A DNA stretch of 64,000 nt from Alphaproteobacteria bacterium. Its GTDB lineage: Bacteria > Pseudomonadota > Alphaproteobacteria > Acetobacterales > Acetobacteraceae. Below are positions 1 to 64,000 of this stretch, piece by piece (the first letter of the stretch is position 1; the number at the start of each line of letters is the position of its first letter). The position numbers were made by a program, and so were the translations under genes. The notes below the pieces were generated by a model. The model was not told where the DNA came from, did not search any database, and worked only from the letters and a program-made list of their open reading frames with translations. The stretch is from contig JAPLOI010000070.1 in NCBI GenBank assembly GCA_026400815.1, positions 1 to 64,000 of the forward strand, in the 5' to 3' direction.

Positions 1-141
1 ACCGACGCCTGGCCCGCGATTTCGAGCGGCATTGCCGCATCGCCGCGGCCTTCGTGCGTATGGCGATGATCCGCATCATGCTGCGGAGACTGGCACCAAA
101 GCCCTGAGCATGATGCAGAACTTCCCGGATGGGTTCTGAGA
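1..141 (+). mobile_element. IS5-family insertion sequence, 3' end only
   Basis: This is the right end of an insertion sequence that enters the window from the left. It contains the last codons of a transposase and, at about 118-140, a candidate terminal inverted repeat (reverse strand reads AGAACCCATCCGGGAAGTT) of the kind seen at IS5/IS427-group ends. The left end lies outside the window, so the repeat partner and target duplication cannot be checked and the exact right boundary is uncertain by several bases. Immediately right of it the minus strand is an AIPR-type coding sequence, so the element appears to have inserted into that gene. Confidence 0.65.
3..107 (+). CDS. IS5-family transposase, C-terminal fragment
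   Basis: The first bases encode the C-terminus of a transposase, 34 residues before the stop. The RRLARDFERH start and the MAMIRIMLRRLA ending are typical of the DDE-type transposase tail in IS5/IS427-like elements. The gene begins outside the window, so its integrity cannot be judged. Confidence 0.7.
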   Translation, partial: RRLARDFERHCRIAAAFVRMAMIRIMLRRLAPKP

Positions 142-1481
142 TCACTCGTTAGGCGATTTGGATACCGACTGGCAATTTCTGGCTTATCCAAGAACATAGC
201 GGCAACACAACGGGCTATGTCTTTGATTCCAAAAACACGATTTGCCTTCACGCCTTCATGTCGAGAGAACTGGTTCTTTCGTCTCTCGAAATACAATCGC
301 AGTTCGTCATCAAGGCCCTGAGCCTCAAAATATCTGTCCAACGCCTTCACGGCGTCCAGAGTTGCCAGAAATTGATCCTCATCTACAGCTGCCTGTCGGT
401 TCGTAGATCGCACAATATCATCAACAACAGTAGGATCTGATGTTTCAATTATCTTCAACATTACAGTAGCATCATCACCTATGCGATCTCTGTTGGCGAA
501 TAGTACGTTTGACGTCTGACAGCCATTTACTATCTGAAAATCCCGAATCGACACCTCCAAACTACCCATCCTAACGTCTGACGAAATAATAGTGATACCA
601 TTATTCAGTATTCCAAATCTCTTTTGCTTAAATTCGTCACGGATTGTCTCCGTCATCTCTTTGTTGACGCCACCTTCGATCCCGAGGAAATCACGGACGT
701 TCTCTTCGAAAATTTGTTGCCGTAGGCGCCCATTTTTGTCTTTTAGAACCTGATCGATAAACTCTTTCGCCACCACTGTTACAACATAACCCTCATCTAT
801 TCCAAGAGTCTTTGGAAATGCCGCACTACCTAGAATCTTTAGGGTTGCCTCAACTTGACCTTCAGCGGCATTCCACAATGTTACTATGCTATCTCTATTT
901 ACGAGAGTTACATTCGACGCAATAAAATAGCCACTATCATCCAGCGCGTTCTTCATAGCCCTCTGAGCGGCCAAGATTTCTCGATCGGTCGCAGCACGCG
1001 CCGTAGTGGCGAAGAAAACATCAATCTTAGGTTTGCCATCTCTAATTTTTCCAACAAACCTTATAAGTGAATTGAATATCTCCTTCACATTTTTCATATA
1101 TTCACTTGACGGATATTCAACATCCTCCGACAAAAAATCAATGATAGCAGATTGGAGTACCGTTATCTCCGATTTTGACCAAGATTCGGAAGTTTTCGCT
1201 TGCGTGAATACGATAGTGACGTCCGCGTCGCGTTTCCTGCCCGCCATTGCCTCTTCGACTTCCTCGACCGACGAAATATAAGAGTCGTCGATGAAGATCA
1301 TGACACCATCAACACCCGGGTCATCTCCCTCGTAAACCAATTCGTTTGGATCTATATTTTCTGCTGAATAAATTCGAAAGATCGAAAAATTTAAAAATGC
1401 CTCAAATTGCTTATATTCTTCAAAAGAGACGGAGTATTTTTCCGCAAAATTATTCATATGCGCTCGAATAACCGGATGCAT
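142..1481 (-). pseudogene. AIPR-family abortive infection protein, 3' end lost to IS insertion
   Basis: The minus strand is open from about 1487 to the left edge of the window, with AT-richer codon use unlike the neighbours. The first ~445 residues look like an AIPR (abortive infection phage resistance) protein. They include LVYEGDDPGVDG near residue 45, an FGILNNGITII block, the family signature QIVNGCQTSN, and a following STNRQAAVDEDQF stretch. ATG at 1481 (MHPVIR) is preferred; ATG at 1487 is two codons upstream. Around 142 the reading frame runs into the IS sequence, so the normal C-terminal part is missing or lies beyond the element. The family is associated with phage-triggered abortive infection. 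The GC drop suggests horizontal acquisition. The protein is probably truncated and inactive. Confidence 0.75.
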
Positions 1482-1487
1482 AGCCAT

Positions 1488-1791
1488 GCGACGCAATTCC
1501 CTACGGTTTCCTTTTCTCTTGCAACCCTGCAACACATTTGGGGGCTTGTCGACGCACAAAAGGCCGGGCTTGGTCGTGCAGAGGGCTTGGCAGTCACTCC
1601 AAATGGAATGACCTTCGCCGCGATTACCGGAAACTCGAACCGGTGGATGTCCGCTGCGGCCTCGCCTTCGCCACCCGCACCCTCGGCCAAAGCGTCGACG
1701 CTCACGACCAGAGACGATCATCTCAACGAACCTTGACCCACGCCCAGTTGGACCCCAAATTAACCCCATCTGGTCCAAGGCCCCACCCGCC
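1488..1791. other. Intergenic stretch, no supported gene
   Basis: About 300 bases lie between the divergent AIPR gene and the antitoxin gene. Short open frames exist on both strands but overlap each other and show no recognisable protein. Composition rises from AT-rich to GC-rich across it, which fits the boundary of an acquired segment. It should carry the promoters of both flanking units, but I cannot assign -35/-10 boxes confidently. Confidence 0.4.
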
Positions 1792-2238
1792 ATGCTCCCC
1801 ACCTACGACGCCCCCACGGTCGCTACCCTGATGGGCTTCCCGCCTGCCACCGCCGCGCGCCCCACCACCTCCGCCACCATCGAGCACGCCGTCGAACAGG
1901 GCCTCCCCCGCACGGCGCTCCGCCACGTCATCCAGCGCATCGCCGGCCCCGACCCCGCCCGCATCACCCGCCTCGAACACAGCATCGTCCCCAAAACCAC
2001 CCTGGAACGCCGCACCACCCGCCTCTCCCCGGAGGAGAGCGAGCGTACCGAACGCCTCGCCCGCCTCTTCGCCCACGCCATCCGCGCACTGGGCTCGGAG
2101 GACGAAGCCCGCGCCTTCCTCACCACCCCCCACCCCATGCTCGAAAACCGCACCCCGCTCGAAGCCGCCCGCACCGACCTCGCCACCCGCCGCGCCGAGC
2201 ACATCCTCCACGCCCTGGAATACGGCCTAGCGCCCTAA
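1792..2238 (+). CDS. Xre/MbcA/ParS-type antitoxin (DUF2384)
   Basis: A 148-residue protein that looks like the antitoxin of a RES-Xre type II toxin-antitoxin pair. The N-terminal half has the helical Xre-like region, and the C-terminal ~60 residues match the DUF2384 pattern: a helix with the ERLARLFAHAIRALGSEDEA stretch, then the TPHPMLENRTPLEAARTD block in which most members carry the NxxLxGxxPLE-like motif. The toxin gene starts 2 bases after its stop, so the pair is co-transcribed. Such antitoxins bind the toxin active site and usually autorepress the promoter. Confidence 0.85.
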   Translation: MLPTYDAPTVATLMGFPPATAARPTTSATIEHAVEQGLPRTALRHVIQRIAGPDPARITRLEHSIVPKTTLERRTTRLSPEESERTERLARLFAHAIRALGSEDEARAFLTTPHPMLENRTPLEAARTDLATRRAEHILHALEYGLAP

Positions 2239-2240
2239 CT

Positions 2241-2708
2241 GTGTCTGGCCCTGTACGCCTCTGGCGCATCACCACCGGCCCGCACCCGATCTGGTCCGGC
2301 GAAGGCGCCCGCCTCTTCGGCCAGCGCTGGAACCCGCCCGGCCTGCCCGCCATCTACACCGGCACCAGCTTCGCCCTGTACCTCGTGGAAATCCTCGTCC
2401 ACGCCAACCGCCTCACGCCCCCCAGCGCCGCTCGCTACGTCGAGGCCACCCTCCCGCCCGACCTCTCCCGCGAAACGTTCCTAGCGGAAAACCACCCCGG
2501 CTGGAACGACCCGCACAGCACCGCCATCGCCCAGGCCTACGGCGCGGCCTGGCTGCGCGAGCGCCGCTCCTGCCTCCTCCTCGTCCCCTCCGTCGTCACC
2601 GCGGGCCTCGACACCAACATCGTCGTCAACCCCGAACACCCCGACGCCGCCCGCATCACCACCGGCCCAGAAACCCCCGTCCGCCTGGATCCCCGCCTCT
2701 TCGGCTAA
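2241..2708 (+). CDS. RES-domain toxin
   Basis: A 155-residue RES-family protein starting at GTG two bases after the antitoxin stop. It has the family landmarks: WRITTGPHPIWSGEGARLFG with the conserved Arg, the QRWNPPG loop, IYTGTSFALYLVEILVHAN with the conserved acidic residue of the active site, and a late Ser/Pro-rich NAD-pocket segment (LLVPSVV). RES toxins such as MbcT are NAD+-degrading enzymes that stop growth when the antitoxin is lost. Its stop overlaps by 4 bases, tail to tail, with the TPR gene on the other strand. Intact by length. Confidence 0.88.
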   Translation: MSGPVRLWRITTGPHPIWSGEGARLFGQRWNPPGLPAIYTGTSFALYLVEILVHANRLTPPSAARYVEATLPPDLSRETFLAENHPGWNDPHSTAIAQAYGAAWLRERRSCLLLVPSVVTAGLDTNIVVNPEHPDAARITTGPETPVRLDPRLFG

Positions 2709-3943
2709 CCGAGGCGCCGCAAAACCCCCTTCGCCTCCTCCCCCCTTCCCAACCGCATCAACCCAAACGCCACCGCCTGGCTCAGCAAATCCCGTTGCGC
2801 CCGGCTCCCCCCAAACCGCTCATGGCCCCCCAGCACCGCCCGCAACTCCGTAACCGCCCCCTCCCACTCCCCCCGAGCAAACGCCCCGAACCCCCGCCCC
2901 GCCACCGCCACCAGATCCCCCGCCGGCCCCCGCACCCCCTCGCTGAACCGCGCCAACCTCTCCCCATCCCCCGCCATCGCCGCCGCCAGCGCCGAATGCA
3001 GGTCGATGAAGCTCACCCCGGGCTCCGGAAACAGCCGCGCCGCCCCCTCCGAAACCTCCCGCCACAACGCCCCATCCACCGCCTCCCCCGCCACCCCAAC
3101 GCGGAACAGGAACGAAGCCGCATCCGTCACCTGGTTGATCCCCGGACCCTGGCACACCCCCGGCCGCAGCGAACTCTCCCAGATCGACCACGCCTCGCCG
3201 AACTCCCCCCGCTCCATCGCCCACAGCGAAAGATGCCAGCTCAGATGGCTGTGCAGCGCCGCCCGCGTCTCGTACCCCGGCAGCCACCCGCGCAGAAACG
3301 CCATCCCATCCGCCACATCGCCGGCCTCGTAATGCCCATGCGCGCTGATATGCGCCCCGCTCGCATGCCGAGGGTTCAACGCCAGCGCCCGGTCCACATG
3401 GCGCCGCCCGGAAGCCAGCTCCCCCTGCTCGATCTCCGCGAACGCCAGTGCCGCCAGAAACCACCAATCATCGCCATAGGCGCCGGCCAGCGGCGCCAGC
3501 AGTTCCAGCTGCGCCCGCTCCCGCCCCGAAAGCCCGGAAAACCCGATCAGCCCGAACACCCCCGTCGCCGGCGCCAGCGCCATCGTATCGCGCGGCCACT
3601 CCACGGCATGCGCCCGCACCTTCGCCAACGCCCCCATCGCATCGCCCGCCAGCAGAATCTCATAGATGCCGAACTGGCTCCGCTCCCGCGGCGTCACCCC
3701 CTCCAGCCCCGCCCGCGCCGCCGCCAGGCTCTCCCGCGCCTCGCCCATCCGCCCGGCCATCTGCAACGCGCGGGCCATCGCCACATGCCCGGCCACGAAC
3801 CCCGGGTCCTCCGCCACCGCCAGCCGCAACGCCTCCCCGGCCCCGAGATTGGTGGAAAGCATCGCCTCCACCCCCGCCACATAGGCATCGCGCGCCGCCA
3901 CGCTGGCAGTCGAAATCAAATTCCCGTCCCGGTCGCGCAGCAT
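2705..3943 (-). CDS. TPR-repeat protein, TTC38/StaR-like
   Basis: A 412-residue helical-repeat protein. Repeated Ala/Leu-rich helix pairs cover most of the length, e.g. around residues 20-90, 170-215 and 250-300. There is a histidine-rich stretch (ASGAHISAHGHYEAGD) near residue 200, as in the tetratricopeptide-repeat-38/StaR-like family. No signal peptide or membrane segment is visible, so a cytoplasmic protein is likely. Members have no established enzymatic role, so none is assigned. It is transcribed toward the RES toxin gene and overlaps its end by 4 bases. Confidence 0.75.
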   Translation of the reverse strand: MLRDRDGNLISTASVAARDAYVAGVEAMLSTNLGAGEALRLAVAEDPGFVAGHVAMARALQMAGRMGEARESLAAARAGLEGVTPRERSQFGIYEILLAGDAMGALAKVRAHAVEWPRDTMALAPATGVFGLIGFSGLSGRERAQLELLAPLAGAYGDDWWFLAALAFAEIEQGELASGRRHVDRALALNPRHASGAHISAHGHYEAGDVADGMAFLRGWLPGYETRAALHSHLSWHLSLWAMERGEFGEAWSIWESSLRPGVCQGPGINQVTDAASFLFRVGVAGEAVDGALWREVSEGAARLFPEPGVSFIDLHSALAAAMAGDGERLARFSEGVRGPAGDLVAVAGRGFGAFARGEWEGAVTELRAVLGGHERFGGSRAQRDLLSQAVAFGLMRLGRGEEAKGVLRRLG

Positions 3944-4102
3944 GGCCTATTCCTTCCCCAACCGCGGCATCGCCGCCCCCAGCGCAGTCGCATCCCGGCC
4001 GAAAGGTTGCAACCCCGGCCCTGTTAACCCGCCCGCAACCCCCACCCGCCATCTCTTCCCACCCACCGGGCACCGAACAGCCCCAGTCGCGTCGAGGGAG
4101 AA

Positions 4103-4576
4103 ATGAACGCCACCTCAGCTTTGACCATGTCGGTATCCAGCACCAACGCCCTGCACGCCGTCATCTCTGCCAGCCGCTTCACCGCCCTGCGCCACGCCAC
4201 CATCGATGCCTGCGTGGCCGATATCCTGTACACCTCGCGGCCCAACAACCAGCGCAGCAACATCACCGGCGCCCTGCTCGCCTGCGACGGATGGTTCCTC
4301 CAGGCCCTCGACGGCCGCCGCATCGATGTGGAGCACACACTCCGCCGCATCGAACGCGATCCCAACCACCACGACATCCGCCGCATCGGCGCCGGCCCCC
4401 TCGCCGAACGCCGCTTCGGCGCCTGGAAGATGTGCGCCGGCATCCTCTCCCCCACAGATCAGGCGATCGTCCGCACCCTCTCCGGCAGCGGCAAGTTCGA
4501 CCCCCGCACCCTCACCGAAGCCGCCGCCCTGAACCTCCTCCACGCCGTCGCCCGCCTGCAATCCAAGCCCGGCTAA
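4103..4576 (+). CDS. BLUF-domain protein lacking the photoactive tyrosine
   Basis: A 157-residue single-domain protein with a BLUF (blue-light sensing, FAD-binding) fold at residues 17-115. The flavin-pocket positions of AppA (Asn45, Gln63, Trp104, Met106) are present as Asn49 (PNNQRSNITG), Gln67 (GWFLQALDG), Trp108 and Met110 (RRFGAWKM). However, the invariant Tyr of the first strand (AppA Tyr21) is Ser22 here (AVISASR), and there is no Tyr anywhere in residues 1-42. BLUF photochemistry depends on this Tyr, so it may bind flavin without normal signalling or serve as a redox or scaffold module. ATG follows a GAGG-type ribosome site. It stands alone, with no adjacent output-domain gene. Confidence 0.82.
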   Translation: MNATSALTMSVSSTNALHAVISASRFTALRHATIDACVADILYTSRPNNQRSNITGALLACDGWFLQALDGRRIDVEHTLRRIERDPNHHDIRRIGAGPLAERRFGAWKMCAGILSPTDQAIVRTLSGSGKFDPRTLTEAAALNLLHAVARLQSKPG

Positions 4577-4630
4577 AAAACTGCGCCCTCCCCCTCGCAT
4601 CCCATCCGACAGTTAGATATATTATCAGTC

Positions 4631-5155
4631 GTGACAAACATCATCACCCTCCTCCTCGGCCTGCTGGCCGGCCTGCGCGGCACACTCGCGCACGCCGCCG
4701 CCCCCGCATGGCCCCGCCGCCGGCGCGCCAGCCGCGCCGCCCCGGCGCGCACCCATTCGGAACACAATCGGATCAAACCGCCCGAAGCCCCCATCCCCGG
4801 TTCCGCCGCCATCGACCGCGCCATGGCGGAGCTCCTCTCCCTCTTCGCCCAGTGGCAATCCGGCACCCTCCCCCCGCAGCCGGAATCCGCCCCGCGCTAC
4901 GTCCCCCATCCTTCCTGGCACCCCGTCTGGCTGCGCCGTCGCCCCACACCCGCGCCCCCGCGCCCGCCGGCCGCGCGCCGCACCCCCCGCCCGACCCCCA
5001 CGCCCGAACGCCCCCAAACCATCCTTGCGCGCGCCCCCATCCCGCACCGGGTGCACGCCACCGCGTCCCATCGCGCCTCGTCCCTCGGCCGCGCCCTGCC
5101 TCGCCCCGCAAATCCCCCCCACCGGAGCCAGGCGCCAACCCCACCCACGCCCTAA
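4631..5155 (+). CDS. Hypothetical Pro/Arg-rich protein with N-terminal hydrophobic segment
   Basis: A 174-residue frame starting with GTG. It has a short hydrophobic N-terminus (residues 4-16), an amphipathic patch (AELLSLFAQWQSGTLP) near residue 75 and a long Pro/Arg/Ala-rich, probably disordered tail. I do not recognise a named domain. The layout resembles the lineage-type small proteins often annotated as hypothetical in Acetobacteraceae. An AT-rich palindrome GATA-TAT-TATC lies at 4616-4626 just upstream. Low-complexity composition in GC-rich DNA makes a spurious frame possible. Confidence 0.45.
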   Translation: MTNIITLLLGLLAGLRGTLAHAAAPAWPRRRRASRAAPARTHSEHNRIKPPEAPIPGSAAIDRAMAELLSLFAQWQSGTLPPQPESAPRYVPHPSWHPVWLRRRPTPAPPRPPAARRTPRPTPTPERPQTILARAPIPHRVHATASHRASSLGRALPRPANPPHRSQAPTPPTP

Positions 5156-5250
5156 TTGTTCCACTTACAAATTATTCCGAAATATTCCACCCAATCCCGC
5201 CGCCCCCTTGGACGGAACCGCGCGAACAGGGCACCATGGCCCACACCACA

Positions 5251-5275
5251 TATTCACGACCCATAATCGTGAATA
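5251..5275. promoter_or_regulatory. Perfect palindrome upstream of metY, candidate operator
   Basis: TATTCACGA (5251-5259), a 7-base spacer, then TCGTGAATA (5267-5275): a perfect 9-base inverted repeat centred about 80 bases before the metY start. Its size and symmetry fit the binding site of a dimeric repressor controlling methionine biosynthesis. I cannot name the regulator. No recognisable SAM-II or SAM/SAH riboswitch core was seen in the same leader. Confidence 0.5.
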
Positions 5276-5343
5276 AAACTTCCCACTTGCCTTGCGCGCA
5301 AAACAAGGGCTGAACTGCCCACACCCGGTCCAAGGAGGAACCC

Positions 5344-6630
5344 ATGTCCACCCACCCCGAAACCCTCGCCCTCCACGCCGGCTGGCGCCGCGATGAAGCC
5401 ACCACGGCCGTTGCGGTCCCGATCTATCAAACCACCAGCTACCAGTTCAACAGCACCGAACACGCCGCCAACCTGTTCAGCCTCGCCGAGCTGGGCAACA
5501 TCTACACCCGCATCATGAACCCCACCCAGGATGCGCTGGAAAAGCGCGTCGCCGCGATCGAAGGCGGCGTCGCCGCCCTCGCCACCGCCTCCGGCCAGGC
5601 CGCCACCGCCATGGCCGTGCAGAACCTCTGCCGCGCCGGCGACAACTTCGTCGCCTCCACCGATCTCTACGGCGGCACCTGGAACCTCTTCGCCAACACG
5701 CTGAAAGACCAGGGCATCGAATGCCGCTTCGTCGATCCCGAGGACCCGGAGGCCTTCGCCCGCGCCACCGATGACCGCACCCGCCTCTACTACGCGGAAA
5801 CCCTGCCCAACCCGAAGCTGCGCGTCTTCCCGATCGCGGAAGTCGCCGCCATCGGCAAGCGCTTCGGCATCCCGCTGATCATGGACAACACAGCCGCCCC
5901 CCTGCTGGTGCGCCCGCTGGACCATGGCGCGGCCATCGTCATGCACTCGCTCACCAAGTATCTCGGCGGCCACGGCACCTCCATCGGCGGTATCATCATC
6001 GATGGCGGCAATTTCGATTGGGAAGCCCACCCCGCCCGCCAGCCCGCGCTGAACACGCCCGATCCCAGCTACCACGGCGCGGTCTGGACCCAGGCCGTGA
6101 AGGGCATCGGCCCCGTCGCCTACATCATCAAGGCCCGCACAACGCTCCTGCGCGACCTCGGCGCCGCCATAAGCCCCTTCAACGCCTTCATGATCCTGCA
6201 GGGCGTGGAAACCGTGGCCCTTCGCATGCGCGCCCACTGCGAAAACGCGCTGGCCGTGGTGAAGTACCTGCAATCCCGCCCCGACGTAACCAAGGTGATC
6301 CACCCCAGCACCACCACCGGCCTCGCCGCGGAACGCACCAAGAAATACCTCCCCAACGGCATGGGCGGCCTGGTCGGCTTCGAACTCCAGGGCGGCGCCG
6401 AAGCCGGCAAGAAGTTCATCAACGCCCTCAAGATGTTCTACCACGTCGCCAATATCGGTGACGCCCGCAGCCTCGCCATCCACCCGGCCAGCACCACGCA
6501 CTCGCAGCTGAACCAGGAAGAACAGGCCGCCACCGGCGTCTCTCCCGGCTACGTCCGCCTCTCCATCGGCATCGAGCACATCGACGACATCCTCGCCGAC
6601 CTCACCCAGGCGCTCGACGCTTCGAAGTAA
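5344..6630 (+). CDS. metY: O-acetylhomoserine aminocarboxypropyltransferase (sulfhydrylase)
   Basis: A 428-residue Cys/Met-metabolism PLP enzyme. It converts O-acetylhomoserine plus sulfide into homocysteine in the direct-sulfhydrylation branch of methionine synthesis. Family marks are THPETLALHAGWRRD at the N-terminus, YTRIMNPT, the ASGQAATA cofactor loop and the PLP-binding lysine at residue 205 in HSLTKYLGGHGTS. Length is normal for MetY (about 430), longer than MetB. The start follows a strong AAGGAGG site. The palindrome at 5251-5275 probably regulates it. A gamma-synthase of related specificity cannot be excluded. Confidence 0.9.
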   Translation: MSTHPETLALHAGWRRDEATTAVAVPIYQTTSYQFNSTEHAANLFSLAELGNIYTRIMNPTQDALEKRVAAIEGGVAALATASGQAATAMAVQNLCRAGDNFVASTDLYGGTWNLFANTLKDQGIECRFVDPEDPEAFARATDDRTRLYYAETLPNPKLRVFPIAEVAAIGKRFGIPLIMDNTAAPLLVRPLDHGAAIVMHSLTKYLGGHGTSIGGIIIDGGNFDWEAHPARQPALNTPDPSYHGAVWTQAVKGIGPVAYIIKARTTLLRDLGAAISPFNAFMILQGVETVALRMRAHCENALAVVKYLQSRPDVTKVIHPSTTTGLAAERTKKYLPNGMGGLVGFELQGGAEAGKKFINALKMFYHVANIGDARSLAIHPASTTHSQLNQEEQAATGVSPGYVRLSIGIEHIDDILADLTQALDASK

Positions 6631-6640
6631 GGCCAAGGCA

Positions 6641-6747
6641 AACCGCCAAGGCGCCAAGGTTCGCCAAGGGAACGGGCCGGCTCCACCAGGGGCCGGCCCG
6701 AACGCTTTCTTGGCGTTCCCTTGGCGTCCCTTGGCGCCTTGGCGGTT
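6641..6747. repeat. Nested long inverted repeat downstream of metY
   Basis: AACCGCCAAGGCGCCAAGG (6641-6659) is repeated as its exact reverse complement at 6729-6747. A second inverted repeat, CGGGCCGGC (6673-6681) / GCCGGCCCG (6692-6700), sits inside, and smaller matching CCAAGG/CCTTGG blocks lie between. The whole could fold into one long hairpin of about 105 bases. There is no T-run, so it is not a textbook intrinsic terminator. A REP- or MITE-like element, or a transcript-end stabiliser, is more likely. Confidence 0.7.
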
Positions 6748-6797
6748 CCCTTCCGTCCCCCTATCAGCCACCCTCCGGCCAACGAGGAGTCCGCCGC

Positions 6798-7568
6798 ATG
6801 ACCAGCCCGCTCGACAAATTCCGCCTCGATGGCCGCACCGCCCTGGTCACCGGCGCGCGGCGGGAAATCGGCGCCGCCATCGCCCAGGGCCTCGCCGCCG
6901 TCGGCGCCCGCGTCGCCATCCACCACGCCGGCACCGAGCAGGAAGCGACGGACGCCGCCGCCACCGTCCAGCGCTGCGGCAACGGCGCCCAGGCCTTCGC
7001 TGCCGATTTCTCGCAGAAGGGCACAGCCGAGAAACTCGCCGCCGACGTCACCGCTGCCTTCGGCCAGGTCGATATCCTGGTCCTGAACGCCTCGATCGAG
7101 ATCCTCCAGCCCGTCGGTGCCATCACCCGCGACGCCTACGACACGCAGATGGAAATCAACGTCTGGTCCACCCTGGCCCTGCTGCAGGCCCTCGTGCCCC
7201 CCATGGGCGAACGCGGCTGGGGCCGCGTGGTCACCATCGGCAGCGTCCAGCAGATCTCGCCGGCCGCCGAAATGCTCGTCTATGCCGGCTACAAGGCGCT
7301 GCAGCACAACTGGGCCATCAACCTCGCCCGCCAGTTCACTCGCCACGGCGTCACCATCAACAACCTCGCCCCCGGCCTGATCTCCACCGCGAGAAACGCC
7401 GACCAGATCGCCGCCCGCGGCCCGCAGATGGTTGCCCGCGTGCCCGCCGGCCGCGCCGGCCGCCCCGACGATCTCGTTGGCGCGGCCCTCCTGTTGTGCT
7501 CCGATGCCGGTGAATACATCTCCGGCGCCAACCTCTACGTCGATGGCGGCCGGAGCGTGAACCTGTGA
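6798..7568 (+). CDS. SDR-family oxidoreductase
   Basis: A 256-residue short-chain dehydrogenase/reductase. The Rossmann loop is TGARREIGAAIA near residue 18, the NAS motif occurs as LNASIE, the catalytic serine is in IGSVQQ, and the Tyr-x-x-x-Lys pair is in VYAGYKAL. The C-terminal GANLYVDGG is typical of classical SDRs. The substrate is unknown. It overlaps the next gene by 4 bases (GTGA), so it is translationally coupled to a Gfo/Idh/MocA dehydrogenase, with a solute-binding protein behind it. That suggests uptake and oxidation of one polyol- or sugar-like compound. Confidence 0.88.
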   Translation: MTSPLDKFRLDGRTALVTGARREIGAAIAQGLAAVGARVAIHHAGTEQEATDAAATVQRCGNGAQAFAADFSQKGTAEKLAADVTAAFGQVDILVLNASIEILQPVGAITRDAYDTQMEINVWSTLALLQALVPPMGERGWGRVVTIGSVQQISPAAEMLVYAGYKALQHNWAINLARQFTRHGVTINNLAPGLISTARNADQIAARGPQMVARVPAGRAGRPDDLVGAALLLCSDAGEYISGANLYVDGGRSVNL

Positions 7569-8731
7569 CGGAAGCCTGGCCCGTCCTCGGCCGCAAGCTC
7601 CGCCTCGCCGTCCTCGGCGGCGGCCCGGGCAGCTTCATCGGCCCGATCCACCGCGCCGCCGCCCGCCTTGATGACCGCTTCGAGATCACCGCCGGCGTGC
7701 TCTCGTCCGACCCCACCCGCAACGCCGACGGCGCCGCTGCCCTCGGCATCCGCGCCTACCCAACCCTCGAAGCCCTCGTCGACGGTGAGAAGAACCTCGA
7801 CGCCGTCGCGATCATGACCCCCAACCACCGCCACCACGCCGAATGCCTCACCGCCATCGCCGCCGGCCTGCACGTGATCTGCGACAAGCCCATCACCAAC
7901 ACCGTCGCCGAAGCACGGGAAATCGCCACCGCCGTCGGCCGCACCATGACGGTGTTCTGCCTCACCCACGCCTACGCCGCCTACCCGATGATCCGCCAGG
8001 CCCGCGCCATGGTCGCCACCGGCGTGATCGGCCCGGTGCGCGCCGTGCAGGTGGAATACCTCCAGGCCGGCATGTCCGTCGCCGTGGAGCAAGGCCCGCG
8101 CACCCGCAAGCTCGATTGGAAACTCGATCCCGACCGCTCCGGCCCCTCGCTGGTGCTGGGCGACATCGGCACCCACGCCTTCCACCTCGCCCGCTTCGTC
8201 TCCGGCCTGAAGCTGGTGGGCCTCTCCGCCGATCTCGGCGCCATCGTGCCCGGCCGCACGGTGGACGATTACGGCGCAATGTTCCTGCGCTTCGAAGGCG
8301 GCGTGCCCGGCACGTTGCTGTGCAGCCAGGCGCTCGCCGGCACGGAGAACGCCATCACGCTGCGCGTCTTCGGCGAAAAGGGCCACCTGGAATGGCGGCA
8401 TGAGACCAGCAACTACCTCACCCTCGCCCTGCAGGGAAAACCGCTCCAGCGCCTCGCCCGCGGCGATGCCGACCTGCTGCCCCCGGCCGCCCGCCTGGTC
8501 CGCATCGCCCGCGGCCACCCCGAAGGCCTCACCGAAGCCTTCGCCAATTTGTATCGAGACGTTTCGGAACTTGTAGCGGCCCGCCTCACGTCCCATCCTG
8601 TCGATCCCTTGGCGCTGGATTTCCCGACCGCCGAGGATGGGCTGGAGGGCATGATGTTCGTGCAGGCCGCGATCCGCTCGCGTGAGGAAGGGGGCATCTT
8701 CGTGCCCTTGAATGAGGGCGCCGCCGGTTAG
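7565..8731 (+). CDS. Gfo/Idh/MocA-family oxidoreductase
   Basis: A 388-residue NAD(P)-dependent dehydrogenase starting with GTG inside the previous stop. The N-terminal Rossmann motif is AVLGGGPGSFIG. Later come VAIMTPNHRHHAE, the hallmark ICDKPITN (EKP-like motif with the catalytic Lys), and a C-terminal alpha/beta domain with LGDIGTHAFHLARF, whose Asp/His are usual catalytic positions. Members oxidise sugars, inositols or their derivatives. The substrate is not deducible here. It is the second gene of the 6798-10302 unit. Confidence 0.88.
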   Translation: MTEAWPVLGRKLRLAVLGGGPGSFIGPIHRAAARLDDRFEITAGVLSSDPTRNADGAAALGIRAYPTLEALVDGEKNLDAVAIMTPNHRHHAECLTAIAAGLHVICDKPITNTVAEAREIATAVGRTMTVFCLTHAYAAYPMIRQARAMVATGVIGPVRAVQVEYLQAGMSVAVEQGPRTRKLDWKLDPDRSGPSLVLGDIGTHAFHLARFVSGLKLVGLSADLGAIVPGRTVDDYGAMFLRFEGGVPGTLLCSQALAGTENAITLRVFGEKGHLEWRHETSNYLTLALQGKPLQRLARGDADLLPPAARLVRIARGHPEGLTEAFANLYRDVSELVAARLTSHPVDPLALDFPTAEDGLEGMMFVQAAIRSREEGGIFVPLNEGAAG

Positions 8732-8739
8732 CCCACGCC

Positions 8740-10302
8740 ATGAGTCCCCGTCTCACCCGCCGTGCCGTCCTCGGCACCGCACTTGCAGCCCCCGCTCTGG
8801 CGACCGACCTGCGCGCCAGCACGCTGCGCTTCGTGCCGCATCAGGGGTTGGGCTGGCTCGATCCCAGCTGGTGGCCGTTCATCGAAACGCGCAACCACAG
8901 CTGGATGGTCTACGACACGCTCTATGGCCTGGATGCCAACGGCATCGCCCAGCCGCAGATGGCCGAAGGCCACACCAAGGAAGACGACGGCCGCATCTGG
9001 CGCATCCGCCTGCGCGAAGGCCTGATGTTCCACGACGGCACGCCGGTGCGCGCCCAGGATTGCGTGGCCAGCATCACGCGTTGGGGCACCCATGCGATGA
9101 TGGGCCAGAGCCTCCTGCGCGCCACCGCCTCGCTGTCGGCGCCCGACGACCGCACCATCCTGTTCCGCCTGACCGAACGCTTCCCGCTGCTGCCAGAGGC
9201 GCTGGGCGACCGCACCATGCAGCTCTGCGCCATCATGCCCGCCCGCCTCGCCGAGCATTCCGATGCCAGGGTGGTGGATGAGGTGGTGGGCAGCGGCCCG
9301 TACCGCTTCCTGGCCGACGAGTACCAGCCCTGGCGCCGTGCCGCCTATGCTTGCCACACGCAATACCAGCCTCGCCCCTCCGGCACGCCCTCCTTCCTCG
9401 CCGGCCCCAAGGTCGCGCAGTTCGAACGGGTGGAATGGATCGCGATGCCCGAGCCCGGCGCGGCCCTTGCCGCCTTGCAAGACGGCACGGTGGATTGGTG
9501 GGAGGCGCCGCCACCCGGCCACCATGCCGCCATCGCCGCCAACCCGCGCCTGGCCCTGAAGGTGCACGACGCCGCCGGCTGCATGGCCACGCTGCGCATG
9601 AACCACCTGACCGACCCGTTCGACGACCCGCGGGTGCGGCGCGCGGTACGCAGCGCGGTGGACCAGGCCGGTTTCATGGCCGCGGCCACCAGCGCGCCGG
9701 AGCATCGCCGGACCGAGGTGGGCTTCTTCTGCCCCGCCTCGCCCATGGCGCAGCCTGCCACCACCAAGCCGGACGAGGCGGCATCACGCGCTGCCTTGCA
9801 GGCCGCAGGCTATCGCGGCGAGCTCGTGGTGGCGCTGGTGATCGCCGACCTCGCGGAACCGCGCGCCCTGGCGCTGGTGGGGGCGGAGATGCTGAAGCGT
9901 ATCGGCCTCAACGTGCAGGTGGAGTTCGTGCCGGTGCGCAACCTGGTGGCCCGGCTGCTCCGCACCCAGCCGGCCGGGGCCGGCGGCTGGAGCGTGGTGA
10001 TCGGCTACTGGCCCGGCCATGATTTCTGGCACCCCGGCATGCACCGCTACCTGCGCGCCACCGGCCGGGAGGCGGAGGTGGGCTGGCCCAGCAGCGAGGG
10101 GCTGGAGGCGCTGCGCCGCGCCTGGCTTGCCACGCCCGACCCGGCGCAACGCCGCCTGATCGCCGCCGACGCCCAGACCCAGGCGCTGGAGGACCTGCCC
10201 TACATCCCGCTGGGCCAATGGCTGCGGCCGACGGCCTATGCCGCCGGCCTCACCGGGATGCTGGAGGGGTTCCCGCTGTTCTGGAACCTCCGGCGCGGCT
10301 GA
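8740..10302 (+). CDS. ABC transporter substrate-binding protein, family 5
   Basis: A 520-residue periplasmic binding protein of the oligopeptide/nickel (SBP_bac_5) family. The N-terminus has a Tat-like signal (LTRRAVLGTALAAPAL) followed by the mature DLRASTLRFVP start. Family motifs include MVYDTLYGLDANG, QPQMAEGHT, WRIRLREGLMFHDGTPV and DDPRVRRAVRSAVD. No permease or ATPase genes of this transporter are adjacent, so it either works with a remote transporter or is an orphan receptor. It follows the Gfo-type dehydrogenase by 8 bases and probably captures the substrate of that pathway. Confidence 0.88.
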   Translation: MSPRLTRRAVLGTALAAPALATDLRASTLRFVPHQGLGWLDPSWWPFIETRNHSWMVYDTLYGLDANGIAQPQMAEGHTKEDDGRIWRIRLREGLMFHDGTPVRAQDCVASITRWGTHAMMGQSLLRATASLSAPDDRTILFRLTERFPLLPEALGDRTMQLCAIMPARLAEHSDARVVDEVVGSGPYRFLADEYQPWRRAAYACHTQYQPRPSGTPSFLAGPKVAQFERVEWIAMPEPGAALAALQDGTVDWWEAPPPGHHAAIAANPRLALKVHDAAGCMATLRMNHLTDPFDDPRVRRAVRSAVDQAGFMAAATSAPEHRRTEVGFFCPASPMAQPATTKPDEAASRAALQAAGYRGELVVALVIADLAEPRALALVGAEMLKRIGLNVQVEFVPVRNLVARLLRTQPAGAGGWSVVIGYWPGHDFWHPGMHRYLRATGREAEVGWPSSEGLEALRRAWLATPDPAQRRLIAADAQTQALEDLPYIPLGQWLRPTAYAAGLTGMLEGFPLFWNLRRG

Positions 10303-10314
10303 AACCCGCGACGT

Positions 10315-11070
10315 TCAGGCGCGGATCGTGAAGCCGCCGTCGCAGGGGATGGCGGCGCCGGTCACGAAGTTGCTGGCCTGGGAGGCCAGGAACACTGCGA
10401 TACCGGAAAGGTCGTTCGGCTCGCCCCAGCGGCCGGCCGGAGTGCGGGCCAGTACGCTCTCGTTCAGCCCCGGCACCTGGTCGCGCGCCGCACTGGTCAG
10501 TTCGGTGTCGATCCAGCCCGGCAGGACCGCATTGGCCTGGATGTTGTCCTTCGCCCAGGCGGTGGCGCAGACGCGGGTGAACTGCACGATGGCGCCCTTG
10601 CTGGCGGCATAGGGCCCGGCATGCGGCGCGCCCATCAGCGTCATCACCGAGCCGATATTGATGATCTTGCCGCCGCCGGCCTTGAGGAATTCGGGATAGA
10701 CCGCCTGGCTCAGCAGGAAGGCGCTGGTCATGTTGGTGTCCATCACGCGGTGCCACTCCTCCTCGGTGTGGTCCTGCGGGAACTTGCGCACCGCGATGCC
10801 GGCGTTGTTGATGAGGATGTCCAGCCGGCCATGCCTGGCCACCGTCTGGGCGACGAGATCCAGGCATTGCGCCTTCTTGGTCACGTCGGCGGAGATGAAG
10901 CTGGCGCGTTCGCCGAGCGCCTTTGCGGCGGCCTCGCCCTTGGCCTTGTTCCGGCCGGAGAGCACCACGGTGGCACCGGCATTGTAGAGCCCGGTGGCCA
11001 TGCCAAGGCCAATGCCGCCATTGCCGCCGGTAACGATGGCCACGCGGCCGGTGAGATCGAAGGGATTCAT
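10315..11070 (-). CDS. SDR-family oxidoreductase (gluconate/deoxygluconate dehydrogenase-like)
   Basis: A 251-residue classical SDR. The cofactor motif is TGGNGGIGLGMA (residues 13-24), NNAG occurs as LINNAGIAV, and the catalytic set is Ser in IGSVMTLMG and YAASKGA. The end is IPCDGGFTIRA. Overall it resembles 2-deoxygluconate 3-dehydrogenase and gluconate 5-dehydrogenase. It lies 28 bases after the M81 peptidase gene on the same strand, so the two are probably co-transcribed. It converges on the solute-binding protein gene with only 12 bases between stops. Confidence 0.87.
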   Translation of the reverse strand: MNPFDLTGRVAIVTGGNGGIGLGMATGLYNAGATVVLSGRNKAKGEAAAKALGERASFISADVTKKAQCLDLVAQTVARHGRLDILINNAGIAVRKFPQDHTEEEWHRVMDTNMTSAFLLSQAVYPEFLKAGGGKIINIGSVMTLMGAPHAGPYAASKGAIVQFTRVCATAWAKDNIQANAVLPGWIDTELTSAARDQVPGLNESVLARTPAGRWGEPNDLSGIAVFLASQASNFVTGAAIPCDGGFTIRA

Positions 11071-11098
11071 CGGGAAGCTCCCTGTTGGTTTCTTGTGA

Positions 11099-12595
11099 TT
11101 ACGAAACGCGGTTGGACATCGGCCGCAGGCGCAGGCCCGGCCGCAGGTTCTTGAACGGCAGCTCCGCCGGGTCCGCCACCGCCGGGCCCGGCGCGGCGCC
11201 CACCAGCACTGCCTCGGCGATTGGCTGGTAGTCGGCCCGGAAATGCACCGAAGACTTCAGCACCAGGATTTTGCATTCGCTGGGCTCAATGCCGACATGG
11301 CGCACCAGGGACTGATCCAGCGCCTGCATCTTGCGGGAGACCACGATCACCTTCACCCCGCCGGCCTCGATCAGCGCGGAGGGACCGAGATCGGCATAGT
11401 TGCCCTTGGCCATCGGGCCGGTGCCGACGAACTTGCCATCCGTCAGCTTCAGCACGCGGGCCGAAACCGCGATCGGCACGCCATCGGACTTGCCGCCGAG
11501 GGAGAGCGCCACCGTGGCACCCTCGCCGGCGGCGTGGCAGGCGGCGGCACTTTCGTCGTCGTTGATCAGCGCCAGCAGCGCGCCCTCGGCCTTCTGGCGG
11601 ATCAGCTCCGCGAGCATGCCGGTGGTGTCGCCATGGCCGCCGGCGCCGGGGTTGTCCTGCGTGTCGGCAATGACGATGGGCTTCGTGGCACCGCGGCTGA
11701 GCTTGATGGCTTCCGCCACCGCTTCCTCCGCCGGCAGCACGGCGCCGGCGAAGCTGGCCTCGCGGGTGTCGATGAAGGATTTCAGCGCATCGGCGGCGGC
11801 ATCGGCTTGCGCCTGCGTTTCGGCATAGGCGGCCAGGGCCACGCCGCAATCCTTGAAGTCGGCATAGGGGAAGCCAAAGCAGAACGCGACCTCCGCCACG
11901 CCCTTGGCCTCGTTCAGTCGGGCGCGTTCCTCCAGCACCGGGGACATCGGGGCGACCATGGTGCACTGCATCGGCAGGGCGATGAAGAAATCCACCTGGC
12001 GGAACGCCTTCGCCCAGGGCGTGCCGCGCTTGATGCGCTCCACCAGCAGCGTCATCGCCTGGTCGCCGGCCGCGCGCATGTCCACGTGCGGGTAGGTCCG
12101 GAACGGCACCAGCGCGTCGCAGCGATCGACCATTTCGGCGGTGAGGTTGCAGTGCGGATCAAGCGAGATCGTCACCGGCAGGTCGCCGACGATGGCGCGC
12201 ACGCGGCGCAGGATCTCGCCTTCCATGTCCGGGAAGCTGTCTGCCACTGCCGCGCCGTGGAGATCCAGGTAGATGCCGTCCAGCGGCCCTTTGTCCAGCG
12301 CGTTGGAGAGTTCGGCGAGCATCAGCGCGGTGATGCGCTCGAATGCCTCATCCTGCACCGGGCCGGCGGGGTTGGCGAAGCACCAGGCGAGCGGCACCAG
12401 GTCGATGTTGCCGATCGCCTCGGCCCGCTCGATGGCACCGGCGATCGGCACAGAGGTGCCCTTCACCGCGGCGAAGATCGGCTGGCCGACCGTGAGCTTG
12501 GGGAAGCCGCCGGGCTGCACGAAATCGATGTAGCGCGTGGGGCGCGGGGCGAAGGAGTGGCTTTCGTGCATGAAGCCGCCGACGGCGATGCGCAT
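11099..12595 (-). CDS. M81-family metallopeptidase (MlrC-like)
   Basis: A 498-residue protein of the MlrC (microcystin-degradation) family of zinc peptidases. It has the N-terminal IAVGGFMHESHSF with candidate metal ligands, IYLDLHGAAV (Asp-x-His), ISLDPHCNLT and a C-terminal MlrC domain with DTQDNPGAGGHGDTTGM. The ATG at 12595 is chosen because it begins the conserved block and is preceded by GGAG; upstream in-frame starts would overlap the opposite-strand deacetylase gene. Outside sphingomonads these proteins are not tied to microcystin, and the natural substrate is unknown. The 124-base gap to the divergent deacetylase must hold both promoters. Confidence 0.88.
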   Translation of the reverse strand: MRIAVGGFMHESHSFAPRPTRYIDFVQPGGFPKLTVGQPIFAAVKGTSVPIAGAIERAEAIGNIDLVPLAWCFANPAGPVQDEAFERITALMLAELSNALDKGPLDGIYLDLHGAAVADSFPDMEGEILRRVRAIVGDLPVTISLDPHCNLTAEMVDRCDALVPFRTYPHVDMRAAGDQAMTLLVERIKRGTPWAKAFRQVDFFIALPMQCTMVAPMSPVLEERARLNEAKGVAEVAFCFGFPYADFKDCGVALAAYAETQAQADAAADALKSFIDTREASFAGAVLPAEEAVAEAIKLSRGATKPIVIADTQDNPGAGGHGDTTGMLAELIRQKAEGALLALINDDESAAACHAAGEGATVALSLGGKSDGVPIAVSARVLKLTDGKFVGTGPMAKGNYADLGPSALIEAGGVKVIVVSRKMQALDQSLVRHVGIEPSECKILVLKSSVHFRADYQPIAEAVLVGAAPGPAVADPAELPFKNLRPGLRLRPMSNRVS

Positions 12596-12719
12596 GGGGG
12601 ATCGGACTCCGGACAGATGGGCGCGGGATGGTCGGGCCTCCCGCCCCTGCTGACAAGAGCGCGCGATTGACGCCGCTTGATGGGCCGGCAACAAACGCGG
12701 TGAGCATGGAGGGCATGGG

Positions 12720-13748
12720 ATGAAGGCGTTCTGGAACCCGCTGGAACTGGCGCACGACCCGCAGTTCTTCCTGCAGCGCGGTATCGTGAAGCGCAACTTC
12801 GAGGTGCCCGGGCGGGCCGAGGCGCTGCTGGCCGCGTGCCGGGCGATGGGGCTGGAGATCGCCGATCCCGGCCCGGCCGACCTGGCCGCCATCGGCACCG
12901 TGCATCCGCCCGACTACATCGAATACCTGCGCGATGGCTGGCAGGCATGGGAGGCGATGGCGGATCACGGCGATGAAATGGTGGCCAACGTGCATCCCTC
13001 GCCGGAGATGCTGGCCAACGGGGCGAAGCGCTCCGGCACCATCGTGGGCCAGGTGGGCTGGTATCATGCCGACACCAACCCGACCTGCCGGGAGACCTGG
13101 GTTTCGGCCGAGGCGGCCGCCGCCTGCGCCATCGCGGCGGCGGATGAGGCGGCGGCCGGGCGGCATGCCTATGCGCTGGCCCGCCCGCCCGGCCACCACG
13201 CCTATGCCGCACGGGCCGGCGGGCATTGCTACCTGAACAACGCCGCAATTGCCGCCGAGCGGCTGCGCCGGGGCGGGGCTGCACGGGTGGCGATTTTGGA
13301 TATCGACAGCCACCACGGCAACGGCACCCAGGGCATCTTCTGGGAGCGGGACGACGTGTTCTTCGCCTCCGTGCATGGCGACCCCAATGGCTACTACCCC
13401 TGGTATGTCGGCCATGCCGGGGAGCGCGGGGCCGGTGCGGGCGCCGGCTGCAACCTCAACATGCCGCTGGCGCGCGGCACCGGCGACGAGGCGTGGCTGG
13501 CGGCGATCGGCGCCGGGCTGCGCGAGATCCGGCGCCACGGGGCGGAGGCGCTGGTGATCAGCCTGGGCATGGATGCCAGCCGGGACGAGCCGCTGCACTT
13601 CCTCGATATCACCGATGACGGCTTCGCCCGCGCAGGCGAGGTGATCGCGGCCAGCGGCCTGCCCTGCGCCATCGTGCAGGAGGGCGGCTACAACCTCGAT
13701 GCGCTCGGCCGGCTGCTGCAGCGCTTCCTGGCCGGGCTCGGCGGCTGA
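12720..13748 (+). CDS. Histone deacetylase-family protein, acetylpolyamine amidohydrolase-like
   Basis: A 342-residue zinc amidohydrolase of the class II HDAC/AcuC/APAH fold. Signature segments are RPPGHHAY (active-site His pair), the metal-binding Asp-x-His in ILDIDSHHGNGTQ and the third ligand in LGMDASRDEP, ending with VQEGGYNLD. The N-terminus (MKAFWNPLELAHDP) is typical of bacterial acetylpolyamine amidohydrolases, which release acetate from acetylated polyamines or related amides. Divergent from the M81 peptidase gene. Confidence 0.88.
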   Translation: MKAFWNPLELAHDPQFFLQRGIVKRNFEVPGRAEALLAACRAMGLEIADPGPADLAAIGTVHPPDYIEYLRDGWQAWEAMADHGDEMVANVHPSPEMLANGAKRSGTIVGQVGWYHADTNPTCRETWVSAEAAAACAIAAADEAAAGRHAYALARPPGHHAYAARAGGHCYLNNAAIAAERLRRGGAARVAILDIDSHHGNGTQGIFWERDDVFFASVHGDPNGYYPWYVGHAGERGAGAGAGCNLNMPLARGTGDEAWLAAIGAGLREIRRHGAEALVISLGMDASRDEPLHFLDITDDGFARAGEVIAASGLPCAIVQEGGYNLDALGRLLQRFLAGLGG

Positions 13749-13816
13749 TCCTTCCCAGGAGGATTGGGCGCCGCACGCTGCTGCGCGCCGGCGCCGGGCT
13801 GCTGCTCGGTGGCTCC

Positions 13817-14623
13817 GTGCCAGCGGCGTATGGCTTCGCCATCGAGCCGGCCTGGCGGCTGGAGGTGGTGCGCTATGCGCTCACCCCGCCCGGCTGGCCG
13901 GCGGAGCTGAAACTGCGCATCGCGGTGCTGGCGGACCTGCATGTGGGCGAGCCCTTTATGGGCCTGTCGCGGATTGGCCGGATCGTGGACACGGCAAACG
14001 ATCTGCGCGCCGACCTCGCCGTGGTGTTGGGCGACTACCATGCCAGCCATCGCTTCATCACCCGCGTGGTGCTGCCGGAGGAGGCGTCCATGGCGCTGCG
14101 GCGGCTGCGAGCGCCGATGGGGCAATATGCGATCCTGGGCAATCACGACTACTGGAGCGGCGCGCAACTCTGGCGCCGCGCCATGCGGGATGCGGGGTTG
14201 CGGCTGCTGGAGAACCGGGCGGTGCGGCTGGGCGAGGGCGAGACGGCGTTCTGGCTGGGTGGCGTGGCCTCCATGCTGGCGATCCGGCTTGGCGGCGGCC
14301 GGTTCCATGGCCTGCACAACCTGCCCGGCATGCTTCACCAGGTGAAGGGCGATGCGCCACTGATCCTGCTGGCGCACGAGCCGGACATCTTCCCCACCGT
14401 GCCGGCGCGCGTGGCGCTGACACTGTGCGGCCACACCCATGGCGGGCAGGTGCGGCTGGCGGGATATTCGCCGGTGGTGCCGTCCAAATTCGGCAACCGC
14501 TACGCCTACGGGCACGTGGTGGAGGACGGGCGGCATATGATCGTGACCGGCGGGCTGGGCGTCAGCATGATGCCGGTGCGCCTGGGCGTGCCGCCGGAGG
14601 TGGTGCTGGTGGAGCTGGGCTGA
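13817..14623 (+). CDS. Metallophosphoesterase (YkuE-like), start uncertain
   Basis: A calcineurin-like phosphoesterase of about 268 residues. All blocks are present: VLADLHVG (Asp-x-His), VVLGDYH, the GNHDYW motif, LLAHEPD and CGHTHGGQVRL. GTG at 13817 is the first ordinary start in frame. The frame is open upstream: from a perfect AGGAGG at 13757-13762, ATT at 13763 would add IGRRTLLRAGAGLLLGGS, a plausible twin-arginine-like or membrane-anchor segment that relatives normally have. Thus the real start may be non-canonical, or an ATG may have been lost. Likely extracytoplasmic. Confidence 0.82.
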   Translation: MPAAYGFAIEPAWRLEVVRYALTPPGWPAELKLRIAVLADLHVGEPFMGLSRIGRIVDTANDLRADLAVVLGDYHASHRFITRVVLPEEASMALRRLRAPMGQYAILGNHDYWSGAQLWRRAMRDAGLRLLENRAVRLGEGETAFWLGGVASMLAIRLGGGRFHGLHNLPGMLHQVKGDAPLILLAHEPDIFPTVPARVALTLCGHTHGGQVRLAGYSPVVPSKFGNRYAYGHVVEDGRHMIVTGGLGVSMMPVRLGVPPEVVLVELG

Positions 14624-14706
14624 GGCGCGCCGGGCTGGCCGGTGGTGGCGCGCAAGAAAGAGTCTGCTCGTTGACGATCAGCATCTTGTGCTGCGACACT
14701 GTCCGC

Positions 14707-16212
14707 GTGACGATCGCCCGCATCCAGAGCTTCGCCTTCTCCGGCATCGAGGCCGTGCCCGTGGAGGTGCAGGTGCAGATCTCGCCCGGCGTGCCGGCCT
14801 TCCTGGTGGTGGGCCTGCCGGACAAGGCGGTGGGGGAGGCGCGCGAGCGGGTGCGCGCGGCGCTGACCGCCATGGGGCTCTCCTTGCCGCCGAAGCGCGT
14901 GCTGATCAACCTGGCCCCGGCCGACCTGCTGAAGGAAGGCAGCCATTTCGATCTGCCGATCGCGCTCGCCGTGCTGGCAGCGATGGACGTGCTGCCGCGC
15001 GAGGAGATGGGCGAGTTCGCCGCGGTGGGGGAGCTTTCGCTGGATGGCACGCTGAACCCGGTGGTGGGCGTTCTGCCGGCGGCGATGGCGGCGAATGCCC
15101 GGGAGCTGGGCCTGGTGTGCCCGGCGGCCCAGGGCGGCGAGGCGGCCTGGGCCGGCGCGCAGTTCCCGGTGCTGGCCGCGCCCGACCTGCTGGCGTTGGT
15201 GAACCATTTCCGCGGCACCCAGGTGCTCTCCCCGCCCGCCGCCGCCGGGCTGGCGGAGGGGCCGCCGCTGCCCGATCTCGCCGAGGTGCGCGGCATGGAG
15301 GCCAGCAAGCGCGCGCTGGAGATCGCCGCAGCCGGCGGGCACAATTTGCTGCTGATCGGCCCACCCGGCTCCGGCAAGTCCATGCTCGCCGCGCGGATGC
15401 CCGGCCTGCTGCCCGACCTCGCGCCGATGGAGGCGCTGGAGGTGAGCATGATCCATTCCGTGGCCGGCATGCTGGAGGGCGGGCGGCTGGTGATGCGCCC
15501 GCCGTACCGGGAGCCGCATCATTCCGCGAGCATGGCCGCACTCACCGGCGGCGGGCAGCGGGCCAAGCCCGGCGAGGTTTCCCTGGCGCATCGCGGCGTG
15601 TTGTTTCTCGATGAGCTGCCGGAGTTTCCGCGCGGCGCGCTGGAGGCGTTGCGCCAGCCGCTGGAGGCCGGGCGCACCACCGTCTCGCGCGCCGCGGCGC
15701 ATGTGACCTATCCCACGCGGTTCCAGCTGGTGGCGGCGATGAACCCGTGCCGCTGCGGCTACCTCGGCGATGCCGCGCGGGAGTGCGGCCGCGCGCCGCG
15801 CTGCGGGGAGGACTACCAGGGCAAGATCAGCGGCCCGCTGCTGGACCGCATCGACCTCACGGTGGAGGTGCAGCCCATCCCGCCCAGCGAACTCTCCCGC
15901 GCCCCACCCGGGGAGCCCAGCGCCGTGGTGGCCGCCCGCGTGGCGCGGGCGCGCCAAGCGCAGCGTGCGCGCTTCGGCGAAGGCGGGGCGGCCACCAACG
16001 CCGAGGCGGATGCGACGAAGTTCGAGCTGCAGGCCGAGGCGCGGGCCCTGGCCGAACAGGCGGCGGACCGGCTGCGGCTGTCGGCGCGCGGATATACCCG
16101 CACCCTGCGCGTGGCCCGCAGCATCGCCGACCTCGCCGGCGCCGCCACGATCCGCCGCCAGGACGTGGCCGAGGCGCTGGCCTTCCGGCACCGGATGCCG
16201 GGGCGGCGCTAG
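14707..16212 (+). CDS. comM: YifB/ComM-family Mg-chelatase-like AAA ATPase
   Basis: A 501-residue protein. The N-terminal ChlI/Lon-S5-like domain starts IARIQSFAFSGIEAVPVEV. The central AAA+ domain has Walker A GPPGSGKSM, then LFLDELPEF and MNPCRCGYLGD with Cys residues. The C-terminal Mg-chelatase helical domain ends in RVARSIADLAGA. ComM is a hexameric helicase that promotes branch migration during natural transformation; related YifB proteins are widespread without proven competence. The GTG at 14707 is used because the conserved N-terminus starts there. Length matches the family (about 500). Confidence 0.93.
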   Translation: MTIARIQSFAFSGIEAVPVEVQVQISPGVPAFLVVGLPDKAVGEARERVRAALTAMGLSLPPKRVLINLAPADLLKEGSHFDLPIALAVLAAMDVLPREEMGEFAAVGELSLDGTLNPVVGVLPAAMAANARELGLVCPAAQGGEAAWAGAQFPVLAAPDLLALVNHFRGTQVLSPPAAAGLAEGPPLPDLAEVRGMEASKRALEIAAAGGHNLLLIGPPGSGKSMLAARMPGLLPDLAPMEALEVSMIHSVAGMLEGGRLVMRPPYREPHHSASMAALTGGGQRAKPGEVSLAHRGVLFLDELPEFPRGALEALRQPLEAGRTTVSRAAAHVTYPTRFQLVAAMNPCRCGYLGDAARECGRAPRCGEDYQGKISGPLLDRIDLTVEVQPIPPSELSRAPPGEPSAVVAARVARARQAQRARFGEGGAATNAEADATKFELQAEARALAEQAADRLRLSARGYTRTLRVARSIADLAGAATIRRQDVAEALAFRHRMPGRR

Positions 16213-16379
16213 CTGCCGGCGATGTCGCCGCGGGTCAGGGCGGCGGTTTTATCGTTCCGCAAGAGATATCGGTCAAGCTTGCGTGGGCGTCCCGCAGCGC
16301 AGCACACGGTGCGCTGGTGCGGTGCGGGGGCGCTCCTGTATATGTCCGGCGCGGCACAAGGCGCCTTATGGAAGACAGT

Positions 16380-17843
16380 ATGGCATTCTCTATCCGCCGC
16401 AGCCTGGCCTGGATGACGATCTCGCAGGCCGGCCAGGCCGTGACCCAGTTCGGCGCCTCCCTGGTTCTGGCGCGGCTGCTCTCCCCCTACGAAACCGGCG
16501 TGTTCGCGATGGCTGCGGCGGTGGCCGGGGTGCTGGGCATGCTGCGCACCATCGGCCTGTCGAATTACGTGATCCGCGCCGCGTCGGTGGACCGGGATTT
16601 CCTCGCCGGCGTCTTCACCGTGAACGCGGCTTTGGCGGTTGCCGTATCGATCTTGATTGTCGGAATGAGCCTGCTGGGCGGGCATCTGCTGGGCGAGCCC
16701 GGGGTGCGCGACGTTCTGCTGGCGCTGGCCATTGTGCCGCTGCTCTCCAGCCTGGAGCTGCTGCCCTCCGCCTGCATCGAGCGGCAGGGCAATTTCCGCG
16801 TGATCTCCATGGTCAATCTTGGCCGCAACCTGGTGGCCACCGGCGTGATGCTGACGGCCGCCTTCGCCGGGCACAGCTACATGAGCCTGGCCTACGGGCA
16901 GCTGGCCGGCGCGGTGACCGCCGTGATCGCGATCAACATTGCCGGGCGCCACCATGCCAGCCTGCGGTTCGGGCTGACGGGCTGGCACGAAATCACGCGC
17001 TACGGCCTCGACATGCTGGCCACGACGGGGGTGGTGCAGCTTTACATGCGCCTCTCCGAATTCATGGTGGGCTGGCTGCTGGGGCTGCACGCGCTGGGGC
17101 TGTATGCGCGCGCCAGCGGCTTGCTGACCATCATGTGGGAAAACTTCCAGCTGATCATCCTGCGCGTGATCTATGTGGACCTCGTGGCACAGAAGCGCAT
17201 GGGGCTGTCGTTCCGCTCCAGCTACCTGCGCGTGTTGTCGGTGGCCACCGCCTTCCTCTGGCCTGCCTTCGGCGGCGTGGCCGTCGTGGCCGGGCCGCTG
17301 CTGCTGACGCTGTATGGGGCGCAGTGGGTCGACGCCCATGTGGCGCTGAGCCTGCTGATGGTGGGTGCGGTCATTGGCACAACCATCCTGATGACCTGGG
17401 AGCTCTTCCTCGCAGCGAACGAGACCCGGCGCATGGTGCGGCTGCAGGCGATCCAGTGTGGTTTCGGGGTGGTGGCATTCGGGGTGGGTTGCCTGTTCGG
17501 CATTGCCGGCGCGGCAATGGCGCGCGTTGTCGAAGCGATGTTCAACGTCGTGCTCTACCGCCCGCATTTGGCACGCCTCACCGACACGACGCTGCGCGAC
17601 GTGCTGCCGATCATGGGGCAGGGGATGGTCCTGATGATGCTGGCCGTCACGCCGGCGGGGCTTGTGATGCTCGCGCACGGGTGGTCCCCGTCTGCGCCGC
17701 TGGCTCAGGTTCTGGGTGGCATCGCGGCCGGCGTGGTGTGCTGGGTCATCGGGCTGCGCGTGCTGGATCATCCGCTGTGGGGCGAGTTCCGCAGGCTGAC
17801 CGGGCGCATCACGGGCAGCCCGGTGGCCGGGCCGACGCCGTGA
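16380..17843 (+). CDS. Oligosaccharide flippase (Wzx/MATE-like lipopolysaccharide biosynthesis protein)
   Basis: A membrane protein of 487 residues (491 if ATG at 16368 is used) with 12-14 hydrophobic segments and the polysaccharide-synthase N-terminus LAWMTISQAGQAVTQFGASL followed by LARLLSPYETGVFAMA. Members flip lipid-linked oligosaccharides across the inner membrane. ATG at 16380 has GGAAG five bases upstream; 16368 has AAGG. It overlaps the following glycosyltransferase by 4 bases, which in turn overlaps a GT2 gene by 4 bases. These three form one envelope-polysaccharide operon. Confidence 0.88.
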   Translation: MAFSIRRSLAWMTISQAGQAVTQFGASLVLARLLSPYETGVFAMAAAVAGVLGMLRTIGLSNYVIRAASVDRDFLAGVFTVNAALAVAVSILIVGMSLLGGHLLGEPGVRDVLLALAIVPLLSSLELLPSACIERQGNFRVISMVNLGRNLVATGVMLTAAFAGHSYMSLAYGQLAGAVTAVIAINIAGRHHASLRFGLTGWHEITRYGLDMLATTGVVQLYMRLSEFMVGWLLGLHALGLYARASGLLTIMWENFQLIILRVIYVDLVAQKRMGLSFRSSYLRVLSVATAFLWPAFGGVAVVAGPLLLTLYGAQWVDAHVALSLLMVGAVIGTTILMTWELFLAANETRRMVRLQAIQCGFGVVAFGVGCLFGIAGAAMARVVEAMFNVVLYRPHLARLTDTTLRDVLPIMGQGMVLMMLAVTPAGLVMLAHGWSPSAPLAQVLGGIAAGVVCWVIGLRVLDHPLWGEFRRLTGRITGSPVAGPTP

Positions 17844-18970
17844 CAGCTGGCGCCAGCCCGCGGCTGCTGGTGGCCGAGCCCACTTTCCGTGGCGGCGACC
17901 ATGCCCCGATCAACGCCGCGCTGGTGCAGGCCCTGAGGCGTGCCGCCGGGCCCGCGGTGCTGGCGACCACGCGCGTGCAGCATGATGCGATCCTGGAAGC
18001 CGATCCGCAGGCTCTGGGCGCCTCGGCATGGCAGGAGATCGAGGTGATGCCGGCGGGGGGCGTGAAGCCCAGCCGTATCCTGGCGCAGTGGCGCACGCTG
18101 TCGGCGCTGGTGGCGCAACACCGGCCCGCGCTGCTGGTGCTGCTCTCCTCCGGGCCTGAGACGCTGTTCGTGGCGCGTGCGCTCGCCCTGCGTTTCCCAC
18201 GGCTGCGCCTGTTCCTGGTGCTGCACGGCGTACTGCCCAGCGCCATCGGCTGGCGGTCACGCGATCCGCGCCGGCGGCTGATCGACCTGCGCGCCGGCCT
18301 GCGCATCGCGCGCCATCCGCGCATCCGCCTGGTGGTGCTGGAGGATTACATCCGCACCGCGGCGCTGCGCCATCGCCTGGCCGACACGCTGCTGGTATGG
18401 CCGCATCCGGTGGTGGAAGGCGAGGCCGCGCCCCCCCGGGCCTGGGCAGCGCCGGCGCGGCTCCGCATCGCCTGGGTGGGCAGCGCCAACAAGCAGAAAG
18501 GGTTCGACGACTTCCTCGGCCTGCACCGCGCATGCGGCGCGCGCCATGATTGGACCGTTGCCGGCGCGGCCAGCGCGGAATACGACACGGCAGCGCTGGC
18601 GGGGCTCGATGTGCCAGACAGCTGGCTGGACAGGCCGACGCTGCTGGGGCGCATCCGCGCGGCGGACTACGCCTTCGTGGCGTTCCGCGGCGCATACGAG
18701 CTCACCGCCAGCGGCTCCCTGCTGGATTGCATCAACCAACGCAAGCCGATCCTGGCCGTACGCAACACCGCGCTGGAGGCCCTGGCGCGGCAGTATGGCC
18801 CGATCGGCCATCTGTGCGACGACCTCGCCGGGGTGCAGGCCCTGCTGGACGACGCGGTGGCGCTGCGCGACGCGGCCGCCTATGCCCGCTTCCAGGCCGC
18901 GCTGGATGCCATCGCCCGCGACAGGCAACCCACGGCGCTGGCCGCCACGATTCGCGCGGATTTCGCATGA
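17840..18970 (+). CDS. Glycosyltransferase-like protein
   Basis: A 376-residue protein starting at GTG in the flippase stop. Its GT-B layout is suggested by an N-terminal nucleotide-fold half (LLVAEPTFRGGDHAPIN) and a C-terminal half with LRIAWVGSANKQKGFDDFL, LLGRIRAADYAFVAF and LLDCINQRKPILAV, the latter resembling the donor-binding region of GT4-like enzymes. The donor and acceptor are unknown. Tight coupling to a flippase upstream and a GT2 enzyme downstream places it in surface polysaccharide assembly. Confidence 0.72.
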   Translation: MTAGASPRLLVAEPTFRGGDHAPINAALVQALRRAAGPAVLATTRVQHDAILEADPQALGASAWQEIEVMPAGGVKPSRILAQWRTLSALVAQHRPALLVLLSSGPETLFVARALALRFPRLRLFLVLHGVLPSAIGWRSRDPRRRLIDLRAGLRIARHPRIRLVVLEDYIRTAALRHRLADTLLVWPHPVVEGEAAPPRAWAAPARLRIAWVGSANKQKGFDDFLGLHRACGARHDWTVAGAASAEYDTAALAGLDVPDSWLDRPTLLGRIRAADYAFVAFRGAYELTASGSLLDCINQRKPILAVRNTALEALARQYGPIGHLCDDLAGVQALLDDAVALRDAAAYARFQAALDAIARDRQPTALAATIRADFA

Positions 18971-19839
18971 CCCAGCTGGCCATCGTCATCGTGCTCTACC
19001 GCAGCCGGGAGGAGCTGGGCCCGCTATGGGACTGCCTGCGGGCGCAAAGCTTCCAGGACTGGCATCTGATCGCGCTGGACAACAGCCCGGAGGATGGCGG
19101 CGGCGATTTCCTCGCAGCCCGCGGCGATGCGCGGGTGGAGGTGGTGCGCAACGCGCAGAACCTGGGCTTCGCCCGCGCCGTGAACCAGGGGCTGCGCCGG
19201 GCGCTGGAGGGCGGCATTCCGCGCAGCCTGCTGCTGAACCCGGATACGGAGTTCGGCCCGGATTTCCTGGCCGGGCTGATGGACGCCTGGGACCAAACCG
19301 GGGCGCAGGTGATCGCCCCGCGGGTGATGTACTACGACGACCCCGACCGGGCCTGGTATGCCGGCGGGCATCTGGAATACGGCTGGATCTTCGCCAACCG
19401 GCACGACCCCTATGTGCCCGGCAGCCGCATTGTGGATTTCGCCAGCGGCTGCTGCCTGGGCATTACGGAGCCGGTGTTGCGGCGCGTGGGGCTGCTGGAC
19501 GAAAGCTTCTTCGTCTACTGGGAGGATACCGATTTCTGCCTGCGGCTGAAGGCGGCCGGCGTGCCGATCCAGTATGTGGAGCAGCCAATGCTGCTGCACC
19601 ATTCCGGCGCCTCCACCGATGGCGGGGAGCGCAGCCCGGTGGGCGAGGTGCTCTATTTCGGCAACTACGCCGTGCTGCTGCGCAAGCATTTCCCGCCGGT
19701 GCATGCGCTGCAGATGCTGCTGCGCACCTTCCTCAAGGAGCAGTCGCGCCCAGGGCTGCGGCCGGGCAGCGGCGGGCGCATCGGCCGCGCATTGCTGCGC
19801 GGCTTCCTGCGCCGCCGCCGACCGCTGCCAACGGTGTAG
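18967..19839 (+). CDS. Glycosyltransferase family 2 (rhamnosyltransferase-like)
   Basis: A 290-residue GT-A enzyme. The N-terminal IVIVLYRSREELG strand, ALDNSPEDGG, NLGFARAVNQGLR and LLLNPDTEFGPDFL (Asp-x-Asp-like donor site) are classic for dTDP-rhamnosyltransferase-type GT2 proteins. It also has the late VYWEDTDFCLRLKAAG motif. It ends 3 bases before the convergent cysK stop. It probably adds a sugar in the same polysaccharide pathway as the two genes before it. Confidence 0.9.
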   Translation: MTQLAIVIVLYRSREELGPLWDCLRAQSFQDWHLIALDNSPEDGGGDFLAARGDARVEVVRNAQNLGFARAVNQGLRRALEGGIPRSLLLNPDTEFGPDFLAGLMDAWDQTGAQVIAPRVMYYDDPDRAWYAGGHLEYGWIFANRHDPYVPGSRIVDFASGCCLGITEPVLRRVGLLDESFFVYWEDTDFCLRLKAAGVPIQYVEQPMLLHHSGASTDGGERSPVGEVLYFGNYAVLLRKHFPPVHALQMLLRTFLKEQSRPGLRPGSGGRIGRALLRGFLRRRRPLPTV

Positions 19840-19842
19840 GGG

Positions 19843-20814
19843 TCAGCCCAGCCCGTCGAACAGCGCCGTGGTGATGTAGCGCTCGGCGAAGCTCGGGATG
19901 ATCACCACGATCTGCTTGCCCGCCATCTCCGGCCGGGCGGCAAGCTTGAGGGCGGCGGCCATCGCGGCACCCGAGGAGATGCCGCCGGGAATGCCCTCGC
20001 GGCGGGCCAGGCGGCGCGCGGCGGCCATGGATTCGTCGCCGGTGACCTGGATGATCTCGTCGTACACCTTGGTATCCAGCACCGTCGGCACGAAGCCGGC
20101 GCCGATGCCCTGGATCGGGTGCGGCGCGGGCGATCCGCCGGAGAGCACGGGGCTGGCCGCCGGCTCCACCGCCACGATGTGCACGCCCGGCTTCTTCGCC
20201 TTCAGCGCCTGGCCCACGCCGGTGATGGTGCCGCCGGTGCCAACGCCGCTCACCACCGCATCCACACCGCCGGCGGTATCGTGCCAGATCTCCTCGGCCG
20301 TGGTGCGGCGATGGATATCGGGGTTGGATGCCGTGCCGAACTGGTCGGCCGTCACGCTGCCGGGGTGTTGGGCGAGCAATTCCTTCGCCCGCGCCACGGC
20401 GCCGTTCATGCCCTTCTCGCGCGGGGTGAGATCGATCTCCGCACCCAGGTATTGCAACATCTTGCGCCGCTCGATCGAAACACTCTCGGGCATGGTCAGG
20501 ATCAGCCGGTAGCCGCGCGCGGCGCAGACGAAGGCCAGGCCGATGCCGGTGTTGCCGCTGGTCGGCTCGATGATCACGGCGCCGGGGCCAATCTTGCCCT
20601 CGGCCTCCATCACCTCGATCATGTTGACACCGATGCGGTCCTTCACGCTGGCGAGCGGGTTGAAGAACTCCAGCTTCAGCAGCACGTCCGCCTTGAGGCC
20701 GTCTTCCTTGGTGATGTTGGGGATGCGCACCAGCGGCGTGTTGCCGATGGTCTCGGCGATGCTGTCGTAGATGCGGCCGCGCAGCGGCTTGTCGAGCTTG
20801 AGGGTGCTGGCCAT
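19843..20814 (-). CDS. cysK: Cysteine synthase A
   Basis: A 323-residue O-acetylserine sulfhydrylase, a fold-type II PLP enzyme that makes cysteine from O-acetylserine and sulfide. Visible are IGNTPLVRI, the PLP lysine in LASVKDRIG, the substrate loop [22 protein letters not shown] for the cofactor phosphate, and [11 protein letters not shown]. Normal length. With metY 13 kb away, the window has two sulfide-assimilating enzymes. An inverted repeat just upstream (20861-20894) could control it. Confidence 0.93.
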
Positions 20815-20860
20815 TCCGGTCTTCTCCTGCCCGGCCGGGATGATCTGCGCCGGCCATTTT

Positions 20861-20894
20861 CACGCTTTAATTGCGTGTATCCGGGATCATACAC
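20861..20894. promoter_or_regulatory. Overlapping inverted repeats upstream of cysK
   Basis: CACGC-TTTAATT-GCGTG (20861-20877) overlaps GTGTAT-N8-ATACAC (20875-20894), about 50-80 bases before the cysK start in an otherwise GC-rich gap. Both are short and perfect. They fit an operator or promoter region for sulfur-responsive control, but the arms are only 5-6 bases long and chance occurrence is possible. Confidence 0.35.
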
Positions 20895-20929
20895 CCAAAC
20901 GCCGCGCCCACCAGCACCCCGGGCGGCGG

Positions 20930-21877
20930 TCAGCGCACCTCGCCATCCCCGCGCAGCGGCTTCACCGGGCCGGTGAGGCGGTTGCCCTTCAGCATCGCCT
21001 CGGTGGCAGTGAGGTTCACCACCATGAAGGTCTCGTAGTCGCCGGTGTTGATCGCGGTGTTGTTCTCGATCGTGATCTCCCGCGTCGGCTGGCTCACGCC
21101 CTCCGCGCCGATCATGATCATGGCGGAGCGGTTCTCTGCCTGCGGGCCCTTCTGCATGGTGCTGTCGCGCACCACCACGCTGCCGCCATTGGGAATTTCG
21201 ATGTGGTAGCTGGCCGTGCCGCTATCGCCATCGCGGGTTTCCACGCCGATGATCTCGGTGCGCAGGGCGCGGCTTTTGATGTGGTGGGCGCGGCGCGTAT
21301 CGGCGAAGCGGCTGCGTTCGATGCGCAGCAGCTTGACCTGGTTCACGTAGATGCCGTGCGCACAGGGCGAGCAGAAGCCATTGCGCAGGAACTCGCTGTC
21401 GCGAATGGTGATGGTGCTCTCAGGATTGTTGGCGGCCAGGATGCCATTTTGATTGTTGATGAACTTCACCCGCTCGATCGTGAGGTTGGCGCCCTCCACC
21501 CGAATGCCGGCGCCGTTGTTGTCCGGCACGCGGGCGCGCTGCAGCGTGAGGTTGCGCAGCGTGATGCCCTTGCCCGTGGTCACCAGCAACGCCTTGCCCT
21601 GGCAGGTCTTGTCGGTCATCACCGCGCTGGCATCCGGCTTGGCGCCCTCGATGGTGAGGTTGTTGGCGGAAACCACGGCACAGTCGAAATACTCGCCGGG
21701 GTCGATCACCACGCGGTCACCATCCTTCGCGGCACGGATCGCCTCTGACGGCATCTTGAACTCGCGCGTCTCGCCCACTTCCAGCGTGCGGGCGGCTGCC
21801 GGGCCCGTGGCCATCGGCATGGCGCACTGGGCCAGGGCCAGCAGCAGCATCGGCAGGGCATCGCGCAATCCGGCCAT
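20930..21877 (-). CDS. Secreted right-handed parallel beta-helix protein
   Basis: A 315-residue exported protein. It has a signal peptide (LLLALAQCAMPMATGPAAA, residues ~10-28), then turns of about 20-25 residues rich in N, V, I and G (LTIEGAKPDASAV, GITLRNLTLQRARV, LTIERVKFINNQNG, STITIRDSEFLRNG) typical of pectate-lyase-like beta-helices. Such periplasmic or secreted proteins often bind or process polysaccharide, but no catalytic set is recognisable. It lies 71 bases after the small SMR/EamA gene on the same strand and may be the last gene of that envelope operon. Confidence 0.8.
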   Translation of the reverse strand: MAGLRDALPMLLLALAQCAMPMATGPAAARTLEVGETREFKMPSEAIRAAKDGDRVVIDPGEYFDCAVVSANNLTIEGAKPDASAVMTDKTCQGKALLVTTGKGITLRNLTLQRARVPDNNGAGIRVEGANLTIERVKFINNQNGILAANNPESTITIRDSEFLRNGFCSPCAHGIYVNQVKLLRIERSRFADTRRAHHIKSRALRTEIIGVETRDGDSGTASYHIEIPNGGSVVVRDSTMQKGPQAENRSAMIMIGAEGVSQPTREITIENNTAINTGDYETFMVVNLTATEAMLKGNRLTGPVKPLRGDGEVR

Positions 21878-21948
21878 CTGTCGTCTCCCGTGTGTTCCCC
21901 GGCAATGTAGGGGGCCGGGCCGCGCTTCTCCAGCACGTCCGCGTGAAG

Positions 21949-22323
21949 CTAGCCGCGGCCCACCAGCACCACCCCGGCCACGATCAGCGCAATGCCCGCC
22001 ACCCGCGTGGCCGAGACCGCATCGGCGAACACGAAGTAGCCCAGCACCGCGGCCAGCACGAAGCTGAGCCCGACGAAGGGATAGGCCTGGGACAGTTCCA
22101 CGCGGGAGAGCACGCCCAGCCACAGCACCGTGGCGATGCCGTACAGTGCCAGCCCGCCCATCACGCCAGGGCTGGTGAGCACCGCCACCACAACCCGCAC
22201 CGGCGCGCCCGTGGCAAGCGCCTCGTTCATCGGCCCGGCCGTCATGCCCAGCTTCATCAGCACCTGGGCCACGGCGCCCAGGCCGACGCTGGCCAGGATC
22301 AGCAGCAGGATCGTGCCGTTCAT
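21949..22323 (-). CDS. Small EamA/SMR-type transporter (ArnE-like)
   Basis: A 124-residue protein with four hydrophobic helices (about residues 4-20, 45-65, 75-95, 103-122). It shows the small multidrug-resistance/half-EamA pattern: VAQVLMKLGM at helix 1 and LSRVELSQAYPFVGLSFVLAAV at helix 3, close to ArnE/ArnF subunits that flip undecaprenyl-phosphate-aminoarabinose. It starts 3 bases after the HAD-UbiA gene, so it is co-translated. In that context a polyprenyl-phosphate-sugar flippase is more likely than a drug exporter; this is inference. Confidence 0.8.
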   Translation of the reverse strand: MNGTILLLILASVGLGAVAQVLMKLGMTAGPMNEALATGAPVRVVVAVLTSPGVMGGLALYGIATVLWLGVLSRVELSQAYPFVGLSFVLAAVLGYFVFADAVSATRVAGIALIVAGVVLVGRG

Positions 22324-22326
22324 CGC

Positions 22327-23793
22327 CTATTTCATCCCCAGCCCGGTGCGCGCGGCCAGCATCACCGCCACCACCGCCAGCACGATCGCCCATGTCACCC
22401 GGTCGCGCGCCGCATACAGGATGGGATCGTGGTGCATGTAGCCGCGCGCGGTGGAAAGCCACATGCGGCAGTTCCACAGCAGCACCAGCGGCACGATGCC
22501 CCACAGCAGGCCCGGTGCCGCGAAGCGCCCGGTGGCGGCCTCGTTCTGCACATACAGCGCCAGCACCAGGCTGGCGGCGAAGGAGGCGCAGACGCCGAAC
22601 GTTTGCAGGATCTCGATGTCACCGGGCCCATAGCCGCGCCCGGCCACGGTGCGGCGCACCCGCCCAGCGCTCTCGCGCAACTCCGCCACCCGCTTCACCA
22701 GGGCGAGGCTGAGGAACAGGAAGATCGAGAAGGCCAGCAGCCACAGCGACAGCGAATGCCCCGTCGCCTCGCCGCCGCCGAACATGCGGATGGTGAACAG
22801 GCCGGCCAGCGTGAACACATCCACCAGCGGCTGGCGCTTCAACGAGAGCGAATAGGCCATGGAGGCACCGGCATAGATCGCCACCACCAGCAGGATACCG
22901 GCCTGCCAGGACAGCAGCGCGGCCAGTGCCAGCAGCGCCGCCCCCAGCCCGATGCCCCATCCCAGCGGCGCCGCCCCCGATGCGAAGGGCCGGTGCCGCT
23001 TGGCGGAGTGGGCGCGGTCGGCGGCGAGATCGAGCAGGTCGTTCACCAGGTAGATACCGGAAGCGGCGGCACAGAACGCCGCGAAGGCCTGCAGCCCGCC
23101 CCACCAGCTGCCCAGATCCAGCAAGGCGTAGGAGGTGAGGATGGGCACGAAGACCAGCATGTTCTTCACCCACTGGTGCGGCCGCATGGCGCGCAGCAGC
23201 GTGGGCGCCAGATGGGGGCGCGTGGCGATGCGCCGTTCCACCGGCACCCGCACGCGCGCGGCCACGCCGGCGGAGGTTTCCACCAGCACCGCGGCACCGG
23301 CCCATTCCCACACGCCCAGATCGGCACGCGCATCCCCGGCATAGACGAAGCCGCCGCGCCCGAAGCGTTCCACCAACGCCGCGGCCTTGGCAGCCCCCTT
23401 GAGGTTGCGGGTGGCGGAGGAGGCGATCACCTCGTCGAACAGGCCCAGATGCTCGGCCACGCGATGGGCCACCGCCTCGTTCGCCGCGGTGGCCAGCACG
23501 ATGCGCCGCCCGGCCGCACGCTGGTCGCGCAGGTAGTCCAGCAGCGCCTCGTTGTAGGGAAGCAATGCGGGATCGGTGGGCGCGGCTGCCGCCACCCGCG
23601 CCTTCAGCGCCGCCCGGCCGCCGGCGAACGCCCCCAGCAGGGTGCCGAACCGCATCCCGCCGGCCAGCGCGAGCAGACCTTCCACCAGCGTGTCGGTTCG
23701 CACCAGCGTGCCGTCGAGGTCAACGCAAAGCGGCAGGTCGGCATGGGCCGACTGCGGCAGTGCCAGGGTGTGTGCAGCGCCGGTGTCGCTCAA
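22327..23793 (-). CDS. HAD phosphatase-UbiA prenyltransferase fusion (DPPR synthase-like)
   Basis: A 488-residue two-domain protein. Residues ~18-200 are a HAD phosphatase domain (CVDLDGTLVRTDTL, later YAGDARADLGVW). Residues ~205-485 are a UbiA-type membrane prenyltransferase with RPHQWVKNMLVFVPI, the first Asp-rich motif NDLLDLAADRAHSAKRHRP and ~8 membrane helices. This fusion resembles the decaprenyl-phosphate phosphoribosyltransferase branch of UbiA, where HAD would remove the 5-phosphate. It overlaps the upstream membrane-protein gene by 4 bases and is followed by a small flippase-like gene. It probably makes a polyprenyl-phosphate pentose for envelope glycosylation. Confidence 0.88.
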   Translation of the reverse strand: MSDTGAAHTLALPQSAHADLPLCVDLDGTLVRTDTLVEGLLALAGGMRFGTLLGAFAGGRAALKARVAAAAPTDPALLPYNEALLDYLRDQRAAGRRIVLATAANEAVAHRVAEHLGLFDEVIASSATRNLKGAAKAAALVERFGRGGFVYAGDARADLGVWEWAGAAVLVETSAGVAARVRVPVERRIATRPHLAPTLLRAMRPHQWVKNMLVFVPILTSYALLDLGSWWGGLQAFAAFCAAASGIYLVNDLLDLAADRAHSAKRHRPFASGAAPLGWGIGLGAALLALAALLSWQAGILLVVAIYAGASMAYSLSLKRQPLVDVFTLAGLFTIRMFGGGEATGHSLSLWLLAFSIFLFLSLALVKRVAELRESAGRVRRTVAGRGYGPGDIEILQTFGVCASFAASLVLALYVQNEAATGRFAAPGLLWGIVPLVLLWNCRMWLSTARGYMHHDPILYAARDRVTWAIVLAVVAVMLAARTGLGMK

Positions 23794-25112
23794 CGAGGCT
23801 GCTCCGGGCAGGGCGCCGGGCAGCCGACGCGGACATCATCGAAGCCGGTCGCGAGAGCCCAGGCGCGATCGAGCGTGGTGGCGCCGATCAGTGCGACCAG
23901 GACCACCACCGAGGCAAGATACACTCTTGCTGCCGTGCCGCCCGGGCGCAGCATCGGCGCCAGACCCGCGCCGAGCGCGAAGACCAGGAAATGCGTATGG
24001 GCCGCATAGAGAAAGATGCTGCCGCGGAACTGGAAATCCAGGTGAAAGGCGATATTCGTCAGCAGCATCGCCCAAAGCCCCAGCGCCAGCCAGCGCGTGG
24101 GCCGATGCACCAGCGCGGCCAGCGCGCCCGCCAGCCAGAACACGTGCCAGGCCAGGAAGGCCACCTGCCCCACCGCATCGAAATCCGGCGCGCGGAAATC
24201 GAGCATGGTGATTCCGTCGGCCTCCAGCGGCACCGCGGTGAAGCGCGGGGAGACCATGGTGAAGCCCACCAGCCGCAGCACCGTCTCGAACAGGCCTTCG
24301 CGGACGCCCTTGGTGCGCTGCCAGTAAACCTCCTTCGCCACCGCGACCGGATCGGCCAGGAAGGACGCCACCGTGTCGAACCACACCAGCGCCGTCAGCA
24401 CCGCGCACAGCAAGGCGACCCACAGGCCATAGCGGATCATCGGCCGGATCGCGCCCGCAAACCCGCGATGGCGCCACCAGGCCAGCGCCTCGGCAAAGAC
24501 CGGCTGCATCAGGTTGGTGGTGGTCACGCCGTAGGAGAACACCGCCAGGACAAAGCGCATCAGCCGGCCATGGCGCAAATCGGCAAGCCGCCACACCGCC
24601 AGCAGCCAGGTGGCCGCGATTCCCAGTGCGGCCGGCCCGTAGGCTTCCGGAATGATCGACGTGATCACCTGGCAGCCGGAGACGGCGAACAACAGCGCCA
24701 ACGCCACCGCCGTGCCGCCGGCCACCGCGAGGCTGCGCAGATAGAGGAACACCACTCCCACCGTGACAGCGCCGAGCCCCGCCATCACCAGGGCTGCGGC
24801 CTGCTTCGGCGCGAACCCCAGGGCGAGAAACGGCCATGCCAGCGGCCGCAGCAGCACGAACAGCGGGTGCTTCACATTGCCGCGCTCATGCTCCTCCAGC
24901 GCCAGGATCGCCACGGAGCGCGGCGGGTCGAAATCGAAGGCGAGATTGTAGAAGTCGAAATACTGGCCCTGGGCCAGCCGCAGCCCCAGCGCCGCATACA
25001 GCCCCAGCGCCCCGAGCGCGAGCAGTGCCGCCATCCGCAGGTCCATGCGGTTCACGGGAAGCGAGAGCGGGGCCATGTTCGCAGAGGCCTGCATCGGGGC
25101 GAATGGATCCAT
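23790..25112 (-). CDS. Polytopic membrane protein, possible GT-C glycosyltransferase
   Basis: About 440 residues with roughly 10-12 membrane helices. I do not recognise a named family. After the first helix a large loop carries acidic and His residues (FDPPRSVAILALEEHERGNVKHPLFV). This layout resembles GT-C transferases, where an acidic residue in the first periplasmic loop is catalytic. ATG at 25112 is used; 25094 and 25076 are alternatives. Its stop overlaps the HAD-UbiA start (ATGA), so the two products are coupled. The likely job is transfer of a polyprenyl-linked sugar. Confidence 0.65.
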   Translation of the reverse strand: MDPFAPMQASANMAPLSLPVNRMDLRMAALLALGALGLYAALGLRLAQGQYFDFYNLAFDFDPPRSVAILALEEHERGNVKHPLFVLLRPLAWPFLALGFAPKQAAALVMAGLGAVTVGVVFLYLRSLAVAGGTAVALALLFAVSGCQVITSIIPEAYGPAALGIAATWLLAVWRLADLRHGRLMRFVLAVFSYGVTTTNLMQPVFAEALAWWRHRGFAGAIRPMIRYGLWVALLCAVLTALVWFDTVASFLADPVAVAKEVYWQRTKGVREGLFETVLRLVGFTMVSPRFTAVPLEADGITMLDFRAPDFDAVGQVAFLAWHVFWLAGALAALVHRPTRWLALGLWAMLLTNIAFHLDFQFRGSIFLYAAHTHFLVFALGAGLAPMLRPGGTAARVYLASVVVLVALIGATTLDRAWALATGFDDVRVGCPAPCPEQPR

Positions 25113-25245
25113 GCACCTGGGCACAGTCATTGCGGCTGGAGGTAGGCCCCTGTCAACCACCGCACGCCGTGCCCGCGGGCCGTCTTGCCTGCCGTGCTGC
25201 AGCGCGGCATGTTGCGCGGACAACGAAACACAGGGAGCCTTCATC

Positions 25246-26115
25246 ATGCCGTCTCGCCGCAGTTTCGCGGCGGCCGCGCTTTGCCTGGCCGCAGCTCTTG
25301 CCGCCAGCATTGCCGCCGCCCCGGCCTTTGCCCAATCCGGCCAGCCGCCGCTGCGCACCGGGGTGGACGGCACGTTCGCCCCGCACGCCATGGCCAAGCT
25401 GGGCGGCGGCATCGAAGGCTTCCAGATCGACCTGTTCACCGAGGCCGCGCGCCGCATGAAGCGCGAAATCGTGATCGACAGCACCAGCTTTTCCGGCCTG
25501 ATCCCGGGCCTGCAGTCTGGCCGCTATGACTTCATCGCCGCCCCCACCACGGTGACGAAGGAGCGTGCGGAGAACATGCTGTTCACCGCCGGCTACCTCT
25601 GGACCGCCTTCCAGTTCGGCATCAAGAAGGGCAACGCGCCGATCAAGGGCTGGGAAGACCTGAAGGGCAAGGCGGTGGCCGTGAACAAGGGCACGCCGTA
25701 CGAGCAGCTCTCCAAGGCCGAAGGCGAGAAGCACGGCTTCACCACCCAGGTGTACGACACCCAGCCGGACGCGATCCAGGCCGTGCTCTCCGGCCGCGCC
25801 TATGCCACGCTCGGCGGCAACACCGTGATTCGCTACGCCGCCAGCCGCAACCCGCAATTCGCCGCCGACCTGGAGCTGACAGAGACCCGCGCGCACTGGG
25901 GCGCCCCGTTCCGCAAGGACAGCGTGGCGCTGCGCAACCAGATGCAGGACGTGCTGAACTGCATGAAGCAGGACGGCACCATCGCCAAGCTGTCGGAGAA
26001 GTGGTTCGGCCAGGCGCCGGCCGCCGATGCGCTGGAGCGGGTGATCACCCCGGGCTACGGCGTGCCGGGCATGCCGGGCTATGACCCGACCCCCTTCACC
26101 CTGAAGTGCGACTGA
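25246..26115 (+). CDS. Amino-acid-type ABC transporter substrate-binding protein
   Basis: A 289-residue periplasmic binding protein (SBP family 3). The Sec signal is SFAAAALCLAAALAASIA ending at AFAQS. The mature part has LRTGVDGTFAPHA, EGFQIDLFTEAARRM, GLIPGLQSGRYDFIAAP and LKGKAVAVNKGTPYEQ. It is the first gene of a complete four-gene importer (to 28214). Ligand class is polar amino acid or an analogue; exact ligand unknown. ATG at 25246 begins the signal peptide. Confidence 0.9.
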   Translation: MPSRRSFAAAALCLAAALAASIAAAPAFAQSGQPPLRTGVDGTFAPHAMAKLGGGIEGFQIDLFTEAARRMKREIVIDSTSFSGLIPGLQSGRYDFIAAPTTVTKERAENMLFTAGYLWTAFQFGIKKGNAPIKGWEDLKGKAVAVNKGTPYEQLSKAEGEKHGFTTQVYDTQPDAIQAVLSGRAYATLGGNTVIRYAASRNPQFAADLELTETRAHWGAPFRKDSVALRNQMQDVLNCMKQDGTIAKLSEKWFGQAPAADALERVITPGYGVPGMPGYDPTPFTLKCD

Positions 26116-26120
26116 TCTAG

Positions 26121-26861
26121 GTGGCTGCACCGATCATCGAGGCTCGCGCGATCCACAAGCATTTCGGCGCCCTTCATGTTCTGAAGGGCGTCGACCTGCA
26201 GGTGGCCGAGCGCGAGCTGGTCTTCGTCATCGGGCCTTCGGGCTCCGGCAAGTCCACCCTGCTGCGCTGCCTGAACCGGCTGGAGACGCCGGCTTCCGGC
26301 AGCGTGGTGGTGGACGGGATCGACCTTCTGGCCCGTGCCACCGACATCAACCGCGCCCGCCAGCGCATCGGCATGGTGTTCCAGAGCTTCAACCTCTACC
26401 CACACATGACGGCGCTGGGGAACGTGACGCTGGCGCTGCGCAAGGTGGCCGGCAAGACCGCCGCCGAGGCCGAGGCGCTGGGCCTGGCGGCGCTGGACCG
26501 GGTGGGGCTGCGCGACCGTGCCGGCCACACGCCGGGCCAGCTTTCCGGCGGGCAGGCGCAGCGCGTGGCGATCGCGCGGGCCATCGCGCTGGAGCCACGC
26601 GTGATGCTGTTCGACGAGCCGACCAGCGCGCTGGATCCGGAGCTGGTGGGCAGCGTGCTGGCCGTGATGCGCGAACTGCGCCAGGACGGGATGACGATGG
26701 TGGTGGTGAGCCACGAGATGGGCTTCGCCCGCGCCGCGGCGGACCGGGTGGTGTTCATGGATGACGGCCAGATCGTGGAACAGGGTGCCCCCGCCGCGAT
26801 CTTCGAGGCGCCGCAGGAGGCCCGCACGCGCGCCTTCATCGGCCAGATCCAGCGGCATTGA
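26121..26861 (+). CDS. Polar amino-acid ABC transporter ATP-binding protein
   Basis: A 246-residue GlnQ/HisP-type ATPase starting with GTG. Walker A is [13 protein letters not shown], the Q-loop [13 protein letters not shown], the signature [16 protein letters not shown], Walker [15 protein letters not shown] and the switch His VVVSHEMG. The gene lies 5 bases after the binding protein and 10 before the first permease. Confidence 0.94.
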
Positions 26862-26871
26862 TGCACCGGGC

Positions 26872-27552
26872 ATGACGAGCTGGGAGCGTTTCCTCGACAC
26901 CTTCTTCAACGCGAAGGTGATGGCCAAATACTGGCCCGATATCCTGTACGGCATGTGGGTGACGATCGAGCTGGCCGTGCTGGTGGTGATCACCGGCATC
27001 GCCAGCGGGCTGCTGCTGGCCCTGCTGCGCGCCGCCGGCATTCGCCCGCTGAACTGGCTGATGATCTTCGTGGTGGACGTGCTGCGTGCCCTGCCCCCGC
27101 TGGTGATCATCGTGCTGATCTATTTCGGGCTGCCCAGCGTGGATATCGCGCCTTCCGGCTTTGTTTCCACCTGGGCGGCGCTGGCGCTGGTGCTGATGGC
27201 GTTCAGCGAGGAGATCTTCTGGTCCGGCATCACCGCCGTGCCGCGCGGCCAGTGGGAGGCTTCGCGCAGCACCGGGCTTTCCTTCACGCAGACGCTGTTC
27301 TTCGTGGTGCTGCCGCAGGCGTTGCGCATGACCATCCCGCCGCTGACCAGCCGCACCATCGCCATCACCAAGGGCACCGCGCTGGGCTCGGTGGTGGCGG
27401 TGAGCGAGATTCTCGGCCAGGCCTCCTCGGCGGTGTCGAACAGCTACAACCCCTCCCCGCTCATGCTCGGCGCGGCGGCCTACCTGGTGCTGTTCATCCC
27501 CGTGGTGGTTGCCGGGCGGTGGGTGGAAACACGTTTCGCGTGGAAGAAGTGA
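26872..27552 (+). CDS. Amino-acid ABC transporter permease 1
   Basis: A 226-residue inner-membrane permease of the HisM/GlnP type with about five helices. The cytoplasmic EAA loop reads EASRSTGLSFTQTLFFVVLPQALR. Its stop and the next start share one base (TGATG). It pairs with the second permease as a heterodimer. Confidence 0.92.
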   Translation: MTSWERFLDTFFNAKVMAKYWPDILYGMWVTIELAVLVVITGIASGLLLALLRAAGIRPLNWLMIFVVDVLRALPPLVIIVLIYFGLPSVDIAPSGFVSTWAALALVLMAFSEEIFWSGITAVPRGQWEASRSTGLSFTQTLFFVVLPQALRMTIPPLTSRTIAITKGTALGSVVAVSEILGQASSAVSNSYNPSPLMLGAAAYLVLFIPVVVAGRWVETRFAWKK

Positions 27553-28214
27553 TGCTCGATACCTTCTTCAACATCGAGATCATGAAGGCTGCCTGGCCGA
27601 TCCTGCTGGCGGGGCTTGGCAACACGCTGCTGCTTTCGGCCACCGTGGTGCCGCTGGGGCTGCTCGGCGGGCTGATATTGGCGCTGCTCGCCCGGCTGCG
27701 CTCGCCCTGGGTGCGTTGGCCGCTGATGGCGTGGGTGGATTTCTTCCGTGCCTTTCCGCCGCTGGTGCTGCTGATCTTCCTGTATGCCGGGCTGCCCTTC
27801 ATCGGCCTGGAGCTTGGCGGCTTCGGCTGCGTGGCCATCGCCTTCTTTCTCAACACCGGCGCCTATTACGGCGAGATCCTGCGCGCGGGGATCGACAGCG
27901 TGCCCAGCGGCCAGAGCGAGGCGGCGCGGTCCACCGGGCTTTCGGCCACGCAGACCATGGCCTGGGTGATCCTGCCGCAGGCGGTGCGCAACGTGCTGCC
28001 GGACCTGATGTCCAACACGCTGGAAGTGGTGAAGCTGACGGCGCTGGGCAGCGTGGTGGCGATGCCGGAGCTGCTGTTCCAGGCGCGCCAGGCCCAAAGC
28101 CTCACCTACAATCCCACCCCTATCGTGGTGGCCGCGCTGATCTACTTTGCGCTGCTGTGGCCGCTGGTGCGGCTGCTGAGCCGGCTGGAGAACCGGGCCT
28201 TGCGGACGGGCTAG
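27552..28214 (+). CDS. Amino-acid ABC transporter permease 2
   Basis: A 220-residue partner permease with the same fold and EAA loop (EAARSTGLSATQTMAWVILPQA). It starts inside the stop of permease 1 and closes the operon. Its last 95 bases overlap, tail to tail, the 3' end of the MFS frame on the minus strand. Confidence 0.92.
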   Translation: MLDTFFNIEIMKAAWPILLAGLGNTLLLSATVVPLGLLGGLILALLARLRSPWVRWPLMAWVDFFRAFPPLVLLIFLYAGLPFIGLELGGFGCVAIAFFLNTGAYYGEILRAGIDSVPSGQSEAARSTGLSATQTMAWVILPQAVRNVLPDLMSNTLEVVKLTALGSVVAMPELLFQARQAQSLTYNPTPIVVAALIYFALLWPLVRLLSRLENRALRTG

Positions 28215-29412
28215 CGACCACCGCGCCGGTTTCCTTCACCGCCAGCCCCACCACCGCCACGCAGGCCAGCCCGCACCCCGCCAGCACCCACAGCGCCGTT
28301 GGCGTGCCCGCGGCATCGGCGACCATGCCGGCGAGTGCCGTGCTCAGCGTGGCCCCCACCGCCGCCATCAGCCCGAACAGGCCGAGGCACAGGTTGAACC
28401 GGCCGGTGCCGCGCGTGAGGTCGGCGGCGACCAGCGGCACCAGCACGCCGAATCCGGCGGCACTCACCCCATCCAGCGCCTGCACCAGGATCAGCATGGT
28501 GGGCGAATCCGACATTGCCAGCAGTGCCGCGCGCAGCGGTACCGCCATGAAGGTGACCGCCAGCACCGGCCGCCGACCGATGCGCTGCGCCCAGCGCCCC
28601 ACGGCCGGCGCCAGCCAGGCCACCAGCACCTGCGGCAGCACGATGCAGGCCGCCACGACCAGGCTGGCATAGCTTCCGGTCTTCGCCGTCGCCTCGCTGG
28701 CGATCAGTGGCAGTTGCGCCGCATTGGCCAGATGGAACAGCGCCACCGCCAGCGCGAAGCCCTGCAGCCGTCGGTCGGCCAGCAGCCGCAGGGCGCCGGA
28801 CAGCGCGCCGCCATCCTCCGGCGCCGCCACCGGCCCCTGCGCCGGCGGGTCGATGGCGCGCAGCACCAGCAGCGCCGGCACCATCAGTGCCGCGGTGAGG
28901 TAGAACACCGCGGCTTCCGACACATAGGTGCCGCACACGCCCATCGCCGCCGCGGCCACCGCGCTGCCGATGGCGGCATAGCGGCTGTTGCGGCCGAGCC
29001 GTTCGCCGAGTGCTGCATGGCCCACCAGCACCAGGCTGATCGCCGCGATGGCCGGCAGCAGCATCGAGCTGGCGAAGCCGTGCAGTGCCTTGGCGGTCCA
29101 GACCGAGAGCTCCACCGGCTAGGCGCCGATCAGCAGCGCGCTGGCGGCGATTGCCACGCAGGCGATCTGGGCGGCCAGCCGCTTGCTGGGCAGCGCATCC
29201 ACCAGGGCGCCGGCGGGCACCTGGCTGGCGATGGCGGCCATCGTGCCCACCGACAGCGCGAGGCCGATCTGCCCCTGCGTCCAGGCCGCTGCCGTGAGGT
29301 GCACGGCCACGAAGGCGCCGAAGCCCGTCTGCACGTTGGCCACCAGGAAATTGAACCAGTCCAGCGCACGCAATCGCGTCCGCATACGCCCGCCATCAGC
29401 CATCCCGGTCAT
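28120..29412 (-). pseudogene. MFS transporter interrupted by an in-frame amber codon
   Basis: One continuous reading frame of 430 codons encodes a typical major-facilitator protein, but TAG at 29121-29119 breaks it after residue 97 (…ALLIGA, stop, PVELSVWTAKALHG). The flanking sequence stays in frame and aligns as one helix-to-loop transition, so this is a point change, probably of a Trp (TGG) codon. The start at 29412 overlaps the PRC-barrel stop by 4 bases (ATGA). Downstream a GTG at 29115 could initiate a ten-helix fragment. The C-terminus has an Ala/Ser-rich tail overlapping the opposite permease gene. Sequencing error cannot be excluded. Confidence 0.8.
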
Positions 29413-29846
29413 GGCCCGTCTGGGCGCGGGACCTTGGGATCGGGCGGGATCGCCACGGAGACCGGCGGGTCGGCCGGCTTGTCTGGCTGGCGGAATTGCG
29501 GGATGGCGCGGATCTGGTCTGCCGTCATGTCCAGCGTGATCGTGCGGGTGCCGGGGCTGAACGACAGCGAGCTCCAGGTGACCGCCACGCGGCGGTTGCC
29601 GACGCCGAGGAAGCCGCCGAAATCGATCACCGCGGCGCGCGGCAGGCTGCCATCGCCCACCAGTACGTCCACGATCCGCCCGACCACCCCGCCATCGGGG
29701 CCGAGCACCTGGCGGCCGAGGATGCTGGTGGCCTCCCCTTGGTAGAGGAAGGTCCGGCCGGCCGCCGGCGTGGATGGCGGCGATTGGGCCGCCGCCGGCA
29801 GGGGCAGAGCGGCGAACGCCAACGCGATCCAGAAGCCAATAGCCAT
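29409..29846 (-). CDS. Exported PRC-barrel domain protein
   Basis: A 145-residue protein with a cleavable signal (GFWIALAFAALPLPAAAQS) and a PRC-barrel-like domain at residues 35-110: SILGRQVLGPDGGVVGRIVDVLVGDG, AVIDFGGFLGVGNRRVAVTW. PRC-barrel proteins take part in RNA processing or membrane-associated binding; exported versions have no firm role. It is coupled to the MFS gene behind it. Confidence 0.8.
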   Translation of the reverse strand: MAIGFWIALAFAALPLPAAAQSPPSTPAAGRTFLYQGEATSILGRQVLGPDGGVVGRIVDVLVGDGSLPRAAVIDFGGFLGVGNRRVAVTWSSLSFSPGTRTITLDMTADQIRAIPQFRQPDKPADPPVSVAIPPDPKVPRPDGP

Positions 29847-30003
29847 GCCCTCTGCTCGCCTGGAACGGCGCCGCGCGCAACCACGCAGTGCCTGCCTCAC
29901 GCAACTGGGAACGGAGAAGGCACGGCGTATCGCGCGCAGCCTGGAGATGGTGTTGATTCCGTTGGACCTGACCAAGCGCGCCTAGGCACGGCATACTGGG
30001 CAA

Positions 30004-31047
30004 ATGGAATCGCACGCCCCCTCCCCTGCCCCGACCGCCGCCGAGATTGCCGCCCAGCTTCAGGCGCTTGCGCCGGGGTATGGCCCCACGCCGTTGCTGG
30101 ACCTGCCGGCACTGGCCGCGCGGCTCGGCGTGGCGCAGGTGCTGGCCAAGGATGAGGGGCAGCGGCTGCTGGGCAGCTTCAAGTCGCTCGGAGGCACCTA
30201 TGCCGGGCTGCGCGCCCTGGCCCGTGCGGCGGGGGCGGACGTGACCGGGCTGGTTGCCAGCCGCCCTGCGGGGCAGCCGGCGCTGGTGTGCGCCAGTGCG
30301 GGGAACCACGGGCTGGCGGTGGCCATGGCGGCGCGGTTGGCCGGTGCGCCGTGCCGCGTGTTCCTGCACACCACCGTGCCCGAGAGCCGGGAGCGACGGC
30401 TGCGGGAGCAGGGGGCGGAGATTTCGCGGGTGGATGGCACCTACGACGAATCGGTGGACGAGGCGGCCGCTTTTGCCCGCGCTGGCGGTGGGCTGCTGCT
30501 GCCGGATACGGCGATGGATCCGGACGACCCCGTGGTGGCGGATGTGATGGCCGGGTATGGCGTGATTGCCGAGGAGATCCGGGCGCAGGCCGCGGCCGCG
30601 GGGTATCTGCCGCCGACCCATCTGTTCATTCATGCCGGTGTGGGTGGCTTGGCGGCCGCCATGGTGGAAGGGTTGGCCGGCTGGCTGGCCGCGCCGGCCG
30701 CGATGGTGGTGGTGGAGCCGGAGAACGCGCCCTGCGTGGCGGCTGCCCTGGAAGCGGACCGGGTGGTGCGGATTGCGGGTTCGCTGGAGACGGAGGCGGG
30801 GATGCTTTCGTGCGGGGAGGCGAGCGGGCCGGCGTTGGCGGTGCTGCGGCGGTATGAGGTGATCCCACTTTCCGTCTCCGAACAGGCGCTGCTGGAGGCG
30901 CCGGTTGCGTTGCAGGACGCGGGTGGGCCGGCGACCACGGCCTCTGCCGCGACCGGGCTTGCGGGGGCTTTTGCTTCCCGGGCGATGCTGGATGGGACGT
31001 CGCGCGTGCTGATTGTGCTCAGCGAAGCCGCCATCCCCGCGGGCTGA
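30004..31047 (+). CDS. Diaminopropionate ammonia-lyase-like PLP enzyme
   Basis: A 347-residue fold-type II PLP enzyme. The PLP lysine lies in LLGSFKSLGGTYA, the phosphate/substrate loop is CASAGNHGLAVAMAARL, and IHAGVGGLAAAMVEGL is the glycine loop. These features best fit diaminopropionate ammonia-lyase (2,3-diaminopropionate to pyruvate and ammonia), though it is shorter than E. coli YgeX (~400). A threonine-dehydratase-like activity is the alternative. Divergent from the PRC-barrel gene. Confidence 0.82.
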   Translation: MESHAPSPAPTAAEIAAQLQALAPGYGPTPLLDLPALAARLGVAQVLAKDEGQRLLGSFKSLGGTYAGLRALARAAGADVTGLVASRPAGQPALVCASAGNHGLAVAMAARLAGAPCRVFLHTTVPESRERRLREQGAEISRVDGTYDESVDEAAAFARAGGGLLLPDTAMDPDDPVVADVMAGYGVIAEEIRAQAAAAGYLPPTHLFIHAGVGGLAAAMVEGLAGWLAAPAAMVVVEPENAPCVAAALEADRVVRIAGSLETEAGMLSCGEASGPALAVLRRYEVIPLSVSEQALLEAPVALQDAGGPATTASAATGLAGAFASRAMLDGTSRVLIVLSEAAIPAG

Positions 31048-31501
31048 GCCACGAGTCATCGCCGCGGGACGCGAGGTTTTTGCGACGGATTCGAGGTGAT
31101 TTCGGGCGTGGGCCGGCTAGAGGCGGCGCGCGGGCGGTGAGCGGCGGGCGGGGTACGGGCGCGCGTTGGCCGGACAGGGACATGCCTTCGGCGGGGGCGC
31201 AGCGCAGGATGTAGCCGATCCAGGCGCGCTGGCGGCGGATTTTGCGCAGGGCGCGGGAGTTCCAGGGGGAATCCGGGTGTTCGGCGGCGTCGAGTTCGGG
31301 GGAGGGATACCAGTCCTGGCGCGGGTGGCGGCGCGTGCGGCTTGCGGCCGACAGGGCGGCGAGGAGGGCCAGCAGCAGGAGCTTCAGGGCGGCCGGAATC
31401 CGGGCGTGCGTGATCGCCCACGCCAAGGGGCGCAGGGAGCGGGCTTCGGTCGGAGCGGCGGGGTGAAGTGGCATCACCGGGGATTGTGGCAGATGCAACA
31501 C
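31019..31501 (-). CDS. Hypothetical Pro/Arg-rich protein with one hydrophobic segment
   Basis: A 160-residue frame with a hydrophobic stretch (LKLLLLALLAALSAA, about residues 39-53), a central basic/aromatic patch (RALRKIRRQRAWIGYIL) and a Pro/Arg-rich tail. I recognise no family. It has the same general plan as the protein at 4631-5155, suggesting a lineage-specific small envelope protein, but low complexity makes this tentative. It converges with and overlaps the PLP enzyme gene by 29 bases. An ACGTACGT-type palindrome lies in the AT-rich upstream gap. Confidence 0.4.
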   Translation of the reverse strand: MLHLPQSPVMPLHPAAPTEARSLRPLAWAITHARIPAALKLLLLALLAALSAASRTRRHPRQDWYPSPELDAAEHPDSPWNSRALRKIRRQRAWIGYILRCAPAEGMSLSGQRAPVPRPPLTARAPPLAGPRPKSPRIRRKNLASRGDDSWLSPRGWRLR

Positions 31502-31661
31502 CGGTGAGATAGGAAAAAAATTACGTACGTACGAAAATTGAGCTAAATAGGAATGAGTGCTCCCGGGTGGGGCCTTCGTTGTGTGCGCGGCGTGCCGTCA
31601 GGGCGGGTGGCCGCGAGGGTTTGTCTCGACCGATGACCCTTGCTGTGTGGGAGCGAAGAAC

Positions 31662-31679
31662 CCGCACCAAGGTGCGGGC
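31662..31679. repeat. REP-like palindrome
   Basis: CCCGCACC-AA-GGTGCGGG is a perfect 8-base-pair stem with a 2-base loop in non-coding DNA. It resembles the short REP-type palindromes scattered in GC-rich proteobacterial genomes. Only one copy is seen in the window. Confidence 0.45.
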
Positions 31680-31719
31680 TACGAGGGTTGCGAGGGCTGC
31701 GCTCAGGATGACGGGAGGA

Positions 31720-31761
31720 AATTAAAAACGCCCCGCCCTCCGGTGGGAGAGACGAGGCGTT
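31720..31761 (-). terminator. Intrinsic terminator of the 2-oxoacid oxidoreductase operon
   Basis: Read on the minus strand, AACGCC…GGCGTT forms an outer stem with an inner CTCC/GGAG stem, directly followed by TTTAATTT. It lies 60-100 bases after the beta-subunit stop, so it should end that transcript. Confidence 0.65.
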
Positions 31762-31780
31762 GAGGCCGGCGGTTAGTGAA

Positions 31781-31814
31781 AGTCTTTATGCTTCTTTTTC
31801 TTCAGAAAAAGAAG
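31781..31814 (-). repeat. Composite hairpin element, module C only
   Basis: On the minus strand this is CTTCTTTTTCT-GA-AGAAAAAGAAG followed by CATAAAGACT. The 11-base-pair AT-rich stem is identical to modules at 43995-44018 and 56912-56935. It begins 9 bases after the beta-subunit stop. Modules A and B of the composite are absent; a normal terminator stands in their place. Confidence 0.75.
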
Positions 31815-31822
31815 AGTCTTGC

Positions 31823-32878
31823 TTACCTGAGCGAAGCGTTCAGCTTCTCCAGCGCGGCGGAACCGGGGATCAGTTCTTCGTCTGACATGCTGTTGAACGG
31901 CTTGTCTGATGTTTCCAGGAAGCCGTGCAGGTCGTCCGCGTCCGGGTCGACATAGAGCAGGCCGGTGACGATTTCGCCGCGGGCTTTGCGGGTTTCGAGG
32001 AAGTTCATCGCGGCCACGCGGTCGGTGACGTCGTAGTCGTTGGCGAGCTTGCGCAGCTTGAGCAGGCCGCCGTTGTGCTGGCGGACGATTTCGGTGGTGC
32101 CGGGTTCGTAGTCGACGGTGATTTCGTTGCGGCCGGTGACGACATCCATGAAGTTCACGGCTTCATTGTGCTCGCGGACGTAGTCGTAGCTTTTGGTGCT
32201 GCCGTCGTGGTTGTTGAACATGACGCAGGGCGAGATGGTGTCGATGAAGGCGGCACCCTGGTGCTGCAGCGCGCCCTTGATGAGGGGGACGAGCTGGTTC
32301 TTGTCGCCGGAGAAGCTGCGGGCGACGTAGGTGGCGCCGAGTTGGATGGCGATGCCGACCATGTCGATGGCTTCGTCCATGTTTTCCACGCCGCGCTTGT
32401 TCTTGGCGCCGCGGTCGGCGGTGGCGGAGAACTGGCCCTTGGTGAGGCCGTACACGCCGTTGTTTTCCACGATATAGGTCATGTTCACGCCGCGCCGGAT
32501 GGAGTGGCTGAACTGGCCGAAGCCGATGGAGGCGCTGTCGCCGTCGCCGGAGACGCCGAGGTAGATCAGCTCCCGGTTGGCCAGGTTGGCGCCGGTGAGC
32601 ACGGAGGGCATGCGGCCGTGCACGGAGTTGAAGCCGTGCGAGTTGCCGAGGAAGTAGGTGGGCGTTTTGGACGAGCAGCCGATGCCGGAGAGCTTGGCGA
32701 TGCGGTGCGGCGGCAGGCTGAGTTCGTAGCAGGCGCGGATGATGGCGGCCGAGATCGAATCATGGCCGCAGCCGGCGCAGAGGGTGGAGATGGAGCCTTC
32801 GTAGTCGCGCCGCGTGAAGCCGAGGTCGTTCTTTTGCAGCTCGGGGTGGGCGAGCTTCGGCTTGGGAAGGTAGGTCAT
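31823..32878 (-). CDS. 2-oxoacid:ferredoxin oxidoreductase, beta subunit
   Basis: A 351-residue TPP- and Fe-S-binding subunit. It has CAGCGHDSI near residue 34, GCSSKTPTYF, the TPP/Mg motif GDGDSASIGFGQFSHS…NNGVYGLTKGQ, and ISPCVMFNNHDGS. It catalyses CoA-dependent oxidative decarboxylation of a 2-oxoacid with electrons going to ferredoxin. The start overlaps the alpha-subunit stop by 4 bases. Last gene of the three-gene operon, followed by hairpins. Confidence 0.92.
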   Translation of the reverse strand: MTYLPKPKLAHPELQKNDLGFTRRDYEGSISTLCAGCGHDSISAAIIRACYELSLPPHRIAKLSGIGCSSKTPTYFLGNSHGFNSVHGRMPSVLTGANLANRELIYLGVSGDGDSASIGFGQFSHSIRRGVNMTYIVENNGVYGLTKGQFSATADRGAKNKRGVENMDEAIDMVGIAIQLGATYVARSFSGDKNQLVPLIKGALQHQGAAFIDTISPCVMFNNHDGSTKSYDYVREHNEAVNFMDVVTGRNEITVDYEPGTTEIVRQHNGGLLKLRKLANDYDVTDRVAAMNFLETRKARGEIVTGLLYVDPDADDLHGFLETSDKPFNSMSDEELIPGSAALEKLNASLR

Positions 32879-34743
32879 TCGGCGGCCTCCCGAACGGGAT
32901 TGAGATGCGCGGTGATGCCGCGGGCGATGAATTCGGCGGTGATCGGCGCGCCGTTGTAGTGCAGCACGCGCACCAGCTTCTTTGGGTTGCACTCCAGCTC
33001 GTTGATCAGGAGCATGCGCATCTGGGCGTCGCGGTTCTGTTCCACCACGTAGATGTTGTCGTGTTCTTCGACGAAGGCTTCCACTTCGGGGCCGAAGGGG
33101 AAGGCGCGCAGGCGGAGCTGGTTCAGCGAGGCGCCGGTCTGCTCGGCGATGAGGTCCAGCGCCTCGGCGATCGCGGGGCTGGTGGAGCCGTAGTAGATGA
33201 CGCCGAGCTTGGTGGGGGCGGCGGCATCGGTGCGGATGGCCTTGGGCATCAGGCCCTTGGCGGTGTCCCACTTCTTCAGCAGGCGCTCCATGTTGCGCTG
33301 GTAGGCGTCGCCGGCTTCGGTGTAGCGGGCGTATTCGTCGCGCGAGGTGCCGCGGGTGAAGTAGCCGCCCTTGCTGGGGTGGGTGCCCGGGTAGGTGCGG
33401 TAGGGGATGGCGTCGCCATCGACGTCGAGGTAGCGGCCGAAGACGCGGCCAGCCTGGAGTTCTTCGGCGGTCATGACCTTGCCGCGGTCCAGCTTGCGGG
33501 TGTCGTCCCACTTGAGGGGGGCGGTGAGGCGTTCGTTCATGCCGATTTCGAGGTCGAGCACGACGAAGATGGTGGTTTGCAGGCGGTCGGCCAGGTCCAT
33601 GGAGAGGGCGCCGAACTGGAAGCACTCGTTCGGGTCTTCCGGCAGCAGCAGCGGGTGCTTGGTGTCGCCGTGGCTGGCATAGGCGCAGATCTTGATGTCT
33701 GACTGCTGGGTGCGCGTGGGCATGCCGGTGCTGGGGCCGCTGCGCTGGACATCGAAGATGACGGCGGGGATTTCGGCGAAGTAGGACAGGCCGATGAACT
33801 CGCTCATCAGGCTGATGCCGGGGCCGGAGGTGGCGGTGAAGGCGCGGGCGCCGTTCCAGGCGGCGCCGATGACCATGCCGATGGAGGCCAGCTCGTCTTC
33901 CGCCTGCACGATGGCGTAGCGCTTCTTGCCGGTTTCCTTGTCGCGGCGGAAGCGCTCGCAATAGCGGGTGAAGGCTTCGGCGAGGGAGGAAGACGGCGTG
34001 ATGGGATACCAGGCGCAGACCGTGGCGCCGCCATAGACCGCGCCGAGGGCGGCGGCCGCGTTGCCGTCGATGAAGATGCGGTCGCCGACCTTGTCGCTGG
34101 TGCGCAGCTGCAGGCCCAGCGGGCATGGCAGGTTCTGCAGCGCGTAGTCGCGGCCCATGTGCAGGGCCTTGTGGTTGGCGGCGATGAGCTTGTCGCGCCC
34201 CTTGAACTGCTCGCTGAGCAGGTCCTCGATCACCTTGGGGTCGATGTTGATCAGCGCCGAGAGGGCGCCGACGTAGATGATGTTCTTGAACAGCTGGCGC
34301 TCGCGCGGCACCGAATAGGCGGCGTTGGTGAAGCTGGTGAGCGGCATGCCGACCACGGTGATATCCGGGCGGAACTTGCTCGCCGGCAGCGGCTTGGTGT
34401 TGTCGTAGAACAGGTAGCCGCCGGGGAGGATGGACTTCACGTCCTCGTCCCAGGTTTGCGGGTTCATGGCCACCATCAGGTCCACGCCTTCGCGCGCGCC
34501 CATGTGGCCTTTGTCTGAGATCCGCATCTCGTACCAGGTGGGCAGGCCCTGGATGTTGCTGGGGAAGATGTTGCGCGGGGTGACGGGGATGCCCATGCGC
34601 AGGATGGCCTTGGCGAAAAGCTGGTTGGCCGAGGCCGAGCCGGAGCCGTTGACGTTGGCGAACTTCACCACGAAGTCGTTCACCGCCTGGATCGGCGGAA
34701 CCGTGCTGCCCATCAGGGGTTGGGCTGCATCCTGCGGGCTCAT
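32875..34743 (-). CDS. 2-oxoacid:ferredoxin oxidoreductase, alpha (gamma-alpha fused) subunit
   Basis: A 622-residue protein. The N-terminal gamma-type domain (FANVNGSGSASANQLFAKAILRMG, residues 28-190) is fused to the alpha pyrimidine-binding domain with YPITPSSSLAEAF, QAEDELASIGMVIGAA, ATSGPGISLMSEF and QRSGPSTGMPTRTQQSD. The C-terminal transketolase-like domain starts near residue 480. This gamma-alpha fusion plus separate beta is the KorAB/two-subunit OFOR layout. 2-Oxoglutarate is the usual substrate of this type, but pyruvate or branched acids are possible. Both ends overlap neighbours by 4 bases (ATGA). Confidence 0.92.
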   Translation of the reverse strand: MSPQDAAQPLMGSTVPPIQAVNDFVVKFANVNGSGSASANQLFAKAILRMGIPVTPRNIFPSNIQGLPTWYEMRISDKGHMGAREGVDLMVAMNPQTWDEDVKSILPGGYLFYDNTKPLPASKFRPDITVVGMPLTSFTNAAYSVPRERQLFKNIIYVGALSALINIDPKVIEDLLSEQFKGRDKLIAANHKALHMGRDYALQNLPCPLGLQLRTSDKVGDRIFIDGNAAAALGAVYGGATVCAWYPITPSSSLAEAFTRYCERFRRDKETGKKRYAIVQAEDELASIGMVIGAAWNGARAFTATSGPGISLMSEFIGLSYFAEIPAVIFDVQRSGPSTGMPTRTQQSDIKICAYASHGDTKHPLLLPEDPNECFQFGALSMDLADRLQTTIFVVLDLEIGMNERLTAPLKWDDTRKLDRGKVMTAEELQAGRVFGRYLDVDGDAIPYRTYPGTHPSKGGYFTRGTSRDEYARYTEAGDAYQRNMERLLKKWDTAKGLMPKAIRTDAAAPTKLGVIYYGSTSPAIAEALDLIAEQTGASLNQLRLRAFPFGPEVEAFVEEHDNIYVVEQNRDAQMRMLLINELECNPKKLVRVLHYNGAPITAEFIARGITAHLNPVREAAE

Positions 34744-36548
34744 GCCGCCACTCCTTCCTTGGCCACCGTCGCGATCGGGGTTACCTGCGCCATGTCGAAC
34801 AGGAAGCGCTGCATGTCCCACGCGCCGGTGGGGCAGCGTTCGGCGCACATGCCGCAATGCAGGCAGACATCCTCGTCCTTGGCCATGATGCGGCCGGTCT
34901 TGAGACCGTCGGCCACGTAGATGTCTTGCGTGAGGTCCAGCGCCGGGGCGGTGAGGCGGGTGCGCAGATCTGCTTCCTCGCCGTTTTCGGTGAAGGTGAT
35001 GCTGTCCACCGGGCAGATATCGACGCAGGCATCGCATTCGATGCAGAGCTTAGGCTCGAACACCGTCTGCACGTCGCAGTTCAGGCAGCGCTGGGCTTCC
35101 TTGAAGGCCAGTTCCACATCGAAGCCGAGCTCGACCTCGTCCTTGATGGAGGACAGGGCCTTGGACTTCTCCAGGTGCGGGACCTTGTAGCGCAGGTCGA
35201 TGCGGATATCGTTGTCGTAGCTCCACTCGTGGATGCCCATCTTCTGGGACACCAGCGTGGTATCGGGCGGCAGGCGGGCCTGCACATCCTGCCCCTGGCA
35301 GAACTTGTCGATGCTGATGGCGGCCTGGTGGCCGTGGGCGACGGCCCAGATGATGTTCTTGGGGCCGAACGCCGAGTCGCCGCCGAAGAAGACCTTCGGG
35401 TTGGTGGACTGGAAGGTGGTCTCGTCCACCTTGGCCAGGCCCCAGCGGTCGAACTCGATGCCGATGTCGCGCTCGATCCAGGGGAAGGAATTCTCCTGGC
35501 CGATGGCCACCAGCACGTCGTCGCAGGCGATGAATTCATCCGGCTCGCCGGTGGGGACGAGGTTGCGGCGGCCCTTTTCGTCGTAGACGGCCTTCACCTT
35601 CTCGAAGGTCATGCCGGCGAGCTTGCCGTGCTCGTGAACCACCGTCTTGGGGACCATGAAGTTGAGGATGGGGATGTCCTCGTTCATCGCGTCCTCCTTC
35701 TCCCAAGGAGATGCCTTCATCTCCTCGAAGCCGGAGCGGACGACGACCTTCACTTCCTCACCGCCGAGGCGGCGGGCGGAGCGGCAGCAATCCATCGCGG
35801 TGTTGCCGCCGCCGAGCACGATGACGCGGCGGCCGATGGTCTTGATGTGGCCAAAGGAGACGCTGCTCAGCCAGTCGATGCCGATATGGATGTTGGCGGC
35901 GGCTTCCTGGCGGCCGGGGACATCGAGGTCTCGCCCGCGCGGGGCGCCGGAGCCGACGAAGACCGCGTCGTAGCCCTCGTCCAGCAGGCCATTCAGGCTG
36001 GGCACGTAGGTGTTGTAGCGGGTTTCGATGCCGAGTTCGGTGATGAAGGAGATTTCCTCATCGATCACGCGTTCCGGCAGGCGGAAGGCCGGGATCTGGC
36101 TGCGGATGAAGCCGCCGCCCTTGGGGGCGCTGTCGTAGACGACCACTTCGTAGCCGGAGGGGGCGAGGTCGCGCGCCACGGTGAGGCTGGCGGGGCCGGC
36201 GCCGACGCAGGCGATGCGCTTGCCGTTGCTGGGGGCGCGGCCGAGGCGGACGCGTTCCAGGATCGCGTCACTCTTGTAGTCGGCGGCGACGCGCTTGAGG
36301 CGGCAGATGGCGACCGGCTCTTCCTCCACGCGGCCGCGGCGGCAGGCGGGTTCGCAGGGGCGGTCGCAGGTGCGGCCGAGCACGCCGGGGAAGACGTTCG
36401 ATTTCCAGTTGATCATGTAGGCGTCGTCGTAGCGCCCGGCCGCGATCAGGCGGATGTATTCGGGCACCGGCGTATGGGCCGGACAGGCCCACTGGCAGTC
36501 CACGACCTTGTGGAAATAGTCAGGGTTGCTGATGTCGGTCGGCTGCAA
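34740..36548 (-). CDS. FAD/NAD(P)-dependent oxidoreductase with two 4Fe-4S clusters (GltD-like)
   Basis: A 602-residue electron-transfer partner. The N-terminal GltD-type cysteine region (CQWACPAHT, CDRPCEPACRRG) is followed by an FAD site (CVGAGPASLTVARDL), a second NAD(P) site (VLGGGNTAMDCCRSARRLGG) and the C-terminal FAD motif GGDSAFGPKNIIWAV. Near the end are two ferredoxin motifs, CIECDACVDICP and CLHCGMCAERCP. It starts with TTG; no ATG fits. Co-translated with the OFOR subunits, it probably passes their electrons to or from NAD(P)H. It is the first gene of the operon. Confidence 0.9.
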   Translation of the reverse strand: MQPTDISNPDYFHKVVDCQWACPAHTPVPEYIRLIAAGRYDDAYMINWKSNVFPGVLGRTCDRPCEPACRRGRVEEEPVAICRLKRVAADYKSDAILERVRLGRAPSNGKRIACVGAGPASLTVARDLAPSGYEVVVYDSAPKGGGFIRSQIPAFRLPERVIDEEISFITELGIETRYNTYVPSLNGLLDEGYDAVFVGSGAPRGRDLDVPGRQEAAANIHIGIDWLSSVSFGHIKTIGRRVIVLGGGNTAMDCCRSARRLGGEEVKVVVRSGFEEMKASPWEKEDAMNEDIPILNFMVPKTVVHEHGKLAGMTFEKVKAVYDEKGRRNLVPTGEPDEFIACDDVLVAIGQENSFPWIERDIGIEFDRWGLAKVDETTFQSTNPKVFFGGDSAFGPKNIIWAVAHGHQAAISIDKFCQGQDVQARLPPDTTLVSQKMGIHEWSYDNDIRIDLRYKVPHLEKSKALSSIKDEVELGFDVELAFKEAQRCLNCDVQTVFEPKLCIECDACVDICPVDSITFTENGEEADLRTRLTAPALDLTQDIYVADGLKTGRIMAKDEDVCLHCGMCAERCPTGAWDMQRFLFDMAQVTPIATVAKEGVAA

Positions 36549-36782
36549 GACGCGGATACTCCCCTGGACGACGCCCGGTTCCGGGCGCGGATATCATGCC
36601 ATCCCTTTGCCGGCGCCCGCGGATTCCGCACCGCACGCCCCGGTCCCCCGGCGGGATGGTCGGCCGGCTTTGGCCGGTCCTTCCTATACTATGCCATCTG
36701 TTGCCGTGCTCTGGTAAGTCCCCGGCGCCGGGCGGCCCTGCGCGGGCTGGCAATCGCCGCTCCGTGCCGCCACCTTGGCGGA

Positions 36783-37649
36783 ATGCGCATGTTCCTGCTC
36801 CTTCTGCTGCTCCTCGCCTCCCCCGCCAGCGCGGCGGAGTTGAAGCTCGCCACCTGGAACCTGGAATGGCTGACGTTGCGGCCGGCCGGGGACCGGGCGC
36901 TGCCGCAGGATGTGCGGCCGAAGGGGGCGGAGTCGCACGCGCTGCTGCGCCGCTATGCCGAGGAGCTGGCCGCCGACGTGGTGGGCTTGCAGGAGGTGGA
37001 CGGGCCGGAGGCGGCCGCGCTGGTGTTCCCGCCGGCGCGCTACACGCTGCATTTCACGCGGGACCGGATGGTGCAGCGGGTGGGGTTCGCGGTGCGGCAG
37101 GGTGTGCGCTTCACCGCCAACCCCGACCTGGCCTCGTTGAACGTGACCCCCGGCGCGCCCCACCCGCTGCGGGCGGGGGCGGATATCACGGTGGAGACGC
37201 CGGGTGGGCGGCTGCGGCTGCTCAACGTGCATCTGAAGTCCGGCTGCAAGGAAGACCGGCTGGACCGCACCGCCCGGACGCAATGCGAGCAGCTCTCGCT
37301 TCAGCTTGCCGCGCTGCAGGGCTGGATCGCCGAGCGGCGGCGCGAGGGTGTGCCCTTCGTGATGATGGGGGACTTCAACCGCTGGCTGGATGGGCGCAAC
37401 GAGCGCGGCGGCGGGTTCTGGGCGGGGCTGCAGAGCACCGGGCCGCTGGCGCGGGCCACTGAGGGGCGGTCTTCGCCGTGCTGGGGCGGGGGTGGGTTCA
37501 TCGACCACATCATTGCCGGCGGGGCGGCGCGCGGGTGGATGCAGGGGGATAGCATGCGGGTGATGGTGTATCGCGAGCAGGGGCAGGAATGGCGTGGGCG
37601 GCTTTCGGACCATTGCCCGGTTTCCGTGCGGTTCAATCTGCCGGATTGA
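36783..37649 (+). CDS. Exported endonuclease/exonuclease/phosphatase-family protein
   Basis: A 288-residue protein with a Sec signal (MFLLLLLLLASPASAAEL) and the EEP fold: LATWNLEWL (Asn), VVGLQEVDG (catalytic Glu), NVHLKSG, VMMGDFNRW (Asp-x-Asn) and a final RLSDHCPV (Asp-His). Members cleave phosphodiester bonds in nucleic acids, lipids or inositol phosphates. Periplasmic location is likely. Divergent from the oxidoreductase operon across a 234-base gap. Confidence 0.88.
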   Translation: MRMFLLLLLLLASPASAAELKLATWNLEWLTLRPAGDRALPQDVRPKGAESHALLRRYAEELAADVVGLQEVDGPEAAALVFPPARYTLHFTRDRMVQRVGFAVRQGVRFTANPDLASLNVTPGAPHPLRAGADITVETPGGRLRLLNVHLKSGCKEDRLDRTARTQCEQLSLQLAALQGWIAERRREGVPFVMMGDFNRWLDGRNERGGGFWAGLQSTGPLARATEGRSSPCWGGGGFIDHIIAGGAARGWMQGDSMRVMVYREQGQEWRGRLSDHCPVSVRFNLPD

Positions 37650-37734
37650 GCCCCGGCCCCGCCGTCACCAAAGGATCACGCACGGGCGCACCTTCCGTGG
37701 CATGATTCAGGCGTTGCAATTGCCGGACCCCGCC

Positions 37735-39339
37735 ATGGACAGCACGCGCCGCCATATCCTCGACCTCTCGCGGCGCGGCCTGCTGCGCGGTGCCACCGCG
37801 ATGGCGGCGATGGCGGCACTTGCGCCGCCGACGCGGCAGGCGGTCGCCCAGCCGGTGTTCCGCGCCTATCCCTTCGCCATGGGCGTGGCCTCTGGCGACC
37901 CCACGCCGGATGGCATGGTGCTCTGGACCCGGCTCTGCCCGGAGCCGCTGGCCGGTGGCGGCATGCCGCGCGCCGCGGTGGAGGTGGGGTGGGAGATCGC
38001 GGCCGACCCCGGGATGCGGCAGATCGTGCAGAAGGGCACCGCGCTGGCCCGCCCCGAGCTTGGGCATAGCGTGCATGTGGAGGTCGTGGGGCTGGAGCCT
38101 GGACGCCCCTATCATTTCCGCTTTCGCGCCGGACGGGAGGCGAGCCCGATCGGGCATACGCGCACCGCCCCGGCGGCCGGTGCCATGCCCACGGCCCTGC
38201 GCTTTGTCTCCGCCGGGTGCCAGCATTGGGAGCACGGGTTCTTCACCGCCTGGCGCCATGTGGCGGAGGAGGCGCAGATCGACTTCGTCGCGCATTATGG
38301 CGACTACATCTACGAGTATCGGGCCCGCGCCAACGCGCCCGGTGGGTCGCCGGCCGTGCGGCAGCACAACAGCGACGAGATCCATACCATCGACGACTAT
38401 CGCAACCGCTACGCGCTGTATCGCTCCGATCCCGATTTGCAGGCCGCCCATGCCGCGCACCCGTTCCTGATGTCGTTCGACGACCATGAGGTGGATAACA
38501 ACTGGGCCGGGATCCATTCGGAGGAGGATGGCTCCGCCCGGTTCCCCGTGGCCGTGCCGCCGGAGATCTTCGCGCTGCGCAAGGCGATTGCGTTCCAGGC
38601 CTGGTACGAGGCGATGCCGGTGCGGCGCGCCCAGTTGCCGCGCGGGCCGGAGATCACCGCGTGGCGGGGGCTGCGCTGGGGGCGGCTGGCGGAGATCGCG
38701 GTGCTGGACACGCGCAGCTATCGCGACGACCAGCCCTGCGGCGACGTCAACGGCGTGCCCTGCGCCGAGGTGGATCGGCCGGAACAGCAGATGCTCGGCG
38801 TAGCGCAGGAGGCCTGGCTGCAGGAGCGCCTGGCGCGCAGCGATGCGACCTGGAAGGTGCTGTCCCAGCAGGTGCCGGTGATGCGGCGGGACATCGGCAG
38901 CGACCGGCTGGCCATCTCCATGGACAAGTGGGACGCCTACCCGAAGGCGCGCGACCGCCTGACCCGCCATATCCATGACGCACGGGTGCAGAACGTCGCC
39001 ATCCTGACCGGGGACGTGCACCAGGCCTGGGCCGGGACGGTGCATCTGAATGCCGACGACCCCACCAGCCCTGCCGTGGCCAGCGAGTTTGTCGCCACCT
39101 CCATCACCTCCAATGGTGATGGCTCCGAGGTGCTGGGATCGACGGAGCGGATGTTCGGCCGCAACCCGCATATCGCCTTCTTCAACAACCGCCGTGGCTA
39201 TGCGCTGCATGAGGCGACCGAGAAGCGCCTGACGGCCACGTTCCGCGGGGTGGACTACGTGACGCGATCCGGCGCGCCGCGGGTGGACAAGGGGGTGTTC
39301 GTGGCGGAGGCGGGGGATCCCAGGGTGAAGAAGGGCTAG
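37735..39339 (+). CDS. phoD: Alkaline phosphatase D-family protein
   Basis: A 534-residue PhoD-type phosphatase/phosphodiesterase. It has a twin-arginine signal (LSRRGLLRGATAMAAMAAL), then the PhoD N-domain (FAMGVASGDPTPDGMVLWTRL). The catalytic domain has FVAHYGDYIYEY, the FDDHEVDNNW metal site, LDTRSYR and ILTGDVHQAW. Tat export with bound metals is normal for this family. ATG at 37735 is preferred; 37702 is an upstream alternative. Probably induced by phosphate shortage, though no Pho box was found. Confidence 0.92.
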   Translation: MDSTRRHILDLSRRGLLRGATAMAAMAALAPPTRQAVAQPVFRAYPFAMGVASGDPTPDGMVLWTRLCPEPLAGGGMPRAAVEVGWEIAADPGMRQIVQKGTALARPELGHSVHVEVVGLEPGRPYHFRFRAGREASPIGHTRTAPAAGAMPTALRFVSAGCQHWEHGFFTAWRHVAEEAQIDFVAHYGDYIYEYRARANAPGGSPAVRQHNSDEIHTIDDYRNRYALYRSDPDLQAAHAAHPFLMSFDDHEVDNNWAGIHSEEDGSARFPVAVPPEIFALRKAIAFQAWYEAMPVRRAQLPRGPEITAWRGLRWGRLAEIAVLDTRSYRDDQPCGDVNGVPCAEVDRPEQQMLGVAQEAWLQERLARSDATWKVLSQQVPVMRRDIGSDRLAISMDKWDAYPKARDRLTRHIHDARVQNVAILTGDVHQAWAGTVHLNADDPTSPAVASEFVATSITSNGDGSEVLGSTERMFGRNPHIAFFNNRRGYALHEATEKRLTATFRGVDYVTRSGAPRVDKGVFVAEAGDPRVKKG

Positions 39340-39499
39340 GGGGAATACTTCGCGCGGTCGGCGATCGCCGCTCACAGCGTGGCGCCGATGCGGAAGCTGA
39401 CCCAGCGTCCTCCACCGCACAGCATCCCCTGCGAACGACCCTTGCCGGCGCCTTGGATTCGCGCCTCCATAACACCCACAAGCAAGTAGGAGTGCGCGC

Positions 39500-40111
39500 A
39501 TGAGCCCCGAATTCCTTCTCACCTCGCTCATCGTTGTCGCCTCGCCGGGTACCGGCGTTATTGTCACCCTCGCCGCCGGCCTCGCTGCCGGTCGTCGCGC
39601 CGCGCTGGTCGCGGCCTTCGGCTGCACGCTCGGCATCGTGCCGCACATGCTGGCCGCCATCACCGGGCTGGCCGCCCTGCTCCATGCCAGCGCGTTGGCC
39701 TTCAGCGCGATCAAGTATGCCGGCGTCGCCTACCTGCTCTGGATGGCGTGGATGACCCTGAAGGAGCACGGCCCCCTGGCGGTGGACACCTCCGCCGCCC
39801 CGCGCGGTGCCCGCGAGGCGATCGTGTCGGCGATCCTGGTGAACCTGCTCAACCCCAAGCTGTCGATCTTCTTCTTCGCCTTCCTGCCCCAGTTCGTGCC
39901 AGCCGATTCCGACGGCGCGGTGGCGCGGATGCTGGAGTTGTCGGCGGTGTTCATGGCGATGACGTTCGCGGTATTCGCGGTCTATGGCCTGTTCGCCGCG
40001 GCGATGCGCGACCGGGTGGTGTCCCGCCCGGCCGTTATGGCCTGGCTGCGCCGCAGCTTCGCGGCAGCATTCGCTGCCCTGGGGCTGAAGCTCGCCCTGG
40101 CCGAGCGGTAG
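39500..40111 (+). CDS. LysE-family amino-acid exporter
   Basis: A 203-residue membrane protein with six hydrophobic segments. The LysE/RhtB hallmark near the N-terminus, SPGTGVIVTLAAGLAAGRRAALVAAFGCTLG, fits the family with GTG in place of the usual GPN. The mid-protein LNPKLSIFFFAFLPQFV is characteristic. It exports an amino acid or homoserine-lactone-like solute. It stands alone, 54 bases before an SDR gene. Confidence 0.9.
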   Translation: MSPEFLLTSLIVVASPGTGVIVTLAAGLAAGRRAALVAAFGCTLGIVPHMLAAITGLAALLHASALAFSAIKYAGVAYLLWMAWMTLKEHGPLAVDTSAAPRGAREAIVSAILVNLLNPKLSIFFFAFLPQFVPADSDGAVARMLELSAVFMAMTFAVFAVYGLFAAAMRDRVVSRPAVMAWLRRSFAAAFAALGLKLALAER

Positions 40112-40165
40112 CCGCCCTGCGCCCGAAGGTCTAGGCTCGCGGGGACATCCTGGAGGACTCCCCCC

Positions 40166-40918
40166 GTGCCGCTTACCGTTTTCGTCACCGGCGCCTCGGC
40201 CGGTTTTGGCGCTGCCATTGCCCGCCGCCTGGTCCAGCAGGGCCATCGCGTTATCGCCGCCGCGCGGCGCGCGGATCGGCTGGCCGAACTTGCCCGCGAG
40301 CTTGGCCCCAATCTGCTGCCCTTCACGCTGGACGTGACTGACAGCGCGGCGGTCGCCGCCCTGCCCGGCTCGCTGCCGGCCGGCTGGCAGGAGGTGGATG
40401 TGCTGGTGAACAATGCCGGGCTCGCGCTTGGCCTTTCGCCGGCCTGGGAGGCCAAGCCCACCGACTGGGACACGATGGTGGCCACGAACGTGACGGGCGT
40501 GCTGCACATGACGCGGGCGCTGCTGCCGGGGATGGTGGCGCGCAATACCGGGCACGTGATCAACCTCGGCAGCACCGCGGGGATCTATCCGTATCCCGGC
40601 GGGCATGTGTATGGCGCCAGCAAGGCCTTCGTGACCCAGTTCAGCCTGAACCTGAAGGCGGATCTGGTGGGCACCGGCGTGCGGGTGACGGATATCGAGC
40701 CGGGCCTGGTTGGCGGCAGCGAGTTCAGCACGGTGCGCTTTGGCGACCCAGCGCGGGCCGCGGCGGTGTACCAGGGCACCACGCCGCTGACGCCGGACGA
40801 CGTTGCCGAAGCGGTTTCGTGGGTTGTGAACCTGCCGGCGCACGTGAACATCAACCGCATCGAGATGATGCCCACGTGCCAGGCGCCTGCCGCCCTTGCC
40901 GTGAAGCGCACCACCTAG
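40166..40918 (+). CDS. SDR-family 3-hydroxy acid dehydrogenase (YdfG-like)
   Basis: A 250-residue SDR starting with GTG. It has TGASAGFGAAIARRL, LVNNAGLALG, the Ser in LGSTAGIYPYPGG, YGASKAFV and DIEPGLVGGSEFS. The last motif and the overall pattern match YdfG-type NADP-dependent L-allo-threonine/3-hydroxy acid dehydrogenases. An MFS gene starts 1 base after its stop. Confidence 0.9.
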   Translation: MPLTVFVTGASAGFGAAIARRLVQQGHRVIAAARRADRLAELARELGPNLLPFTLDVTDSAAVAALPGSLPAGWQEVDVLVNNAGLALGLSPAWEAKPTDWDTMVATNVTGVLHMTRALLPGMVARNTGHVINLGSTAGIYPYPGGHVYGASKAFVTQFSLNLKADLVGTGVRVTDIEPGLVGGSEFSTVRFGDPARAAAVYQGTTPLTPDDVAEAVSWVVNLPAHVNINRIEMMPTCQAPAALAVKRTT

Positions 40919-40919
40919 G

Positions 40920-42140
40920 GTGCGCGCCACCTTCGTTCGCGTGACCCTGCCGCTGGCGGGGTTGAACTGGGTCAACCAGGCCGCCCGTGGCGTGATGGCG
41001 GTGATCGGGCCGGTGCTGGCGGTGGAGTATGGGCTCACCGCCAGCCAGCTGGGCCTGCTCGCCTCCGTGCTGTTCCTCGCCTACTGCCTGTGGCAGTTGC
41101 CGATGGGCGTGCTGCTGGATGTGTATGGCCCGCGCCGGGTGCAGACCTGGATGGGGTTGCTGGCGGCGGCGGGGTGCGCGCTGTTCGCGGTGTCTGACGG
41201 GATCAGCGGCTTCATGATCGCGCGCGCCATGATCGGCGTGGGGATCGCCGGCGGGCTGATGGCGGTGCTGAAGGCCAACAGCCAGTTCTTCGCCCGCGCC
41301 GAGGTGGCCGGGGTGACGGGCATCGCGATGTTCATTGCCGCATCGGGCAGCCTGCTCGCCACCGCGCCGGTGGAGGCTTTGCTGCCGCATATCGGCTGGC
41401 GTGGGGCGTTCTGGATCCTGGTGGCGATCACGCTGGCGGTTTCGCTGTGGATCTTCACCTCGGTGGAGGACAAGCCTGGCCAGCCCAGCCGGGGTTGGCG
41501 GGCGGAATGGGGCGTGGTGGTGGCGATCGGCACCAGCGGCATCTTCTGGAAGCTGACGCCGCTGATCGCGCTGATGTCCATCTTCACCTTCACCTATCAC
41601 GGGCTTTGGGCCGGCCCCTGGCTACGCGACGTGGCGGGGCTGGACGGGCATGCGCGGGCGGCGACGTTGTTCTGCTACGCCATCGGCATGATGACCGGCG
41701 GGCTGGTGATGGGGCAGCTGACCAGCCGGGTGCAGAAGCGCGGCTATCCGCCGATGCTGGTGCCGGCGGCGGCGGCGGTGCTGATGCTGCTGATCCAGCT
41801 GGGCTTCGTGTTCGGGCCGCGGGATTTCGTGACGGTGACGGTGCTGTGGGCGCTGCTCGCGTTGATCGCCGCGGCGGGGCCGCCGGGCTATGCCGTGATC
41901 GCGCAGTTCTTTCCGGTGGAGCAGATGGGCCGGGTTTCCACCGTGATCAACACGGTGGTGCTGGGCGGCGCGTTCCTGATGCAATCCTTGATCGGCTGGA
42001 TCCTGGATTTGTGGCCGCGCACGGCCTCGGGCGGGTGGGACCCGGCGGGGTATTTCTGGGCCATGCTGCTGTCGATGGCGATGCAGGTGGTGGCGTTGCT
42101 ATGGGCGTGGCGGCACCTGAAGCGGAAGGGCACGGCATGA
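40920..42140 (+). CDS. MFS transporter
   Basis: A 406-residue 12-helix facilitator beginning with GTG. Typical loop motifs are LPMGVLLDVYGPRRVQTWMG between helices 2 and 3 and a second-half counterpart. No substrate can be named. It is squeezed between the SDR (1 base) and PPK2 (4-base overlap), giving one operon 40166-43989. Confidence 0.88.
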   Translation: MRATFVRVTLPLAGLNWVNQAARGVMAVIGPVLAVEYGLTASQLGLLASVLFLAYCLWQLPMGVLLDVYGPRRVQTWMGLLAAAGCALFAVSDGISGFMIARAMIGVGIAGGLMAVLKANSQFFARAEVAGVTGIAMFIAASGSLLATAPVEALLPHIGWRGAFWILVAITLAVSLWIFTSVEDKPGQPSRGWRAEWGVVVAIGTSGIFWKLTPLIALMSIFTFTYHGLWAGPWLRDVAGLDGHARAATLFCYAIGMMTGGLVMGQLTSRVQKRGYPPMLVPAAAAVLMLLIQLGFVFGPRDFVTVTVLWALLALIAAAGPPGYAVIAQFFPVEQMGRVSTVINTVVLGGAFLMQSLIGWILDLWPRTASGGWDPAGYFWAMLLSMAMQVVALLWAWRHLKRKGTA

Positions 42141-43030
42141 ACGGCAAGCAGATCAAGAAGCTGCTGGAACGCACGCGGCTGACGGAGGGCCGTGGTTTCC
42201 GCCTGCGCGACCATGACCCCGACGATACCGCGCCCAAGGTGGTGCGGGAGGCGGAGGGGGAGGCGCTGCTGGAAGCCGCCGTGGCGCGGCTGGCGGAGTT
42301 GCAGACGCTGCTCTACGCCGATTCGGGATGGTCTTTGCTGGGCGTGTTCCAGGCGATGGATGCGGCGGGCAAGGATGGCACGATCAAGCACGTGATGTCT
42401 GGCGTGAACCCGCAGGGCGTGCAGGTGCATTCCTTCAAGGCGCCGAGCAGCGACGAGCTGGCGCATGATTTCCTGTGGCGGGTGCAGCGCGAGCTGCCGA
42501 AGCGCGGGCATATCGGCATCTTCAATCGCAGCCACTACGAGGAAGTGCTGATCACCCGCGTGCACCCGGAGCTGCTGGAGCGGCAGAACCTGCCGGATGC
42601 GCTGCGCGGCAAGCAGGTGTGGCGCGACCGGCTGCGCGACATCGCGGGGTGGGAAAGCTACTTGGCGCGGCAGGGCACGGTGGTGCTGAAGTTCTTCCTG
42701 AACATCTCACGCGCGGAACAGAAGAAGCGCTTCCTGGACCGCATCGACAAGCCGGCCAAGCACTGGAAGTTCCGGCCCGAGGACGTGACCGAGCGTGGGC
42801 ATTGGGATGCCTACATGGACGCCTATGAGGCGGCGATTGCGGCGACCGCCACGGAGGACTCGCCGTGGTTCGTGGTCCCGGCCAACAGCAAGTGGTTCGC
42901 GCGGCTGGTGGTGGTTTCGGCGATGATCGATGCGCTGGAGCGGCTGGAGCTGGAGCCGCCGCGCGTTTCGCCGGAGGATTCGGCACGGATGATCGAGGCA
43001 CGGCGACGGCTGGAGTTGGAGCGGGACTGA
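42137..43030 (+). CDS. ppk2: Polyphosphate kinase 2 family protein
   Basis: A 297-residue polyphosphate:nucleotide phosphotransferase. Walker A is LGVFQAMDAAGKDGTIKHV. The family segments FNRSHYEEVLITRVHPE, LKFFLNISRAEQKKRFLDR, KHWKFRPEDVTERGHWDAY and WFVVPANSKWFARL are complete. It makes nucleoside di- or triphosphates from polyphosphate, or the reverse. It overlaps the MFS gene by 4 bases and the cyclodeaminase-like gene by 1 base. Confidence 0.94.
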   Translation: MNGKQIKKLLERTRLTEGRGFRLRDHDPDDTAPKVVREAEGEALLEAAVARLAELQTLLYADSGWSLLGVFQAMDAAGKDGTIKHVMSGVNPQGVQVHSFKAPSSDELAHDFLWRVQRELPKRGHIGIFNRSHYEEVLITRVHPELLERQNLPDALRGKQVWRDRLRDIAGWESYLARQGTVVLKFFLNISRAEQKKRFLDRIDKPAKHWKFRPEDVTERGHWDAYMDAYEAAIAATATEDSPWFVVPANSKWFARLVVVSAMIDALERLELEPPRVSPEDSARMIEARRRLELERD

Positions 43031-43989
43031 TGCGAATTCTCTCGGGCGCGCAGGTGGCGCAGCTGGTGGGCGTGGCCGACCTGATCGAGCCGATCGCGGC
43101 GGCGATGGTGGCGGTCTCGCGCGGCAATGTGGAGATGCCGCTGCGATCGATGGTGAAGCTTCCCGGTGCCAATCACATGGGCATCATGGGCGGGCATTTG
43201 GGCACGCCTTCGGGGCATGGCGTGAAGGTGCTGAGCCTGTATCCCGATAATCCCAGGTTCGGGCGGTCCAGCCATTCCGGGCTGTTCCTGCTGTTCGATG
43301 GCGAAACCGGGCTGCCGGTGCTGTGCATGGATGCCGCGGTGCTGACGGCGATTCGCACGGCGGCTTCCACCGCGGTGGGCTCGCGCGTGCTGGCGCGCAA
43401 GGACAGCCGCGTGCTGGCAATATTGGGGTTGGGCGAGCAGGCGCAAAGCCATATCGCGGCGCTGCGGGCGGTGCATCCGATCGAGCGCATTGTTGCCTGG
43501 GGGCGGGACCGCGCCAAGCTGGAAGCGTTCGGGCGGGAGAACGGTGTCGAGATTGCCGCCACGGCCGAGGCGGCGGTGACGGGGGCGGATATCATCGTGA
43601 CGGCGACGCCGGCGAAGGAGCCGTTCCTCTCCCTGGCGATGCTGTCGCCGGGGCAGCACGTGAACGCGGTGGGGGCGAGCGTGGCGTTCATGCAGGAGAT
43701 GACGCCGGACATCGTGGCCGGCACGCGGTTCGTGACCGACTACCGGCCCAGCCTGGAGCCGCAGGCGGCCGAGGTGATCGCGGCGCGCAAGGCCGGGCTG
43801 ATCGGCGATGGGCACGACATTCCGGAGATCGGCGAGATCATCGCGGGCACGAAGCCGGGGCGGCGCAGCACGGCGGAGATCACGGTGTATCGTTCGCTCG
43901 GCATCTCGGCGCAGGATCTGGCGGCGGCGCATGCGATCCTGGCGAAGGCGGAGGCGGCGGGCGTGGGGATAGTTGCGGATATGACGTAA
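43030..43989 (+). CDS. Ornithine cyclodeaminase/mu-crystallin family protein
   Basis: A 319-residue NAD(P)-dependent enzyme: LPGANHMGIMGGHLG (substrate-loop Lys region), GETGLPVLCMDAAVLTAIRTAA, then the Rossmann motif ILGLGEQAQSHIAAL, and VNAVGASVAFMQE. Members form proline from ornithine or reduce cyclic imines. Which one applies is unclear. The last gene of the operon, it converges on the AidB-like gene; the gap contains a composite hairpin element. Confidence 0.88.
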   Translation: MRILSGAQVAQLVGVADLIEPIAAAMVAVSRGNVEMPLRSMVKLPGANHMGIMGGHLGTPSGHGVKVLSLYPDNPRFGRSSHSGLFLLFDGETGLPVLCMDAAVLTAIRTAASTAVGSRVLARKDSRVLAILGLGEQAQSHIAALRAVHPIERIVAWGRDRAKLEAFGRENGVEIAATAEAAVTGADIIVTATPAKEPFLSLAMLSPGQHVNAVGASVAFMQEMTPDIVAGTRFVTDYRPSLEPQAAEVIAARKAGLIGDGHDIPEIGEIIAGTKPGRRSTAEITVYRSLGISAQDLAAAHAILAKAEAAGVGIVADMT

Positions 43990-43994
43990 GGTTT

Positions 43995-44110
43995 CTTCTT
44001 TTTCTGAAGAAAAAGAAGCAAAAAGACTTTTTATATTGGGTGCGGCGAGAACGCGTATTTCCGCATCAAACGAAACAAAGTTTTTTGGTTCTTTTTTTCA
44101 AAAAAGAACC
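43995..44110 (+). repeat. Composite multi-hairpin element, full C-X-A-B copy
   Basis: Four modules in order. C hairpin: CTTCTTTTTCT-GA-AGAAAAAGAAG, 43995-44018. Strand CAAAAAGACTTT at 44019-44030. A variable region to 44076. Strand AAAGTTTTTTGG at 44077-44088, which can pair with CAAAAAGACTTT at 11 of 12 positions counting one G·U. B hairpin: GGTTCTTTTTT-TC-AAAAAAGAACC, 44087-44110. It lies between convergent genes and its right end contains the stop codon of the AidB-like gene. The same design recurs at 56912-57018. Confidence 0.85.
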
Positions 44111-45759
44111 GCTTTCTTGAGCACTTCATCGATCAAAGTCTCATCGTTTGGCGCTGCCAGCGGATCGCGCGGGGTGAGGCGATGGAGGAGCACCAGGTTC
44201 GCCAAGGCGCGGCGATGAGGAAGCCCGGCCCGTTCGGCTTCCCAGGCCAGCGTGATGGCGGTGGTGGCGTGGTAGAGGCCGGAGGCGGCCTGGCGGGCGA
44301 GGGGTTCGGCGCCCTGCCCCGCCACGTGTTCGGCGAAGGCGGCGGCGCGGTGCAGCGCGGCCAGCAAAGCGGGGTCGGTGGTACGGGCCTGCAGGTGGGC
44401 GACGAGCGGCGGGAGTGAGCCCTCGCGGGTGATGGCGCGCATCACGTCCAGCGCGACGATGTTGCTGGTGCCTTCCCAGATCGAGCCGAGATGGCTGTCC
44501 CGCAGCAGGCGGGCATCCGGCCATTCCTCAATGTAGCCGCAGCCGCCGCGGACCTCCATGGCGTCTCCGGTGACGCGGCGGGCATCGCGGCAGGCGCGGA
44601 ATTTGATCAAGGGCGTGAGGATGCGGGCGAGCTTTGCGGCGGTGGGGTCGCCCTGGTCGGCGCGGGCGAGGGCGTCGGCGGTGGTGAACATCATGCTGCG
44701 CGCCTGCTCGGTGGGGACGAGGAGCTTGGCGAGTTGGCGGCGCATCAGGGGCAGGTCGATCAGGGCGCGGCCGAAGGCGCGGCGGTGGCGGGCGATGTGC
44801 AGGGCTTCAGTGGTGGCGCGGCGCATGAGGCCGGCGGCGCGCATGCCGTTGGAGAGGCGGGAGTTGTTGATCATGTCCGCCATCTGCTTGAAGCCGCGGC
44901 CGCGCTCGCCCACCAGGTAGGCCTCGGCGCCTTCCAGGCGGATCTCGCCGGAGGCCATGGAGCGGGTGCCGAGCTTGTCCTTCAGGCGGAGGATCCGGTA
45001 GGCGTTGGGGGTGCCGTCCTGCCGGGTTTTCGGGAGCAGGAAGAGGCTGATGCCGGCGAGGCCTTGTTTGTCCTCGCTGCGGGCCAGCACCATGGCGAGG
45101 TCGGCATCGGGGTTGGAGCAGAACCACTTGTCGCCCCACAGGCGCCAGGTTTGCTCGTTGCTGGGTTCGGCGCGGGTGGCGGTGGCCGCGACGTCGGAAC
45201 CCGCGCCCTGTTCGGTCATGAACATCGCACCCTGGGCCAGCGTATCGAAATCCAGGCTGGTGAGGCGGGCGAGATAGCGTTCCACCAGCTCTGGCGCGCC
45301 GAACTTGCGCAGGGTGCGGGTGAGGCTGTCGGTCATGGAGACGGGGCAGCAGAGGCCGAACTCGGCCTGCACGAAAAGGTAGGTGAGGGCGTATTTCGCC
45401 GCCGGCGGCATGGGGGCGGGCCAGCCGAGGACGCCGCCGCGGTGGGAGAGGGCGGCGAGGCCGAACTCACTGTAGGCCAGGCGCTCCATGGCCACGTAGT
45501 CCGGGTGTTTCTGGATGTCGTTCGCGTCCTGGCCGGTGCGGCGGCGGACGCTGAGGGTGGGCGGGTTGCGGTCTGCCGTGGCGGCCAGCTCATCCAGCGT
45601 GCCACCGGCCAGGGCGCCGAGGCGGTCGAACTGCGGGGCGAGATGGGTGGCGAGATCGGGCGGGAGGTAGAGGGCGTGCAGCGCCGCGGCGTCGGGGTCG
45701 GCGCAATGGAGGTTGATGCCGCGCGCATCGGGAATGGGATGGTCGGGCATGGCGTCCAT
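44098..45759 (-). CDS. AidB-like acyl-CoA dehydrogenase
   Basis: A 553-residue acyl-CoA dehydrogenase of the AidB/isovaleryl-CoA type, longer than the usual ~380. FAD/substrate blocks are MTEQGAGSDVAATATRAE, WRLWGDKWFCSNPDADLAMVLA, RLKDKLGTRSMASGEI and GGCGYIEEWPDARLLRDSH with the family Glu region, then GSIWEGTSNIVALDV. AidB protects against alkylating agents; relatives may act on CoA esters. Its last residues (KKAVLF and the stop) are encoded by the B hairpin of the neighbouring repeat, so the repeat has reshaped the C-terminus. Confidence 0.9.
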   Translation of the reverse strand: MDAMPDHPIPDARGINLHCADPDAAALHALYLPPDLATHLAPQFDRLGALAGGTLDELAATADRNPPTLSVRRRTGQDANDIQKHPDYVAMERLAYSEFGLAALSHRGGVLGWPAPMPPAAKYALTYLFVQAEFGLCCPVSMTDSLTRTLRKFGAPELVERYLARLTSLDFDTLAQGAMFMTEQGAGSDVAATATRAEPSNEQTWRLWGDKWFCSNPDADLAMVLARSEDKQGLAGISLFLLPKTRQDGTPNAYRILRLKDKLGTRSMASGEIRLEGAEAYLVGERGRGFKQMADMINNSRLSNGMRAAGLMRRATTEALHIARHRRAFGRALIDLPLMRRQLAKLLVPTEQARSMMFTTADALARADQGDPTAAKLARILTPLIKFRACRDARRVTGDAMEVRGGCGYIEEWPDARLLRDSHLGSIWEGTSNIVALDVMRAITREGSLPPLVAHLQARTTDPALLAALHRAAAFAEHVAGQGAEPLARQAASGLYHATTAITLAWEAERAGLPHRRALANLVLLHRLTPRDPLAAPNDETLIDEVLKKAVLF

Positions 45760-45861
45760 GGTGGGGTGCTCCGCTGGGGAGGGGATGGAGGCCGGGCGGG
45801 TTGGCTGTCAATCGGGCATCGGGGATGCCATGTTTCGATCGGTAACACCGGAGGGCCTGCG

Positions 45862-46278
45862 ATGCGGGGCGTGGTTTGGGTGCTGTGCGGGTTGTTGGCC
45901 GGGCCGGCGGCGGCGGCGGAGCTACGGGTGCAGGTGAGCGGCATCCGCTCGGCCGAAGGGCAGATCGGGTGTGCGCTGTTTGCCGAGGCGCGCGGGTTTC
46001 CCGGCGAGGGGGCCACGGTGCGGCGGGTGATGGCGGCGGACCCGAAGGGGGTGGAGTGCCGGTTCGAGGGGCTGGCGCCAGGAACCTACGCGGTGGCGGT
46101 GCTGCACGACCTGAACGGCAATGGGCGCAACGACACCAGTTTCCTCGGCATTCCCACCGAGGATTGGGGCGTTTCGAACAATGTGCGGCCGACGCTGCGC
46201 GCGCCGCGCTTCGAGGAGGCGGCGGTGGAGGTGAAGGACGGGCCCGCGCAGGTGATCGGGGTGACCGTAGGGAAGTGA
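45862..46278 (+). CDS. Exported DUF2141 protein
   Basis: A 138-residue protein with a signal peptide (VVWVLCGLLAGPAAAAE) and a DUF2141 domain: LRVQVSGIRSAEGQIGCALF, CRFEGLAPGTYAVAVLHDLNGNGRNDTSFLGIPTEDWGVSNN. The domain is a beta-sandwich of unknown function. Divergent from the AidB-like gene. Confidence 0.9.
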   Translation: MRGVVWVLCGLLAGPAAAAELRVQVSGIRSAEGQIGCALFAEARGFPGEGATVRRVMAADPKGVECRFEGLAPGTYAVAVLHDLNGNGRNDTSFLGIPTEDWGVSNNVRPTLRAPRFEEAAVEVKDGPAQVIGVTVGK

Positions 46279-46508
46279 CAATGGGCCGGCAACGGTTGCC
46301 GCCACATGCCGGCGGCAGGCGGCCAGCTGCGCGGACTACGATCGAGTGCAAAAATATCGACAGAGGATCTATCCTGCGGATTCCTATCGGCCTCCGAAAC
46401 AAAGCACTGGTCACAGATGGGATCAACGCCTATCACAATTGCATGCCGTACTCGGGCTGCCGGCGGGTTGCCCAAGAATGTCTCGAAAACTAACTCTGGG
46501 ACCTATTC

Positions 46509-49500
46509 GTGCAGCAATTGCAGAGATTTCCCGTGGTCGGAATCGGTGCCTCCGCCGGTGGCGTGGAGGCCTTGCAGGCGCTGTTCCGCGCCATGCCGCC
46601 CGCTCCGGTGGCGGCCGCATTCATTGTTGTGACGCATCTCGGGCCCGATCGGGACAGCGCGCTGCCTGAGATCCTGCAGACCTGCACAAGCATGCCCGTG
46701 GAAGCCGCCGCTGATGGCGCGATGGTGCAGTGCGGGCATGTCTATGTGCTGCCGAACGATTCCCTGATCACGCTTTCCGGCGGCCGGCTTGTTCTGCGAC
46801 GCCAGTCCGTTGGCGTGCCGCGCGAGCGCCAGCTGATCGACCTGTTCTTCGCCTCGTTGGCGGAGGACCAGGGCGAGCACGCCGTGGGGATCGTGCTGTC
46901 CGGAAGCGGCAGCGATGGCACGCTGGGGCTGAAAGCCATCAAGGAGCATGGCGGCTTCACGCTCGCCCAGGGTTCCAACGGCATAGCGCCGCGATATCCC
47001 AGCATGCCAGACAGCGCGGCGGCCGGCGGCGCGGTGGACCTTGTATTGCCGGTGGAAAATATTCCGGAATGGCTGGCAACACTCGGCCAGCGCCATGATG
47101 CGCTCGCCCCCGTTGCCGAGGCGGCACCGGCGGCTGCCGGAGCAGAACAAGAACCTACCGCCCAGGCGACGATCTGCGAGATCCTGCGCACCCGGATCGG
47201 CCATGATTTCTCGGGATACAAGAGCAAAACCTTCTTCCGGCGCGTGCACCGGCGCATGCTGGTGGTGCTGGTGCACGGCCTGGACGCCTACATCGCCTTT
47301 CTGCGCCAGGATCCGGACGAGGCGGGCAACCTGTTCCGCGACCTGCTGATCAGCGTGACCGGCTTCTTCCGTGACACCGACAGCTTCTCGGCACTGGCCG
47401 AGTGGGTGATGCCGGCCATTTTCAAAGAAAGGGGTGCCGACGAAACCGTGCGGATCTGGGTGCCCGGCTGTGCAACGGGCGAGGAGGCCTATTCGCTGGC
47501 GATCCTGGCCAGCGAGCAGGCGGCACTGCGCCCTGGCAGCCCGTCGGTGCAGATTTTCGCCACCGATATCGACGAGGCGGCACTGGGGGTTGCGCGCAGC
47601 GGCCGCTACCCCGCCGCCATGCTGACGGATGTTTCGCCGGAGCGATTGGCCCGCTTCTTTGTGGCCGAGGGCGGGACCTACACCGTGACCCGGGAATTGC
47701 GCGAACTTTGCGTTTTCTCGATGCACAACCTGGTCCGCGATGCGCCGTTCTCCCACATCGACATGGTGTCTTGCCGCAACCTGCTGATCTACATGGGCGG
47801 GCAGTTGCAGGAGCAGGTGATCCCGCTGTTCCACTACGCGCTGCGGCCGGCGGGCTTCCTGTTCCTGGGCGTATCGGAGACGGTGAGCAAGCATGCAGAC
47901 CTGTTCACGGTTCATGACAAGCCGCACCGGATCTACCGGCGCCGGGATACGGAGGCTGCGGGTCCGCCGCTGCAAATCAACACGGCCGCCCGCGGCGCGC
48001 AGCGCAACTGGCAGCCGGCCTCACCCTCGCGCAGGGCACAGCCTGGCAGCCCTTCCGACCTTCGACAGATGGCCGCCAGCTTCGCCGCCGAGCAGCTTGC
48101 CCCGCCGCATTTGCTGGTGAACGGCGATGGCGACATTGTTCATCAATCCGCGAATCTCGGTGCTTTCCTGGAGCCTTCCCCCGGCGTGCCGAGCCGGCAG
48201 CTGGGTTCGCTGGCCCGGCTTGCGCTGCGGATGGATGTGCGCGCGGCGCTGCGCGAGGCCATCGAAAAGCACCGGAGGGTCCAGCGCCCGCCGGTGGACA
48301 TGGAGGTGGAAGGCAGCCGCCGCTTCGTGACGGTGACGGTGGCCCCGATGCCGCAGCGCGAGGGTTTCGATGCGCTGTACATGGTGGCGTTTGCCGCGGC
48401 CGAGGTGGCTGCCACCAGGCAGGACCTGGCGGTGCCAGCGGGCTCGGACCCGCGGCAAGCACTGCTTGTGGAGCAACTTGAAGGCGAGTTGCGGGAAACA
48501 CGCGAGCGGCTGCAATCCACGACCGAGGAATACGAGACCGCCACGGAGGAGCTGAAATCGGCCAACGAGGAGATGGTTTCGGTCAACGAGGAACTGCAAT
48601 CGATCAACGAGGAGCTGGAGACCTCCAAGGAGGAACTGCAGTCGGTGAACGAGGAGCTGCAGACCAGCAACACCGAGCTGACCGTCAAGATCGACGAACT
48701 GGACCGCGCCAACACCGATATGCGGAACCTGTTCGAGAGCACGGAGATCGCCACGATCTTCCTGGATCGGCATTTGGTGATCCGCAGCTTCACCCCGGCG
48801 GTGACAGGCATCTTCGACCTGGTTGCCACGGATCGGGGGCGTTCGTTGACCAGCTTCGCCAGCCATCTCGACAAGGTGGATTTCAGGCAGGACGCGCAGC
48901 AGGTTCTCAACAGCCGCTCACCAGTGGAGCGGCGGGTGACGGCGCATGGGAACGTGGCGCACTACCTGATGCGGATCCTGCCCTACACAACGGCCGAGGA
49001 CAGGGTGGACGGGCTTGTGGTGACGTTCTTCGACATCACCAAGGTGGTGGAGGGCGAGATCCTCGAAAGTCTGGTGAACGAGCTGAACCACCGGGTTCGC
49101 AACATGCTGATGGTGGTTTCGGCCGTTGCCTCCCACACCTTGCGGCGATCTGCGAACCTGGCGGATTTCGGCAAGGTCTTTAACGGGCGGATCAAGGCGC
49201 TGGCGACGGCGCATGAGCTGGTTTCGCGGGGCGGGTGGCGCGAGGTTTCGCTGCAGCAGCTGATCGAGAAGGAGATGCAGCCCTATGCAACGGGGGTTGA
49301 CCGGCTGGTGACGCAAGGGCCGACGGTGATGGTGAAGCCCAGTGCGGCGATCTCCCTGGGCATGGTGCTGCACGAGATGGCAACCAACGCAACCAAGCAT
49401 GGTGCCCTGTCTGCCGAGCGCGGGCGGGTTTCGGTTGACTGGGCAAGGGAGACCATCGACGGCGCCCCCTATATTGCCCTGCACTGGCTGGAATCAGGCG

Positions 49501-49703
49501 GCCCGACGGTGACGGAGCTGCCCGAGCGGCGTGGCTTCGGCACCGAGCTGATGGAACGGCAGTTGCGCCATGACCTGAAGGGCAAGCTGGAGGTTCACTT
49601 CGATCCGCAGGGGCTGCGCATCATGATCGCGCTGCCGGCGGACGTGATCGCGGACAGGGGCGATGTGGCGCTGGATCCACTGGCCAAGGGCGGCCAGCGA
49701 TAG
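46509..49703 (+). CDS. CheB-CheR-PAS-HWE histidine kinase fusion
   Basis: A 1064-residue signalling protein starting with GTG. Domains: CheB methylesterase (1-190, GIGASAGGVEALQALF with the catalytic Ser); CheR methyltransferase (~215-480, WVPGCATGEEAYSLAIL for S-adenosylmethionine); a PAS-like segment (~530-630); a coiled coil of repeated NEELQS(I/V)NEEL units (~655-745); a second PAS (~745-850); and an HWE/HisKA_2 kinase with His861 in ELNHRVRN and the N-box HEMATNATKHG. No response-regulator receiver or other chemotaxis gene is adjacent. Such fusions act in stress or light signalling rather than classical chemotaxis, often with an unlinked regulator. Confidence 0.94.
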   Translation: MQQLQRFPVVGIGASAGGVEALQALFRAMPPAPVAAAFIVVTHLGPDRDSALPEILQTCTSMPVEAAADGAMVQCGHVYVLPNDSLITLSGGRLVLRRQSVGVPRERQLIDLFFASLAEDQGEHAVGIVLSGSGSDGTLGLKAIKEHGGFTLAQGSNGIAPRYPSMPDSAAAGGAVDLVLPVENIPEWLATLGQRHDALAPVAEAAPAAAGAEQEPTAQATICEILRTRIGHDFSGYKSKTFFRRVHRRMLVVLVHGLDAYIAFLRQDPDEAGNLFRDLLISVTGFFRDTDSFSALAEWVMPAIFKERGADETVRIWVPGCATGEEAYSLAILASEQAALRPGSPSVQIFATDIDEAALGVARSGRYPAAMLTDVSPERLARFFVAEGGTYTVTRELRELCVFSMHNLVRDAPFSHIDMVSCRNLLIYMGGQLQEQVIPLFHYALRPAGFLFLGVSETVSKHADLFTVHDKPHRIYRRRDTEAAGPPLQINTAARGAQRNWQPASPSRRAQPGSPSDLRQMAASFAAEQLAPPHLLVNGDGDIVHQSANLGAFLEPSPGVPSRQLGSLARLALRMDVRAALREAIEKHRRVQRPPVDMEVEGSRRFVTVTVAPMPQREGFDALYMVAFAAAEVAATRQDLAVPAGSDPRQALLVEQLEGELRETRERLQSTTEEYETATEELKSANEEMVSVNEELQSINEELETSKEELQSVNEELQTSNTELTVKIDELDRANTDMRNLFESTEIATIFLDRHLVIRSFTPAVTGIFDLVATDRGRSLTSFASHLDKVDFRQDAQQVLNSRSPVERRVTAHGNVAHYLMRILPYTTAEDRVDGLVVTFFDITKVVEGEILESLVNELNHRVRNMLMVVSAVASHTLRRSANLADFGKVFNGRIKALATAHELVSRGGWREVSLQQLIEKEMQPYATGVDRLVTQGPTVMVKPSAAISLGMVLHEMATNATKHGALSAERGRVSVDWARETIDGAPYIALHWLESGGPTVTELPERRGFGTELMERQLRHDLKGKLEVHFDPQGLRIMIALPADVIADRGDVALDPLAKGGQR

Positions 49704-49771
49704 AGGCGTGCCGCGCCCTGCCTGGGCGTTGATGGAACACGCCTCGCCTTCCAGACCCGCACGGTTGAACG

Positions 49772-49805
49772 AAAAACGCCGCCGGGACGGGCCCGGCGGC
49801 GTTGT
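49772..49805 (-). terminator. Intrinsic terminator downstream of clpA
   Basis: On the minus strand AACGCCGCCGGG-CCCGT-CCCGGCGGCGTT is a perfect 12-base-pair stem running into TTTCGTT. It begins about 20 bases after the clpA stop and also lies in the convergent gap with the chemotaxis-fusion gene. Confidence 0.85.
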
Positions 49806-49826
49806 TCGGTTGGGCGGTGGCCGGAG

Positions 49827-52122
49827 TTAGCCGGCCACTTCGGGTTCCTTTTCCGCGCCACCCTCGTCGCCGTCGGATTCCGGCTTGGGGAGGGCGGGCG
49901 CGGCGGCTTCGATGAATTCGAAGGCCAGGGCCTTGTCCTTGAGGGTGACCTTGACGGCGCCGCCCTTCACCAGCTTGCCGAAGAGGAGTTCCTCGGCCAG
50001 CGGCTTCTTGATGTATTCCTGGATCACGCGGGCCAGGGGGCGGGCACCGTAGAGGCGGTCGTAGCCGCGTTCGGCGAGCCATTCCTTGGCGGCGCTGGAG
50101 AGTTCGATGGTGACGTTGCGGTCCGCGAGCTGGGCTTCCAGCTGCATCGCGAACTTCTCCACCACGCGGCCGACGATATCCTGCGTGAGCGGGGCGAAGG
50201 CGACGACGGCATCGAGGCGATTGCGGAATTCCGGGGTGAACAGGCGCTTGATGGCTTCCCCGTCCTCGCCCTTGCGGCCTTCCTCGCGGGCGAAGCCGAT
50301 GGTTTCCTTGGCCAGGTCGGACGCGCCGGCGTTGGTGGTCATGATCAGGATCACGTTGCGGAAATCGACGGTCTTGCCGTTGTGGTCCGTCAGCTTCCCG
50401 TGGTCCATGACCTGCAGCAGGATGTTGTAGAGGTCCTGGTGGGCCTTTTCGATCTCATCCAGCAGCAGCACGCAGTGGGGGTGCTGGTCGATCGAATCGG
50501 TCAGCATGCCGCCCTGGTCGAAGCCCACGTAGCCCGGGGGGGCGCCGATGAGGCGGCTGACCGAGTGGCGCTCCATGTATTCCGACATGTCGAAGCGGAT
50601 CAGCTCGATACCCAGCGTGCTGGCGAGTTGGCGGGCGACTTCGGTCTTGCCGACGCCGGTGGGGCCGGAGAAGAGGTAGTTGCCGATCGGCTTTTCCACT
50701 TCGCGCAGGCCGGCGCGGGCGAGCTTGATGGCGGCCGACAAGGCCTCGATTGCCTTGTCCTGCCCGAAGACCATCGACTTCAGGTCGCGTTCGAGGTTGC
50801 GCAGGGTTTCCTTGTCGTCAGAGCTGACGGACTTGGCGGGGATGCGCGCGATCTTGGCGACGATTTCCTCCACGTCTTTCAACGTGACGGTCTTGCGGCG
50901 CTTGTTCTCGGGCAGGAGCATGCGGCTGGCGCCGACCTCGTCGATGACGTCGATCGCCTTGTCCGGCAGCTTGCGGTCGTGGATGTACTTGTTGGACAGC
51001 TCCACGGCGGCCTTGATGGCCTCATCCGTGTAGCGGACCTTGTGGTGCTTCTCGTAGTTGGTCTTCAGGCCCTTGAGGATCTTGATGGCATCCTCGACGC
51101 TGGGCTCATTCACGTCGATCTTCTGGAACCGGCGAACGAGCGCGCGGTCCTTCTCGAAGTGGTTGCGGAATTCCTTGTAGGTGGTGCTGCCGATGCAGCG
51201 CATCGTGCCCTGGGCCAGCGATGACGGTATGGATCTCATCGATGAACAGGATGGCGTTGGGGTGCGCCTCCAGCTCGGTGATGACGGCCTTCAGCCGCTC
51301 CTCGAAATCGCCGCGGTAGCGGGTGCCGGCGAGCAGCGCGCCCATGTCGAGCGAGAAGATGGTGGACTTGGACAGCACCTCGGGCACGTCGCCTTCGATG
51401 ATGCGCTTGGCCAGGCCCTCGGCGATGGCGGTCTTGCCGACGCCGGGATCGCCCACGTAGAGCGGGTTGTTCTTGGTGCGGCGACACAGGATCTGGATGG
51501 TGCGCTCGATCTCCTGCTCGCGGCCGATGAGCGGATCGATCTTGCCGGATTGCGCCTTCTTGTTGAGGTTGACGCAGTAATTGCCCAGCGCGTCCTGGCC
51601 CTTGCCCCGCGGCTTCTCCTCGCGTTCCACCTCGCCACTGCCCTCCTGGTTGCCGGAGCCCTGCACCGGGCGCGCGGCCGAACGGCCGGGTGCCTTGGCG
51701 ATGCCGTGGCTGATGAAATTGACGGCGTCGAGACGGGTCATGTCCTGCGTCTGCAGGAAATAGACGGCGTGGCTTTCGCGTTCGCTGAAGAGTGCCACCA
51801 GCACGTTCGCACCGGTCACTTCCTCACGCCCGGAGGATTGGACGTGGATGGCGGCGCGCTGGACGACGCGTTGGAAGCCGGCAGTGGGCTTGGGCTCGCC
51901 GGGGCGATCCGTGGCCAGGCCGGCGAGGTCCTTGTCCAGGAACTCGGTGAGCTCCGCGCGCAGCTTGTCGATATCGACACCGCAGGCGCGCAGGACCGTG
52001 GCCGCGTCCGAATCGTCGGTGAGGCCGAGCAGCAGGTGCTCCAGCGTCGCGTATTCGTGTTTGCGCTCAGAGGCGAGGCCGAGAGCGCGGTGGAGCGTTT
52101 GTTCAAGATTGCGGGAGAGCAT
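49827..52122 (-). pseudogene. clpA: ATP-dependent Clp protease ATPase ClpA, frameshifted by a deletion
   Basis: Two out-of-frame pieces make one ClpA. Codons 1-301 (52122-51220) carry the N-domain, first Walker [15 protein letters not shown] and Walker [11 protein letters not shown], then shift out of frame and stop at 51106. From CTG at 51218 the second frame resumes with [17 protein letters not shown], the second Walker A GPTGVGKTEVARQL and LLLDEIEKAH, ending normally at 49827 (463 residues). Against E. coli ClpA, 19 residues of the GAG…KPL loop are missing, with one leftover G between the frames. This fits a 56-base deletion. Unless it is an assembly error, no full ClpA can be made. clpS lies upstream intact. 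Confidence 0.88.
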
Positions 52123-52504
52123 GGATGTCAACGCTCCTCAGGTAAGGCGCGGCGCGGGGAATGGCCCGGCCGGGGGAAATGGCACTGCGTCGCGGTGGAT
52201 ACGGCCCGTCGACCGGGGGGGCGACCTGCGGGCTTGTGGAATGGCCGAAGCGCCATCATTCGCGATGCCGGGGTGGTCGCACCAGCGTTTTTTTGGCGAG
52301 GGGTGATGGGGGGCTGGGGCAGAGTGTTCCACGACAGAGACATGGCGTGGCGGGGCGGGAACGAAAACCGGCCCCAGCCATGCCGGGTGGGGCGGGCTGA
52401 CCGGGGGCGGGCGCGGGTTGAAAGAACCCGGCGCGCGACGGTGCCTGGATATGCGGAGTTGGCGGGGGTGCCCAAGGCGCTGGACCGATCGGTTCCCGAC
52501 GGAC
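52123..52504. other. Long clpS-clpA intergenic region, no supported gene
   Basis: 382 bases between clpS (ending 52505) and clpA (starting 52122). Short frames on both strands have no recognisable product. A T-run (TTTTTTT at about 52289) follows a small GGTG/CACC stem on the plus strand. It should include the clpA promoter or leader. Confidence 0.4.
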
Positions 52505-52861
52505 TCAGTCCTTCTCGATGGTGCACTGCAGGGGGTGCTGGTTCTGGCGGGCGAGGTCCATCACCTGGGTGACCTTGGTTTCGGCCACCTCATAGGTGAA
52601 GACGCCGCAGACGCCGACGCCGCGACGATGGACGTGCAGCATGATGCGGGTGGCTTCCTCGCGGTTCTTCTGGAAGAAGCGCTCCAGGACGTGGACGACG
52701 AACTCCATCGGCGTGTAGTCGTCGTTCAGCATCAATACCTTGTACATGGCGGGCTTGCGGGTCTTCGGCCGCGCCTTGACGACCACGCCAGAGTTCGGCG
52801 TTTCGCCATTGCCCTTGCGGCCATCGTCGTCGCTGCCGAGCTTGTCGCCGCCGTCACTCAT
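52505..52861 (-). CDS. clpS: ATP-dependent Clp protease adaptor ClpS
   Basis: A 118-residue N-end-rule adaptor. After a disordered ~35-residue N-terminus it has [23 protein letters not shown], the recognition pocket for N-terminal aromatic/Leu residues, then [24 protein letters not shown]. It normally delivers substrates to ClpA-ClpP, but the adjacent clpA is frameshifted here. ATG at 52861 is used; farther upstream starts lack family similarity. Confidence 0.94.
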
Positions 52862-52999
52862 CCTGCGCCACCCTGATCTCGTATGGGGGTGCCCCCCGCG
52901 GGCCTGGCCCGCCGGGCATTCTGTGCCCAATGCCTTAGCATATCGCAAACCCGCGCGCTGGGAAACGGCCCGGGCAGCGGGGGCCGCCGCGAACGCAGG

Positions 53000-53033
53000 C
53001 GAGGCCCGGACGGGGAGGAACGTCCGGGCCTCG
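53000..53033. terminator. GC-rich hairpin after the phasin gene
   Basis: CGAGGCCCGGACG-N8-CGTCCGGGCCTCG is a perfect 13-base-pair stem about 75 bases downstream of the phasin stop. There is no T-run on either strand, so it may stabilise the mRNA 3' end or act with Rho rather than as an intrinsic terminator. Confidence 0.5.
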
Positions 53034-53107
53034 TCGCGTGGCCCTGCGGCGCCAGGGGGGGGATAGGCGCCGCGGGGCCGGGATCGTCCGCTGGCGAGCC
53101 CGAGGGC

Positions 53108-53647
53108 TCAGCCGACGCGGGCGAACTTCTCCACCGCGAGCGTGACGCGGGCGGTGAGGGGAGCCATGGCCTGCTCGGCCAGCTTCATGGAAGCGTCGGT
53201 GATCTTGCCGGTCTCGCTGACGGCGGTCTCCATCGAGGCGCGGGCGAGGGTGGACTGGAGGTCCATCGCTTCCTTCAGGGACTTCACCGAGGTGAGCGCC
53301 TTGAAGTTGCCCATCGCGGCCTCAACCTGGGCCTGCGCGGTGGCGGCGAAGCTCTTGTGCATGTCCTGCACGCCGGCGGCCCAGATCTGGCCGGCCTTCA
53401 TCATCGCCTCGAAATTGCCCTGGCTGAAGGACACGAACTCTTCGGCCGACTTCACTGCCTTTTCCATGGTCTGATTCACCTTTTCATGTGTGCTGTCGTG
53501 GCCGGCAACCGCGCCGGCAGCGCTGTTCTTGAGGGCGGCCACGGTGCGCTCGAACGGCCCGGCCGGCGCTGCGTTGGCCGCGGGGGCGGGCGCCTGGGCC
53601 TGCTCGATCGCGGGGGTGGCGGCGGTGGCGGCGGGCTTCCTGGCCAT
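53108..53647 (-). CDS. Phasin family protein
   Basis: A 179-residue granule-associated protein. An Ala/Pro-rich N-terminus (to about residue 33) is followed by a long amphipathic helical phasin domain (EKAVKSAEEFVSFSQGNFEAMMKAGQIWAAGVQDM…, ending LAEQAMAPLTARVTLAVEKFA). Phasins coat polyhydroxyalkanoate granules. Two TGC/GCA-type palindromes upstream (53694-53706, 53750-53764) fit PhaR control. No PHA synthase gene lies in the window. Confidence 0.92.
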   Translation of the reverse strand: MARKPAATAATPAIEQAQAPAPAANAAPAGPFERTVAALKNSAAGAVAGHDSTHEKVNQTMEKAVKSAEEFVSFSQGNFEAMMKAGQIWAAGVQDMHKSFAATAQAQVEAAMGNFKALTSVKSLKEAMDLQSTLARASMETAVSETGKITDASMKLAEQAMAPLTARVTLAVEKFARVG

Positions 53648-53693
53648 GGACCCTGTCTTTCCTGGTCTGCGGCCTCGCGGCCTCGGAACGCTT

Positions 53694-53706
53694 GCTGCGG
53701 TGCAGC
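53694..53706. promoter_or_regulatory. TGC-type palindrome upstream of phasin (PhaR-like site 1)
   Basis: GCTGC-GGT-GCAGC is a perfect palindrome about 50 bases upstream of the phasin start. PhaR repressors bind TGC/GCA-rich palindromes at phasin promoters, so this is a plausible operator. Confidence 0.45.
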
Positions 53707-53749
53707 ACGATCCGGCTTATGGCAGTGTGGTTCCGGGGGGTCAAGGATC

Positions 53750-53764
53750 TTGTGCACTGCACAA
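53750..53764. promoter_or_regulatory. TTGTGCACTGCACAA palindrome (PhaR-like site 2)
   Basis: A perfect palindrome with 7-base arms around a single centre base, about 105 bases upstream of the phasin and 185 bases before the divergent carboxypeptidase gene. The TGCACAA-type arms match the TGC-rich targets of the PHA-sensing repressor PhaR. Binding is inferred, not shown. Confidence 0.55.
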
Positions 53765-53948
53765 TCGACAAAATGGTGCGCCGCAACATGGCTGGTTCCA
53801 GGAAACTGGGCGGCGGGCGGGTGCGCCAAACTTCGTAACTTCGGGCGGCAAAGCCTTCAGATTCATGTGTTTCAAAGATGCCTTTAGGCTGGACAGGCGG
53901 GCGCCGCGGCCGGTAGAAACGGAAGGTTCGCTGGGAGCCCGCTCTGCA

Positions 53949-55148
53949 ATGGCCGATCGCCTGTATCGCCTGCGCCGCATGGCGCAGCTTGTGTGCGGAG
54001 TGTTCCTGGCCGGAATGGGCCTTGCGATAGCTGGCGCCCTGCCCGCCGCCGCGCAGATCGGCTCCGAGCGCTATTCGTCCCTGATTCTGGATGCGCGGAC
54101 CGGTCGCATGATCTCGTCGGTGAATCCGGACGAGCTGCGCCACCCCGCCAGCCTGACCAAGATGATGACGTTGTACATGACGTTCGAGGCGCTGCGGGAC
54201 CGGCGCATCTCCCTGCACCAGAGCGTGCCGATGTCGGCCTATGCCGCCTCCATGTCGCCGACCAAGCTGGGCGTGCCGCCGGGCGGGCGGCTGACGGTGG
54301 AGGAGGCGATCCTGGGGCTGGTGACGCGGTCTGCCAACGATGCCGCCGCCGCGATGGGGGAGTTGCTGGGCGGCACCGAGGACCGCTTCGCGCGGGTGAT
54401 GACGCTGCGGGCGCGGGCGCTGGGCATGAGCCAGACGGTGTTCCGCAACGCCTCCGGCCTGCCGGATTGGGACCAGGTGACCACGGCACGCGACATGGCG
54501 ACGCTGGCGCGGCGGCTGCTGGCGGATTTTCCTCACGAATACAGGTATTTCTCCACCCCCAGCTTCCGTTTCCGCGGCCATGTGTTCCGCAACCACAACA
54601 ACCTGCTGGACACCTATCCGGGCGCGGACGGGATCAAGACAGGGTATATCGACGCCTCCGGCTACAACCTGGTCAGCTCCGCGGTGCGCGGCAATGTGCG
54701 GCTCATCGGCGTGGTGATAGGCGCGGCCCGGGGCTGGGAGCGCGACCTGCACATGGTGGCGTTGCTGGACCAGGGCTTCGAGAAGCTGGACGTGCCGATC
54801 GCGCCGCGTGTGGCTGGGCGGGTGCCGATGTTGGTTTCCGCCGCCGTGGCAGCGCCGACGCCCCAGGTGGTGGTGCAGCGGCCGCGGCCGGCCGCGCGAT
54901 GGGCGGTGCAGGTGGGCTCGTTCACCACCGAGCGGGCGGCGCGCCAGGCGGCGGTGGCCGCGCGGCGAATCGCCGATTCGGGCGAGGCCAAGGTGGAGAC
55001 GGTGACGGTGCAGCGGAAGCAATCCTTCCGCGCGCAGGTGATCGGGCTGACCCATGCCGAGGTGCAGGAGACATGCGGCCTGCTCTCCCGCCGCAAGATC
55101 CCCTGCGTGCAGATCCGGCCGGAGGCGGGGCAGATCGCCAGCCGCTGA
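53949..55148 (+). CDS. D-alanyl-D-alanine carboxypeptidase with SPOR domain
   Basis: A 399-residue periplasmic peptidoglycan enzyme (DacF/PBP5-like). It has a signal segment (LVCGVFLAGMGLAIAGALPAAA) and active-site Ser-x-x-Lys in ASLTKMM. The Ser-x-Asn motif is in TRSANDAAAAMG and Lys-Thr-Gly in DGIKTGYIDASGYN. The C-terminal SPOR domain (~residues 315-390, AVQVGSFTTERAARQAA) binds denuded septal glycan. It trims pentapeptide stems, probably at division sites. ATG at 53949 begins a standard signal; upstream starts would extend into the promoter region. Confidence 0.92.
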   Translation: MADRLYRLRRMAQLVCGVFLAGMGLAIAGALPAAAQIGSERYSSLILDARTGRMISSVNPDELRHPASLTKMMTLYMTFEALRDRRISLHQSVPMSAYAASMSPTKLGVPPGGRLTVEEAILGLVTRSANDAAAAMGELLGGTEDRFARVMTLRARALGMSQTVFRNASGLPDWDQVTTARDMATLARRLLADFPHEYRYFSTPSFRFRGHVFRNHNNLLDTYPGADGIKTGYIDASGYNLVSSAVRGNVRLIGVVIGAARGWERDLHMVALLDQGFEKLDVPIAPRVAGRVPMLVSAAVAAPTPQVVVQRPRPAARWAVQVGSFTTERAARQAAVAARRIADSGEAKVETVTVQRKQSFRAQVIGLTHAEVQETCGLLSRRKIPCVQIRPEAGQIASR

Positions 55149-55251
55149 CGGGACGCAAGGCACGCGCGCCCGCTTCGCCCTTGCAGGGCAGCCAGCGCTT
55201 GCGCATTTTGGTGCGATTGCGCGGCCACATGGCGGCCGCGAGGAGGCCTTG

Positions 55252-56058
55252 ATGGACGGCAGGCAGGACGCAAGACGGATCACGCTGCATGCGCCGGAGG
55301 ATTTTGCCGGAATGCGGGCGGCCGGCCGGCTGGCGGCCGAGACGCTGGACATGATCACGGCACATGTTCAGCCGGGCGTGACGACGGAGGAACTGGACCG
55401 GGTGTGCCATGAGTACATCCTGGCCCATGGCGCCACCCCTGCCCCGCTGAACTATCGCGGCTACCCGAAATCCATCTGCACCAGCATCAACCACGTGGTG
55501 TGCCACGGCATCCCCGGCGATCGGCGGCTGGAGGCGGGCGACATCGTCAATATCGACGTGACCGTGATCCTGGACGGGTGGTACGGCGACAGCAGCCGGA
55601 TGTACTGCGCCGGCGTGCCCAGCACCAAGGCGCGCAACCTGATCGAGGTGACGCACGAGGCGCTGGTGCGCGGCCTGGCGGCGGTGAAGCCCGGGGCGCA
55701 TTTCGGCGATATCGGCCACGCCATCCAGAGCTACGTGGAAGCGCAGCGCTTCAGCGTGGTGCGGGATTTCTGCGGCCACGGGATCGGGCGGGTGTTCCAC
55801 GCGCCGCCGAACGTGCTGCATTTCGGCCGCCCCGGCGAAGGGCCGCGGCTGGCGCCGGGGATGTTCTTCACCATCGAGCCGATGGTGAATGCCGGCCGGC
55901 CGGACGTGAAGGTGCTAGATGACGGTTGGACGGCCGTGACGCGCGACCGCAGCCTTTCGGCGCAGTTCGAACACATGGTGGGCGTGACGGAGACCGGGTG
56001 CGAGATCTTCACCCTGAGCCCCGCCGGGATCTTCAAGCCGCCCTACCCCGAGGCGTAG
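55252..56058 (+). CDS. map: Type I methionyl aminopeptidase
   Basis: A 268-residue cobalt/iron aminopeptidase that removes N-terminal Met. Metal ligands are visible in NIDVTVILDGWYGDSSR (two Asp), CGHGIG (His), TIEPM (Glu) and QFEHMVGVT (Glu). The start is supported by AGGAGG seven bases upstream of ATG. Upstream 100 bases separate it from the carboxypeptidase gene. Confidence 0.95.
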   Translation: MDGRQDARRITLHAPEDFAGMRAAGRLAAETLDMITAHVQPGVTTEELDRVCHEYILAHGATPAPLNYRGYPKSICTSINHVVCHGIPGDRRLEAGDIVNIDVTVILDGWYGDSSRMYCAGVPSTKARNLIEVTHEALVRGLAAVKPGAHFGDIGHAIQSYVEAQRFSVVRDFCGHGIGRVFHAPPNVLHFGRPGEGPRLAPGMFFTIEPMVNAGRPDVKVLDDGWTAVTRDRSLSAQFEHMVGVTETGCEIFTLSPAGIFKPPYPEA

Positions 56059-56103
56059 GCCTAGGCCCCAGGGCGGCCCCGGGGCGGCGCCGACGGCGAC
56101 TTC

Positions 56104-56883
56104 CTACAGCGTGAGGCCGCCATCCACGACGATGGTCTGGCCGGTGACCATGGAAGCACCGAAGCCGAGGAAGACGATGACCTCGGCGAGGTCTTCCGGC
56201 TCGCAGCGGCGCTTCAGTGTGGCCTTCTCGATGGAGTGCTGGCGGGCTTCCGGCGTCCATTCGATCTGCCAGGAGGAATTCACCGCACCGGGCGCAATCG
56301 CGTTGACGCGGACGGGGGCGAGGCCGCGGGCGAGGTTCTTGGTCAGCGAGATCACGCCCGCCTTGGTGGCGCCGTAGGCCAGGGACGAGCCCGCGCTGTG
56401 CAGGCCGGCGATGGAAGCGGTTGAGACGATGGCGCCCTCGCTTTCCTTCAGCCACGGGGCGGCGGCCTTGGAGCAGCGGAACACGCCGACCAGGTTCACC
56501 TGGAGCAGGATCTCCCACAGCTCCTCCGTGATCAGGTCGATGCGCGCGGGGGGCACGACCTCCTTCACGCCGGGGGTGCCGGCGTTGTTCACCAGCAGAT
56601 CGAGCCGGCCAAGCTTGCGGCAGGCATCTTCCACCATCTGCTCGCACTCGCCGGCCACGCCGACATTGCCGGGGGCGGAAATGACGTTCAGGCCTTCCTG
56701 GCGGAGGTTGGCCACGGCTTCCTCGCCGCGCGGGTCGTTGGCCAAATGATTGATGGCCACCGCGCAGCCGTTGCGGGCTAGCATGGTGGCGGTAGCCAGC
56801 CCGATGCCGGAGGCGGCGCCGGTGACGAGGGCCGCCTTTCCGGACAGGTCGTAGCGCAGCTTGTTGGTGGCGGAGAGGTTCAT
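56104..56883 (-). CDS. SDR-family oxidoreductase
   Basis: A 259-residue classical SDR: TGAASGIGLATATML, LVNNAGTPGVKE, the Ser in VSTASIAGL, YGATKAGVISL and the C-terminal TIVVDGGLTL. The substrate is unknown. Its start is followed, reading back, by a composite hairpin element (56912-57018) that separates it from the TPP-enzyme gene upstream in the same direction. Confidence 0.88.
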   Translation of the reverse strand: MNLSATNKLRYDLSGKAALVTGAASGIGLATATMLARNGCAVAINHLANDPRGEEAVANLRQEGLNVISAPGNVGVAGECEQMVEDACRKLGRLDLLVNNAGTPGVKEVVPPARIDLITEELWEILLQVNLVGVFRCSKAAAPWLKESEGAIVSTASIAGLHSAGSSLAYGATKAGVISLTKNLARGLAPVRVNAIAPGAVNSSWQIEWTPEARQHSIEKATLKRRCEPEDLAEVIVFLGFGASMVTGQTIVVDGGLTL

Positions 56884-56911
56884 TCGGAGGTTCCTTGAAG
56901 GAAGGAAGAAT

Positions 56912-57018
56912 CTTCTTTTTCTGAAGAAAAAGAAGCAAAAAGACTTCCCCGAATGGCGCCCGTTTTTCCCGAGCGCAAATGGGTAAAAGTTTTTTGGTTC
57001 TTTTTTTCAAAAAAGAAC
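56912..57018 (+). repeat. Composite multi-hairpin element, full C-X-A-B copy
   Basis: C hairpin CTTCTTTTTCT-GA-AGAAAAAGAAG at 56912-56935, strand CAAAAAGACTT at 56936-56946, a variable centre, strand AAAGTTTTTTGG at 56986-56997 and B hairpin GTTCTTTTTT-TC-AAAAAAGAAC at 56997-57018. Modules C, A and B are nearly identical to those at 43995-44110, while the centre is unrelated. It starts 29 bases upstream of the SDR start and ends 8 bases before the TPP-enzyme stop. Confidence 0.85.
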
Positions 57019-57026
57019 ATGCTTGC

Positions 57027-58727
57027 TTACGGCAGCCACGGCTCCGGTGCACGGACATCGATATCCGTAACGACATCCACCACCACGGGCGCGTCCATGG
57101 CCAGCGCGCGTTTCAGCGCCTGGGCGATCTGGCCCGGCTCCGTGACTCGGATGCCGGCGACGCCGAAGCTCTCGGCAACTTTGGCAAAATCGGTTGGCCC
57201 GAAGCGCAGCATCTCGGCGGGGTTGCCGGGCAGGTTGCCCTGCTGGCGCACGAGGTTGGGCCAGCCCTGGCCGAAGCCGGAGTTGTTGTTGATGACGGTG
57301 ACGGTGGCGATGCCGCGGCGGCGCGCGGTCTCCAGCTCCGCCAGGTGGTAGTAGAAGGCGCCGTCGCCGGAGAAGGTGACGACCTTGCGCTGGGGCGCGG
57401 CGAGCTTGGCGCCCAACGCGGCGGCGTAGGACCAGCCGAGCGAGCCCGCCGCGCGCAGGTAGGTCTGCCCTGCCCCGTTGAACTCGATGCAGGTGCCGGT
57501 CCAGATACCGGAATAGCCGGTATCGGCCACCAGGATGCCATCGGCCGGCAGGGCGCGCTCGATCTCGGCGCAGAGGCGGTCCGGGCGGATGGCGTTGGCG
57601 TTGCTGTTGAAATGCGGCGCCATGGAAACACGCCATTCGGCCATCAGGGCGGCGGACTGGTCGGCCCAGGCGGTATCGCGCTGCGGCTTGCCGATGGCGG
57701 CAGCCAGGGCGGCGAGGGTGGCCTTGGGGTCGCCGTTCAGGCCGAGGGTGTTGGCGAAGTTGCGGCCGAGTTCGGTGGCGTCGATGTCGATCTGGATGGT
57801 GGCGGTATCGGGGGCCGGAACGCGCCAGGTGTGGGTGACCTGGTCGCCGGTGTCGCAGCCCACGTAGAGCACGAGGTCGGCGCCGTGGACGACCTTGTTG
57901 GCCGGCGGGGCGGCGTAGTTGCCGACGACGCCAACGGCGAGGCGGTGGCGGGTGGGGATGATGCCGCGAGCGCCCAATGCGGTGGCGACGGGGGCGGCGA
58001 TGGCTTCGGCGAGCTTGAGCAGTTCCGGCCCGCAGCCGGACAGCGCGGCGCCGTCGCCGGCGACGATCACGGGGCGGCGCGCGGCGAGCAGGGCCTTCGC
58101 CGCGCGCTCGATATCGTCCGCCGCCGCAACCGGGCGGTGGGCGGGGGTGCGCAGCAAAGCGGGGTCGATGACCGGGGCCTCGGCGACCTGGCCGAGTTCC
58201 ACCACCTCGCCGGAGAGGCCGAAGAGATCGAGATGGGTGGGGCGCGGGGTGCCGGCGGTGGCGGTGCGGATGGCCTGGCGCAGCAGGCGCGGCAGGTCGG
58301 CGGCGGTGGCGACATCCGCGGTCATTTTCGTGACCGGGCCGAACAGGGCGTGATGGTCCACTTCCTGATAGGCGTTGGCGTGGTGTTGGCCCGGGACCTT
58401 GCGGCCGGTGATGGCCACCACGGGCACGCGGGCGAGCCAGGGATCCTGCAGCGCGGCTGCGAGGTTGGCGGCCCCCACGGACTGGGCGAAGCAGAAGGCG
58501 GCCTTGCCGGTGATGCGGGCGTAGCCGTCCGCCATGTAGGCCACGCCGGCTTCGGTATGGGCCAGCTCGCGCTTCACGCCCACCTGCTCCAGCTGGATCA
58601 GGGTACGGCGGATCACGCTGTCGATGAAGAACACATGCTCCGTGCCGGTGGAGGCGATGGCGCGGGCGAGCCATTCGGCGCCGGTCAGGGGTCCGGTCAT
58701 TCCTGGTTTCCTCCGGTCAGTAAGCAA
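57027..58727 (-). CDS. Thiamine pyrophosphate-dependent enzyme (acetolactate synthase-like)
   Basis: A 566-residue TPP enzyme of the acetolactate synthase/benzoylformate decarboxylase class. The N-terminal PYR domain has the cofactor-activating Glu in HTEAGVAYMADGYAR, the middle domain has VIVAGDGAALSG, and the C-terminal PP domain has GDGAFYYHLAELETARRRG…NNNSGFGQGW (Mg/TPP motif). The real acetolactate synthase usually has a small-subunit gene next to it, absent here, so a catabolic 2-oxoacid decarboxylase or lyase is likely. Flanked by composite hairpin elements at both ends. Confidence 0.9.
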   Translation of the reverse strand: MLTDRRKPGMTGPLTGAEWLARAIASTGTEHVFFIDSVIRRTLIQLEQVGVKRELAHTEAGVAYMADGYARITGKAAFCFAQSVGAANLAAALQDPWLARVPVVAITGRKVPGQHHANAYQEVDHHALFGPVTKMTADVATAADLPRLLRQAIRTATAGTPRPTHLDLFGLSGEVVELGQVAEAPVIDPALLRTPAHRPVAAADDIERAAKALLAARRPVIVAGDGAALSGCGPELLKLAEAIAAPVATALGARGIIPTRHRLAVGVVGNYAAPPANKVVHGADLVLYVGCDTGDQVTHTWRVPAPDTATIQIDIDATELGRNFANTLGLNGDPKATLAALAAAIGKPQRDTAWADQSAALMAEWRVSMAPHFNSNANAIRPDRLCAEIERALPADGILVADTGYSGIWTGTCIEFNGAGQTYLRAAGSLGWSYAAALGAKLAAPQRKVVTFSGDGAFYYHLAELETARRRGIATVTVINNNSGFGQGWPNLVRQQGNLPGNPAEMLRFGPTDFAKVAESFGVAGIRVTEPGQIAQALKRALAMDAPVVVDVVTDIDVRAPEPWLP

Positions 58728-58731
58728 GCAT

Positions 58732-58805
58732 GTTCTTTTTTGAAAAAAAGAACCAAAAAACTTTTGTTTGTTTGATGCGGAGAGACCAAGTCTCTCCGCA
58801 TCAAA
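58732..58805 (-). repeat. Composite hairpin element, X-A-B copy with perfect 16-bp variable stem
   Basis: On the minus strand the order is variable hairpin X, then strand CAAAAGTTTTTTGG, then B hairpin with its 10-base GTTCTTTTTT/AAAAAAGAAC arms. X is TTTGATGCGGAGAGAC-TTG-GTCTCTCCGCATCAAA, a perfect 16-base-pair stem. It starts 7 bases after the acyl-CoA dehydrogenase stop, and its other end is 5 bases from the TPP-enzyme start. Module C is missing. Confidence 0.88.
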
Positions 58806-58811
58806 TAGCGG

Positions 58812-59948
58812 TTAGAACAGGCTGCCGGCTTTTGCGACCTTGGCCTGGTGGGTGTTGGTGTCGCCGAAGAGCTGCTCCAGCATGGTCATGCGCTTGAAGT
58901 AGTGGCCGGCCTTGTATTCCATCGTCATGGCGATGCCGCCATGCAGCTGCACGCATTCCTGGCCAATATGCTTGCCGGAATTGTTGATCTGCACCTTGGC
59001 GGCCGAGATGTTGCGGCTGCGGGTGGCGGGATCGGTCTCACTGGCGGCGAAGGTGGCGAAGATGGACATGCTGCGCGCCTGCTCCAGCGCCACGAACATG
59101 TCCACCGAACGGTGCTGCAGCACCTGGAACTCGCTGATGGCGCGGCCGAACTGCTTGCGGGTCTTCATGTAGTCGACGGTGGAGACGTGCATCTCGTGCA
59201 TTAGGCCGACGGCTTCGGCGCAGATGGCGGCCATGGCCTGGTCCATGACCAGCTCCGCCGCCGCGAGGCCGCCGGCGGGGTCGCCGAGGACGGCTTCGGC
59301 GCGGGCGTTGTCGAAGCGGATTTCGGCGGCGTGGGCGCCATCCTGCGTCGGGTAGCCCTGGATGGTGACGCCCTGGGCCTTGGCGTTGACCAGGAACAGG
59401 CCGATGCCGCCGCGGTCGAAGCGGCCGCCGGCGGTGCGGGCTGTCACGATCAACGTGTCGGCAGTGTCACCGGCCATGACGACGGATTTCTCGCCGTTGA
59501 TGATCCAGCTGCCGCCATCCTGCTTCGCGGTGGTCTGCACGTCGGCCAGGTTGTAGCGGCTGCTGCGTTCCACCTGGGCGAAGGCGTAGGTCTTCTTGCC
59601 CTGGGCGATCTGCGGCAGGAGGGTTTTCTGCTGCTCGGGCGAGCCGGCAGCCTGGATGAGGCCACCGCCGAGGATGACGGTGGGCAGGAAGGGCTCGAGC
59701 ACCAGGCCGCGGCCAATGGCTTCCATCACCAGCATGGTCTCGACCGGGCCGCCGCCGAAGCCGCCCTGGGCTTCCGGGAAGGGCAGGCCGAGCAGGCCGA
59801 GTTCGGCGAACTGGGCCCACATGTCGCGCGACCAGCCGCCGGGCTCGGCCATGATCTTCTTGCGGGAGTCGAAGGCGTAGCGGTCGGCGATCAGGCGGTC
59901 GACGCTGTCTTTCAGAAGGCGTTGGTCGTCGCTGAGGTCGAAGTCCAT
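58812..59948 (-). CDS. Acyl-CoA dehydrogenase family protein
   Basis: A 378-residue flavin acyl-CoA dehydrogenase. It has MDFDLSDDQRLLKDSVDRL at the start, the FAD/substrate region DTLIVTARTAG, YMKTRKQFGRAISEFQVLQHR and the C-terminal QECVQLHGGIAMTMEYKAGHYFKRM. The ATG at 59948 opens the conserved N-terminus. With the next dehydrogenase gene (60080-61279) it probably forms the two-subunit type found in steroid, CoA-thioester or aromatic side-chain degradation. Confidence 0.9.
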   Translation of the reverse strand: MDFDLSDDQRLLKDSVDRLIADRYAFDSRKKIMAEPGGWSRDMWAQFAELGLLGLPFPEAQGGFGGGPVETMLVMEAIGRGLVLEPFLPTVILGGGLIQAAGSPEQQKTLLPQIAQGKKTYAFAQVERSSRYNLADVQTTAKQDGGSWIINGEKSVVMAGDTADTLIVTARTAGGRFDRGGIGLFLVNAKAQGVTIQGYPTQDGAHAAEIRFDNARAEAVLGDPAGGLAAAELVMDQAMAAICAEAVGLMHEMHVSTVDYMKTRKQFGRAISEFQVLQHRSVDMFVALEQARSMSIFATFAASETDPATRSRNISAAKVQINNSGKHIGQECVQLHGGIAMTMEYKAGHYFKRMTMLEQLFGDTNTHQAKVAKAGSLF

Positions 59949-59998
59949 GTGCGTATGTCCTGAACGGAGAGCAGGAAGAAAGCGTGGGTGCCTTGATC

Positions 59999-60067
59999 CA
60001 TTTGCCCGGACGGTGTTGCCGGGCAAATGAACAAAAGTTTTTTGGTTCTTTTTTTCAAAAAAGAACC
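59999..60067 (+). repeat. Composite hairpin element, X-A-B copy
   Basis: Variable hairpin X CATTTGCCCGG-N9-CCGGGCAAATG (59999-60029), strand AAAGTTTTTTGG (60034-60045) and B hairpin GGTTCTTTTTT-TC-AAAAAAGAACC (60044-60067). It lies between the two acyl-CoA dehydrogenase genes, 12 bases beyond the stop of the upstream (right-hand) one. Module C is absent. Confidence 0.88.
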
Positions 60068-60079
60068 GCTTCCTTGCTT

Positions 60080-61279
60080 CTAGAACCCAAGGATCGCCTT
60101 GGCGATGATGTTACGCTGGATCTCGTTGGAGCCGCCGTAGATCGAGACCTTGCGGTTGTTGAAGTAGGCGGGTGCCGACTGTGCCGCGTATTCCGGCCCC
60201 CAGCCCATTTCGTTGCGGCCGCTGCCTTCATCGGATTCGGCGAAGGGCATCACGTAGGGGCCGACCACGTCCATCAGCAGTTCGGTGGTGAGCTGCTGGA
60301 TGACAGAGCCTTCGAGCTTGAGGATGGAGCTGGCGGGATCCGGCCTTCCGCCGCGGCCGCGGTCGTTGGCGACCACGCGCAACTGGGTCATTTCCAGCGC
60401 CTTGAGGCGGATTTCGGTGGAGGTCAGCTTTTCGATGAACTTCGGGTCGTCGATCACGCGCTGCTCGCCGACGCGTTCCAGCGCGGCGAGTTCGCGGATC
60501 TTCTTCAGGCGGGCCTTGGAGAAGCCGACGCGGGCGATGCCGGTGCGCTCGTTGCCCAGCAGGAACTTGGCGTAGTCCCAGCCCTTGTTCACTTCACCGA
60601 CCAGGTTCTCCTCGGGAACCACCACCTCGTCGAAGAAGATCTCGTTGACCTCATGGCCGCCATCGATGGTCTGGATCGGGCGGCGGGTGATGCCGGGGGT
60701 CTTCATGTCGGCGAGGATGAAGCTGATGCCTTCCTGCTTCTTGGCGGTGGCATCGGTGCGGCAAAGGACGAAGATCCAGTCGGCGTGCTGGGCCAGGGTG
60801 GTCCAGGTCTTCTGGCCGTTGATCACCCAGGTGTTGCCGCGCTTCTCGGCCTTGGTGCGCAGCGAGGCGAGGTCGGAGCCGGCGCCGGGCTCGGAGAAGC
60901 CCTGGCACCACCAGATGTCCAGGTTGGCGGTGGCGGGGAGGAAGCGCTTCTTGATGTCCTCGCTGGCGAACTGGGCGATGACGGGGCCGACCATGGAGGT
61001 GTTGAAGGCGAGCGGCGAGGGCACGCCGGCCTGCTGCATCTCGTCCTGGTAGAAGTAGTACTGCACGGCCGACCAGGTCTTGCCGCCCCATTCCACAGGC
61101 CAATGCGGCGTGGCCCAGCCCTTGGCGTTCAGCACGCGGTGGGCGGTGACGATCTCATCCTTCGAGAGGTGCTGGCCATCGAGCACCTTGCGGCGGATGG
61201 CTTCGGGGAATTCCTCGCGGAAGAATTTGCGGCACTCGTCACGGAAGGCGAGCTCTTCGGGGGTGAAGCTGAGGTCCAT
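60080..61279 (-). CDS. Acyl-CoA dehydrogenase family protein
   Basis: A 399-residue flavin dehydrogenase: LSFTPEELAFRDECRKFFREE, CQGFSEPGAGSDLASLRT, WVINGQKTWTTLAQHADWIFVLCRT and the late YGGSNEIQRNIIAKAILGF. All are standard. It is larger than, and distinct from, the 58812-59948 dehydrogenase, consistent with a heteromeric partner. It starts 122 bases from the divergent nitronate monooxygenase gene. Confidence 0.93.
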   Translation of the reverse strand: MDLSFTPEELAFRDECRKFFREEFPEAIRRKVLDGQHLSKDEIVTAHRVLNAKGWATPHWPVEWGGKTWSAVQYYFYQDEMQQAGVPSPLAFNTSMVGPVIAQFASEDIKKRFLPATANLDIWWCQGFSEPGAGSDLASLRTKAEKRGNTWVINGQKTWTTLAQHADWIFVLCRTDATAKKQEGISFILADMKTPGITRRPIQTIDGGHEVNEIFFDEVVVPEENLVGEVNKGWDYAKFLLGNERTGIARVGFSKARLKKIRELAALERVGEQRVIDDPKFIEKLTSTEIRLKALEMTQLRVVANDRGRGGRPDPASSILKLEGSVIQQLTTELLMDVVGPYVMPFAESDEGSGRNEMGWGPEYAAQSAPAYFNNRKVSIYGGSNEIQRNIIAKAILGF

Positions 61280-61401
61280 GGCGGTTGCTCCCTAGGTTGA
61301 GGCTATTTTCGCGCGTCGGTGGGGGGTGGCGCAAGCGGGTGGGTTTGGCCCCTGCCCTGCCTTCTGGCATGGTCTGGGAAACCACCGGAAACGAGTTCCA
61401 G

Positions 61402-62382
61402 ATGTCCCTGCCCCCGATCCTTCAGCACCTGCGCATTCCCGTCATCGCTTCGCCGATGTTCATCGTGAGCAACCCGGATCTTGTGATCGCGCAGTGCAAG
61501 GCCGGCATCGTCGGCAGCTTCCCGGCGCTGAATGCGCGGCCGGCGGAGGCGCTGGCGGAGTGGCTGGACCGGATCACCACGGAACTGGGCGAGCACAACG
61601 CGAAGTACCCGGACCGGCCGGCGGCGCCGTTTGCGGTGAACCATATCGTGCACCGTTCCAACGTGCGGCTGGAGCACGATCTGGAGCAGACGGTGAAGTT
61701 CAAGGTGCCGATCATCATCACCTCGCTGGGTGCGCGGGAGGATGTGTATGCGGCGACCAAGGCCTATGGCGGGATCACGCTGCACGACATCATCAACAAC
61801 ACCTTCGCGAAGAAGGCGATCGAGAAGGGCGCCACCGGGCTGATCGCGGTGGCGGCGGGTGCGGGCGGGCATGCCGGTAGCCTTTCGCCGTTCGCGCTGC
61901 TGCAGGAAATCCGCGAGTGGTTCGATGGGCCGGTGGCGCTTTCGGGCTCCATCGCCAATGGCGGCGCGGTGCTGGCGGCGCAGGCGGCGGGGGCGGACGT
62001 GGCCTATATCGGCAGCGCGTTCATTGCCACGCATGAGGCGAATGCGGCCGAGGGCTACAAGCAGATGATCGTGGACAGCTCAGCGCAGGACATCCTGTAC
62101 ACCGACGCAATTTCCGGCGTGCATGGCAACTACCTGATCCCGACGCTGGTGAAGAACGGGCTCGATCCCAAGAACATGCCCGCCGGCGAGAAGGGCCAGA
62201 TGAGTTTCGCCGACAACCGGGTGCGGGCGTGGAAGGATATCTGGGGCTCCGGCCAGGGCATCGGCGCGGTGAAGGAAGTGGTGGGTGCTGCGGAGTTGGT
62301 GGATCGGCTGGCGGCGGAATACGCGGCGGCGCGGGCGCGGCTGGGGCTTGGGGCGGCAGCTTCTTCCTGGGCGGCTGCCTGA
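61402..62382 (+). CDS. Nitronate monooxygenase (NPD) family protein
   Basis: A 326-residue FMN TIM-barrel enzyme: LRIPVIASPMFIVSNPDLV, PFAVNHIV, the flavin loop AAGAGGHAGSLSPFALLQEI with the family catalytic His, SGSIANGGAVLAAQAAGADVAYIGSAFIAT and an enoyl-reductase-like C-terminus. It oxidises alkyl nitronates, or acts as an NADH:quinone-type reductase in close relatives. ATG at 61402 is preferred; 61369 would add 11 residues. It shares one base with the SDR gene behind it (TGATG). Confidence 0.88.
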   Translation: MSLPPILQHLRIPVIASPMFIVSNPDLVIAQCKAGIVGSFPALNARPAEALAEWLDRITTELGEHNAKYPDRPAAPFAVNHIVHRSNVRLEHDLEQTVKFKVPIIITSLGAREDVYAATKAYGGITLHDIINNTFAKKAIEKGATGLIAVAAGAGGHAGSLSPFALLQEIREWFDGPVALSGSIANGGAVLAAQAAGADVAYIGSAFIATHEANAAEGYKQMIVDSSAQDILYTDAISGVHGNYLIPTLVKNGLDPKNMPAGEKGQMSFADNRVRAWKDIWGSGQGIGAVKEVVGAAELVDRLAAEYAAARARLGLGAAASSWAAA

Positions 62383-63140
62383 TGTTTGGCGATATCGCGG
62401 GCAAGGTCGCGCTGGTCACTGGCGCGTCCTCCGGGTTGGGTGAGCGGTTCGCGCGGGTGCTGGCGGGTGCCGGCGCGCGTGTGGCGCTGGCGGCGCGGCG
62501 GGTGGAGCGGCTGGAGGCTTTGGCGGCAGAGTTGCGCGCCGGCGGGGCAGAGGTGCTGGCGGTGGGAATGGACGTGGGCTCCGTCGCCTCCGTGCAGGCG
62601 GGTGCCGAGGCGGTGCTGGCCGGGCTCGGGCCGATCGACATCCTGGTGAACAACGCGGGCATTTCGATCCAGGCGAAGCTGGAGGCCGTGACGGAGGATG
62701 ACTACGACGCGGTGATGGATACCAACCTGAAGGGCGCGTTCTTCCTGTCGCAGGCCGCGGCGAAGCAGATGATGGCGGCGAAACGCGAGGGGCGGATCGT
62801 CAACATCGCTTCAATCGCCGGGATGCGCGCGATCGGGCAGCTTTCCACCTACGGCATGAGCAAGGCGGCGCTGATCCAGATGACGCATGCCATGGCGCGC
62901 GAATGGGGGCGGCACGGGATCAACACCAACGCCATCGCGCCTGGCTACATCGCCACCGAGATCAGCGCCGAGTTCCTGAAGACCGAGGCGGGCGCGAAGT
63001 GGGTTGGCTCCCTGCCGCGCAAGCGGATGGGCGAGGCGCGGGACCTGGATGGGCTTTTGCTGCTTTTGTCTTCGGGCGAGGCGGCGCGGTTCATCAACGG
63101 GTCTGTCATGGTCGCGGATGACGGGTTCACGTCGCTCTAG
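62382..63140 (+). CDS. SDR-family oxidoreductase
   Basis: A 252-residue SDR: TGASSGLGERFARVLA, LVNNAGISIQAK, the Ser in NIASIAGMRAIG, YGMSKAALIQM and VMVADDGFTSL. It is translationally coupled to the nitronate monooxygenase and is followed 11 bases later by a sugar dehydrogenase gene, so the three make one operon. Confidence 0.9.
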   Translation: MFGDIAGKVALVTGASSGLGERFARVLAGAGARVALAARRVERLEALAAELRAGGAEVLAVGMDVGSVASVQAGAEAVLAGLGPIDILVNNAGISIQAKLEAVTEDDYDAVMDTNLKGAFFLSQAAAKQMMAAKREGRIVNIASIAGMRAIGQLSTYGMSKAALIQMTHAMAREWGRHGINTNAIAPGYIATEISAEFLKTEAGAKWVGSLPRKRMGEARDLDGLLLLLSSGEAARFINGSVMVADDGFTSL

Positions 63141-63151
63141 GAGGGACGGAC

Positions 63152-64000
63152 ATGACACTTCGACTGGGCCTCGTCGGGCTGGGGCAGATCGCCCGGAACC
63201 GCCACGTGCCGAGCATTGCCGCGAGCGCGGATTTCACCCTGGCGGCGCTGGCCGATCCGCGTGGCGGGGATGCGGTGGCGGGTGTTGCGATCGCGCGGGA
63301 TCATCGCGCCATGCTGGCGGATGCCAGCATCGATGCGGTGGTGATCTGCACCCCGCCCGCCGCGCGGTTTGCGATTGCGCGGGAGGCGTTGCTGGCCGGC
63401 AAGCACGTGGTGCTGGAGAAGCCGCCAGCGGCCACGATGGGGGAGGCGGCGGCGCTGGCGCAGCTGGCGGCGCGGGAGAAGCGGGTGCTGTTTGCCACCT
63501 GGCACTCGCAATACAACAATGCGGTGGAGGAAGCCCGGCGCTTCCTGGCCGGGAAGAAACTGGCGTCCTTCCGTGTGGATTGGAACGAGGATTTCCGGAA
63601 ATACCACCCGGACCAGAGCTGGATCTGGGAGAGCGTGGGGCTGGGCGTGTTCGACATGGGGGTCAACGCGCTTTCCGTGATCAGCCGGTTGTTCGCCAAC
63701 CCGCCTTTTGTGCGCGCGGCGGAATTGCGCATCGCGGAGAACCATGCGGCGCCGCTGTCGGCCGTGCTGCATTTTGCCTCGCTGGATGGCGATGGCGCGA
63801 TGGAGATGCACATGGATTGGGGCCATACCGGGCCCGACCAGCGCGAGATCCGCATCGCCACGCAGTGCGGCCATTCGCTGGAGTTGCTGGAGAGCGGCGG
63901 GAAGCTGGTGATCGACGGGGTGGTGGCGGTGGAGGAAAAGCGGGCGGAGTATCCGATGCTCTATGCGCGCTTCGCCGAGCTGGTGGCGCGGGGGCGCAGC
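63152..64000 (+). CDS. Gfo/Idh/MocA dehydrogenase, L-arabinose/D-galactose 1-dehydrogenase-like (partial)
   Basis: The first 283 residues of a protein that continues past the window. It closely matches the L-arabinose/D-galactose 1-dehydrogenase type from Azospirillum: GLVGLGQIARNRHVPSI, AVVICTPP, VVLEKPPAATMGEA (EKP motif), LFATWHSQYNNAVEEAR and WIWESVGLGVFDMGVNALSV with the active-site Asp/Asn. These oxidise aldoses at C1 to lactones in non-phosphorylating pathways. A GGAGGGA site precedes the ATG. Confidence 0.85.
   Translation, partial: MTLRLGLVGLGQIARNRHVPSIAASADFTLAALADPRGGDAVAGVAIARDHRAMLADASIDAVVICTPPAARFAIAREALLAGKHVVLEKPPAATMGEAAALAQLAAREKRVLFATWHSQYNNAVEEARRFLAGKKLASFRVDWNEDFRKYHPDQSWIWESVGLGVFDMGVNALSVISRLFANPPFVRAAELRIAENHAAPLSAVLHFASLDGDGAMEMHMDWGHTGPDQREIRIATQCGHSLELLESGGKLVIDGVVAVEEKRAEYPMLYARFAELVARGRS

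Follow-up and report, generated by a model that had tools for sequence, protein, structure and literature searches.

In the window (the whole stretch of 64,000 nucleotides analysed here, from the draft genome of an uncultured Acetobacteraceae-type bacterium, 97.55% complete in 89 contigs), we identified three adjoining genes, P0001, P0002 and P0003, which probably constitute an extracytoplasmic ribofuranosylation module (Table 1). We infer its activities, lipid, flipping, acceptor and linkage according to the following scheme. The UbiA half of P0002 would work on the cytoplasmic face, transferring 5-phosphoribose from PRPP to a polyprenyl phosphate (probably undecaprenyl phosphate), and the fused HAD half would strip off the 5-phosphate. 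P0003, acting as an ArnE/F-type dimer, would carry the polyprenyl-phosphate-ribofuranose to the periplasmic leaflet, where P0001, a predicted GT-C enzyme whose active site would lie at the first periplasmic loop, would attach the ribofuranose to a glycan of the envelope, a surface polysaccharide being the likeliest acceptor. The earlier note had interpreted these genes as a pentosylation operon for synthesis, flipping and transfer, by analogy with the mycobacterial arabinose pathway. Pentosylation is still the best reading of the locus; its arabinose part needs revision, as DprE1 was not found, and the combination of steps is not unprecedented, according to PMC11127046.

Table 1. Location of the module genes and of other genes discussed, in window coordinates.
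Feature	Coordinates	Strand	Length	Description
P0001	25112-23790	minus	440 aa	Polytopic, predicted GT-C glycosyltransferase
P0002	23793-22327	minus	488 aa	HAD-UbiA fusion; TTG start
P0003	22323-21949	minus	124 aa	ArnE/F-like (EamA/SMR-type) small transporter; predicted polyprenyl-phosphate-ribose flippase
P0004	21877-20930	minus	315 aa	Right-handed beta-helix protein, hydrophobic N-terminus; role uncertain
Wzx-like gene	16362..17843	plus		Polysaccharide flippase; PF13440, 1.7e-48; start not fixed
GT2 gene	18937..19839	plus		Family 2 glycosyltransferase; PF00535, 7.5e-17; start not fixed
SDR gene	10315-11070			Example within the window

As described earlier, the three genes run in the same direction and overlap or nearly touch: P0001 and P0002 share 4 bases (TTGA), P0002 is separated from P0003 by 3 bases, and the beta-helix gene P0004 comes next after a gap of 71 bases. 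The linkage of P0001 and P0002 exceeds chance, since P0002 adjoined P0001 in 15 of the 18 loci found with P0001; the order was rearranged in two loci (L066 and L073, the latter from the cultured Rhodopila globiformis DSM 161). P0002 was not present within the retrieved stretch in three loci (L067, L068 and L075), the stretch being 7.4 kb long in L068 and reaching only about 1.5 kb past P0001 in L075. P0003 was part of the module in 11 of these 18 loci, and an unnamed metallo-beta-lactamase-fold protein adjoined P0001 in seven loci.

P0002 is a full-length member of the PRK08238/NF006088 family (NCBIfam, 556 bits with a cut-off of 351, E 6.3e-167), with a HAD phosphatase domain at about residues 20-160 and a UbiA domain of the polyprenyl-phosphate phosphoribosyltransferase type at about residues 194-480. 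Both domains matched Pfam over the cut-off (HAD PF12710, 8.6e-10, and UbiA PF01040). PRK08238 ranked first among the profiles, followed by phosphoribosyltransferase models, and the nearest solved structure to the UbiA half was PDB 8j8j (E 6.9e-24), this half being closest to the phosphoribosyltransferase Rv3806c. In an alignment of 10 rows (P0002 and nine relatives), D25, N251, D252, D255, D259, R368 and E371 were invariant, D25 being the nucleophile-type Asp of the HAD motif DLDGT. By motif and spacing, these residues correspond to D18, N247, D248, D251, D255, R366 and E369, the catalytic residues reported for the proven enzyme ORF15 (PMC11127046). Moreover, among the 11 mapped residues of Rv3806c named in PMC10994848 as contacting Mg or PRPP, nine are identical in P0002 according to a pairwise alignment, and the other two are changed from Y to F and from Q to S; K208, named there too, faces R381 of P0002 in a gapped stretch and was left out of the 11. 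The NF006088 membership, the 8j8j match and the kept active-site residues thus bear out the earlier description of P0002 as a HAD phosphatase fused to a DPPR-synthase-type UbiA transferase. PRK08238 matches were found in 98 of 397 genomes of the Acetobacteraceae-type bacterial family (E 1e-80). Comparison of P0002 with phage records gave no match at 1e-10; one phage case is mentioned in PMC11127046.

P0001 matched no family in the Pfam and NCBIfam profile searches. Its AlphaFold model (pLDDT 83.6, pTM 0.87) supports the GT-C fold that had been guessed from the sequence. A second structural alignment of the model, which covered Foldseek's top 1000 matches, gave Z 24.3 for ALG12 (rmsd 3.4 over 343), Z 21.8 for ArnT (rmsd 4.1 over 345) and Z 12-20 for the mycobacterial arabinosyltransferases. 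Of the 50 structural matches listed, 46 were entries for GT-C enzymes or the oligosaccharyltransferase/translocon and 4 were for GPI-transamidase; the matched chains of these complexes we take to be their GT-C-fold subunits. In the model, helix 22-48 is followed by a loop with the acidic residues D60 and D62, which is the GT-C layout of TM1 and periplasmic loop. These two residues belong to the first-loop motif YNLAFDFDP, which was invariant in a 17-row alignment together with KHP (H82), H357, R363 and H372, and a CxxxC at 431-435 was near-invariant. The prediction is not that of a transporter without GT-C features; Foldseek transporter entries such as OxlT (E 0.058, probability 0.15) lay far below the GT-C entries, and a transporter was rejected. 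A polymerase or ligase also found little support, because RodA, of the GT-C_B class, appeared only at rank 45 (E 0.27). In alignment A3, seven of 16 members matched DUF6080 (PF19558; best E 1.1e-8), but P0001 itself did not, and a literature search for this domain yielded no paper.

The 124-residue P0003 is indeed an ArnE/F-like transporter of the SMR/EamA type, although it scored under the NCBIfam equivalog cut-offs of both ArnF (E 1.4e-15, 57.8 bits against 99) and ArnE (37.5 bits against 92). Its orthologue was absent from the locus in two genomes (G002 and G006), and in a third (G034) no match was found in the whole genome at E 0.001. Another protein may therefore be able to take the place of P0003, or the donor may be flipped by a Wzx/MOP protein encoded nearby.

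The Wzx-like gene, located on the opposite strand 3.1 kb from P0004 and 4.1 kb from P0003, suggests a surface-glycan acceptor for the module. Besides the window, 5 of 8 congeners have such a gene close to the module, and so do 4 of 12 distinct P0001 loci from outside the genus; none was seen in the other eight, several of which are short stretches. It is possible, if rather unlikely, that the same donor serves lipid A, the LPS core or a secreted protein instead of a polysaccharide, as in ArnT- or Pmt-like use. The folds closest to that of P0001 include those of ArnT and Pmt, P0003 is ArnE/F-like, a beta-helix protein gene follows the module in the genus, and a distant P0001-like gene of Vibrio lies in a locus holding exosortase-associated genes. 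However, the recurrence of the Wzx-like gene by the module, the GT2-like frames noticed on visual inspection of L066, L070 and L073, and the action of proven relatives on O polysaccharide, as reported in PMC11127046, argue for a polysaccharide acceptor.

The earlier note mentioned that a secreted beta-helix protein follows the three genes. P0004 does follow them and matches Beta_helix PF13229 in Pfam above the cut-off (2.9e-11), but here it is genus-restricted and probably not a core component of the module. It occupied the same place in 8/8 congeners and was not found beside P0001 in the P0001 loci surveyed outside the genus. We rejected it as a core component on the basis of this genus-only placement, of a relative (61%) located in G025 on a different contig from HAD-UbiA, and of three more paralogues in the source genome.

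The donor is most likely polyprenyl-phosphate-ribofuranose and not the arabinose derivative, as judged from the gene content. DprE1 was not found in the source genome or in 8/8 congeners (9/9 genus genomes, draft) with the DprE1 of G011 as a query at E 1e-5, which would leave ribofuranose as the default product in place of the mycobacterial arabinose. The same query matched 5 of 36 genomes, at full length only in G011 itself; the other 4 matches covered part of the N-terminal half only, with 25-32% identity. In G011, another genome of the family, HAD-UbiA, DprE1 and a DprE2-like SDR are encoded side by side. Probing with PF04030 was negative as well, but this is a weak test because the G011 DprE1 matches only PF01565 (Pfam, E 0.01), and the verdict therefore rests on the protein search. 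Alternatively, an unlinked SDR epimerase could convert the lipid-linked ribose to xylofuranose before flipping, like ORF13 of Citrobacter youngae O2, in which Xylf is made from the same donor (PMC11127046). SDR genes are present in the window, but none was seen inside the module or up to its immediate neighbours, and we regard this variant as improbable.

In a mycobacterial-type arabinofuranosylation, DprE1/DprE2 encoded elsewhere would epimerise polyprenyl-phosphate-ribose prior to flipping and transfer. The structural matches of the P0001 model include AftB, AftD, AftA and EmbC, and DprE1 was located within about 6 kb in 63 of 110 sampled HAD-UbiA loci (accompanied by GtrA in 27, EMR in 6 and neither in 30), leaving 47 loci without it (EMR in 27, GtrA in 4, neither in 16). 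These 110 loci include full-length fusions only, some of their stretches end at contig ends, and the cut-offs of our home-made models were set by us at 40 bits for EMR and GtrA and at 200 for DprE1. In the class sample, 6 of 31 matches (the window's own excluded) were dropped as UbiA-only or truncated; in the phylum sample 38 of 49 rows were kept, after removal of the own genome, two rows included before and eight that were UbiA-only or truncated; the family sample used 47 of 100 places and left out the window's own genus. When EMR/GtrA and DprE1 were compared on a HAD-UbiA tree (133 rows, quick method), the association between flippase class and DprE1 was not established, because only 3 of 7 independent contrasts lay on well supported branches and the median sign-test p was 0.25. 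Against arabinose, besides the 9/9 genus genomes, DprE1 was nearby in only 2 rows of the window's 31-row HAD-UbiA clade and in 0/18 tree rows whose locus stretch holds a P0001-like gene, among which L070 and L191 are one locus and L159-161 match weakly. We thus consider arabinofuranosylation quite improbable. A reading of the UbiA domain as a prenyltransferase of the quinone, haem or another type, with unrelated neighbours, would be permitted by the breadth of the superfamily (PF01040), but it is extremely improbable and was rejected, since the named models and solved structures that best match P0002 are phosphoribosyltransferases, the genome encodes a quinone UbiA (TIGR01474, 3.1e-102) and a heme o synthase (6e-101) elsewhere, and P0002 retains K210, Y248 and the K/R cluster.

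The ribofuranosylation module shares its small SMR-like transporter and GT-C enzyme with the ArnE/ArnF and ArnT system, which delivers aminoarabinose to lipid A and whose donor is made by ArnC, whereas the module donor is predicted from a UbiA phosphoribosyltransferase. With the mycobacterial decaprenyl-phosphate-arabinose pathway (Rv3806c, Rv3807c, DprE1/E2, Rv3789, Emb/Aft) it has in common the UbiA phosphoribosyltransferase, a small transporter and GT-C transferases. However, that pathway uses DprE1, which was not found for the module, and its phosphatase Rv3807c is described in PMC11127046 as unrelated to the HAD-family phosphatases, one of which is fused in P0002. Kelly et al. (2024) described a three-component pentofuranose system of the enterobacterial C. 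youngae O1/O2, consisting of the PRP-PPPRS ORF15, the MATE protein ORF14 and the GT136 enzyme ORF12 (PMC11127046). Like the alphaproteobacterial module, it combines a GT-C gene and a predicted flippase with a HAD-UbiA fusion of the same domain order and catalytic motifs, and it provides ribose without DprE1/E2. Its flippase is of the MATE type, whereas the module contains the ArnE/F-like P0003 and no MATE inside it. ORF12 is described as carrying a C-terminal carbohydrate-binding domain after its 11th TM helix, whereas P0001 is shorter and without that domain. Among the titles and abstracts found, PMC11127046 was the sole report of a HAD-UbiA, flippase and GT-C system, and its supplement shows more candidate species, which may include Acetobacteraceae. 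The module would be a variant of this 2024 pathway that uses another type of flippase and a transferase of an unnamed family. A bolder, speculative reading is that the Acetobacteraceae module represents a second, separately assembled extracytoplasmic ribofuranosylation, in which ArnE/F-like flippases would carry polyprenyl-phosphate-ribofuranose and GtrA would serve the arabinofuranose modules with DprE1/E2, P0001 would found a new GT-C family, and the metallo-beta-lactamase-fold protein would be a fourth component editing the donor or the product.

According to PMC11127046, the known ribofuranosyltransferases gave only beta linkages, and alpha-ribofuranose needed another route, which was supplied in that work. 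The module described here would be a minimal three-gene version in another bacterial class; its flippase would differ in kind, and its GT-C enzyme is a candidate for a new family. The name of PRK08238/NF006088, "UbiA family prenyltransferase", gives no substrate, whereas here a substrate is predicted for a DprE1-free sub-clade, which would provide a functional name for part of the family. In addition, the presence or absence of DprE1 in such modules suggests a simple genome-based guess at the pentose added. Ribofuranose-bearing envelope glycans are predicted in the relatives of this bacterium, many of them represented by metagenomes only, and in the cultured Rhodopila globiformis.

The genes for the predicted GT-C protein (P0001), the HAD-UbiA fusion (P0002) and the ArnE/F-like transporter (P0003) form a tight unit: the TTG start of P0002 shares four bases with the end of P0001, and 3 bases separate P0002 from P0003, so that the three same-direction, overlapping or nearly touching genes described in the earlier note were confirmed. 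The beta-helix protein gene (P0004) follows after 71 bases. Past the PALP-family gene, two plus-strand genes encode a glycosyltransferase of family 2 and a Wzx-like flippase. On the opposite flank lie a divergently oriented gene for a family 3 solute-binding protein and, recognized by eye, frames for ABC and permease proteins. The draft assembly of the own genome amounts to 5.1 Mb in 89 contigs and is 97.55% complete. The GC content of window positions 1-2000 is 0.50 vs 0.64-0.73 across the remaining window.

Coordinates of the genes in the window and of the metallo-beta-lactamase-fold (MBL-fold) protein genes in the fetched loci
Feature	Position	Strand	Remarks
P0001	25112-23790	minus	440 aa
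P0002	23793-22327	minus	488 aa, TTG start
P0003	22323-21949	minus	124 aa
P0004	21877-20930	minus	315 aa
PALP-family gene	19843-20814	minus	cysteine synthase-like by inspection
MBL-fold protein gene	L066:4349-5758	-	
MBL-fold protein gene	L069:4956-6353	+	
MBL-fold protein gene	L070:6400-7806	+	
MBL-fold protein gene	L049:2507-3919	-	
MBL-fold protein gene	L072		in pieces
MBL-fold protein gene	L074		in pieces
MBL-fold protein gene	L075		
MBL-fold protein gene	L216:8944-10335	+	own genome

P0002 belongs over its full length to NCBIfam NF006088 (E 6.3e-167; 556 bits against a cut-off of 351); the next-best models were decaprenyl-phosphate phosphoribosyltransferases, under their own cut-offs, and the only strong solved relatives were 8j8j and 8j8k (M. 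tuberculosis Rv3806c, E 6.9e-24). When P0002 was aligned with nine relatives (10 rows), the invariant positions were, in the HAD loop, D25 and D27, in the NDxxDxxxD loop, N251, D252, D255 and D259, and, in addition, R368 and E371. By motif and spacing, not by alignment, these residues, D27 apart, match those that PMC11127046 names in the proven Citrobacter HAD-UbiA synthase ORF15 (D18, N247, D248, D251, D255, R366 and E369). Among the Mg and PRPP contacts of Rv3806c given in PMC10994848, pairwise alignment with P0002 revealed identity at R22/R204, K28/K210, Y70/Y248, N73/N251, D77/D255, K87/K265, R90/R268, Y138/Y314 and K143/K319, and changes at Y157 (F333) and Q135 (S311); K208 aligns to R381 within a gapped stretch and was left out of this count. 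According to the same paper, the Y157 position is F in some mycobacteria. The phosphoribosyltransferase models, the solved relatives and the retained contacts uphold the assignment of the UbiA domain to the DPPR-synthase type. It does not group with quinone or haem prenyltransferases, since P0002 matches phosphoribosyltransferases and the quinone UbiA and heme o synthase of the own genome are encoded separately, on other contigs.

P0001 itself matched no Pfam or NCBIfam family; DUF6080 was matched by 7 of the 16 members of its family alignment (best 1.1e-8), and a profile search with the family found no solved relative by sequence. The AlphaFold model built from 17 sequences (pLDDT 83.6, pTM 0.87) gave nine Foldseek rows at E <=0.001, comprising Pmt4, AglB, oligosaccharyltransferase/translocon and EmbC entries. 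Structural comparison (Z, rmsd, aligned residues) placed the model close to ALG12 (24.3, 3.4, 343), ArnT (21.8, 4.1, 345), AftB (19.5, 4.1, 342), AftD (18.9, 4.8, 350), AftA (17.4, 4.0, 350) and EmbC (14.8, 5.1, 356). The best 50 structural rows included 46 GT-C enzymes or oligosaccharyltransferase/translocon entries and four GPI-transamidase entries; the chains matched within these complexes are presumably their GT-C-fold subunits. Helix 22-48 is followed by an invariant YNLAFDFDP and, further along, KHP, an arrangement expected where the first periplasmic loop bears an acidic catalytic residue. The predicted model thus agrees with the suggested GT-C-like character and is not that of a transporter devoid of GT-C features. 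In the draft of one congener (G003, locus L045) the P0001 copy is reported with one in-frame TAG.

P0003 is a small EamA/SMR-type (EMR) protein whose first hydrophobic segment contains no acidic residue. Proposed as an ArnE-like half-transporter, the 124-aa protein is nearest to ArnF (1.4e-15) but falls under the equivalog cut-offs. The loci of G002 and G006 lack it, and no match at E 0.001 turned up anywhere in G034. In L051 (G002) and L046 (G006) no EMR gene lies between the HAD-UbiA and beta-helix genes; EMR genes elsewhere in these drafts are only paralogues (37-43% identity). P0004 has a hydrophobic N-terminus, and its position after the three genes is kept in 8/8 congeners, but it was not found beside P0001 outside the genus. 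The own genome encodes three further paralogues, and the nearest non-genus relative among the genomes searched (G025, 61%) lies on a different contig from HAD-UbiA. P0004 is probably not part of the core module and was left out of it.

A contig search with two short peptide patterns from the P0001 alignment, which misses distant relatives, recovered 18 loci. The named records with P0001 relatives, most of them metagenome bins (nearly all), carry the labels Acetobacteraceae, Rhodospirillales, Asaia, Paracraurococcus, Rhodopila, Alphaproteobacteria or Proteobacteria. P0002 adjoins P0001 in 15 of them (eight in the genus, plus L066, L069, L070, L071, L072, L073 and L074, with altered gene order in L066 and L073), and the fetched stretches of L067, L068 and L075 contained no P0002. 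P0003 is also present in 11/18; of the seven loci without it, three (L062, L071, L072) end at a contig edge inside P0002. Vibrio alfacsensis plasmid NZ_CP140104.1 (L088; the one described of three matched) carries a distant P0001-like gene (22-25% identity), with a pair of HAD-UbiA and EamA genes 7.4 kb away; the P0001-like gene adjoins PrsK/PrsR, near exosortase-associated glycosylation genes. In Azospirillum lipoferum 4B a UbiA gene annotated as 968 aa (L091:4516-7422), about twice the usual length, precedes an EamA gene.

Outside the genus, P0001 is adjoined in 7/12 distinct loci by an unnamed MBL-fold protein of ~465-470 aa that has an SHGHPDH motif and scored above cut-off for none of the Pfam or NCBIfam families. 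Its gene is unlinked in 7/9 genus genomes, the own genome included (62% identity). The model (pLDDT 74.8) resembles MBL hydrolases, with FrsH as the top Foldseek match and the hydroxylase CmlA at rank 14.

Regarding the pentose, G011, from the same family, encodes HAD-UbiA followed by DprE1 (NF053785, 1.1e-108) and a DprE2-like SDR (NF053786, 3.8e-53), both under cut-offs. Searching with this DprE1 (1e-5) found none in the own genome or in 8/8 congeners, and PRPP transfer and dephosphorylation would then yield polyprenyl-phosphate-ribofuranose, most likely the donor of the module. Among 110 further loci with full-length HAD-UbiA fusions, with neighbours scored within ~6 kb, DprE1 was present in 63 (27 with the alternative flippase class GtrA, six with an EMR protein, 30 with neither) and absent in 47 (four, 27 and 16, respectively). 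The window HAD-UbiA falls in a 31-row clade (SH-aLRT 100; two row pairs are identical sequences), in which an EMR protein without DprE1 occurs in 22 rows and DprE1 in two. These counts are suggestive of a flippase class that tracks DprE1, and we do not claim the association as established because it includes only 3 to 7 independent contrasts (p 0.25). Six loci (L131, L132, L134, L136, L139, L147) run against an EMR/ribose vs GtrA/arabinose pattern: they encode DprE1 together with an EMR-type protein, and no DprE2-like SDR was detected in them.

We infer a pathway in which the UbiA half of P0002 would convert PRPP and polyprenyl phosphate to polyprenyl-phosphate-5-phosphoribose and the HAD half would dephosphorylate this to polyprenyl-phosphate-ribofuranose, which P0003 would flip and P0001 would take as donor. 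A Wzx-like gene lies near the module in the window and 5/8 congeners, and in 4/12 distinct non-genus loci (L066, L069, L070, L073; 21-27% identity), with GT2-like frames recognized by eye in L066, L070 and L073; the remaining P0001 loci, some of them short, show no such context. Because these genes recur near the module, a surface polysaccharide is favoured as the acceptor.

The module probably works like the Citrobacter three-component system of 2024 (PMC11127046), with which it shares the most diagnostic part, the HAD-UbiA fusion. The predicted flippase is of the MATE class there and SMR/EamA-like here, and P0001 lacks the extra C-terminal domain of the GT136 GT-C protein ORF12. In that paper, flipping is likewise inferred, not measured, and ORF15 used as a probe gave further candidate systems in unknown glycans. 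Given the shared fusion and these prior candidates, the module in the window is best read as a variant of an already described pentofuranose system, differing in its flippase class and GT-C protein.
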